Of a stretch of DNA of 64,000 nt, positions 1 through 64,000 are shown piece after piece. This stretch comes from Opisthocomus hoazin (lineage: Eukaryota; Chordata; Aves; Opisthocomiformes; Opisthocomidae). The notes beneath the pieces are model-generated. The model ran no database searches. It had not been told where the DNA came from and saw only the letters and a program-made list of their open reading frames with translations. The stretch is from contig NC_134429.1 in NCBI RefSeq assembly GCF_030867145.1, forward strand, positions 15,376,677 to 15,440,676, in the 5' to 3' direction. A program made the translations under genes and the position numbers. The stretch's first letter is position 1; the number at the start of each line of letters is the position of its first letter.

Positions 1-10133
<10,133 letters not shown>

Positions 10134-10257
10134 TGCGGCCCGAGCCCCTGGCTGCCGTCACCTTCTCCCCTCCCTCCCCGCGGCTCTTCCCTCTCCTTCC
10201 CGAGCCCTCGCTCTGTCACGCAGGCGTTCAAACTGTGAATTTAGGGAGCAAGAAACT

Positions 10258-10263
10258 AATAAA
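10258..10263 (+). terminator. FBXO42: FBXO42 proximal poly(A) signal
   Basis: AATAAA lies 125 bases after the FBXO42 stop codon. Further AATAAA hexamers occur near 11406 and at 12021-12026, so a longer 3' UTR of about 1.9 kb is possible. Which is used cannot be told from sequence. Confidence 0.6.
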
Positions 10264-12294
10264 GTCCGAGCAGAACCTCCAGCGCTGCCCCGCTGCTTCC
10301 CAGTAAGACCCCAGTTAAGCGAGTCGTGTTTACAGGCAGGGAAGGAGCTGCGCCGCCACCGGCCCAGCCGAGGATTTGGGGTGAGCAGGCAGGGAAATCT
10401 GCCTGCTGCTTGAGGTGGGGTTTATTTTCTGGGGGTTCGAGAGGCTTCGTATCCCTCCGAAACGCCTCGCGGGGTGCGAGGAGGATGGGTTTTATGCGAG
10501 CAGCCCAACTACCGGCAGGCAGGAGGCTGTGGGCTGATTGTTTCCGCGCTTGGCTCCGTAGGGAGAACGGCAGCAGTACCCCGGCAGGAATCCTCCAGCG
10601 CCGCAAGCCTTCGCTCGACACAAGCGCGATGCCTTTTTTATGCCTCTCGCCCCCTTGGCCTGCCAGCCTTGTTCCTTTCCTCCGCCCAGGACCGTTAGGA
10701 GGAGAAAGGACAGGGTTTTTTGCATCAAAATGCCAAAAATACTAAGGATTAGCCGGGCGTTAGCATCCTCCTCTCCCTGCCCTGTGCTGGATCAGGCTTC
10801 GGGATCAGCCCTGATGCCCTCTGAGCAGCAAAAAAACCTCCCTATTTACTCTAAAAATCCCATTATTCCCCCAAAGCGGAGAAATTTGGCTGCTGGTTCC
10901 CTTCTAGACTTGAAGGTTTTGTTTCGCTCAACAACCCAAATGCGTTGAAGGCTGAACCCGCACCTCACAGCCTGGGAACAGGGTTTTTTTCAAGCCAAAA
11001 GGATGAATATTGGTAAATTTGAGGGCAGGAGCAGCCTCGACAGCAGTCAGCACACCCACAGAGACTCAAACCAGTAAAAATCCGGAGGGATGGAACCTGC
11101 GCATCCTTCTGAGACAGCCTCCCTCCTCTCCTTCCCCATCGAGATGGTGGCGAGGGGAAAAATTGGGTGGATTCTGCCAGGTTTTGGTCAACAACCTCCA
11201 CCACCCCAAAAGCCAGGAACCCTCCCCAAGCCGGCAGCGCCATGACGTGGCCCCTTTTCCCCCTCTGCTTTGGTTTTGGGGGTGGTTTTTTTTCCCCTCC
11301 CCTCAATCCCCACTGAGCTTTTTGCCGGTCGGAGCCTTAAATCGCATCCCAGCCGCGTGGGGACGGGGAGGGTTTGGCTTCGGCGGCGGCGTTTCCACCT
11401 CTGTAAATAAATCCCTCGTTAAATCCAGCCTCTCCCGCTCCGATCCCAAATTGGATTTCTCCGAAGGGAAGGCAAAAGGCAATTTTGACCCCCCAAAACC
11501 TCAGGAGCGCCGAAGGTGATCTGGGAAAGATTTCTCCTCCGTTTCCAAGCTTCGGTGGGCGCTTCGGCGTCGCTTCCCTCCTCCCCTCTGCATGTCTGTT
11601 GGCATCCACCCCAAAAAAAAGAGTCCAAAAAGGGATGGAGGGCGGCTCGGCGGGCCTGGGGGGGCTTTTTCCCGACGTTTCCGTCGTCTCCATCCTCGAG
11701 CGGTCCCAAAATCCCTCCAGCGGGCCCCAAAGCCGGGGCCATCCCTCCTCCGACCCCGCCGGTCACGGAAAGGCATGTTCCGCGCTGGTGAGGAGGAATT
11801 CACCCCAAATTTCATCACGCACCCCGCCCTGAGCCGCCGGTGCTGTGAGCGAGGTTCCCCCCCCCCCGTTGGCACCCCGGGCTGGGCTGAGCGCGGGAGT
11901 GAGAAGCGATTTTTGGTGGTATTTAAAACCTTGTGTACGTTTGGGGGGTCGATGGGGGGGTTAATGGGTTCCCCCCCCCCCCTCCTCTGCCAATCCCGGT
12001 GAATTTTTAGCAGTTTAACAAATAAAAAGGAAAAGAAACGGATGGTCGGTGCTTTCGGGGAGGGGGGCAGGGGGTGGAAATGCCGGGGAGAGGACCCCCC
12101 CGCACAAGTTTGGGGGTGGAAGGGGGGATTTGGGGTCTTTATGGGTAAAAGACGAGCAATATTTCTACCGGGGGGGGTCGGAGCAAGTGGGAAGGTGGGG
12201 GCTGATGTTGGGGGGACAACGGACAGTTCAGGGTAAGGGGGGGGGGGAGCTGGAAATTGGGGGTGGGGACCCCAAAGTGTGGTGAAGGGAGAAG
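10264..12294 (+). other. FBXO42 distal 3' UTR and gene gap
   Basis: No coding exon is recognised on either strand. The stretch has two more AATAAA hexamers (about 11406 and 12021), consistent with alternative FBXO42 3' ends. After the last one it becomes strongly G-rich on the plus strand (12050-12255) before the next minisatellite starts. Confidence 0.6.
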
Positions 12295-12890
12295 CCCTAT
12301 AGGGTGGGGGTCTCCTGTTGCCCATAGAGGGTGGGGACCCCCGTACCCTGTAGAGTTGGGGTCTCCTGTGACCCATAGGGGTGCCCCCCGGTATCCTGTA
12401 GGGTGGGGGTCTCCTGTGACCCATAGGGGTGCCCCCCCATATCCTGTAGGGTGGGGGTCTCCTGTGACCCATGGGCATGCCCCCCGTACCCTATAGTGCG
12501 GGGTCTCCCGTGACCCATAGGCGTGCCCCCCCCGTACCCTATAGGGTGGGGGTCTCCCGTTACCCATAGGGTTGCCCCTCCGCATCCTATAGGTGGAGGG
12601 TCTCCCCTAACCCATAGGCGTGCCCCCCTGTACCCTATAGGGTGGGGATATCCCCCGTAACCCCTAGGTGTGTCCCTGATACCCTGTAGGGTCGGGGTCT
12701 CCTATGCCCCCCCCCCGCACCCTATAGGGCGGGGGTCTCCCGTGACCCGTAGGCGTGCCCCCCCCCCGTACCCTATAGGGTGGTGCTCTCCTGTAGCTTA
12801 CAGGGCTGGGAACCCCCATAGTCTATAGGGTCGGGTCTCCCATAGCCTTCAGGGGCCGCCCCCCCCCCAATCCATAGGGTCGGGGTCTGC
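12295..12890. repeat. Minisatellite, about 48-bp unit, upstream of CPLANE2
   Basis: About 12 imperfect copies of a roughly 48-bp unit. Each carries GGGTGGGGGTCTCC followed by TGACCCATAGG and a C-run, then CCCTATAG. The GGTCTCC motif recurs at spacings of 46-51 bases from 12311 onward. The array ends only about 30 bases before the CPLANE2 core promoter. Confidence 0.9.
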
Positions 12891-12922
12891 CCCCCCCACG
12901 TGTCTCCCTTTCGCCACCTCCC

Positions 12923-13007
12923 GCGCATGCGCTGCGGTAACGGGGCGGGGGCGCGGAGAGACCACGCCCCCCGCGCTGACGTCACCCCAAGGCGGAAGCG
13001 GCCGCAG
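12923..13007 (+). promoter_or_regulatory. CPLANE2: CPLANE2 core promoter and noncoding exon 1
   Basis: A perfect NRF1 palindrome GCGCATGCGC (12923-12932) is followed by a GC-box-like stretch and a full cAMP-response element TGACGTCA (12977-12984). An ETS-type GGCGGAAGCGG comes next (12991-13001), and then a strong donor CAG|GTGAGG after 13007. No TATA box. I read this as the TATA-less promoter and short untranslated first exon; the intron would run 13008-13670 to the first coding exon. The transcription start is inferred, not seen. Confidence 0.65.
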
Positions 13008-13094
13008 GTGAGGCGCGGGGCCGCACCTTAAAGGGAGCGCGGGGGGGGGGGGGGGGAGGGGGAACCCCCAGGGAGGGGTGGGTGCTACGTCCCC

Positions 13095-13560
13095 TTTGCA
13101 GGGTTTGGGGTGTAGGGACCCCATGGGGGGCTTCAAGGACCCCTGGCGGGGCACAGGGACCTCCCGGCGGGGGAGAGTCAGGGATCCCACGGGAGGATGC
13201 TGCGACGCCGAGGGGGTGCACAGGGACCCGGGGGGGGGTCAAGGACCCCGGGGGGGTGCAGGGACCCCGGGGGGGGCTCAAGGACCACATGGGGGAGCAC
13301 AGGGACCCTGGGGGAGCCACAGGGACCCTGGAGGGGGGGTCAAGGACCTCGGGGGGGGCACAGGGACCCTGGAGGGTGGGTCAAGGACCCCGGGGAGGTG
13401 CAGGGACTCCGGGGGGCGGTCAAGGACCACGTGGGGGAGCACAGGGACCCTGGGGGGGGGTGGTCAAGGACCATATGGGGGGCACAGGGACTCCGGGGGG
13501 GCCACAGGGACCCTGGAGGGGGGGTTAAGGCCCCCATGGGGGTGCAGGGACCCCCGGGGG
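13095..13560. repeat. G-rich minisatellite in CPLANE2 intron 1
   Basis: Tandem copies of a roughly 25-30-bp unit built on CAAGGACC and CACAGGGACCCTGG with runs of six to nine G. They fill most of the intron between the noncoding first exon and the first coding exon of CPLANE2. The G-runs on the coding strand could form G-quadruplexes. Confidence 0.85.
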
Positions 13561-13684
13561 TGGGGGGTCAGAAGAGGCCACCCTGCTCCCCCGAGGCTGA
13601 GGTGCAGTGACCCCACGGGGAAAGGGGGGAGCGGGGAGGGGGGGTGTTTCTTCCCTGCCCCCCCCCCCAGGTTTCGGGGGGCAC

Positions 13685-15610
13685 ATGGCAGCGCGGGGGG
13701 GCTCGGCGCTGGAGCCGGGCTGGCTCCTCTCCCCCGCCGGCCGCCCCTACCTGGACTCCATCTTCCAGAAGAACCAGCGGAGAGTGTTCGGTGAGCCCCC
13801 CACCCTGCTACACACCCTCCCCCCCAAAAAAAAATGGGGTGTCAGCACCCCAAAACACCTTCCCCCCACCCCCCAGGTTTGCTGGAGCGCCCGGCGCTGC
13901 CCCCCGCCCTGGCAGCACCCACCGTCACCTACAAGCTCTTCGTCTCGGGCAAGAGCGGCGTTGGCAAAACGGCCTTGGTGGCCGCGCTGGCGGGGACCCC
14001 CGTGCCCCCCACCCACCACGAGACCCTGGGTGCGTGGAGGGGGGGACGGGGACGCGTGTGGCACCCCCGCTGTCACCCAAGGGTGACCGTGACGTGGCCG
14101 TGTGTCCCCCCCCACCCTAGGCATAGAGGCCAGCACGGTGTTCTGGCCGGCCAAGCCGCGGGCCAGCGACCGCCCCGTCATCTTCCAGCTCCATTTTTGG
14201 GACTGCGGGGACGGGGCCCTGAAAAAATTCGAGCATCTCCTGCCCGTGAGTCGGGGACGGGGCGGGGGGGGACACACAGGCACAGGACCCCCTTGTAATG
14301 GCTGCTTTCCCACCCCCCCACAGGCCTGTAAGGAAGAAGCAGACGCCATCCTCTTCCTCTTCTCCTTCACCGACCGCTCGTCCTTCGAGGAGCTGCCAGC
14401 CCAGATGAGCCGGATAGTCGGCCCCGGCGAAGAAAACCTCGTTAAGGTGGTCGTCGGCACCAAGTATCCTTCTTGGGGGGCTTCCTCGGGGGGTCCACAT
14501 CCCCCCAGATCGGGTTTGCAGCCCTGTGTTTCACACCGCTTGGCATCGCAGTAGGCTGAGAACATGCACACTTCATTACGCCAATGGATTCACAGCTCCT
14601 GTGTATTTTTATGGGGTTTTGTGTCCCCCTCCCATGGGGATTTTTTGGGGTGTCGGTGTCCTCTTTGACCATGCGTCCCCCCCACAAGCAGGTTTGCCCA
14701 CCCCGTATTTCCCACCACTCAGTGCCTTGGTGGGCTAAGAACGTGCACACTTCGTTACACCAATGGATTCACAGCTCCCATGTGTCTTTATGGGGCTTTT
14801 CCACCCTGAGGGGGATTTTTTGGGGTGTCGGTGTCTCCTTTGACCATGTGTGCCCCCCCACAAGTGGGTTTGCACCCACATATTTCCCACCACTCGGTAC
14901 CTTGGTGGACTGAGAACGTGCACACTTCGTTACACTGATGGATTCACAGTTCCTGTGTATTTTTATGGGGCTTTTCTCCCCTCACGGGGATTTTTTTGGG
15001 GTGTCAGTGTCCCCTTTGACCATGTGTCCCCCCCACAAGTGGGTTTGCACCCCCATATTTCCCACCACTCAGTACCGTGGTAGGCTGAGAACGTGCACAC
15101 TTTGTTACACTGATGGATTCACAGCTCCTGTGTATTCTTATGGGGCTTTTCCCCCCCCCAGGGGGATTTTTTGGGGTGTCAGTGTCCTCTTTGACCACGC
15201 ATCCCCCCTACAAGTGGGTTTGCCCACCCTGTATTTCCCACCACTCCGTGCCTTGGTGGGCTGAGAACGTGCACACGTCGTTACACCAATGGATCGGCAG
15301 CACCCGCTTTTTTTTACAGGTTTGGGGGGGAGATTTTCTGGGTGTTGTTCTTGCCCTTAACCTGGTGTGTCCCCCCCCCCCCAGATTTGACCTGTCCCCG
15401 CTGTCGGACGTGACGGAGCGGGACGTGGCAGCCTTCGAGGGGGCCTGGGGGCTGCAGGTGCTGCGGGCGGGCAGCGCCGGGGCGGGGGGGGGGCGGGGGG
15501 CGCTGGCCCAGGTCGCCCCCCTCCTCGACGCCCTGGTCGAGAGGCTCTGGCGGCAGGACCAGATTGCCGCCGGCCTGGGCACGGGGGACGAGGGGTCCCC
15601 CCCAGCCTGA
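13685..15610 (+). CDS. CPLANE2: CPLANE2 (RSG1), ciliogenesis and planar polarity small GTPase, complete
   Basis: Rab/Ras-like GTPase of the CPLANE complex, which recruits intraflagellar transport proteins and supports basal-body docking and ciliogenesis. Five coding exons: 13685-13790, 13877-14029, 14121-14245, 14324-14463, 15385-15610; 249 residues against 258 in human. The P-loop GKSGVGKT is at residues 60-67, and FWDCGDGALKKF stands at the switch II position. FLFLFSFTDRSSFEELP and VVVGTKFD match human core strands. The C-terminus (RLWRQDQIAAGL) matches human LWHQDQVAAGL. The start ATG is in the exon beginning at 13671, giving MAARGGSALEPGW where human has a different but equally long leader. 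The last intron is filled by a 175-bp tandem repeat. EPHA2 follows 1.2 kb downstream on the same strand. Confidence 0.95.
14500..15310. repeat. 175-bp tandem repeat in CPLANE2 intron 4
   Basis: Four full copies and a partial one of a roughly 175-bp unit. The landmark ACGTGCACAC (first copy CATGCACAC) recurs at about 14562, 14740, 14915, 15090 and 15265. Each copy also holds GGATTCACAGCTCC, TGGGGTGTC and TATTTCCCACCACTC. This satellite-length period differs from the short minisatellites elsewhere in the window. The array fills the intron almost completely, ending near 15310, about 75 bases before the last exon. Confidence 0.92.
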
Positions 15611-15667
15611 CCCCCCCCTTTCCGGTGGGGCAGGTTTGGGGGGGCTCTGCCCTCCCCCCGCTGTGAG

Positions 15668-15673
15668 AGTAAA
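15668..15673 (+). terminator. CPLANE2: CPLANE2 candidate poly(A) signal (AGTAAA)
   Basis: AGTAAA, a known weaker variant of AATAAA, lies 58 bases after the stop codon. No AATAAA or ATTAAA is nearer. It is followed at once by a G-rich repeat. Confidence 0.5.
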
Positions 15674-15719
15674 ATCCACGTTTCTCAACCCAGAAGATCC
15701 CGGGGTGCCCCAGTTCACT

Positions 15720-16250
15720 TGATTGGGGGTGCTGGGGATTTGGGGCAACGGATGGGGGTGCTGGGGGGTGTCGGGGTGCTGGGGGGTGACAGGGATGGGG
15801 GTGCTGGGGGATTTGGGGGGTGTTAGGGAGGGGGGTGCTGGGGATGTCAGGGATGGGGTGCTGGGGATTTGGGGTGCTGGGGTGACAGATGGGGGTGCTG
15901 GGGGGTTTTGGGGTGCTGGGGGTTTCAGGGATGGGGTGCTGGGGGATTTGGGGTGCTGGGTTGATGAATGAGGGTGCTGGGGGGTTTTGGGGTGCGGGGG
16001 GGTATCCGTGTGCTGGGGGGTGTCGGGGTGCTGGGGGTGTCAGGGATTTGGGGTGCTGGGGGATTTGGGGGTATGGGGGTGCTGGGGGATTTGGGGTGCT
16101 GGGTTGACAGATGGGGCTGCTGGGGGGGTTTCAGGGTGCTGGGGGGTGACAGGGATAGGGGTGCTGGGGGGTGTCGGCGATGGGGGTGCTGGGGTGACTG
16201 GGATGGTGTGCTGTTGGTTTGGGGTGCTGCGGGCTTTGGGGTGCCAGGGG
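15720..16250. repeat. G-rich minisatellite downstream of CPLANE2
   Basis: Dense tandem copies of GGGGTGCTGGGGG with variable inserts (ATTTGGG, GTTTTGG, GTGTCGG, GTGACAGGGAT). The plus strand carries nearly all the G. It begins about 50 bases after the candidate CPLANE2 poly(A) signal and lies just upstream of the EPHA2 promoter. Confidence 0.9.
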
Positions 16251-16399
16251 GTGCCGATCCCCTTCCCCCTCCGGCCCGGCGGAAAACCGGCACGATTTTT
16301 AGGCCGGAAAAAGCCGATTTCTGGTCCGGCCTCTTCCCGGACGCGGGAAAGGAGGGGGGACGCGGGCATCGCCCCCCCAAACCAGCCCCCCCCCCACCC

Positions 16400-16835
16400 C
16401 TCCGGTCTGTGACTGGTGGGCGGGGGGAGTGGCCGGTAGTAGCCGCCTGGCCACGCCCCCTGCCGCCATTGGCTGCCGCCCCCCGTCCCTTCCCACGCCG
16501 CTTCATGAATGAAAGGGGGGGGCGGTGGGCGCTTTAACCCCCTTTAACCCCCCACACACACACACCCCAAAACCCCCAGCCCCAAAACCCCCGCCATGGC
16601 TGCGCTCCCCCGTGGGGGGCATCCCCCTCCCCCCCGCTCCTCAGGCTCGGGCCCTCCCAGTGCCATACTGGTCCGTACTGGGAGCCGCTGCTGTCCCTTT
16701 AAGAGCGGGCGTGGCCTGGTGACATCACTGGGGACATGAATGAACAGGAGCGGGGTGCTCAGCCCCACACGCCCCACAGCGCTGGGTGCCGCCGGTTGTG
16801 GGGCGCACCCCGGCCCCCTCCTCCCCCCCGCCGCC
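16400..16835 (+). promoter_or_regulatory. EPHA2: EPHA2 promoter region and 5' UTR
   Basis: GC-rich DNA between the CPLANE2 repeat and the EPHA2 start. It has GC-box-like GGGCGTGGCC near 16705, an inverted CCAAT box (ATTGG, 16468-16472) next to CCACGCCCCC, and no clear TATA box. The start ATG at 16836 is in a fair Kozak context (GCCGCCATGG). The transcription start is not determined. Confidence 0.5.
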
Positions 16836-19800
16836 ATGGCGGGCTCCCCCCCGGCCTTCACCCTCCTCTTCCTCACCGCCGTCACCCCTCTGGCAGCCGA
16901 GGAAGGTGAGCTGCACGCTTCGGGGGGGGGGCACCCCAAAACCCGCTTACGGGGGTGCTGGGGGGGCACCCGGAGGGGTTGGAGGGAGTTTAGGTGGGTT
17001 TGGGGGCTGGGGGAGCCCCCCCAAATAAAGGGTGATGGGGGGGGCCTCCCCATAAAAAGGGGCACCCATGGGTGCCGCAGTGAATCACCGGCTGCCGGGG
17101 CACATTCAGGGGAGGAGGAAAAAGTTAAAAAAGGGGGAGGAAAAAGTTTAAAAGGGGGAGGAAAAGTTAAAAGCGGGGAGGAAAAAGGTAAAAAAGGGAG
17201 GAAAAAGTTAAAAACGCGGGGGGAAAATGTTAAAAACGGGGAGGGGGAAGTTAAGGTAAGGGGGGGAGATAAAACGGAGGGGGGGCTAAAACGGGTGCGG
17301 GGGGGGGAGCTAAATTTGAGGGGGGAAAGCTGAAATGGGGGGAAACTCAAGAGTTTTGGGCAACTTTTCCTGTGCAGAGCACCCGGCTGGCGCAGCGGGG
17401 TGCTGCTGGGTGCCCCCCCCCCCCCCCCCAAAAAAAAAAAATAAAGTCCACCAGAGCGGTTGGGGTGGAGGGGACTGAAGCAAAAACACCCCCAAAAAGG
17501 GGGAAATCGGCCTCAAGGGGAGCGGTTCCCCTGGGCCGTGGGGCGGGCAGGATCCGGCCCGGAGAGCTGGGAAACAATGTCAGGAAAACCCCAAAAGCGC
17601 TGGGAAAACCGAGCAGCGTCCCGGCCTGCGCCCGGGGCTCGCCGCGGGGAGCTTGGGTAGGAAAAAGGCAAAAAGTTACTTTTTTTCAGTTATATATATT
17701 TCATTTTCTAAAAACACGAGGTGTCTAAAAACCCCGTCCGAAGGGTTTAATCCGTCGTTTTTCGAGGGGAAGGTGGCAGGGTCCGGCCCCGAGTGGGAAT
17801 AAATCAGAGGCTGGGGGGGGGCGGTTGGATGGAAAATGCTCCCGTAAAAAAGAAATGAGGTGAAAAATCCTGAAATGAGGAGTTGGAAGGAGAAGGGGGA
17901 GCGGGGTGAGCCCGTGGCCGGGACCCCCGCCCACCCCGACGCGGCTGCGGGACTGGGGCGCCGATTCCCGGGAGGGATCCTCGGGGATGTCGGGATTGGG
18001 GGGCTAAAAGAGGGTGAAAAAGGGGAAAGTGTTGGGAGAGCGGCGGGATTTGGGGGGGGGTTTGCTTCCCGTCAGTTGGAAAGGGCAAAATCCGGTGGGA
18101 TGAGGTGGGGGGGGTGCTGGGTGCCCTGGCCGGGTCCTGCACTGCCCACCCCGGGGTTGGGGCGTCCACGGGGAGAGGGGGGGATTGGGATGGGATGGGG
18201 ACAGGACTGGGGTGGGAGGGGGTGGGATTGGGATGAGGATGACGATGGAGATGGGGATGGAAACGCAGCTGGGGATGGGGACAAGGATGTAGATGTGGAG
18301 GAGGGTGGTGGTGATGATGATGGTGATGATGATGGTGATGGTGGTGGCAACAGCAGTGCCAGCGCAGGTGGGGACGGTGACAGCGGTGGTGATGGGGCTG
18401 CGGATGCAGGGGGAGATGGAGATGGCAGTGCAGATGGGGACGAGGAAGGTGATGGTGGTGTAGGGGGTGGTGGTGGAGATGGAGGTGGTGATGGTGGTGG
18501 AGGTGGTAATGGTGGTGGTGATGTTGATGGCCGTGGAGGTGGTGATGGCAATGGAGATGCTGATGGCCGTGGAGGTGGTGATGGAGGTGGTGGGGGTGAT
18601 GGCCATGGTGGCCGTGATGACCATGGAGGTGGTGCGGGTGATGGCCATGGTGGCCGTGATGGCCATGGAGGTGGTGGGGATGATGGCCATGATGGCCGTG
18701 GTGATGGCGGTGACAGCAGTGGCAGAGGGACTGCAGACACCGATGGTGATGGCACCAGGGGTGCCAACAGCGCCGGTGGCCCCGGGCGTGGGTGCGCCCT
18801 TGGGTGCTGCACCCCTTGACTCAACAGCCACAGCCCCAGGTTTCTCCCCTGACTCAGCCCCGGGGTGGGGACGGGGGGGACACCCCGCAGAGAACCCACC
18901 AACTCGGCTCACGCGCCGGCCTCCCGCCGGCTTTCCGCTCTCCGGAGGCGCGCGGAGGGAATTTCCAGCCGCAGGAAAGCGGGGATATCCGCCCCGGTAT
19001 CCTTCCTGACCCCGGGCACGGCGTGGAGGGGGGACACGGACCCGCCTGCGTCCCCCCCAGCCAGGTTCTTGGGGTTCCCCCCACTCCCCGCTCCAGATTT
19101 TGCCCCCTTGGGGCATGTCACGAGTTTGCCCGTTCTCAGCTCAGCTGGGGGGGGGTCCCCGAAACTCCCCCACCCCGTTGGGACCCAGCGTCCCTCCGGC
19201 GTGAACCCGGGCGTCCGGGCGCATTCCTGGGGGGTGATTCACTGCCGGGGGGGGGGGGGGGGGGCACCCGTCAGCGCTTCCCTCCCGGCCTTCGGCGGCC
19301 TCCTCTTCCTCTCCCGGGCGCTGGATCCGGCCACCGCCCTCGCCGGGGCGGCCGACATGTCACGGCAGGTCTGCCTGCCCTCGGCACGGCGCGGAGCGCT
19401 GCCTCGGTTTCCCCTCTGCTCGTGGGGGTCTTCTCGTGGGGGTCTTCTCATGGGGAGTTTGTTGGGAATGGGGGTATCCGTGGGTCCAAGGGACATCTGG
19501 GGGTCCTGGGAGTGGTTGCAGGTGGTGAGGACATCCATGGGTCCTGGGGGTATCCATGGGTCCTGGGGACATCCACGGGTCCCAGGGACACCCACGGGTC
19601 CAAGAGGCAGCTGGGTGTATGGGTGGCACCTGCAGGTCCTGGGGCCGTCTGGAGGTCCTGGTGGCATCTCCCAGGCTTGGCACCCACTCCCCTGACGCCC
19701 CTCTCCTCTCCCCGCAGTGGTGCTGCTGGACTTCGCCAAGGCGCAGGGCGAGCTGGGCTGGCTCACCCAGCCCTACGGCAAAGGGGTGAGACCCGGGGAC

Positions 19801-22800
19801 CCCCCCCCTGCTGGCCAGCAGCTCCCCGAGAACCCGCACTGGGGATGGGGACCTCCATGGGGATGGGGGCATCCATGGGGACTGGGGATTCGGACATCCA
19901 TGAGGACTGGGGGCGTCCATTGGGATGGGGATGGGGGTGGGGGCATCCTTGGGGATGGGGACGGGGACCTCCATGGGGACTGGGGATGGGGTTGGAGACA
20001 TCTATGGAGATGGAGGTGCAGACATCCATGGGGGCATCCATGGGGACGGAGATGGGGACCTCCATGGGGATGGGGACCTCCATGAGAATGGAGATGGGGA
20101 CCTCCATGGGAATGGGAGACCTCCATGGGGATGGAGGTGGGGACATCCATGGGGACATCCATGGGGATGGGGACCTCCATGGGGATGGAGATGGGACCTC
20201 CATGGGAATGGTGGTGGGGACCTCCATGGGGATGGGGACCTCCATGGGGATGGAGGTGGGGACATCCATGGGGATGTCCATGGGGATGGGGACCTCCGTG
20301 GGGATGGGGACCTCTGTAGGGATGGTGATGGGGACATACATGGGACTGGGGATGGCATTGGGGACATCACTGGAGATGGGGACATCCATGGAGATAAGGA
20401 CAGGGACATCTGCAGAGAGGAGGACAAGTGCATCCATGGGGACCAGGGCCACCACCCACCCTGCCTCAGTTTCCCCCGCCATAGCCCCATTTCTCTCTCT
20501 CGGGGGGCAGTGGGACCTGCTGCAGAACGTGCTGAACGACTCCTTGATCTACATGTACTTGGTGTGCAACGTGCTGGAGGGCGAGCAGGAGAATTGGCTC
20601 CGCACCAACTGGATCTACCGCGGGGTGGCCGAACGCATCTTCATCGAACTCCAATTCACCGTCCGCGACTGCAACAGCTTCCCCAGCGCCGGCGGCGGCT
20701 CCTGCAAGGAGACCTTCAACCTCTACTACGCCGAATCCGACGTGGATTACGGCACCAACTTCCAGAAGAGACAATTCAAGAAGATCGACACCATCGCCCC
20801 GGATGAAATCACCGTCCAGGAGGATTTCGTCGCCCGCAACGTGAAACTCAACGTCGAGGTGCGATCGGTGGGACCTCTCCGTCGCAAAGGTTTCTACTTG
20901 GCTTTCCAGGATCTGGGAGCTTGCGTGGCTTTGCTTTCTGTGCGGATTTATTACAAGAGGTGCCCGGCCGTTTTACGGGGGATGGCTCGCTTCCCCGAAA
21001 CGGTGGCCGGCGCCGACTCGCAGACCTTGGCCGAGGTGCGGGGCACCTGCGTGGAGGAGGCGGTGGCCGACCAAGCTCCGGCGCTGCACTGCAACGCCGA
21101 CGGCGAGTGGCTGGTGCTCATCGGGGAGTGCCTCTGCCGCGCCGGCTACCAGAGAGTCGGGGAGAGCTGCCAAGGTAGCGCTTGGGGGGGGTAAATTGGG
21201 GTGGGGGGGTGGTGAGGAGCCGCGGTTGGGGGGGTTTGGGGGGGCTGAGGACGCCCCAGCTCGGTGCATGCTGGAGGGAGGTTGGAGAAATGAGGAGTTG
21301 GTCCCCAAATTCCCCATCCTGGATCCACAACCTTGAGCGAGCGCAGCGGGGCGCAGGGGTGGGGCTGGGGCAGGGGGGGTGAAGGGGGGGGGTCCCAAGG
21401 GTAAAATAAGGTGAAATCCCCTAAAATCCCCAAGCTGGGCTGGAGGAATGAGGTGGCAGCACCAAACCCCACCCCAGCTCCTCGACACGTCACCGGTGCG
21501 GTGAGCGCGGGGGTGCTCAGCCGGGTGGGCGGGGGGGGCTCAATTATAGCAGAAGGAGCAAAATGAGGCAAAATACCCTAAAATCAGGGTGCCCCGGGGG
21601 GGGGGAAGAAATGAGGTGTTAGCCTCCGAACCCCCCTCACCCTTGAGCATCACTGGTGCAGCGAGCGTGGCAGGGCTCAGCCCGGAGATGGGGGGGCTGG
21701 GGGGGGGGGGGGGGCCATTCCCCCCCCCCCCCCGGGACACAGAGAACAAGCTGCAAAATAAGGGGAAATACCCTAAAATCGCCATTCCTGGTGCTCAGGA
21801 GGGTGATGCCCCCCCCCCAACCCACCTGGGTGGGGATATTGTGGGTGGGGAGGGGGTCTCTGGGGTCTCACCGGTGTCATTGTGTGTGTCCCCCCCCAGC
21901 TTGTCCCCCCGGCTCCTTCAAGGCCGCGGTGTCCCCGGGGGGCTGCCAGCCCTGCCCGGCGCACACCCTGCCCTCCCCCGCCGCCGCCGCCGCTTGCCCC
22001 TGCCAGGACGGCTTCTTCCGCGCCCCCGCCGACCCCCCCGCCGACCCCTGCACCCGTAAGTGACCTTTTAATCTGGGGGGAAACTGAGGCACGGCGTGGT
22101 CATCCCGCCCCCTGACCCTGCTTTCTGTCCCCCCCCCCAGGTCCCCCCTCGCCCCCCCAAAGCGTCACGGCGGTGGGGCTGGGGGCAGCGGTGCAGCTGC
22201 GGTGGTCCCCCCCCGCCGACGCAGGCGGCCGCGGGGACGTCACCTACAGCGTCACCTGCGAGCAGTGCTGGCTCGAGAGCGGGGAGTGCCGGCCCTGCGA
22301 CGGGGGGGTCCGCTATTCGCAGCCCCCCCGGGGGCTGACGGGGACGGGGGTCACCGTCACCGACCTGGAGCCGCACGTCAACTACACCTTCACCGTGGAA
22401 GCCCGGAATGGGGTGTCACTCTACAGCCACCACCGCAGCCTGGCCACCGCCACCATCAGCGTCAACCAGACAGGTGAGGGGCCACCAGCATCTCCCACAC
22501 CTTCCCTGCGCCCGCGGGGGGCACCTCCGTGAGGTCTGTGTCTCCCATGGGGACACCTCCGTGAGGTCCGTGTCTCCCCACGGGGACGCTTCCGTGACGT
22601 CCCTGTCCCCACGGCAGAGCCGCCCCGGGTGACGTCGGTGAGCCTGGATGGACGGACGGCCACCAGCTTGGTGCTCTCCTGGACGGTGCCACCGCGGCAG
22701 CAGAGTCGGGTCTGGAAGTACGAGGTCACCTACAGCAAGAAGGTCCGTCCTGTGTGGTGGCTTCAGCCCACCACCCCTAAATCCATCACCTCCATCCTTG

Positions 22801-25800
22801 TGTCCCCCTTTCCATCCACGTCTCCCTTTCCATCCACGTCTCCCTTTCCATCCATGTCCCCCCTCCATGTCACCTTCATCTTTGCCCCCATCCACGTCAC
22901 CCTTTCCATCCTTGCCCCCATCCGTGTCACCTTCATCCACGTCACCCTTCCATCCACATCACCTCCATTCTTGCCCCCATCCGTGTCACCTTCATCCACG
23001 TCACCCTTCCATCCATGTCACCTCCATGCTTGCCTCCATCCACGTCACCTCCATCCTTGCCCCCATCCATGTCACCCTTCCATCCGTGTCACCTCCATCC
23101 TTGCCCCAACCCACGTCACCCTTCCATCCGTGTCACCCTTCCATCCGTGTCACCTCCATCCTTGCCCCCATCTATGTCCCCCCTTCATCTGTGTCACCTC
23201 CATCCTTGCCCCCGTCCCTGTCCCCCTTCCATCTGTGTCACCTCCACCCATGTCCCCAGGTGGATGAGAACAGCTACTCGGTGCTGCGCTGCGAGGGCAC
23301 CTCCGTCACCATCCCCAAACTGTCCCCTGCCACCACCTACGTGGTGCGGGTCCAGGCGCTCACCTCGGACGGCCACGGCGCCTACAGCCCCCAGCACGAG
23401 TTCGAGACCCTGCCCGAGGGTGAGGACCAAGGCGGGGGTAGGATGTTGGGGTGGGGGATCCAGGGGGTGCATGGTTCACCCCAAAACCCTCCTGAATCGT
23501 CACTGCAGGCGCTGAGGCCATGGCATCCACCGCTGTCATCAGTGGCTCCATTGCTGGTGTCCTCTTCGTCCTCCTCCTCTTGGCCGCTCTCCTCTATGTC
23601 CTCCGGCGGTAAGGAGATTTCAAAAAAACCCAAACCCTCCAGAATACCCCAAAATACCATTTTTCCACCACTAAAGATGGGGAAGGGGTAATTTTTTTTG
23701 GTCAAAACGCTGCTTTTCTACAGGCGGAGGAGGTCACGGCCACGCCAGTCTGTCGAGGATGTCTACTTCTCGAAGTCAGGTGAGCAATGTGATGGTGGGG
23801 TCAACGCGGGTGGGTGGGGGGGTGACATGGGTGCTGACATCCCCCCCACCACCACCCCACAGATCAGCTGAAGCCCCTCAAGACCTACGTTGACCCACAC
23901 ACCTACGAAGACCCCAACCAAGCCATGCTCAAGTTCACCACTGAGATCCCTCCATCCTTTATCACCCGCCAGAAGGTCATCGGTGCCGGTAGGTGGCTTC
24001 ATCACCCCAAAGACACCCCAAAATTGGACCAGGGTGGGGATTAAACCTCCCCCCCTTCCTCCGAGCAGGTGAATTTGGGGAGGTCTACAAGGGCACCCTG
24101 AAGCGTGGGAAGAAGGAGGTGCCGGTGGCCATTAAGACCTTGAAGGTGGGCTACACAGAGAAGCAACGGGTGGACTTCTTGAGTGAAGCCACCATCATGG
24201 GCCAGTTCTGCCACCACAACATCATCCGCCTGGAAGGGGTCGTCTCCAAGTGTGAGTACCCCCCCTCCCTACCAAAAAAAAAAACAATTTCCCTGCAAAA
24301 CACCCCCAAAAATGCTATATAAAAATAGGGTGTTTTGAGCAACGATTGGGTTGGGGGTTTAGGGGGGTTGTTGGGTTGGGGTGTTGGGTTTGGGAGGGTT
24401 TGGGGTTTTTTTGGGGGGAGAGGTGTTGAGTTTTTTTGACCCGTTTTGTGTCCTTTATTTTTTTGGTACAGACAAGCCCTTCATGATCATCACGGAGTAC
24501 ATGGAGAACGGTGCGCTGGATAAATTCCTGCGGGTAGGCGAAGCACGGTGGCAACGTTCCAGCCCCCGTCCAGGATTACTGGGGTGGTGGAACCATCAAA
24601 ACCCACCACGGGAGGTGGGCCGAGGGATGGATCTGAGGTTGGATTCTCCCCTTTTCCCAGGAAAAAGAGGGGGAGTTTGGCGTCATCCAGCTGGTGGGGA
24701 TGTTGAGGGGCATTGCCGCCGGCATGAAGTACTTGGCCAACATGAATTACGTCCACCGGGATCTGGCTGCCCGGAACATCTTGGTGAACAGCAACTTGGT
24801 GTGCAAGGTGTCCGATTTTGGGCTCTCCAGGGTGTTGGAAGATGACCCCGAAGCCACCTACACCACCAGCGTAAGTGCCACCAAGGTGGGGTGGTTGGCC
24901 ATGGTGGGGGAGTGCAGAGTTGACCCCAACGTTGTCACAGGGCGGGAAGATCCCCATCCGCTGGACGGCCCCCGAAGCCATCTCCTACCGCAAGTTCACC
25001 TCGGCCAGCGACGTCTGGAGCTACGGCATCGTCATGTGGGAGGTGATGTCCTACGGCGAGCGCCCGTACTGGGAGCTCTCAAACCACGAGGTGAGCACCC
25101 GCCCTCCTCCACCACCCGTTTTGGGGGGGTTGTCTTTGCCAACGGACAGCTCTTTTTGGGGGGACACACACCGCTCAACCTCCTCCTCGTAGGTGATGAA
25201 GGCCATCAACGAGGGCTTCCGCCTCCCCGCGCCGCTGGACTGTCCCTCGGCCATCTACCAGCTGATGATGCAGTGCTGGCAGCAGGAGCGCGGCCGGCGC
25301 CCCAAGTTTGCCGACATCGTCAGCATCCTCGACAAGCTCGTCCGCGCCCCCGAGTCCCTCACGGCCTTGGCCGACTTCGACCCCCGGTGAGCGGCGGGAT
25401 GGGGTGGGGGTGAGGAAGGGGGGAGCAATTGGCAGCGTCGCGCTCCTGCACGCGCTGGCGCAGCGTTGCATTTTGGCGTCATCTTTTGCCATCTTGCCCC
25501 TTTTTGGCATCGTGTTTTGCCCCTTTTTGGCATCATTTTTTGCAATTTTGCCCTTTTTTGATGTCGTTGATATCGTCTTTTGCCGTTTTGCCCCTTTTTG
25601 GCATCGTTTTTTGCCGTTTTGCATGCTCGCGCTCCTTGTTTCACCTCGGCATTCTTGCACCTTTTCTTGCATCTCTGTTCTCGCGCTCTTTTCCACCTTT
25701 GCATCATTGCACGGCTTCTCGCATCTCTGTGTTTTTGCATTGCTTTTTGCAATTTTTGCCCTTTTTTTGCATTGTTTTTTTGCAATTTTTGACTTTTTTC

Positions 25801-28800
25801 ATCATTTTTTGCAATTTTGCCTTTTTTTGCATCTTTTTTGCCACTTTGCCCTTTTTTGGCATCGTTTTTTGCCGTTTTGCATTCTCGCACTCTTTGTCAC
25901 CTTTGCATCGTTGCACGGCTTCTCGCATCTCTGCGTTTTTGCATTGCTTTTTGCAATTTTGCCCTTATTTGGCATCCTTTTTTTGCCATTTTGCCTTTTA
26001 TTGCATCTTTTTTTGCAATTTTTGCCTTTTTTTGCATCTTTTTTTGCAGGTTTTGCCTTTTTTGCATCCTTTTTTGCCATTTTGCCTTTTATTGCATCAT
26101 TTTTTGTGATTTTTGTCCTTTTTTTTGGCATCTTTTTTTGCCATTTTGCGTTCTCGCACTCCTTGTTGCACCTCGGCGTTCTTGCGCAGCTTTTTGCATC
26201 TCTGCGTTCTTGCGCTCTTTCCCACCTTGGCTTTTTTGCATTGCTTTTTGCCATTTTGCCTTTTTTTTTTTTTTTTCCCCTTCAGTTTTGCCCCTTTTTA
26301 GGCATCTTTTTTTGCAATTTTACCCTTTTTTTGCATTGTTTTTTGCCGTTTTGCGTTCTCGCCCTCCGTGTTGCACCTCGGCGTTTTTGTGTTGGTGCTG
26401 GCACCTCGGTGTTCTTGCAGCTTTTTTTGCATCTCTGCAGCATCGCGCGGCTTCCCGCGCCTCGGCACGTCGCATCGCTTCGTGCGCCTTCGCGCTCTTG
26501 CACGCCCTTCCACGTCGCTGCATCCCCCTTCGCGCCGCTGCGCTTCTGCATCCCTTTCACCTTCTCCCGCCGCTTCGCGCGTCGTGCCAGCCTTGCGCTC
26601 TTTTTTTGCGCCGTCTTGCCTTTTCCCTCTCGGCGTTCTCGCACGCTTCTTTGCCTCCGTGCTTTTTTGAGTTGACTTTCCCAGGTTATATGCTTGCATT
26701 CTTTTCTACACCTTTCCAGTTTTGAATTGGTTTTGCAGTTCTTGCGGTCTTTCCCGCTTCTTTGCATTTGTGCGTCTTAACTTTGTCTTTTTCCCTGCGG
26801 TATTTTTTCAGCGTTTCTTGCTTTTTAGCATTCTTGCCTTATTTTTTACATTTCCACTCTTGGCATTACTCTTTGCGTCTTCGCGTCCCTGCGTTCCTTT
26901 TCACATCTGGGAATGTCTGTGTCACGCCTCGCTCTTTTTTTTTTTTTGCCCTATTTGCACTATATGTTTGCTTTCCCACGTTCCATCTCGCATCGGGCTG
27001 TCGCTGTTGCTTCTCGCATCTTCGCACTGAGGCCTTGGTTTGTGCGTCTTGACGTGTAGGCGTTGCTTTTTTGCATTGGTGCTTTTTTTTTTCCCCCCTC
27101 CACCTCTCTGGTTCTGCATCATTTTTCACATCCTTCCCTTCCTGCATGACTTTTTTGCATCCTTCCATTCTCACGTCATTTTTTGTGTCTTTCCATTTCT
27201 GTATCGTTTTTTGGGCATTGTTTCATTTCTGCATTATTTTTGCGTCCTTCCATCTCCGCATCGTTTTTTGCATCCTTCCGTCTCCGCATCCTTCCATCTC
27301 CGCATCCTTCCATCTCCGTATCCATCCAGAGGGCCTGGACAAGGTCCTCTACAGCCTACTGTAGGTGACCCTGCTTGGGCAGGGGGTTGGACTGGGTGAC
27401 CCACAGAGGTCCCTTCCAACCCTGACCATTCTGTGATTCTGTGATCTCCGTGTCCTTCCATCTCTGCATCCTCTTTTTTTCATCTTCATTGCATCTTTTT
27501 TTTTTTTTTTTCCATCATTTTTTGCATCCTTCCATTTTCACATTACTTTTTGCACCCGTCCCTTCTGGCATGATTTTTTGCATTCTTCCTTTTTTCCATT
27601 ACTTCTTGCACCTTTCCATTTCTGCGTTGTTTTTTACGTCTTTCCAATTCCGCATGATTTTTTTTGCCCCCTCCCGTTTCCACATCGGTTTTTTGCCCCC
27701 TCCCATTTTCCCTTATTTTTTCTCACCTTTGCATTTCTGCATCATTTGGGGATTGTTTCATTTCTGCGTTACTTTTTGCATCTTTCAGTTTCCGCACCAT
27801 TTTTGCCCCCTCCCCTTTCGGCACCCTTTTTGCTCCCCCTGTTCCTGCCCGGTTTCTCACCTCCCCGTGCCCCCCAGGGTCTCCATCCGCCTGCCCAGCA
27901 CCAGCGGCTCGGAGGGTGTCCCCTTCCGCTCCGTCCCCGAGTGGCTGGAGTCCATCAGGATGCCCCAGTACACGGAGCACTTCATGGCCTCAGGCTACAG
28001 CACCATCGAGAAGGTCCTGCAGATGACCAGCGAGTGAGTCCATGTCCCCTTGGTGTCCCTATGGTGTCTCCATACTGTCCCCATGGTGTCCCCTTGGTCG
28101 CCCCATACTCTCCCCTTGGTGTCTCCATACTGTTCACATACTCTTCCCTTGATGCCCCCATACTCTTCCTTTGGTGTCCCCATACTCTCCCCTCGGTGTC
28201 CCCATGGTGTCTCCATAATTTCCCCATGGTGTCCCCTTGCTGTCCCCATACTCTTCCCATGCTGTTCTCTTGGTGTCTGCATGGTGTCTCCATAATTTCC
28301 CCTTGGTTTCCCCATACTCATCACATGGTGTCCTCTTGGTGTCCCCATGGTGTCTCCACACTGTTCCCATGGTGTCCCCTTGATGCCCCCATACTCTTCC
28401 CTTGGTGTCCCTTTAGTGTCCCCATACTCTTCCCATGCTGTCCCCTTTGTCTTCCTATAGTGTCCGCCATACTGTCCCCTCAGTGTCCCCAGGGTGTCTC
28501 CGTACTGTTCCCATGGTGTCCCCTTGGTCTCCCCATACTCTTCCCATGGTGTCCTCATACTATCCCCATGCTGTCCCCTTGGTTGCTATCCCCATGCCGT
28601 CCCTCTGGGGTGCCCTCTTGGTGTCCCCCTGCTCTCCCCAGCCATCCCCTCCCAGCTCCCAGGGGGACGGGGATGTGCTGGGAAAGGAAGCCGCTTCCGT
28701 GGCGTTGGCGTTGCTGGCCCGAGGGACGGGATAAAATTAGACATTCCCTGGCCAGGATCCGGCCGGAGAGGTCGGGATGAGCCGTGTCCGTCTGTCCGTC

Positions 28801-29124
28801 CCCCGGGAACGGCCCGGCTGGGGCGGGGAGGCAGTGACGGGCCCCCCAAAAACGGGGAAATTGGGGCTGGATCCATCCCCAGGGGATGCTCCGGGCTGGA
28901 TCCATCCCCAGGGGATCCCCTCCCCCAACCCCCGCTCCTCCCTGGACCCGTTTTGGGCTTTTTCCACCCCAATAACCTGAATTTTTTTTCTTTTCTTTCC
29001 TCCCCCCTTTATTTCCAGCGACATCAAGAAAATCGGGGTGCGTTTGCCAGGGCACCAGAAGCGCATCGCCTACAGCCTGCTGGGGCTGCAGGAGCAGGCG
29101 GGCGCCGGGGGGGCCCCCGTGTAA
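16836..29124 (+). CDS. EPHA2: EPHA2 ephrin type-A receptor tyrosine kinase, complete
   Basis: Receptor tyrosine kinase for membrane-bound ephrin-A ligands; controls cell contact repulsion and adhesion. Coding exons: 16836-16905, 19718-19785, 20511-21174, 21900-22055, 22141-22473, 22618-22742, 23260-23419, 23509-23608, 23724-23779, 23863-23988, 24069-24251, 24472-24533, 24661-24870, 24941-25090, 25193-25386, 27878-28033, 29019-29124. Total 972 residues (human 976). In order: signal peptide (about 1-22), ephrin-binding domain in exon 3, Cys-rich exon 4, two fibronectin III domains (exons 5-7), and a transmembrane helix in exon 8. Then come the juxtamembrane tyrosines [11 protein letters not shown], the kinase ([32 protein letters not shown], activation loop ATYTTSGGK), and a SAM domain ([16 protein letters not shown]). 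The C-terminus GAPV still suits PDZ binding. The kinase N-lobe is two residues shorter than human ([11 protein letters not shown]). Introns 1, 2, 6, 15 and 16 each hold a private minisatellite. Confidence 0.98.
17100..17345. repeat. Purine-rich minisatellite in EPHA2 intron 1
   Basis: About 12 copies of a 16-22-bp unit GAGGAAAAAGTTAAAA(A)GGGG, grading into G-runs by 17345. Almost all purine on the plus strand. Confidence 0.85.
18225..18760. repeat. GATGGT-type minisatellite in EPHA2 intron 1
   Basis: About 500 bases of 3-bp-based repeats (GATGGTGATGG, GGAGGTGGTGATGG, GGCCATGGTGGCCGTGAT). Because the period is a multiple of three, it stays open in several frames and would read as Asp/Gly or Thr/Ile/Ala strings. 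This is a property of the repeat, not evidence of a gene. Confidence 0.88.
19435..19640. repeat. Short minisatellite at the end of EPHA2 intron 1
   Basis: Tandem units of about 24 bases around GGGGACATCCATGGGTCC and GGGACACCCACGGGTCC. It is related in sequence to the larger repeat in the next intron; the two lie on either side of exon 2. Confidence 0.75.
19845..20440. repeat. Minisatellite filling EPHA2 intron 2
   Basis: Some 30 copies of an 18-24-bp unit GGGGACCTCCATGGGGATG, with variants GACATCCATGGGG. It occupies most of the 725-base intron between exons 2 and 3 and shares the CCATGGGG core with the repeat in intron 1. Confidence 0.92.
22790..23250. repeat. C-rich minisatellite filling EPHA2 intron 6
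   Basis: Units of about 18-27 bases made of CCATCCATGTCACC and CCTCCATCCTTGCCCCC in tandem across almost the whole intron between exons 6 and 7. Here the coding strand is pyrimidine-rich, opposite to introns 1 and 2. Confidence 0.9.
25430..27850. repeat. T-rich minisatellite in EPHA2 intron 15
   Basis: About 2.4 kb of imperfect units such as TTTTTTGCCATTTTGCC and TTTTTGCATCTTTTTTTGCA. They are mixed with GCGTTCTCGCACTC pieces and, further right, with TTCCATTTCTGCAT and TCCATCTCCGCATC variants. The coding strand is strongly pyrimidine-rich throughout, effectively a giant polypyrimidine tract before exon 16. A CR1 fragment sits inside it (27330-27443), so the repeat or its right part predates that insertion. 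Confidence 0.9.
27330..27443 (+). mobile_element. CR1 LINE 3' end fragment in EPHA2 intron 15
   Basis: The sequence GACCCTGCTTGGGCAGGGGG, followed by a GGTTGGACTGGGTGACC core, GGTCCCTTCCAACCC and the terminal octamer pair ATTCTGTGATTCTGTGA, is the characteristic 3' end of chicken-repeat-1 LINEs. Only about 115 bases are kept, as is usual for 5'-truncated CR1 copies. No coding capacity. Confidence 0.93.
28040..28640. repeat. Minisatellite filling much of EPHA2 intron 16
   Basis: Copies of a 12-14-bp unit (TGGTGTCCCCATAC, CTTCCCTTGGTGTC, CATGGTGTCTCC), some 40 in number, starting immediately after the exon 16 donor at 28034. Confidence 0.9.
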
Positions 29125-29726
29125 CCCCCCCGCGCCCCAAAAGGACTTGAAAGTAACCAAATGAAGACCCCCCCCTCCTCCCCGAGGGGCTTATTTATTA
29201 TTTCTATTATTAAGGGTTTTTTAATAGTATTATTATTAATATTATCCTCGGGGTTGGGGATGAAACGGGTGTCACCCCCATCCTCCTCCCCTCCCAAAAA
29301 AAAAAAAGAAAATTAAATTTCAAGCTCATTTTGGGCTGGGAGGGGGGTATTTTGGGGGATTTTCCTCTTTTTTTTTCCCCACATTTCAAGAAAAGAAAAT
29401 AGGGCTCAGCCCCAAAACTGGCTTCTTTTTGCTCTTTTTTTTCTCCCTATTTATTCCTCTCCTGCCGGGTTTTTGCGTGGTTTTTTTTTCCCCCTTTAAC
29501 GCTGATCTGCCCGTGTTACCTTTTCCTTTTATTTTTTAACCTAATTTATTCTATTTTTGTATATTTATTGCGAGGAAGCAAAGGTTGTGTCAGACGCGGG
29601 AGAGCAAAAAGGGGGAAAATGGAAAAAAAAAAAAAACCAAGCCCGGATCCCTTTTTTTTTTTTTTTTCCCTCCTCATTTTGTGGATTTTCATTGGTTTTG
29701 GAGGTTTTTGTGGGGTTTTGGATTTG

Positions 29727-29732
29727 AATAAA
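29727..29732 (+). terminator. EPHA2: EPHA2 poly(A) signal
   Basis: AATAAA about 600 bases after the stop codon, following an AT-rich 3' UTR; an ATTAAA near 29313 could give a shorter form. A G-rich repeat begins about 100 bases beyond it. Confidence 0.75.
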
Positions 29733-29829
29733 AATGTGCTTTTTTTGTTTTGTTTTCTATAATATCATCATTTCCTTGTGGCTTGCAGGAATTGGGGGAG
29801 GGGGGGCAAAGAGGGATAGGGGGGATCCC

Positions 29830-30240
29830 CCCTGCTTTGGAGGGGCGTTAAGGGGGTTTGAAGGATTTGGGGGGGGGGTTTGAAAGGGTTTTTCGGGGGT
29901 TTAAGGGTGTTTTTAAGGGGGTTTAAGGGGGTTTTTAAGGGTTTTTAAGGGGGTTTTGGGGGTTTTAAGGGGTTTTAAGGGTTTTTTTTTAAGGGGGGTT
30001 TAAGGGTTTTTTTAAGGGGTTTTTAAGGGGGGTTTAAGGGTTTTTTCAAGGGGTTTTTAAGGGGGGTTTAAGGGTTTTTTTCAAGGGGTTTTTAAGGGGG
30101 GTTTAAGGATTTTTTCAAGGGTTTTTTTAAGGGGGGGTTAAGGGGGGTTTAAGGGTTTTTTAAGGGGTTTTAAGGGGGTTAAAAGATTTTAAAGGGGATT
30201 TTAAGGGATTTTAAAAGTTTTTAAAGGGGTTGTAAGGGGT
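29830..30240. repeat. TTTTTAAGGGG repeat downstream of EPHA2
   Basis: About 35 copies of an 11-13-bp unit of the form GGGGTTTTTAAGG or GGGGGGTTTAAGGG. Every unit has a G-run on the plus strand, separated by T/A, so it superficially resembles a degenerate telomere repeat. There is no TTAGGG periodicity. Confidence 0.92.
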
Positions 30241-30869
30241 TGCACGCCACTCGAGGAGCATTTCCCACCCGGGGCCTCTTTTCTTCCACAAAACCCACAC
30301 GGAATTTGGCATTTTTATCACCCGCTGCTCCCCCAGCGCCAAACCCGAGCCGCAGCGGCAGCAGGGCCGGCTGCCCGGTGCCTGCAAATCACCGGGTGGG
30401 AAAAAAGCCAGGAAAGGGGGTTGGTTTTTTTTAGCTAACCCTCCCCCCCATAAAGGGAGGGTTGGTTTACGCAGGACCAGCATCTTGCTGTGAAAGCCAC
30501 CGTTTGGGTGGGTTTGTCCCTATTTCGGGGCGTTGGGGCCTATGGCTGCCCCACGTGTGTCACGAGTTTGCCGGTCTCAGCCCTGCCACCGCCCTCAGTC
30601 CCAGCTCGAAGTCCGGCAGCACCCGGGGAGGAGCCGGGGGGGGACACACACACCGGATTTGGGTGCACAGCGGCTCCCGGCAGCGCCTTATCTCTGCCTA
30701 CGGCGGGGCCGGAGAAGGGCAATGGGGAAACTGAGGCACGGGGCCAGAGAGGGCTTTGGGGTGCCTCTGCCACTGCTGCACCCCGGCGCCTGGCTCGGTT
30801 TTGGTGAAAGTCCTGGCCCAGTCCCCCACGGGAGCAGGCGTGGGGTGACGGCCAGGGATGGGGGCATCA
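30241..30869. other. Gene gap between EPHA2 and CLCNK, no gene recognised
   Basis: Moderately GC-rich DNA without recognisable exons. The segment TGTCACGAGTTTGCC (30558-30572), with its right flank, also occurs in EPHA2 intron 1 at 19116-19130. This is also where FAM131C would be expected from the human gene order; no such coding sequence is visible. Confidence 0.5.
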
Positions 30870-31620
30870 CCCATGGGTGCTACGGTCCCCATGCCCCAAG
30901 AGCACCCTCGCCAAGTGACGTGGGTGCTGTGGTCCCATCGCCCTACGGTCTCGTCACCCCATTGAGCACCCTCCATGGGCAATGTGGGTGCTGTGGTCCC
31001 CCTACCCATGGTCCCATCACCCCACTGAGAACCCTCCATGGGTGATACAGGTGCTGTAGTCCCTGTGGTCCAATGGCAACCTCCATGGGTGCTGTGGTCC
31101 CATCACCCTGTGAGCACCCTCACCCCATCGTGCACCCTCCATGGGTGCTGTGGTCCCCCTCCCCATGGTCTCCTCATCCCAAGAGCACTCTCCATGGGTG
31201 CTGGGGTCCCTTCACCCCACAAGAACCTTCACCCCATCATGCACCCTCCATAGGTGCTGTGGTCGCATCAGCCTGTGAGCACCCTCACCCCATTGTGCAC
31301 CCTCCATGGGTTCTGTGGTCCCCCTCCCCATGGTCTCCTCATCCCAAGCGCACCCTCCATGGGTGCTGGGGTCCAATCACCATACAACCACCCTCACCCC
31401 ATCGTGCACCCTCCATGGATGCTGTGGTCCCCCTCCCCACGGTGTCCTCACCCGACTGAGCACCCACCATGAGTGTTATGGGTGCTGTGGTCCCCGTGCC
31501 CCACTGAGCAACTGAGCACCCTTCATGGGTGCCATGGTCGCCCTCCCCACAGTCTCCTCACCCCACCGAGCACCCTCCACGGGGCACACGGGTGCTGCAG
31601 CCCATCCCTGCTCCCAGCAC
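30870..31620. repeat. Minisatellite, about 55-bp unit, between EPHA2 and CLCNK
   Basis: About 13 copies of a 50-60-bp unit with landmarks CACCCTCCATGGGTGCTG, TGGTCCCCCTCCCCATGGTC and CTCACCCCA. Confidence 0.9.
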
Positions 31621-31762
31621 CCTCACCCCCACGCCAGCACCCAGCCCAGTGCCTCTCCCATCGCCCGCCCCGCTTTTGGGGTGTCTCCCTGGCGCTGACC
31701 CCGCTTCACCTCTCCTCCGGCCGGGCCCAGGCATGCCCGCCTCACCCAACCTGCCCCGCCGT

Positions 31763-31977
31763 GCTTAATTACCCCGGCGGGCTTAATTACGTCTTCGTGA
31801 GTGCCCGCCGCACCCTCCACTCCCTCCCAAAACGCTGCGCCCCAGTTTGGGGGAGGGAGCACCAAAGAGCTGGGGGGGGGGCTCAGCCCCCCCATTTGCC
31901 CCAGGATCTTGGGGTTGCAAAACACCCGCCACCCTTACTAATTGCACTAATTAAGGATAATTATGCACCGATAATTG
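31763..31977. promoter_or_regulatory. Island of TAAT homeodomain-type motifs
   Basis: In otherwise very GC-rich DNA there are two identical GCTTAATTA elements (31763-31771 and 31781-31789). A second cluster at 31938-31977 reads CTAATTG, CTAATTAAG, ATAATTAT and ATAATTG. Six ATTA/TAAT cores in about 215 bases suggest an enhancer bound by homeodomain factors. Target gene (EPHA2 or CLCNK) unknown. Confidence 0.35.
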
Positions 31978-32134
31978 TCGGGGGGGATATATGGGGGGGG
32001 TGGGTCACAGAGACCAGGGCACTTTGGTGCATGTCCTGGGGCTGGGTGCCAGTTTGGGGTGATTTGGGGGGTTTTGAGGGTTGCTGTGGGGTATGGGGGG
32101 GGTGACACCCCCTAAATGCACCCCATGGGGCTGG

Positions 32135-32283
32135 AGGAAGAGGAAGGAGAGGAGGAGGAGGAAGGAGAAAGGAGAGGAGGAGGAGGAGGAAGAGGAGGAG
32201 GAGGAAGAAGGGGGGGGAGGAGGGGGAGAGGGAGGAGGAGGAGGAGGAGGAAGAGGAAGAAGAAGAAGAAGAAGAAGAAGGGA
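32135..32283. repeat. GGA polypurine tract next to the CLCNK 3' end
   Basis: About 150 bases of almost pure purine on the plus strand, mainly GGA and GAA triplets with a short GGGGGG stretch. It lies immediately past the CLCNK poly(A) signal in the direction of that gene's transcription. Such mirror-like tracts can adopt triplex (H-DNA) structures. Confidence 0.93.
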
Positions 32284-32302
32284 GCATTGATGGATTGATG
32301 TG

Positions 32303-32308
32303 TTTAAT
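32303..32308 (-). terminator. CLCNK poly(A) signal
   Basis: ATTAAA on the minus strand, about 165 bases after the CLCNK stop codon, giving a short 3' UTR that ends just before the GGA tract. Confidence 0.6.
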
Positions 32309-32472
32309 GCAGGAGCACACTGGCGGAACACCAGCCCCCACCCAGCCCGGACACCTGGGTTCCCCCGACGTGGGGGTGGGGGGAACCCCGCATTGCCTGC
32401 AGGGTCAGGACCCCCCCTGTTTCCACGGGTGACACCCCCGGGGAGGGCTCCCTTGGGGGTTCCCAAAAGTCA

Positions 32473-35400
32473 TCACTTGGGGTTGGCGAGCTCCTCGATC
32501 GCTCTCCGCAGCTGCAAGGGGACAGAGGAGGTGGGAGAGGGGCTTGTCCCCCCCCCTTGTCCCCCCCTCCTTGTCCCCCCCCTCACCTCCACCCGGCTGA
32601 CGGCTCCCACCAGCTCCCCAAAACGGGTGACGAAGATGCGCTGCAGCTTCAGCAGCTCGAAGAGGTGATGGGCCTTGGGGAGGTGACGACGGGGACGTGT
32701 GGGGACAAAGCCACCCTGCCGCTTCCCCTCCTGGGATGCAGAGTTGGGGGGGGGTTGGTGGCTCCCAACCCCATCGGGACGTGTCCCCCCCCACCCCAAA
32801 CCTGGTGCAGGGAGGTCCACGGCGAGAACTGTAGCATGACGGGCTCAATGGCACAGTTGTCCCCAAGCGTCCCCGCGGCGGCCAGCTGGGGGAAGGTGAT
32901 GTGTTAATTTTTGGGTGGAAAACCAGCTTTTTTGGGTGCGGCGGGGTGCTCGCTCCCCCATTTACCTTCTCCCCTGGGGGTGCCTGGGGGTGCTTGTGGC
33001 TCTGGAGGAAGGTGACCAGCTGGGCTCTGCGGACGGTGCCCACCAGCGTGGGTGACCCTGGAGGACAGGGACAAGCTGGTGACATCCCCCCCCCGGTTTG
33101 GTGACCCCTCCCCAAGCCCCACATCCCACCTGTGCCCTCCACCACGGGGTACTCGGCGTCAGCGGAGGCGTCCAAGGCCACCAGCACCTCCTCGAAGCCA
33201 TCGCCCTTGGCCAAGGCCACCACCCGGTGCTCCATGAACTCCTCCACCACCACTTGGTAGGAGCTGGTGAGTCATAAAACCCCCCAAATTTCCATTATTT
33301 TGCAGCAAATCTCCCCAAAATATGGACTGGGGGGAGGAGAGGACCACTTACGCCATGTGCCGGCTGCGGATGGGGGGGAGGTAGGGCAGCTTCTTGACGA
33401 TGATGGTGCCGTCGTAGAAGGAGGGTTGATGCTTCTGGGTGATGGCGTTGGCCACCAGCACGGCCAGCACGACGGGGAGGACGTGGCTCAGGTGACCGGT
33501 GGCCTCGCACACCAGCAGCGCCGTGGAGATGGCGTGGGTCACCGAGCCCGAGAAGGCGGCAGCGCCTCTCGGGGAGAAGCAAGGAGGGTGGGGGGGTGAG
33601 GGTCAGGGTGTGGGTGGTGGGTGTCCCCCACCCGTGGGCTCCCCGCCAACTCACCGGCCAGGGCGTAGCCGCCGGGGATGACGGGGCGCAGGTCCCCCTC
33701 CGAACGGAGACCCCGGGGGAAGAGCCAGGCCACCGTCTCCCCCAGCAAGCGCCCGATTGCAGCTCCTAAAACAATTTTTAGGGGGGGGGGGAAGGTGGGG
33801 AGACCCCTGCAGCCTTCCCCCCCCCCGAAAATAGGCGACCACCCCTCTGCAGCCCCCCTGGAGCTGGATGTAACCCCTGTAACCCCCCCCAGACTGGATG
33901 TAACCCCCCACCCCAAGGCTGGATACAACCTCTGGGTGTGTCCCCCCCCCGGGCTGGAGACCCCCCCCCCGGGCTGGAGACACCCCTCCCCCGGGCTGGA
34001 GACCCCCCCCCGGGCTGGTCCAGGCCAGCAGACGCCCCGACTCACCGTAGATGAAGATGGGCATGAAGTAGCCGGCAGGCAGGGGCAGGGTGGTGGCCAG
34101 GATCAGCATCCAGAACTGGGGGGGGCCCAGAGCCCAGTTGAGGGTGGGGGGGGTCACCCCCATGGGGACTGGGGGAGGAGGGTGACTTGGGGGGCACCAG
34201 GCTACCTTCATCAGCAGGAAGAAGGCCAAGGTGCCGAAGATGGTGGCGGAGGGGTGGCACCACTCCAGCCAGAGCCCCCCAGGGTCCCCGCCGGGGGGGT
34301 CGGCCGGCGAGGAGGTGTTGGGGGCCAGCGCGCCCCAAGTGCGGTTGTCGAAGAGGGTGGTGAGATACTCCTTCATGGTGAGCTGGAAGGATGGACAGAC
34401 GGACATCCTGAGCGCCCGCTGGGGTGAGCTGGGGTGCCCTGGGGAGCCCCGTGCACCCCCCCCCCCCACTCACCCTGGAAGCCATCAGCTGCCCCAGCCC
34501 GGGCGGGAAGGTGATGGAGGCGAGGAGCAGCACCACCAGCACCGTGTAGACGGGCTTGCTGGAGGGGGGAGAGGCAGGGCTGGGGGCGCGGGGACGGATG
34601 GACGGACGGACAGGGCACTTGGGGTGGACCCATGGATCCCCAGGGTGCACGGGGTGGATGGGCAGGGTGCATGGGGTGGACACACGGACACCCAGGGTGC
34701 ATGGGGTGGACGCCCAGGGCGCATGGGGAAGACAAACGGACACGCAGGGTGCACGGGGTGGATGGGCAGGGTGCATGGGGTGGACAACGGACACCCAGGG
34801 TGCATGGGGTGGACGCCCAGGGCGCATGGGGAAGACACACGGACATGCAGGGTGTACAGGGTGGATGGGCAGGGCGCATGGGGTGGACAAACGGACACGC
34901 AGGGCGCATGGTGGGGACACACGGACAGGCAGGGTGCTTGGGGGGACAGGCAGGCTGCATGGGACGGACACACAGACACGCAAGGTACGTGGAGTGGATG
35001 CGTGGATGGGCAGGGTGGATGCACAGGGTGCATGGGGCGGACACACAGACGCCCAGAGTGCATGGGAGGGGACACACGGACGCTCAGGGCGCATGGGACG
35101 GACACGCAAGGTACGTGGAGTGGATGCGTGGATGGGCAGGGTGCATGGGGTGGACACACGGACACCCAAGGCACATGGGGCAGACACACGGACGCTCAGG
35201 GTGCATGGGGTGGATACACGGATGCCCAGGGAGCATGGTGGGGACAGACGGACGCGCAGGGTAGACGTGTAGGCTGCACAGCACGGACGCGCAGGGTGCA
35301 CGGGGGGGACAGGCAGGCTGCACCGCACGGCCGCGCAGACAGACAGACAGACAGACAGCCGGTACGGACTCGGTGGCCAGCAGCTTGGCCGTGAGCTGGT

Positions 35401-37743
35401 TCTCCCTGACGGCCGCCAGCAGCCAGCGCTGGCAGAAGAGGTAGGCACAGCCCAGGAGCCCGCAGACAGCCCTGCCGAGGAGAGGGCAGCGTACGGGCAG
35501 GGTACGGGCAGGGTACGGGCAGGGTATGGGCAGGGTATGGGCAGGGTATGGGCAGGGTACAGGCAGGGTACAGGCAGGGTATAAGAGAGGTACAGGCAGG
35601 GTATGGGCAGTATATGGGCAATGTACGGGAAGGGTATGGGCAGGGTACGAGCAAGGTATAAGCAGGGTATGGGCAATGTATGGGCAGGGTACAGGGAGGG
35701 TATGGGCAGGGTACGAGCAAGGTACGGGCAGGGTATGGGCAGTGTACGGGCAGAGTATGAGGAGGGTACGGGCAGGGTACAGGCAGGGGTACAGGCAGTG
35801 TATGGGCAGCATTTGGGCAGGGTACGGGCAGGGTACAGGGAGGGTATGGGCAGTATATGGGCAATGTATGGGCAGGGTACAGGCAGGGTATAAGAGAGGT
35901 ATGGGCAGGGTACAGGGAGGGTATAAGAGAGGTATGGGCAGGGTACAGGGAGGGTATGGGCAGTATATGGGCAATGTATGGGCAGGGTACGGGCAGGGTA
36001 TAAGAGAGGTATGGGCAGGGTACAGGGAGGGTATGGGCAATGTATGGGCAGGGTACAGGCAGGGTATGAGCAGGGTACGGGCAGGGGTACAGACAGAGCC
36101 CTCCTTACCCCAAAACCGCAAAAAAGAAGGTCTCCAGGAGGTCGAAGGGGAAATCAATCCTGAGGTCGCTCTTATAAATCGCGGCGATGCTTTCTGGGTG
36201 GGTGGGCGTGGAGGAATGAGCGCGTGGTTTTGGGGGAGGGCACCCCAAAAACGCTACGGGACCCGCTGCCCCGTGGTGGGAAGGGGAAGGGGGCCGCGGG
36301 CAGCCCACCCTGCCTTGCCTTGCTCGCTGTTGAAGACGGCGAGGAGGCGAAACATGACGGCGGCGCAGGTGGCGGCGAAGAAGCCCCGCCAGTAATCCCG
36401 CACGGCGAAGTGGGAGGACATCACCTCGATGCTGAACAGCACCCCTGGATAAAAGAGGTGAGGGGGTGTAGGAGGGGGGGGGTTTGGGGGTCGCCAGGGT
36501 GGGATGGGGAGTGCTGGGGGGTCCTCACCACTGATGGGTGCCCCGAAAACTGTGGCCACCCCGACGGCTTGCGCTGCCACCAGCATCTCGTTCTGCTTGA
36601 ACTTGTTCTGCGGGGAGGGGGTTCACCAGAACCCTCATTTTTTGGGGGGGTAAAATAAAATCCCCCCATAATTTTTCGGGGGCAGGGGGGAAATGCCCCC
36701 CACCCCCCTTAATTTGGGGTTGGGGGGCAGCATCCCCACCTCGTACTCCCTCGTGACTGAGGTCCGCATCTTCCCCAGATACGCCGCGGCCATGGAGGAG
36801 AGGTGGACGAAGGCACCCTGGGTGCCGAGGTTTGGGGGAGGGGGGGGGGGAGTGGGGGGGGGGAGGGGTGGCACTGAGCGTCCCCACTGCCACCACCCCA
36901 GCACTGACCGAAACCGCTGGGAACCGCGTCGGGGTTGGGGGGGATCCCTCACCACTTTGCCGAGGAAAACGGTGCTGCCGCACGCCAGGGTGCAGGTCAA
37001 GCCCACCACCTTGGCTCCGAAGTTTTGGATGGCCAGGTAGTCCTCCAGCACCACGCCGGTCAGGATGACCTTCAGCTCCGGGACGCCGGAGCCTGGAGGA
37101 GGGGGGGGTTTCCAAATTTTAGGGGTCTCCCCGCTGCCGTTTTGGGGAGCCTGGGAGGTTGGGGTGCAGCTGGCTCACCTCCCGAGTGCGGGGTGATGCT
37201 CTGGGAGAAGCCGGTGGAGAAGGCAGCCAGCGCCGTGGGGTACATGGTCCACGAGAGGTACTTGAGCACCAAGATGTCACCCACCTCTCGGTAAAGCCAC
37301 CGGTGGGCTGGAGAAGCACCGGGAGGGCAGGTGAGCCCCTCCCTCAAAAAGACACCCCCGCCATGCTTGGTGAACCCCCAAATGCCGGGCAAAGCCCCCC
37401 CCATGGGAGCCCCTCGGTTACCCTCGTAGAGCCTGGAGACGACGAGGTCCACCATGAAGCTGACGGTGGCCATGAGGACCCCCAGGATGAAGAGGAAATA
37501 CCAGTCCTCCCCGACGCGGAAAAGCTGCCGCTTCACCCACTCCAGGCACCCTGTCGGGGGGCGAAACGGGGTGACAACCCCCCTGAAACCCCCCCCACAC
37601 CCCAGGTCCCCCCCAGTTTGGGTGGGGGTCTCACCTCGGAGCCTTCTCCGGGCTTTGGGGCAGGGTCTCCAGCTCTGCTCCGACACCAGCACCCTCTCCT
37701 CATCTTTCTCCTCAGGCAGCCCCCTGGGGACGGGGTGCTCCAT
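32473..37743 (-). CDS. CLCNKA: CLCNK kidney-type chloride channel (ClC-K), complete
   Basis: Voltage-dependent chloride channel of the ClC-K branch; in mammals it works with barttin in renal and inner-ear epithelia. Nineteen coding exons, 5' to 3': 37743-37635, 37550-37422, 37307-37179, 37092-36953, 36817-36740, 36607-36529, 36444-36319, 36193-36109, 35471-35370, 34558-34474, 34382-34206, 34115-34046, 33765-33655, 33565-33352, 33263-33130, 33057-32966, 32885-32802, 32673-32587, 32511-32473. They give 689 residues (human ClC-Kb 687). Motifs: GGSGVPE (about 121-127), GKVGAFVH (167-174; valine replaces the gating glutamate, as in all ClC-K), and GYFMP (about 428). Two C-terminal CBS domains follow. 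The seventh intron uses a GC donor (CAAG|GCAAGG). The ninth donor is weak (GA|GTCCGT). One copy here stands for the CLCNKA/CLCNKB pair of mammals; the symbol is a convenience. The frame is open for 78 more codons upstream of the chosen ATG (from 37977), but the human-like start fits 37743. Confidence 0.96.
33870..34020. repeat. Short C-rich repeat in CLCNK intron 12
   Basis: Several copies of a 20-30-bp unit GGGCTGGAGACCCCCCC, with GCTGGATGTAACCCC variants on its left side, between the exons ending at 33765 and starting at 34046. Confidence 0.8.
34600..35340. repeat. Minisatellite, about 27-bp unit, in CLCNK intron 9
   Basis: About 25 copies of a unit around ACACGGACGCCCAGGGTGCA followed by TGGGGTGGAC. 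Its right end runs into a (CAGA) tetranucleotide tract at about 35335-35358, which lies about 12 bases from the exon 9 donor of CLCNK. Confidence 0.92.
35485..36100. repeat. Minisatellite, 10-11-bp unit, in CLCNK intron 8
   Basis: About 58 copies of GGGTACGGGCA and variants (GGGTATGGGCA, GGTACAGGCA, GGTATAAGAGA) filling almost the whole intron between exons 8 and 9. The regular GTAY content means many cryptic splice-donor-like or acceptor-like words on either strand. Confidence 0.95.
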
Positions 37744-38304
37744 CCCGGGGACGTTCGGGGGGACAGGACTCCCCCTTTTTTTTTGGCACCCCCTCACCAG
37801 CCCTCTCACCTCGGCCTCTGCTGCTGGACTGAGTTTGCAAACGAGCTCATTAAAAACGACCTTGACGAAGCTGACAGACCCGCTCGGGGCCGGAGCAAGC
37901 CGGGTTTCCCCCCCCCCCTCCCCGTAACCTCCAAGCTCCCAATCCTCAAACACAACCCAGGACAGGGAGTATTTCATAAGTATTTTAATTAATTATTATT
38001 ATTATTCCTTAATAATAGACAGGAATGCCGGCATCGCGTTCCACGGTGGAGGAGGGGGCGGTGTGGACAGAGAGAGGAAAAATTTCCACCGTCTCCGGCG
38101 CAAGACCTAAATTTAGCCCGTTTTATGAGAGGTCTGGCAGGCGGCCGGGAGCCTTAACGAAGCTTTAAAAAGCTCGTCGGGCCGTGTCCCCCCCGAAATA
38201 ACCAGTCCCGCTTCGCCTTCGCCGGGCGGAGGACGAGGAAGGGGGCTTCGCTCTTCCTCCCCGGCGGGAGCTGGGGGTCAGAGGTTTGGGGGGGGAAGCG
38301 GTGG
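37744..38304. promoter_or_regulatory. Divergent promoter region of CLCNK and HSPB7
   Basis: The two start codons face away from each other across 561 bases. On the HSPB7 side there is a perfect MEF2 element CTAAATTTAG (38107-38116) and, 46 bases on, a TATA-like GCTTTAAAAAGC (38162-38173) about 130 bases before the ATG. On the CLCNK side is an AT-rich run with TTAATTAATTATT (about 37984-37996). MEF2 plus TATA suits a heart and muscle small heat-shock protein. Confidence 0.55.
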
Positions 38305-39379
38305 ATGAACGTGAAATCCGCGGCTGCTTTCCGATCGGAGCGCAGCTTTCACCGGTCGGCGTCGCCCGCCGGCACCATGGAGCTTTTTGGGAGCTTCGTT
38401 CGGCCCCGTGGAGAGACCTTGGGGTTCCCAGGTGAGTTCTGGGGGGGGTCACCCTGCTTTTAAAGTTGGAGGATTGGATAAGGGGGGGGTCAGCGATGCC
38501 TCCGCTCCCCCTGTGCCGGCACATCCCCGTCCCAGAGGGTTTGGGGAAGAGTTGGAGCCGTGGGAGAGGTGTTTAGGGGGGACCCCCACTGAACCGCGGC
38601 CGTGACCCCCTCCCTCTCCGGCAGCTCGGCCCGGCAACACCGGCGCGGTGAAGACCTTGGGCAACACCTATCAGTTCGCGGTGGACGTCAGCGACTTCGC
38701 CCCCGAGGACATCATCGTCACCACTTCCAACAACCAGATCGAGGTGCACGCCGAGAAGGTGGGCACTCCCTCCCTTCCCCCCCACCCCCAAAGCATGGGG
38801 GACCCCAAAATCCTCAACTGGGGGAACCCCAGCTCCCACGCCACTTCCTAACGGCCCCGGCCATAACTCCGGTGCAGTTTAATTCACCATTTCCCTGTCT
38901 TTTTGCCCCGTATTACGCAGGAGCGAAGACCATGAGACCCAACAAACTCGTAGCTTTAATCACCCCTTTCCCAGGGGGACGGGAAGCGACAAAAGCACCT
39001 TTGTGTCGTCCCCCCCCCTGCCAGCTGCCACCTGCATCCCGCCCGTCCCCACGGGGAGATAAATATTAACACCATACACAGGGCGCGGCCGCCAGCCTCA
39101 CCCCAGGGCAGGGAGCAACAAGCCCCCCCCCCCATCCCGCTCGCACCCCAAAATCGCCCTTTTTCACCCCTCTTTTTTTTTTATTTTCCCCAGCTGGCCA
39201 CGGACGGCACCGTCATGAACACCTTCACCCACAAATGCCAGCTGCCCGAAGACGTGGACCCCACGTCGGTGTCGTCGTCGCTGGGGGACAACGGCACGCT
39301 GACCATCCGGGCTCAGCGACAGCCCGCCAAGCACGCCGACCACGTCCAGCAAACCTTCCGGACTGAGATCAAGATCTGA
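38305..39379 (+). CDS. HSPB7: HSPB7 (cardiovascular small heat-shock protein), complete
   Basis: Small heat-shock protein of heart and muscle (cvHSP); known to bind filamin C and to limit protein aggregation. Three exons: 38305-38431, 38625-38758, 39194-39379; 148 residues against 170 in human. The start at 38305 was chosen because the frame from it reads [16 protein letters not shown], aligning with human MSHRTSSTFRAERSFH. The later ATG at 38377 would lose that match. The human polyserine stretch is missing, which explains the shorter length. The alpha-crystallin domain is in exons 2-3 ([57 protein letters not shown]). The C-terminus [11 protein letters not shown] is identical to human. It is divergent from CLCNK and lies just upstream of ZBTB17 on the same strand. 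Confidence 0.96.
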
Positions 39380-40426
39380 GGGGTCGGGGGCTGAGGGGGT
39401 TGGAGGGGGGGTGTATCCCTTCCCCCCCCCCTCGTTAATCGTTTGGGTGATTTGGGAAGGAGGAGGGATGTGGGGTAGGAGATGGGAACGCTTCCCCATG
39501 GGGTCAGACCCATACCGAGGGGCCGGCATGGAGAGACGCATCCCGTCGCCCACCAGGGAAATTCCGGAGGGGAAGCCCAGCTCCGGCAGTTTTTTAGTGT
39601 TGCTGGGGAAGATCTGGCTTTCCAAGAGCCACGCCGGGAGCGAGGAGCAAGGTTCCCTTCCTCGACCCTCTGCCGGAGCTTGTCTCTGTATATACAGCTC
39701 GTGATAAATTATTGAGAACGCCCGACTGCTGCCTCCTCCGTTTTTTGATGTTTCCTTGACGCTTTTCCCCCAAAAAAGTGCTGCGGGTTCAGCCCCAAGG
39801 GGTGTCTTGATAAGAGGTACCACAAATGATTCCTCCTTCCCAACAAAACCACGGACCAGGAGCCGCCCCGGGTCCCCTCCGGTGCCCGCGGCCCCGTTTA
39901 TTTCCAGCCCGAGGTGACTCATTTCTTCCCGCCGCTCTATTTCTGAGCCATTCCCTCAGCTGTTCGGCCGCTGGCCCACCTGGAAGGTCACCAAACCCTC
40001 CTCCTCCTCCTCCTCTCGCCCACCCGCACCCATCGCCCACGGGGAAGCCCTGAGCAGCGGCACGAGCCGCGACGTTGGTCCCAGCCTGGCTGCCAAACTC
40101 AGTGGCTTCTTTCGGGGGCCCAAACGCTCCCCAGAATCCGAGGTCTCGTCTCCATCTCCCTGTGTGTACAAACAGCAGCGAGGCCTCTTTTCGGGGCGAG
40201 CGGCTGTTTATAGCTACCGCACGCCGCCCAGCTCATGTTCCCGCTCCTGCTCGGAGGTCAGCTCGTCCCCGGCTTGTCCCCTGACGACTCGTGACTTGCA
40301 CGAACGCACCCGCAGCGTTGGGGACACGCACACGCAGACACACGCCGCGGCTCTTCCGTCGTCTCCTCGGGTGGTTTGTCGCTCCGGGGGGGGGCTCCCT
40401 ACTGCGAGGAAAAACATCTGAAAGCT

Positions 40427-40438
40427 ATTAAAATTAAA
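40427..40438 (+). terminator. HSPB7: HSPB7 candidate poly(A) signal
   Basis: Two overlapping-range ATTAAA hexamers in tandem about 1.05 kb after the stop codon. No AATAAA is seen between the stop and this point, so the 3' UTR is probably about 1 kb. Confidence 0.45.
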
Positions 40439-40899
40439 AAAAAAGCTTTTAGTGGGTATCGGAGCATGGCGTAGGAAATTGGAGGTGGGGAGTGGCTGTG
40501 GATCCTCTGCGAGGGGCTCTGCCCTGCAATGGCACCCCTGGGTGCCCCGGGGTCACCCCGGGAGCCCCCCGCCGCGGTCACAGCTTGCCATCTAGTGGCG
40601 ACAGGGTGGGGGGTGGCGAAGGGAGGAATTAAAAACCCCCCTTTTTCTCCCCAAAGTTCTGCGCGGGGGCAGACTTCGGAGCCAGGGAGCGGGCGAAGGG
40701 AGAGCTCAGAGCCGCGCAAACCCCGCAGCAGCTGGGCTCACTTTGGGCCGGGAAATCCGGCCTGAGGGGGGAAAAACTGGGAATGGGAATATGAAGATTT
40801 TGGGGCCGCCCGCTCTCCAGCCCGCCCGAACTCACCGGGGCCTTGCAACACGCACCAGGACACGGCGGCCTTCAAAGCCACGCCGGGCTCCACAAGCCA

Positions 40900-41397
40900 C
40901 CGGGCCCTGCACACCCGCCCGAAGGGGTTTGCCCGTGCAGAGGACCCCACCTCAGGCACCACCCACAGGTGTTTGGACCCCCGGGCCCGCACCGTTCCCT
41001 GTGAGACACCCGGCCGCCATCATGGCGGCTGCCTGACGCCTCTGCCTGCTGGCAGGCCTGGGGGTGCGGGCAGCCTTGGTGGGAAAGCAGAGCCCTCAGG
41101 GGCGTACGGTGCGGGGGATCGGGGCCCTGTGTGCACGGTGCGGGGGATCGGGGCCCTCTGCCCCTCACGGAGCCGCAGCGCCAGCGCCGGGACCAACCCA
41201 CCCCTCGCAGCTCCCCCGCCCGCCATCCCCGCGCTGTCATGGCGACGGGGCGAGGGAGGAGCCACGTGACCTGCCTCACTTCCCCCCCCCCCCCCCCCCC
41301 ACGCATGCGCCGAGGCGCCGCCGGCGGAGCGGAGGAGGGCGACGCCGCTTCCGCCCGGCGCCAAGATGGCGGCGCCCTTTGTCCGGTCCGTGTCACG
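40900..41397 (+). promoter_or_regulatory. ZBTB17: ZBTB17 CpG-rich promoter and noncoding exon 1
   Basis: TATA-less CpG-rich DNA. It has an E-box CACGTG within GCCACGTGACC (41263-41268), an NRF1-like CGCATGCGC (41302-41310) and a YY1-type AAGATGGCGGC (41363-41373). A strong donor follows at 41397 (CACG|GTGAGC). Intron 1 would then run to the first coding exon at 46637. A second YY1-like word (GCCATCATGGCGGC) near 41018 may mark another start. The exon 1 5' end is not determined. Confidence 0.6.
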
Positions 41398-42193
41398 GTG
41401 AGCGCGGCGGGCGGCGGGGCGAGGGCCCGGCCGGGCCCGGCATGGCAGGGAGCGGCGGGGGGGGCCGGGGGGAGCCCCGGGGGGGGCTGGGAGCGGGCGG
41501 GAGGGCCGCAGGCGGGCCCCGGCGGGACTTGAGGGGAAGGGGAAGGGGGCTGCGGCCCAACTCGCTGCCTGCGGGGCCCCTCCTCAGAAGGAGGCGTTCT
41601 GGGGGGGCACCCCGGCTGTGACCCCCGGTTTTCTGAGGAGAAGCTGCGCGGGGGTCGCCCCCCATCCCCTCAGCACCTGGGGGGGAAGCTGTGGCAGTGC
41701 TTTTCCTCCCCCCCCCCCCCCCGCCCTGTGTGACCCCCCCTCAGGCCCCGCGCCGAGGCCCGGGTCGGTCTTCTCAGGGGAGCGGGGCCTGGCTGGGGTC
41801 CGTGGGGGGCTCCCACCCGCCTCACGCAGCCGTGGGTGCTGGGAGCAGAGCCCCGTCCCCCCCGACTTGTGGGGCAGCTGCCGTCCCCACGGGACACGCA
41901 GCCCTGGCAGCCAGCGAGCCGTCTGCCTGGGACCTCGGCGGTAGGAGAGCGGGGAAGGCTTCAAAAACGCCACGCTGAAGGGAAAAAGGGGTTTTTCTCA
42001 TCTTCTGGCATCGTTTTTGGTGCGGTGACAGCCCGCACCGGCTGTACGTGCCCTCTGTGGGTGACACGTTTCATGGGCCAGCCACGTTTCCTTCGCCACG
42101 TTTCTCCTCTGTGGGTATTTCAGAGGTCGGGCGGCGTCACATAGACAGAGGGCTTTTTATGAGAACACGAAGGTTTCATAGTTTGTCATCCGG

Positions 42194-42768
42194 AGTGTGG
42201 CCAGCAGGGTGAGGGAGGTTCTCCTCCCCCTCTACTCTGCCCTGGGGAGGCCCCATCTGGAGTACTCTGTCCAGTGCTGGGCTCCCCAGTTCAAAACACA
42301 TGAGGAGCTACTGGAGAGAGTCCAGCGCAGGGCTATGAGGATGATGAGGGGACTGGAGCATCTCTCCTGCGAGGAGAGGCTGAGGGAGCTGGGCTTGTTC
42401 AGCCTGGAGAAGAGAAGGCTGAGAGGGGACCTTCGAAATGCCTCTAAATATCTGCAGGGTGGGTGTCAGGAGGACGGGGCCAGACTCTTTCCAGTGGTGC
42501 CCAGCGACAGGACAAGGGGCAACGGGCACAAACTGAAGCCGAGGAAGTTCCATCTGAAGATGAGGAAGAACTTCTTCCCTCTGAGGGTGACGGAGCCCTG
42601 GCCCAGGCTGCCCAGGGAGGCTGTGGAGTCTCCTTCTCTGGAGATATTCCAGCCCCGCCTGGCCGCGGTGCTGTGCAGCCTGCTCTGGGTGACCCTGCTT
42701 GGGCAGGGGGTTGGGCTGGGTGACCCACAGAGGGCCCTGCCAACCCCAAACATTCTGGGATTCTGTGA
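42194..42768 (+). mobile_element. CR1 LINE fragment, 3' end of ORF2 plus tail
   Basis: 575 bases of a 5'-truncated CR1. The frame from 42197 reads the C-terminal end of the reverse transcriptase protein without an early stop ([69 protein letters not shown]). The 3' end follows with GGGTGACCCTGCTTGGGCAG and the terminal ATTCTGGGATTCTGTGA. The intact partial frame and the close match to the second copy point to a young insertion. No clear target-site duplication is visible. Confidence 0.95.
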
Positions 42769-45700
42769 ATGGGCGGTTTTCACGGCGGATCCCGTGGCCT
42801 GGCGATGTCCCGGCGGCCTCGCTGGCTCCCTGCCGGCTGCCGCCCAGGGCTCCAGTTACCTGCGGGCAGCCCTGCCGGCACAGCCGTGTTCGGAGCTGCA
42901 CAGGCGTGTCCGCGAGCCTGAAAACTAAATAACTGAGGGGTCTGCGGGGCATCTGTTTGCTGGGGGGTGGTCCAGAGGGTCTCTGCTCGCCTCTCTCCTC
43001 GTGTCTTTCTCCTTTTAGTTCCTATTCACCGCGGGTTTTTTCCTGCCTGTCATCGCTTGTGATGATTTTTCCTCCCCTTACAGCTGGATGGGAGCTCGCC
43101 TGCCAGTTTCGCTGCCAACCACAAACTCCAGAGCCCTTCTCTGTTTTGTGATTTGCGTTATTAGCACATCTGTACCTTGAACGCTCCGGTCAGATCAGCT
43201 CTTAACTTTATTTTTTTTTTAACTGAAAATATTGCAGAATCAGTTACTGGAAATGAGGACAGACTCCTCTTCGCAGAGACTGGAAGGATTAGGGCTGCTC
43301 TGTTCCCCAAGCTGACACACGAGAAGGGAGATGACGGTAGGCAGAAAGTGAAACCCCTGCTCCTTTTTATCTTCCCAACGTAAGAACGGAAGGCTGGGTG
43401 GTGACAGCACTGAAAAGCAACATTTAAGCCGTGTTTTTTGCCTAAATTATCAAGGCTTTGAGGCTTTTTAATAGGTAGACGCTCAGGTGGCAGGTACAGG
43501 GGGAGGTTAATGTCATTAATAAGCGAGAGAGCTGAACGGAGCTCATGTGGGAAGCTTCCCGGGACCGTAGCTGCTGTATTTAATCTCTGTAAGCACGTAC
43601 GGCAGGCGTGGGTGTTCTCATAACGAAGTTTTTCCCTGATTAATTGGATAATGAGAGACTCGGCAGCCACATCGGGGAGAGGTCGGGGGGGGAAACGGCG
43701 CTCGCGTGCCTCTGACAAGGTGAAATCAGGGAGGTGCTGGTCTTGGGTTGGTGACGTGGGACCTCGGTGCCTTCGACACGCGAGGTTTGGGCTTTAAACC
43801 AGAGCTTTTCGTCCCGTTTCTCCCAGGATGGCTGCACGGAGACTGACTTGAGCGCCGGGAAGGGGGAAAACTCTGGAGGAGAGCCGCAACCGTCTCGCCC
43901 GCAGCCTCGGTCCTCCGGGTATCTCCGCTCCTCGCAGCACAGGGGTGAGTTCAGGCACCAGTCCTGGCTTATCTTTGGTTTTCAGGCGAGGAGCTCTGGC
44001 ACACGTCCTCAGGCCCCGACAGCGTTTGTGCTAACAGGGGCTAATTTATTGAGCGGTCGAGTGGACCAACAATGCCTGATTTGGCATTTTCCCTCCCCAG
44101 ATCCATCCCCTTTGCAGCACATCCCGTTTGGTCAGGGATGGAGATGGCTCTCACCACTGGAGCTGCACACTGGCCCTGCCTGAGTGGTGACGAGGAGCCA
44201 GGCTGGTGTTTTGGGTGCACCGTGGAGTTTTTTTTGATTCAGATATTTGGGATTTTTAAGGCTTGGAGTCGTGGATTTAAGTGCGCGAAGGTGATCTCGG
44301 CTGTTGGGCGCTGGGTTTGAGCGCGAGGCCCATCCGCAGCTCGTCCCAGCCCCTGCCCCGCTGCGCTCGCCTGCTCTGACGAAGGCGGAATGTTGTGTTA
44401 CGGAGGGAACTGCGGGAAGGGTGAAGATTTTCAGCAGGAGTTAAATTTCATGGGATTTTGCTTCCTTCGCAAAGCTCGGGTACGAAGCTGAAGCGAGGCC
44501 AATCGGGGAGCGATAAAATCACCATTCAGATGCAAAGTGCCTCCTACAAATTGCCAGAAATAGCCTGTCTGTGCATCAAACCGTTGTGATTTCTCGGCTT
44601 CCGCTGCGCAGAGCTATCCGGCATGGAAGGCAGCACTGTTTGTCCTGCTGGGAAAATCCTCCTCTTTTTTTTTTTTCCAGAGCTTCCTTTGCTAACCTTA
44701 CAGGGTCATACATGTGAGGGGTTTAGGCAGGTTTTGATACAAAAACTGATGTTTCTGGCTCTCGAGGGATGTATTTTTGGACAGGCTGTGGGTGTTTGGC
44801 TAAAAAGTACTCCGTGTTTTGGAGAGCTCGGGGAAAGTTGTGGCAGTGAGTTAACCTCAAAGACAAATGGCGTCTGTTGGGAGTGGAACTTTCTCTCTCC
44901 GTGCGTGACCCGCTGCTGTCGGAGGTGTCTGGGCTGCTCATCCCTGCCGGGAATGATTTTGGAAGCCAGCTGGATCCTTGGGCCGGAGATCTTCCACTGA
45001 GCGCCTTGCTAGCACCGGCAGCAGACAGGAGGAGGCTCCCTCTGCCCGCCGTGCTCGCCCGCTGCGCGCTTCTGCGCGCTCGAAGGGATCCGGGGGAAGG
45101 GACGTGCTTGCGGCTGCCTGGGAGCGACCTGGTGTGCTGGATCCAAACCTGTTGCCTTTCCCCGACCTGAGGCTCCCCGTGCTGGTTTTAAGAACTGGCA
45201 ATGTGGAAAAGCAACTGCTACGGGCTGGAAACCGTCGGAGAGCCGCCAAGCATCAAAACCAAGACTTTCCCTGGTCGTAACCTTGCTTCTTCCAGCAGTC
45301 AGAGCTTTAGGGGCTTCCTGGCCTGGCAGGTTGAACGTGGAGCTGTGGAGGAGTCCGCGTTTGCTTTTTCCTTGCTCATCACTTGCCCAGCGAGCAGCGA
45401 AACGATCCCTTCGGCCCACAGAGGAATCATTTTCCGAAGACGAAGCAGAGTGAAAACCTTTCGTTCTCTACCCTGCGCCCTGCAGGTGCAGCCCAGGAGA
45501 AAACCCGATGTGTGGCAGCAGCTCAGGCTCGTGGTGCCCCTCAGCCTTTGCCGACGAGGACCTCATCGGAAAACGGGCTTTCGCAGTGTTTCCAGGCGTT
45601 TGCAGCAATGCTCAGCCGAAGTCGTGCTTCGAGCAGGGAGAACTCCTTCCAAACAGGCAGTAAAAAACCCTAAAAATCCCTCAATATCACGACGTGAGCG

Positions 45701-45964
45701 TCTAAAATGAGCTTGACAATTTTGATGAACGCTTTCCACGCTGTGCCCTCAGCGGTAGCAGTGGCACCACCTGCTCTCCGAAGGCACGATGGCACTTGTG
45801 TTGGTGGAGGCAACAGGGCTTCTGCTTGCGGCTTGGGCCGGTTGAAGAGCAATAAACGGATCTTAAATGCTGTTAGGATGGCAGAAAAGTGTATGGATCC
45901 CTCTCCAGCCCTGCATTGTTATGGGAGAGGGTTTGGGGTTGTGTTTGGTGGGGGAGGCAGGCGG

Positions 45965-46428
45965 CTGGAGAGAGTCCAGTGCAGGGCTATGAGGATGAGG
46001 AGGGGACTGGAGCATCTCTCCTGCGAGGAGAGGCTGAGGGAGCTGGGCTTGTTCAGCCTGGAGAACAGAAGGCTGTGAGGGGACCTTAGAAATGCCTCTA
46101 AATATCTGCAGGGTGGGTGTCAGGAGGACGGGGCCAGACTCTTTCCAGTGGTGCCCAGCGACAGGACAAGGGGCAACGGGCACAAACTGAAGCAGAGGAA
46201 GTTCCATCTGAAGATGAGGAAGAACTTCTTCCCTCTGAGGGTGACGGAGCCCTGGCCCAGGCTGCCCAGGGAGGCTGTGGAGTCTCCTTCTCTGGAGATA
46301 TTGCAGCCCCGCCTGGCCGCGGTGCTGTGCAGCCTGCTCTGGGTGACCCTGCTTGGGCAGGGGGTTGGGCTGGGTGACCCACAGAGGGCTCTGCCAACCC
46401 CCACCATGCTGGGATTCTGTGATTCTGT
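45965..46428 (+). mobile_element. CR1 LINE fragment, second copy in ZBTB17 intron 1
   Basis: 464 bases, same orientation and same subfamily as the copy 3.7 kb upstream. It starts further into the element and differs at roughly a dozen positions by eye (about 97% identical). It has one stop early in the frame (AGGCTGTGAGG in place of AGGCTGAGAGG). It ends in ATTCTGTGATTCTGT. The flanks look duplicated: 45937-45966 and 46437-46460 share GGTTGTGTTTGG followed by AGGCAGGCGGCT, the left copy having six extra bases. Confidence 0.95.
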
Positions 46429-46638
46429 ATTCGGTTGGTTGTGTTTGGAGGCAGGCGGCTGTGGCGAGGAGCTGAATTAGGCTTTTTGGGCCATATTTTT
46501 TTTTTAATTAACAGGGCAGTCGGGTTGGGGTTGATCCATGGCTCTGTGATCTTGCTTCGTGGCCCTTTCTGACGTGGTGTTGGGGGTTTTGGCACCCGTT
46601 TCACCGCCCTCCTGGGGTTTGTCTGTCCTCCCGCAGCC

Positions 46639-52357
<5,719 letters not shown>

Positions 52358-52439
52358 ACTCCCACCCACCCCCCTCGCCTTTATTTAAAAGCTGCTTGGA
52401 AACGGTGTAAAAAAGCGTTATTTCGGGAAGGAGAGACGG

Positions 52440-52445
52440 AATAAA
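52440..52445 (+). terminator. ZBTB17: ZBTB17 poly(A) signal
   Basis: AATAAA 83 bases after the stop codon. The palindromic repeat array starts about 360 bases beyond it. Confidence 0.8.
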
Positions 52446-53465
52446 TGGCAATATTTTCTAACGGCTGAGGCTTGGGGGAGAGGGGGACGCGACGCTGCAG
52501 GCGCTTTGTGGCCCCCCCACATGGGGCTTTGGGTCTGGCTGTGCTGTGGGGGGAAGCAGGGGGTCCCAGAGCTCCCCCAGCCCCGGAGCCCCCCCCCCCG
52601 GCTCAGCTGAGCTGCAGGGAGGGGTCACCGAAATCTGCATTTTGTTGGTAATTCTCAGTATTGATTGAAAATGGGGATAATTGCGATGATAAAGGTCAAA
52701 GGGGGGGTTTAGGAGTCGCCGGTGGGGTTGTTGGGGTGAAGAGGGGGGAGTTTCACCCCGGCCCCCCCGGGCAGAAGGTGAGCGGTGCTGGAGGCAGAGG
52801 AGAGCCCGTTTTGGGTTAAAAAAAGGACAAAAAGGTGCTGCCCAGGGTCAGGGCAGGGGGTGAGAGCCCGGCCTTGTCTGCCCCTGCGCCGGGGGTCTGG
52901 GGATGGGCAGGGGCTTCCTGAGGGGGGGTCCCGGGGTCTGGGTGTGCGTTTGGGGGGTCTGTCCCCTCCCTGTCACCCCACACGGGTGCTGGGGCTGAGG
53001 GGGCTGCGCGTCCCTCGACACTGGGGGGGCACACAAGGGGGTCCAGGGGCACAAAGCCACCTGGAGGGGTCCTGGGGACCCTGAACTCAGGATGAGGCCT
53101 GAAGCCCCCCAGGGCCATGGGGTGGGGGGATGTGGACAGACACACAGACAGACACACGGACAGGTGGACGCCGAGCCAGCCACGCGGTCCCTCCTCGGGC
53201 CGCTCGTCAGCAGGATGGGGCCCTTCAGACCCTGCCCCCATCCCAGTGTCCGTCTGTCCGTGTGACTGGGGACAGGGACAGGGATGGATGGACAGACAGA
53301 TGGGGAAGGTCCAACCGGACACAAGGACATTGGCAAGTCCAGACAGATGGACACTTGTATGCACAACTGGACACATGGACAGCTGCACGCCCAGCCGGAC
53401 AGACGGACAGCTGTATGTGCCACTGGACAGATGGACGCCCGCCCAGCCGCACACTCCCCCCCCCC

Positions 53466-53846
53466 GCATTAATGCCCCAAAAACGGGCTTTTTGCCCCAA
53501 AGGCCCACTCCAAAAAAACAGCGATTTCACACCCCCGCCCCCCTCGGGCCAGGATTGGGCCCCTCCATCCCCCACAGTCCATGTGTCCGTCTGTCCGTCC
53601 CCGTGTCCCTCGCCCACCCGGGGCACTGGGGATGTGCTGCGGGCCCGATCCTGGCTGCAGACACACAGACGGGCAGGGACAGATGGACACGGGGATGGTT
53701 GGGGGCTCAAGGGCCCGATCGTGGCCCGGGGGGGGGGCGGGGCGGGGGTGTGAGGGGGGCGGGGCGGGGGCAGGGCAGGGGTGTGAAATTGCTGTTTTTC
53801 GGAGCAGGACTTAGGGGCAAAAAGCCCGTTTTTGGGGCATTAATGC
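53466..53846. repeat. Palindromic block 1 of the inverted array
   Basis: Arms read inward from GCATTAATGC at 53466-53475 and 53837-53846. The centre carries GGGCCCGATCCTGGCTGCAG followed by ACACACAGACGG, the same spacer type and orientation as block 3. Confidence 0.9.
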
Positions 53847-54489
53847 AGGGGGATGGAGGGGGGAGAAGTGTCCGTCTGTCCGGCTGGGTGTGCAAGTGTC
53901 CGTCTGTCTGGCGGTATGTACGGCTGTCCGGCTGGGGGTACAGGTGTCCGTCCAGATATGCAACCATCCGTGTGTCCGGCTGGGTGCACAGCTGTCCGTC
54001 TGTCTGGATGTACAGGCCCCTGTCCATCTGTCCATCCATCTGTGTGACCGCAGCGCTGCCCCCCGCCCCCTCCATCACCCAGCAGAGGAAGGGCAGGGGG
54101 ACGGATGCACGGACAGACGGACAGACAGACGGGTGTGCGTCCAGCTGGATGTACAGCCACTGCATGGACAGACGGACACACAGACAGTTGCCCACCCAGC
54201 CGGACACACGGACAGCTGTACGTGCCACTGGACAGACGGACACTTGTATGCCCAGACAGACAGACAGACGCTGGCAGGCCCAGGCAGATGGACAGACAGA
54301 CACCCAACCGGACGCACGGATGGGGGAACGTCCGGCTGGAAACACGGCTGGTGCAGAGCCGGACAGACGGACATGTGCCATCCAGCCGGACACACGGACA
54401 GTGGTGCGTCCAGACAGACGGACACTTGCACATCCAGCTGGACAGACGGACGCCCGCCCAGCTGCACAGTTCCTCCCCCTCCAGCCCCC

Positions 54490-54904
54490 GCATTAATGCC
54501 CCTAAAATGGGCTTTTTGCCCCAAAGCCCCGCTCCGAAAAACAGCGATTTCACACCCCCGCCCCGCCCCCGCCCCGCCCCCCTCACACCCCCGCCCCGCC
54601 CCCCCTCGGGCCAGGATCGGGCCCTTGAGCCCCCAACCATCCCCGTGTCCGTCTGTCCGTCCCCGTCTGTGTCTGGAGGAGGGAACAAGAACGGGCCTGA
54701 AGCCCTCAGCACCCTGGGGTGGGCGAGGGACACAGGGACGGACACAGGGGCTGGGGGGGGGGATCCAGGGGGCCCGATCCTGGCAGCGGGGGGGCGGGGC
54801 GGGGGTGTGAGGGGGCGGGGCAGGGGCGGGGCGGGGGTGTGAAATCGCTGTTTTTCAGAGCGGGGCTTTGGGGCAAAAAAACCCGGTTTTTGGGGCATTA
54901 ATGC
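54490..54904. repeat. Palindromic block 2 of the inverted array
   Basis: Arms from GCATTAATGC at 54490-54499 and 54895-54904. Its centre has GAGGGAACAAGAACGGGCC and AGCACCCTGGGGTGGG, a spacer type found again, reverse-complemented, in block 4. Confidence 0.9.
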
Positions 54905-55768
54905 GGGGGGGGGGGGAGGGGTAGTGTGCGGCTGGGCGGGCATCCGTCTGTCCGGTGGTACGTACAGCTGTCCGGCTGGGGGTACAGGTGTCTGTCCAGA
55001 TATGCAACTGTCCGTGTGTCCGGCTGGATCTGCCCCGTCCGGCTGGATGGGCACCTGTCTGTCTGTCTGGGCGCACAGCTGTCCGTCTGTCTGGATGTGC
55101 CGCTGTCCGTCTGTCCAGCTAGATGGCACGTGTCCGTCTGTCCGGCTCTGCACCAGCCGTGTTTCCAGCCAGACACTCCCCTGTCCGTCTGTCCGGCTGG
55201 GTGTCCGTCTATCCGTCTGCCTGAGCCTGCCAGCGTCCGTCTGTCTGTCTGGGCGTACAAGTGTCCGTCTGGACACACAACTGTCCCTCTGTCCGGCTGG
55301 GTGTGCAGCTGTCCGTGAGTCCAGCTGGACGCACCACTGTCCGTGTGTCCGGCTGGGTGTCCAACTGTCTGTCCGTCTGGACCTGCCAGCGTCCATCTGT
55401 CCATCTGTGCATACAAGTGTCCGTCTGTCCGGCTGTACGTACAGCTGGCCCTGTGCTTGTCTGTGTGGGCGACCATCCGTCTGTCCGTCCCCCTGCCCTT
55501 CACCCACCAGGCTGCTGCGGTACAGAGGGGGATGGGGCAGCCCTGGGCTCACACGGCCAGCCGGACAGACGGACAGGGGCCTGTATGGCCAGACACACGG
55601 ACAGTGGTGTGTCCAGACAGACGGACACTTGCACGTCCAGCCAGACACACGGACGGTTGCATATCTGGACGGACACCTGTACGCACAGCCGGAGGGCCGG
55701 ACAGCTGTACGTACCACCGGACAGACGGACGCCTGCCCAGCCGCACACTCCCTCCCCTCCACGCCCTG

Positions 55769-56193
55769 GCATTAATACCCCAAAAACGGGCTTTTTGCCC
55801 CAAAGCCTCGCTCCGAAAAACAACGATTTCACACCCCCGCCCCGCCCCCGCCCCACCCCCTCACACCCCCGCCCTGCCCCCCTGTGCCAGGATCGGGCCC
55901 CTCGATCCCCCCCATCCCGAGTCCATGTGTCCATCTGTCTGTCCCCGTGTCCCTCACCCATCCCGGGGCTCTGGGGCCTGTGCTGCGGGCCCGATCCTGG
56001 CTGCAGACACACAGACGGGCAGGGACAGACGGACACAGGTATGGTTGGGGGGGCTCAAGGGCCCGATCCTGGCCCGAGAAGGGGGCGGGGCGGGGGTGTG
56101 AGGGGGGCGGGGTGGGGGCGGGGCGGGGGTGTGAAATCGCTGTTTTTCGGCGTGGACTTTGGGGCAAAAAGCCCATTTTCGGGGCATTAATGC
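55769..56193. repeat. Palindromic block 3 of the inverted array
   Basis: Left edge GCATTAATAC (55769-55778, one base changed), right edge GCATTAATGC (56184-56193). The spacer matches that of block 1 in the same orientation. Confidence 0.9.
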
Positions 56194-57058
56194 GGGGGCT
56201 GGGGGGGGGGAGGGAGTGTGCGGCTGGGCGGGCGTCCGTCTGTCCGGCTGGGCGTGCAAGTGTCCATCTGTCTGGACGCACCACTGTCCGTGTGTCCAGC
56301 TGGATGGGCATGTGTCTGTCTGTCTGGGTGCACAGCTGTCTGTCTGTCTGTATGTGCCGCTGTCTGTCTGTCTGGCTGTACAGGCCCTTGTTCATCTGTT
56401 CGGCTGGATGGCACGTGTCCGTCTGTCCGGCTCTGCACCAGCCGTGTTTCCAGCCGGACGTTCCCCCGTCCGTCTGTCCAGCTGGGTGTCCGTCTGTCCA
56501 TCTGCCTGGGCCTGCCAGCGTCCGTCTGTCCGGCTGGGCATACAAGTGTCCGTCTGTCCAGTGACACATACAGCGGTCCGTGTGTCCGGCTGGGTGGGCG
56601 CCCACCCATGTGTCCGTCTGTCCGTGCAGTGGCTGTACATCCAGCTGGACACACACCCGTCCGTCTGTCCATGCACCCTGCCCTTCCCCGCCGGGTGCTC
56701 GGGTATGGACGGGGCGGGGGGCAGCGCTCCAGTGACACGGCCAGCTGGACAGATGGACGGGGGCCTGTAGGCTGGACAGACGGATGCTGGCAGGCCCAGG
56801 CAGATGGACAGCTGGACACGTGGCCGGACAGACGGACGGGGGAGTGTCCGGCTGGAAACACGGCTGGTGCAGAGCTGGACGTCCAGCCGGACACACGGAC
56901 AGGGGACTGTACAGCCGGACAGACGGACAGTGATGCGTCCAGACACACGGACGGCTGCACGTGCATCCGGACAGCCGGACAGTCGTACGTACCGCCGGAC
57001 AGACGGACACTGGTACGCCCGGCTGGACAGATGGACACTCCTCCCCCTCCATTCCCCT

Positions 57059-57479
57059 GCATTAATGCCCCAAAAAACGGGCTTTTTGCCCCAAAGTCCC
57101 GCTCTGAAAAACAGCGATTTCACACCCCTGCCCCGCCCCCGCCCCGCCCCCCTCACACCCCCGCCCCGCCCCCCTCGGGCCAGGATCGGGCCCCGTGGAT
57201 CCTCCCCCAGCCCCTGTGTCCGTCTGTCCGTCCCCGTGTCCCTCGCCCACCCCAGGGTGCTGAGGGCTTCAGGCCCGTTCTTGTTCCCTCCTCCAGACAC
57301 AGACGGGGACGGACAGACGGACACGGGGATGGTTGGGGGCTCAAGGGCCCGATCCTGGCCCGAGGGGGGCGGGGCGGGGGTGTGAGTGGGGCGGGGCGGG
57401 GGAGGGGCGGGGCTGTGAAATCGCTGTTTTTCGGAGCGGGGCTTTGGGGCAAAAAGCCCATTTTTTGGGGCATTAATGC
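57059..57479. repeat. Palindromic block 4 of the inverted array
   Basis: Edges GCATTAATGC at 57059-57068 and 57470-57479. The central spacer (CAGGGTGCTGAGGGCTTCAG, then GTTCTTGTTCCCTC) is the reverse complement of the block 2 spacer. Confidence 0.9.
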
Positions 57480-57793
57480 AGGGGCTGGGGGGGGGGGGGG
57501 GGGGAGAAGGGGGTTGTGCAGCTGGGCGGGCGTCCGTCTGTCCGTGCAAGTGTCTGTGTGTCCGGCTGGGGGTACAAGTGTCTGTCTGTCCAGCGGTACG
57601 TGCAGCTGTCCGTCTGTCCGTCTGGGCGTGCGATGTGCAGGAGTCCAGCTGTCCGGCTGGACGTGCAAGTGTCCGTGTGTCTGGACACGCCAATGTCCGT
57701 GTGTCCGGCTGGACCTGCCCCGTCCGTCTGTCCGTCCAGCCGGACACTTGTACACCCAGCCGGATGCCCGCCCAGCCAGACACTCACCCCCTG

Positions 57794-58040
57794 GCATTAA
57801 TGCCCCAAAAATGGGCTTTTGGCCCCAAAGTCCCGCTCCGAAAATCAGCGATTTCACACCCCCACCCCGCCCCTGCCCCACCCCCCCTCACACCCCCGCC
57901 CCGCCCCACCTCGGGCCAGGATCGGGCCCCGTGGATCCTCCCCAGCCCCTGTGTCCGTCTGTCCGTCCCCGTGTCCCTCGCCCACACAGGCTCTGGCAGG
58001 GGATGTGCGCTGTGGGCCCGATCCTGGCTCCGGACAGGGC
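57794..58040. repeat. Half block 5 of the inverted array
   Basis: Begins with GCATTAATGC (57794-57803) and reads like the left arm of the other blocks into the centre (GGGCCCGATCCTGGCTCCGG). Instead of a right arm it then passes into GTCC/GGAC minisatellite. A more decayed left arm follows at about 58409-58540. Confidence 0.8.
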
Positions 58041-59244
58041 TGGCGTCTGTCCGTGGAAGCGTCCGTCTGTCCGTGCAGCCCCTGCTCTGTGTTTCCCCCC
58101 CCGGAGCCCCCAGCGCCCCGGACAGGGCCAGGCACACGTCCGGACGGACACACAGACACTGGCTGGACGTGCAGACGGACAGGGGTGTGTTTTGCTGGCC
58201 ATCGTCCCGGGGTCACTCCCCGCCGGACACACGGACAGTGGCTGGACATCCGGACAGGCGGACGGGTGCTCGGACAGACGGACACGTGGACGGTCGCAGA
58301 GCCGGTTGGAGGCACAGTGCCACGGCTATCCCGGTGCTCAGACGGCTGGACGGACAGCCGGACACACGGACAGCCGGACGGATGGCTGGACAGACACCCT
58401 GCCCCCCAGCATAAACCCTGTAAAAATTTGAGTTTTTGCCCCAAACCCAGCGATTTCACACCACTGCCCCCCCCTCCATGTCCATCTGTCCGTGTCCCCG
58501 TCCCCACCCCCGCACTGGGGGGATCCAGGGCCCGATCCTGGTCCCGAGACCCCCCAATCCCCTCGGGACCCCCAGACCCCGGGGGGGGGGGGTGTCGGAC
58601 AGGGCCAGGCTCTCCCCCCGCCTCCCTCCCGGGGCACCAGCAGCACCGTTTTGTCCTTTATTTAACCCAAACGGGGCTCCCCCGGGCCTGGGGCAGCGGG
58701 GAGGGGGTCTCCCCTCTCTGACCCCCAAACCCTGCTGGCCAGGCTGGCAGGGCGCAAAACCCCCCAGTAGTCACCTAAAACTCCTTTTTTTACCGGATCT
58801 TCTTGGTTTCCACCCATTTGCAGCACCGCCGGTGACTCCTAGGGGGTGTCGGACCGGCTCCTGGTGCCGCTCCCCTCCTGCGCCAGAGCCCGGCCTGCTT
58901 TTGGGTGGAAAAGCAGCAAAAAAGGTGAAGCCTGGCTGTTGTTTTTTGCAGGCTGGCACGGAGCCAAGCACCGGGATTGATTTCGCAAGAGCTGGCGCGT
59001 AGGGAAGTCAAAAGCGGGAAAAAAATGGCAACTTCGGTGTTGATCACCTTATTTACAACAGGCGGGGGAAAAATCAAGAGATTTGGGTTTATGCTGATGA
59101 AATGATCTTTTTTTTCTTTTTTTTTTTAAATGAAGGATTGGCGACGACTCCCGGGGAGCCCCCCCCCTCCTTCCGCTCGCCCCCCCCCCCCCCCCCCCCG
59201 AGCGGCCGAGGGACGAGATCCGGGCGCCGAGGTGTTTTGTATTT

Positions 59245-59250
59245 TTTAAT
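59245..59250 (-). terminator. SPEN: SPEN poly(A) signal
   Basis: ATTAAA on the minus strand (within CTTTATTAAAAAATAC) about 1.2 kb past the SPEN stop codon. A further AATAAA on the minus strand at 58657-58662 lies in the outer arm of the inverted array and could serve as a distal site. Confidence 0.6.
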
Positions 59251-60473
59251 AAAGTTTGTAATCCAATGGACACACAAAACAAAACTGCGCTGAGAAAAAA
59301 AAAAACAAAAACAAAAAACAAAACAGTTCCATAAATTAATAAGTGTTAGGGCAGGCGAGGGGGGCGGGGGGGTCGAAGTCTTTTGTACAAGTGTATAACA
59401 CTTCCACAGCTCATGAGACGAGGGGGGGCATGTTTAAATGAAGCGCACTTACAAATGAGTGACAATACAAAGTCTGAGTATGAAAATAAGATTTTCTCTG
59501 AAAACACATTTTTGGCACAGATTAAAAAAAAATGTATGTTGTGGGGATTTGATTTTTTTTCTTTTTAAAGTCAGTATTATATATATTTATATATATTATA
59601 TATATATTTATATATACACACACCCACTGAGTTCTGCATATCCCACCAGGAAGGAAAATAGCTCTCCCTTTTGTTTTTATTTTCTGTTTTTGTTTTGTAA
59701 TTTTCTCTCTTTTTTTTTTTTTCTTTTTTTCAGTGTAAACTGTACATCCCAGATGAAGAGAAGACGGCTGCAGCAGGGGCAAGCGGAGGAGAGGAAGGTT
59801 CACATCCAGAAAAAAATAAAAACGAAACAAAAAACCAAAAGAAAAAAAAAAAATAAATCCAACCGATAAAATAAAATTTAAAAAAAAAACAACCAACCAA
59901 CAACAGACCATGTGTGAAATGCTCCTTGACCCACGGGGTGCGGCAGCGGTGCCCAGGTCCTGCGTTTAGTCCACGGCGCGTGTTAACGTGTGTCAAGACA
60001 TCCAGAACGTCACAGCGTGTCTCCAAACTGTGCAAAGGTCCGAGTCACTAATTTAGTGCAAAGGCAGTTCAGGTTCTTTTTTTTTTATTATATTTTTTTT
60101 TCCTTTTTTTTTTTTTTTTGTTAAAAAAAATAAGCCCTCCTTTCTCTTTTCCCCAAGAGGAGGGGCGGAAACCCCACACCAGTCCGCCTGCTGAGTGCAT
60201 CAGTTGTCCGTAAGCTAAAGCAATATGTAAACATACAGGGCAGCGGGGCCGCTACCCAGCGACAGTTTGATCGAGGCCGGTTAGGGCAGGAGGCTGGTAG
60301 TCTGGCAGCATTTTCTTGTTCCATTCCTTTCTCTCTCTCTTTTTATTTATTTTTATTTTAATTTTTTGTGTGTGTGTGTGGTTTTTGTGGGCTTTTTTTT
60401 TTTTTTTTGCTGCAGGGCCTTGGAAAAAAAAAAAAAAAGAAATAATAATAAAAGTCAGTAACCGGTAAACAGC
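59251..60473 (-). other. SPEN: SPEN 3' UTR
   Basis: AT-rich, much less GC than its surroundings. It contains a TA-rich microsatellite (59575-59622), several long A and T runs, and a TG run near 60367-60379. Position after the SPEN stop codon and before the poly(A) signal marks it as 3' UTR. Confidence 0.7.
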
Positions 60474-63400
60474 TCATACCGACGCGATGACAATCATCAG
60501 GTGAGGAGAGATGTTGGAGATGCTGGCGAGGAGGTCCGGGGCGAGGCGGGACAGGTGGCTTTCCGAAAACTCGCAGGGTGGGAAGATCTGCAGAACATAG
60601 GCAGGCTGCGAGGGAGAAAAGACAGGCGGGTGAGAGACACAGCAGGGCCAGGGCTGGCCCGAAATGTCCTAAAATGGGACGTTTGGAGGATTTTTGGGGA
60701 GCTTAAAGGCTCGTAACCCGGCGCGCTCGTATGAGAAAGGAGAGGCTGCTCAGCAGTGCAGGTGCGGCTCCCGAGGTGGGGAGTTTTTCCACACCAGGGA
60801 CGCAAGAGCTGGCTGGTTTTATTGCAAAACACAAAACCCCTCCCACGAATTCTCATTCCAGCGGTTGCTGCGAGCGCTGACGGCTCGCTGCGGGCTGTTC
60901 ACACCCAGGGAACAGATTCCGTTTGATCCGAGGCAGCAACACAGCTGGAATAAACGCTCCCCATCACCAAAGCCAAACGTTTTGTCTTTATGTGGCAAAG
61001 AGCAAGAAAACACCAGGGGTCCTGGAAAAATCCAGATCTGCCATGAGGAAGAAACCAGAAGACTACTTCCAGCGCAGAAAAAGATCTGGAAAATGGGTCT
61101 GGTTTGTCTTCAGCCGAAGACGTAGGGCTGTGAACAGACTGAGCACACGCTTGGGGGGTTTTTTTTGGCTTTGCAGTTCATCTCCAGTCACGGTATCGAT
61201 CGTATCGGTGCGTTTCGATCGGCGACGTCAGAAGCCAGCACGGTACACGTGGGGGTTTTGTTTCAGTAATAAAACCAGGCAGCTCAGCTACAACCTTAAG
61301 CACAGCCCTAGGGTGGAAGGCGGCAGGTCCCGTTATCTATCCATTTATCCACGGCGTTTCAGGGCTTTCCCCGCCAATACCTGATTAGAGCCGGGGTTGG
61401 GAACGTTGATGATTCCTGCGGCTTGCTTAGCCTGCAGGTAGCTGATGAAGGCAGCCTTCAGCGACTCCGTCTGACTCACGACATCCTCCTGGTCGCGGCC
61501 GCACGGCAAGGCCAGCAACAGGCAGTAATCGCTCTCCACCTGGAAAGCAAACACAGCAGTTCAGTCAGACGATTGCTGGGAACAGGCTCGCTCCTGACAC
61601 GCATTCGTTACCCGCAGTGGAAAATCCTCTCTTTGAACCCCTTCAAAGTTACAAAAGACGTGCTGAAAGCTCGGCCGGGAGACGGTGACAGCTACTGATC
61701 TCCACGGCCGCCTGGATCCCGCTCTCCGCCTCACCCCGACGTGTCAGAGCCAGCAGGAATTCGTTCCAGGGATGGGTGACTCCAAAGGCTTCCCAACTCC
61801 GCCATTCCCTGTTCCACGAACACAGCACACCTATCGCTCGCGACTCGCAATCCGTGTCTCACGCTCTCCGGGACGCAGGAATGGCGCAGCTTTCACCCGA
61901 CTCCCCAGATAAAGTGACCGAAGCAACGAGAGGTGAAGTTTCCGGGAGCAGCTTTCAGCACGCAGACCTCGGCTCTCCCCAGCGGCGCATCCTCACCCGG
62001 TCCCAGCCCCTCACCATCATTCTCCGCGCGACCCCCTCCAGCTGCGACGCCTCCAGCCGCATGCGCTGGGCGATCCTCAGCGGCGGCCCTCCCTCCGGTG
62101 CCGGCAGGGACCGGTGCGCCAAGACGTTGTTACCGGAGACGAAGTGGAGCTGAACGGCGGCCGTGTCGTTCTTTAGAGCCAAAAGGCCCTGCCAGACAAT
62201 CGGGTATTTCTGCCAAGAGAGGGAGAAGACATATTAAATGTAGATGAAGGAGAGGGGGGTCTGAAACCCCGTTTGGCTCTGGTGCTTTCACAGGTAATGC
62301 AGACACCGCCGCACTGCTTTAAGGACTCAGCACAGATCTAACATCTCGTCACCCCCCGTACGCACCGCTCCTGCCAAAGCAGCAATTCAGCCCTTGTTCT
62401 TCCAGCTGGCTGAGGCGCCTGGGTGGCTCCCTCCATCGCAGCGTCAGAGCACTTCCCGATCTTTCAGTCTCCCACACAGCACGAGGCAAGCAGGGCCGTT
62501 ACCAAAACGGTATTTTTCTCTTTTACAAATGGGAGAATCGAGGAACAGCAGCGGCAGGAGGGCTGCTCAAGGTTATGCGGGAAACACTCGGCGCTGAACG
62601 CAACTCTCCGTTGCTCATCAGTGCCTGTTACTCGCTATCTGCCTCCTCTTCCTCAGCCTGCACGCTTTGGGAGAGTTTTTTTTCTTTTTCTTTAAATTAA
62701 ATGCATCGTATCTCTGTTTCCTGCCCCTGAAGAAAACCTTCCCAAGAAACAGCGGGCTCTAAGAACGATGCAGCACCGCCTGCCTGCACCTGCAGGCTGT
62801 ATTAAACAACAGGGAGAGAAAACGCGGCTGCTCGGCACTACCAGCACCTTAATTTTGAGACTCCAGGAAACGCCGTGTAAACGTGAACACGGCTAAAATT
62901 CACGGGGGACAGAAACAGCCCAGAAAGGAGACAATCGATCGCCTCCTCCACATCTGAAGCATTTGACACAAGAGAGGTCAGGTCTGGTGCCACAAGCGAG
63001 CCGAGCGATACAGAACTTGATCATCTCTCCCCGACGAGGAGCGTGAGGCTGCTTGGCCAGGAGAAGACGACGGAGCGATGCTTACCGTCAGAAGCTGAAC
63101 CATATCCACAGGTCTCTGCGAAACGGGGTGAGGAGACGGCTCTTGTTTGAGAGCAGACTGGGGCTCGGGGCGATTGAGGGGCAGCCCCGGCGGGGCTCCG
63201 GGACCCGACGTCGTGGGGATAAACAAGGATTGCTTGGGAACCGCCTGAGGTTGGTGCGGTGACGGAAGCTCCTGTTTCATCGAAATGGCGACGGGCGAAG
63301 GGTAGGAGGTCTGGCCCGTGTCTGCTTGTGCCCTCTGAAGGTGAACGTGAGGGTCTATCGGTGCCGCATGCCTATTTACAGTGGGGTGGTGACTCTGTTC

Positions 63401-63499
63401 AGGTCCTGCTGCCGCTGGGCCCTTGGGATCCTGGGGGATCTGAGGGGTCTTGCTGCGTACTGGCTGGGTGGGGTGCGAGTGTTCGCCCTCCGACAGACC
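60474..63499 (-). CDS. SPEN: SPEN (SHARP/MINT), C-terminal four exons with SPOC domain, 5' partial
   Basis: Very large nuclear co-repressor; its SPOC domain binds SMRT/NCoR and RNA polymerase II phospho-CTD. It acts in Notch target repression and, in mammals, in Xist silencing. Exons, 5' to 3': 63499-63086, 62209-62015, 61539-61381, 60605-60474; 138, 65, 53 and 43 residues, all borders in phase 0. The first exon carries a Pro/Gln-rich stretch (KTPQIPQDPKGPAAAGPEQS) and SQRPVDMVQLL. The next ones form the SPOC domain (KYPIVWQGLLALKNDTAAVQ, LHFVSGNNVLAHRSLP, LLLALPCGRDQEDVVSQTES, AGIINVPNPGSNQ). The last ends NISPHLMIVIASV, as in human. The giant central exon and the RNA-recognition motifs lie beyond 64000. 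Confidence 0.97.
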
Positions 63500-64000
63500 C
63501 TGGGAAGCAGGCAGCGGGGGTAAAAGGGAGGATTTTAGGCCATGGACGTACCAGAACTTGCTAATTCAACGTTAAGGCTGCCAGGACACCACCAGATTGC
63601 TGGTGGAGAAATCTGAGTCCGTCTCCAAACCACCAGACCAGCCCTGCTGCGGCGGTGCCTGCACCAGCCTCCCCTTCCAAATCCACCCCAGCAGCCTCTC
63701 CCACCCAGGAACTGAAATCGCATCCCCTGGACCCCACCCCGACCCCATCCTCAGCCACGCCATCCGTCCGAGGATGTCTGACCCACGCGCCACCTCGATG
63801 CTGATGATTCTCCCCCCCTGACACCTCTATGTCTAGAAACCTGTAGGCAGCTTCACACTTGCTGGTTGGAGTCCTGGAGTAGTTCAGAAAATGGGCTTTT
63901 TTTAGCCTTCTTTAATGCTAAGCAGTGTTCAAACCCCATTTCCCAAATAAAAATCACTCCTCTTGTGATATGAACTTAGGCAAGGCTTGGAGACTAACCA
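63500..64000 (-). other. SPEN: SPEN intron, no exon seen
   Basis: Follows (in transcription terms precedes) the exon that begins at 63499 with a normal acceptor. No part of the giant SPEN exon is recognised up to the window edge. Confidence 0.6.

Follow-up and report, generated by a model that had tools for sequence, protein, structure and literature searches.

Palindrome-rich DNA is usually short-lived, and the chicken chromosomes that are dense in minisatellites are the small ones. Bird minisatellites, both tandem and higher-order, are GC-rich tandem repeats, and one study describes them as denser on some chicken chromosomes (PMC4992247). Inverted order has been described in other systems: in ODIRA, inverted-dimer circles are made and integrate by homologous recombination (PMC4689423), and the work on small inverted triplications (SIT) presents a known process giving inverted structures (PMC13334657), the events covered being amplifications in yeast and human genomes (PMC4689423, PMC13334657). 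Tetris and Galileo, both foldback transposons, carry long inverted repeats that themselves contain tandem repeats, and Tetris is described as having an outer flanking domain, tandem repeats in the terminal inverted repeats (TIRs) and an inner domain, the repeats having grown into satellite arrays (PMC4079207).

Here we describe a palindrome array of about 5.9 kb (positions 52799-58682 of the window, the whole 64-kb stretch analysed, whose sequence contains no N). It is a stretch of near mirror-symmetric repeat units that is probably a product of replication and recombination errors, not a working element. The array sits between two converging genes, SPEN and one that we take to be ZBTB17, a naming that rests partly on gene order; the initial annotation had placed it there, and this position was supported. 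The coordinates and count of that annotation also hold, with four whole blocks (381-425 bp) and about two partial ones. Between the blocks lie GTCC/GGAC minisatellite spacers whose strand flips, as had been noted, but the switch, reported as half-way between blocks, is off-centre on our reading of the sequence. The parts are as follows.

52799..52935, plus strand: left copy of the array's terminal inverted repeat, aligned with the reverse complement of 58543-58682
53200..53262, plus strand: block-core-like fragment left of B1, a direct repeat with 61-78% identity to three later stretches
53466..53846, plus strand: block B1, beta-core X-alpha, its beta arm cut short by a deletion
53847..54489, minus strand: spacer ms1, centre reversed, nearest to reversed ms3
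54490..54904, minus strand: block B2, alpha-core Y-beta, lying reversed; after reversal its identity to B4 is 96.1%
54905..55768, plus strand: spacer ms2
55769..56193, plus strand: block B3, beta-core X-alpha, with the motif at its left edge reading GCATTAATAC
56194..57058, plus strand: spacer ms3
57059..57479, plus strand: block B4, beta-core Y-alpha
57480..57793, strand not assigned: spacer ms4, shortened
57794..58036 (end approximate), plus strand: block B5, reduced to its left (beta) half and some of the core
58404..58560 (approximate), strand not assigned: degenerate block B6, 57-65% identical to other half-blocks
58543..58682, minus strand: right copy of the array's terminal inverted repeat, pairing with the left one

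The self-comparison proposed in the initial annotation placed 91 of the 92 inverted HSPs of the window (E<=1e-8) inside the array, and no inverted HSP at that threshold joined the array to the rest of the window. The sole inverted HSP elsewhere is a 54-nt self-palindrome at 50643-50696. Inverted arms in the array extend to 306 nt (89% identity) and 170 nt (94%), enclose loops of 7-71 nt and contain 24/28-nt tandem repeats on opposite strands. Palindrome centres of two types, block cores and spacer centres, alternate along the array, and oppositely oriented units meet at short interrupted inverted repeats.

The array shares with ODIRA products and small inverted triplications the order unit, inverted unit, unit, with palindromic junctions and short spacers (PMC4689423, PMC13334657), but differs from inverted triplications in its roughly 4.5 units diverged by 4-14%, its special terminal repeats and its occurrence in a bird assembly. 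With Tetris and Galileo it has in common long inverted repeats that contain tandem repeats, and with Tetris also tips that carry an outer domain (PMC4079207); unlike them, it has many palindrome centres instead of one and no second copy within the window, and neither a target-site duplication nor a transposase was found. GC-rich tandem repeats like those of bird minisatellites are plentiful in the window (94 overlapping TRF rows, of which the array holds 12), yet none of the minisatellites outside the array gave an inverted match to itself at E<=1e-8. Our literature search for the array design, for the locus and for such an array in birds returned nothing. Nevertheless, the earlier statement that no transposon, satellite or gene family has this design was too strong, since Tetris (PMC4079207), ODIRA (PMC4689423) and SIT (PMC13334657) offer structural precedents.

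The blocks are directional, with distinct alpha and beta arms, in the order B1+ B2- B3+ B4+ followed by the half-block B5+, and because of this the array is better seen as quasi-palindromic units, each made of a spacer plus a block, that repeat directly in tandem with one unit reversed. The unit measures 1279-1290 bp where whole, and the reversed one spans 53847-54904 (ms1 and B2). Left block edges are spaced 1024, 1279, 1290 and 735 bp apart, and core subtype X is found in B1, B3 and B5, subtype Y in B2 and B4; the periodicity is direct and multi-part, but one unit of the series is reversed. Orientation scores of blocks and spacer centres gave each centre its own orientation, with ms1 and B2 reversed. 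In an arm tree of nine rows, with five of the six inner branches weak and the tested groups picked post hoc, the alpha arms B1R, B2L, B3R and B4R formed one clade (support 97/96), AU tests on B2, B3 and B4 rejected sister arms (p 0.0015, 0.0017 and 3.5e-6, respectively), and the grouping expected without a reversed B2 was likewise rejected (p 0.0003). The alternation of monomer and inverted monomer in the initial annotation therefore survives in outline, but strict alternation of one monomer is contradicted by the two arm classes. A direct array lacking a reversed unit was not supported by the arm tree either.

Divergence is 4-11% among the whole blocks and 11-14% among the three spacers that were compared. 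The closest relatives of the reversed unit could be traced: nine of ten ms1 windows matched reversed ms3 best and six of seven B2 windows (one tied) reversed B4, and the JC distance between B2 and B4 was 0.040, against 0.087-0.117 in the other five block pairs. Reversed ms1 plus B2 was 92.0% identical to circularly permuted B4 plus ms3, compared with 90.1% to contiguous B3-ms3 and 90.4% to B4-ms4 (shorter); the better fit of the permuted order amounts to 2 points of identity and alignment scores of 1514 vs 1385. This permuted match is a hint of a circular intermediate, but an inverted copy that later underwent conversion could give it too.

The array is bounded by a terminal inverted repeat of about 137 bp, its ends being inverted repeats of each other (alignment score 91; the highest control scores were 40 among 300 shuffles and 49 among 2000 random pairs from the window). 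Identity is 38/43 over the outer 43 nt, and the 44-nt tip occurs at the two array ends with no other clear copy in the window. A candidate third copy near 58885 scored 27, inside the window background (up to 32), and was not accepted. No convincing target-site duplication was detected at the array ends (best score 4, random 95% value 6). Any such duplication, if old, could have decayed.

Block edges carry the motif GCATTAATGC, for which the nine copies previously counted were recovered (eight exact, one with a single mismatch), all in the array and none in the remainder of the 64-kb window. Genome-wide there are 1332 copies in 1.48 Gb, where about 1413 are expected at equal base frequencies; the same letters in reverse order, found 81 times, make a poor control because they contain two CpG. 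Among the 50 of 1332 genomic places listed, none lies less than 56 kb from another, and that part of the contig therefore holds no exact block-spaced pair. The motif is the least variable of the columns compared: its mean pairwise difference is 0.022, whereas the 66 block columns that follow reach 0.099 and the neighbouring spacer 0.24. This is weak evidence because the motif has no CpG and only 10 columns.

We consider it reasonably probable that the array is a locus-specific, non-coding, quasi-palindromic tandem array produced by replication and recombination errors, namely inverted duplication, tandem amplification and the reversal of one unit. A GTCC minisatellite and its GC-rich flank would have been inversely duplicated at short interrupted inverted repeats, by template switching or at a closed fork, to form a two-centred palindromic unit. 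The whole unit would then have been amplified head-to-tail, by unequal exchange or multimerisation of an inverted-dimer intermediate, and one unit (ms1 and B2) would have come in reversed, as palindromic arms give homology in both orientations. The confinement of inverted self-matches to the array counts for an origin by such errors, as does the ability of ODIRA and inverted triplications to make such structures; the restriction of the terminal-repeat tip to the two ends counts against it, because simple repeat expansion does not predict such a tip, whereas a foldback element does. An old foldback-type DNA transposon, a main rival, would have lost its transposase, its long, internally repeated terminal inverted repeats expanding in place like those of Tetris in Drosophila virilis. 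This is unlikely in our view: terminal repeats distinct from the inner ones, and tandem repeats within inverted arms, fit such an element, and Tetris has a comparable outer domain, TIR tandem repeats and satellite growth (PMC4079207), but the target-site search gave no convincing duplication, no HSP links the array to the rest of the window, the listed edge-motif places include no exact pair at block spacing, and a 32-base edge pattern had 0 exact matches in viral contigs (a weak test with one pattern).

For the reversal step alone, each palindrome might have flipped where it stands, its two arms recombining with each other, so that reversed ms1 and B2 would represent at least two flips in a plain direct array. 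The separate orientation of every centre agrees with this and the arms supply the required inverted homology, but the closeness of B2 to B4 would call for an extra recent duplication or conversion, and our placement of crossovers accounts for the arm tracts next to B1R and B2R only if conversion is invoked; we regard flipping as doubtful. Rather unlikely, too, is that the array is a germline record of inverted-dimer circle multimerisation with two-way homologous integration, the reversed ms1-B2 being a circularly permuted integrant. Palindromic sequence is hard to assemble, and a chimeric or collapsed assembly had been named as grounds for dismissing the array; false inverted copies from chimeric reads are, however, extremely improbable, as the sequence argues against a simple duplication by assembly, given the divergence of blocks and spacers and the two subtypes of block core.

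The initial annotation further suggested a source of long hairpin RNA or a barrier between ZBTB17 and SPEN transcription. RNA folding predictions for the four whole blocks on both strands gave z of -15 to -58 (15 shuffles each), compared with -1.6 to -6.5 for four other window minisatellites on the plus strand only; the blocks could thus form hairpins, consistent with the anatomy proposed. Two arms from one block are no more alike (84.4%, 3 pairs) than two taken from different blocks (84.9%, 6 pairs), so that nothing shows selection for hairpins; this comparison revealed no arm co-evolution, and a hairpin-RNA role is not supported. Nor is a barrier, as the array shows no enrichment of CTCF-like sites, holding 0/1, 1/9 and 7/87 of those in the window at <=0, <=1 and <=2 mismatches to the consensus used. 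CpG observed/expected is 0.60, with no excess over the 0.57 of DNA to the left, and Rfam gave no match to the array at gathering score. Long open frames occur on both strands of the array but are common in this GC-rich window, and we rejected a coding origin; two array frames had no homologue at E<=0.001 among 8000 listed and 6306 scored candidates. A role for the array in terminating transcription, insulating the two converging genes or supplying long-hairpin RNA would be in keeping with its location between two gene ends, its folding, the constancy of its edge motif, whose weight is limited as stated above, and the concentration of GGGGCGGGG words (39 of the 45 in the window); set against the arm, CTCF, CpG and Rfam results, a regulatory function is not supported and appears quite improbable.

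The array today is most likely passive, a hairpin-prone stretch between gene ends, and its length is probably unstable. If it does record circle integration, it would be a natural vertebrate counterpart, at the kilobase scale, of an ODIRA intermediate. With 5.9 kb of diverged palindromes in which unit order and orientation can still be read, the array allows closed forks, template switching, circle integration and foldback expansion to be tested on sequence as models of inverted amplification, and it marks a likely unstable, hard-to-sequence site adjoining two transcriptional-regulator genes.

The window is bird DNA, spanning 15376677-15440676 of contig C16. The array (52799-58682) lies between two converging gene ends, and its proposed setting between ZBTB17 and SPEN is borne out by frame matches, strands and stop positions. 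SPEN is read from the minus strand. Of 16 matches to one of its frames, the single named one is Msx2-interacting protein from Limosa lapponica (97% identity over 33% of the query); the frame at 61955-62233 hits three solved SPEN/Msx2-interacting protein chains (E ~3e-36), and the final coding frame on this side, presumably the SPEN C-terminus, ends near 60474. The opposite gene, on the plus strand, has a zinc-finger frame that matches the ZBTB17 structure 7mc1 at 2.5e-19, and it shows a stop near 52358 and AATAAA at 52440. Because 7mc1 is fourth among the best 60 of 101 matches, mostly zinc-finger, the paralogue name leans also on gene order, and we take the gene to be ZBTB17 partly on that basis. 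Elsewhere in the window, a kinase-domain frame (24637-25413, PF07714) is, by gene order, presumably an EPH-receptor-like gene, and two mutually similar frames (42182-43021 and 45863-46507) look to us like CR1-type LINE fragments; no Pfam match was found for the frame at 42182-42928.

Arm alignments and repeat strands confirmed that four whole and about two partial self-inverted blocks (B) alternate with a GTCC spacer (ms) that flips strand:

53466-53846, B1, whole block
53847-54489, ms1, spacer
54490-54904, B2, whole block
54905-55768, ms2, spacer
55769-56193, B3, whole block
56194-57058, ms3, spacer
57059-57479, B4, whole block
57480-57793, ms4, spacer
57794-58036, B5, half-block
58404-58560, B6, degenerate block

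The whole blocks (n = 4; 381, 415, 425 and 421 bp) have best arms of 88-93% identity over 169-221 aligned bases, with loops of 7-65 nt. Their edges are marked, as initially described, by GCATTAATGC at both ends, replaced at a single one of these edges by a one-base variant. In the spacers, a 24/28-nt GTCC minisatellite gives way from one side to the other to its complement, so that they are likewise palindromic (78-83% over 93-372 aligned bases; loops of 8-71 nt). Spacer+block units measure 1279-1290 bp if whole, the shorter ones 1024 and 735 bp, and block cores form two subtypes, X (B1, B3 and the remaining part of B5) and Y (B2 and B4).

Among the inverted HSPs of the window (E<=1e-8), 91 of 92 fall inside the array, the exception being a 54-nt self-palindrome (50643-50696, 93%), and the array shares no HSP with the rest of the window, inverted (1e-8) or direct (1e-6). 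Of 94 overlapping TRF rows scoring at least 80, 12 are within the array; since the many other minisatellites show no inverted self-match, the inverted design is specific to the array among those of the window. Dense minisatellites occur at 12294-36086 and 51177-51722, none with an inverted self-match at E<=1e-8. Predicted RNA folding gave z of -15 to -58 for the four blocks and -13.5 to -28.9 for three spacers (both strands), and -1.6 to -6.5 for four other window minisatellites (plus strand), the large values being rough because 15 shuffles were used per sequence.

In a tree of left (L) and right (R) half-blocks, computed without B6L (57-65% identity to the others), two arm classes emerged, an alpha clade of B1R, B2L, B3R and B4R (support 97/96) and beta, the remaining B1L, B2R, B3L, B4L and B5L, with five of six inner branches weak. 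Trees making sisters of the arms within B2, B3 or B4 were each rejected (p = 0.0015, 0.0017 and 3.5e-6; B1 was not in this test), as was a direct array with no reversed block, grouping B1R, B2R, B3R and B4R (p = 0.0003), the groups having been picked after half-block identities were known. Whole-block scores agree with the arm classes: B2 scores higher against B1, B3 and B4 when reversed, these three score mutually higher in direct orientation, B5 is direct when set against B3 and B4 and close to tied against B1 and B2, and B6 has no clear direction. Among spacer centres, that of the first (c1) runs opposite to c2 and c3, with c4 and c5 showing no clear direction. Arm classes, block orientations and spacer-centre orientations together therefore define the unit as spacer plus block. 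Judged from sequence, these units are mostly head-to-tail, with ms1+B2 reversed.

As to the source of the reversed unit, sliding comparison gave reversed ms3 as best match for nine of ten ms1 windows and reversed B4 for six of seven B2 windows (one tied). The B2-B4 distance is 0.040, against 0.087-0.117 for the other five block pairs; many block differences fall at CpG-type sites, and leaving these out lowers the distances to 0.020 and 0.037-0.056, respectively. Reversed ms1+B2 fits the circularly permuted order B4 then ms3 at 92.0% (score 1514), contiguous B3-ms3 at 90.1% (1385), contiguous B4-ms4 at 90.4% (917, ms4 being short) and B3 then ms2 at 88.3% (1257). These values hint at a circle with one unit, which, integrated by homology in either orientation, would give the permuted fit in a single event; nearly as good a source is B3-ms3 copied in inverted orientation, its block converted later.

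The two array ends, 52799-52935 and 58543-58682, are inverted repeats of each other (alignment score 91; control maxima 40 for 300 shuffles and 49 for 2000 pairs drawn at random from the real window sequence), with 38 of the outermost 43 nt identical. No further clear copy of the 44-nt tip, the outer end of this repeat, was found in the window, within or beyond the array: the next-best place matches at 27/44, and the next alignment scores are 32 and 29 vs 61 for the terminal pair. Just past the right end, 58883-58945 has a weak direct likeness to the left tip (27/44; score 27, window background). No target-site duplication stood out flanking the array.

The initial annotation's claim of no known design gives way to precedents: structures of this kind are described in inverted triplications arising via ODIRA (PMC4689423), small inverted triplications (PMC13334657) and Tetris, a foldback transposon with internally repeated terminal inverted repeats (PMC4079207). 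The array resembles inverted triplications in arrangement and foldback transposons in its tips. As a possible foldback transposon, it fails the test of target-site duplication. Genome-wide (1.48-Gb assembly, 415 contigs), GCATTAATGC occurs at 1332 places; the 50 of these that were listed, all on one contig (C1), are spaced at least 56 kb apart, so that part of the contig holds no exact motif pair at block spacing.

Same-block arms are 84.4% identical (3 pairs) vs 84.9% for different-block arms (6 pairs) when 160-base arms are placed in a single multiple alignment, which omits B1 for the deletion in its beta arm and B5 for being a half-block; pairwise alignments, made for within-block arms only, gave 89-94%, above the multiple-alignment values. 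Same-block arms being no better matched, neither hairpin selection nor arm-to-arm conversion is visible in these few pairs, and the suggested hairpin-RNA role thus finds no sign in arm identities. GC boxes are concentrated in the array (39 of the window's 45 GGGGCGGGG words), CTCF-like sites are not concentrated there relative to the window, CpG observed/expected (0.60) is similar to that left of the array (0.57), and 32 of the window's 164 G-quadruplex patterns fall within it. The edge motif GCATTAATGC varies little, yet is short and CpG-free. The array is real and unusual, probably passive, and probably a form of known inverted amplification.
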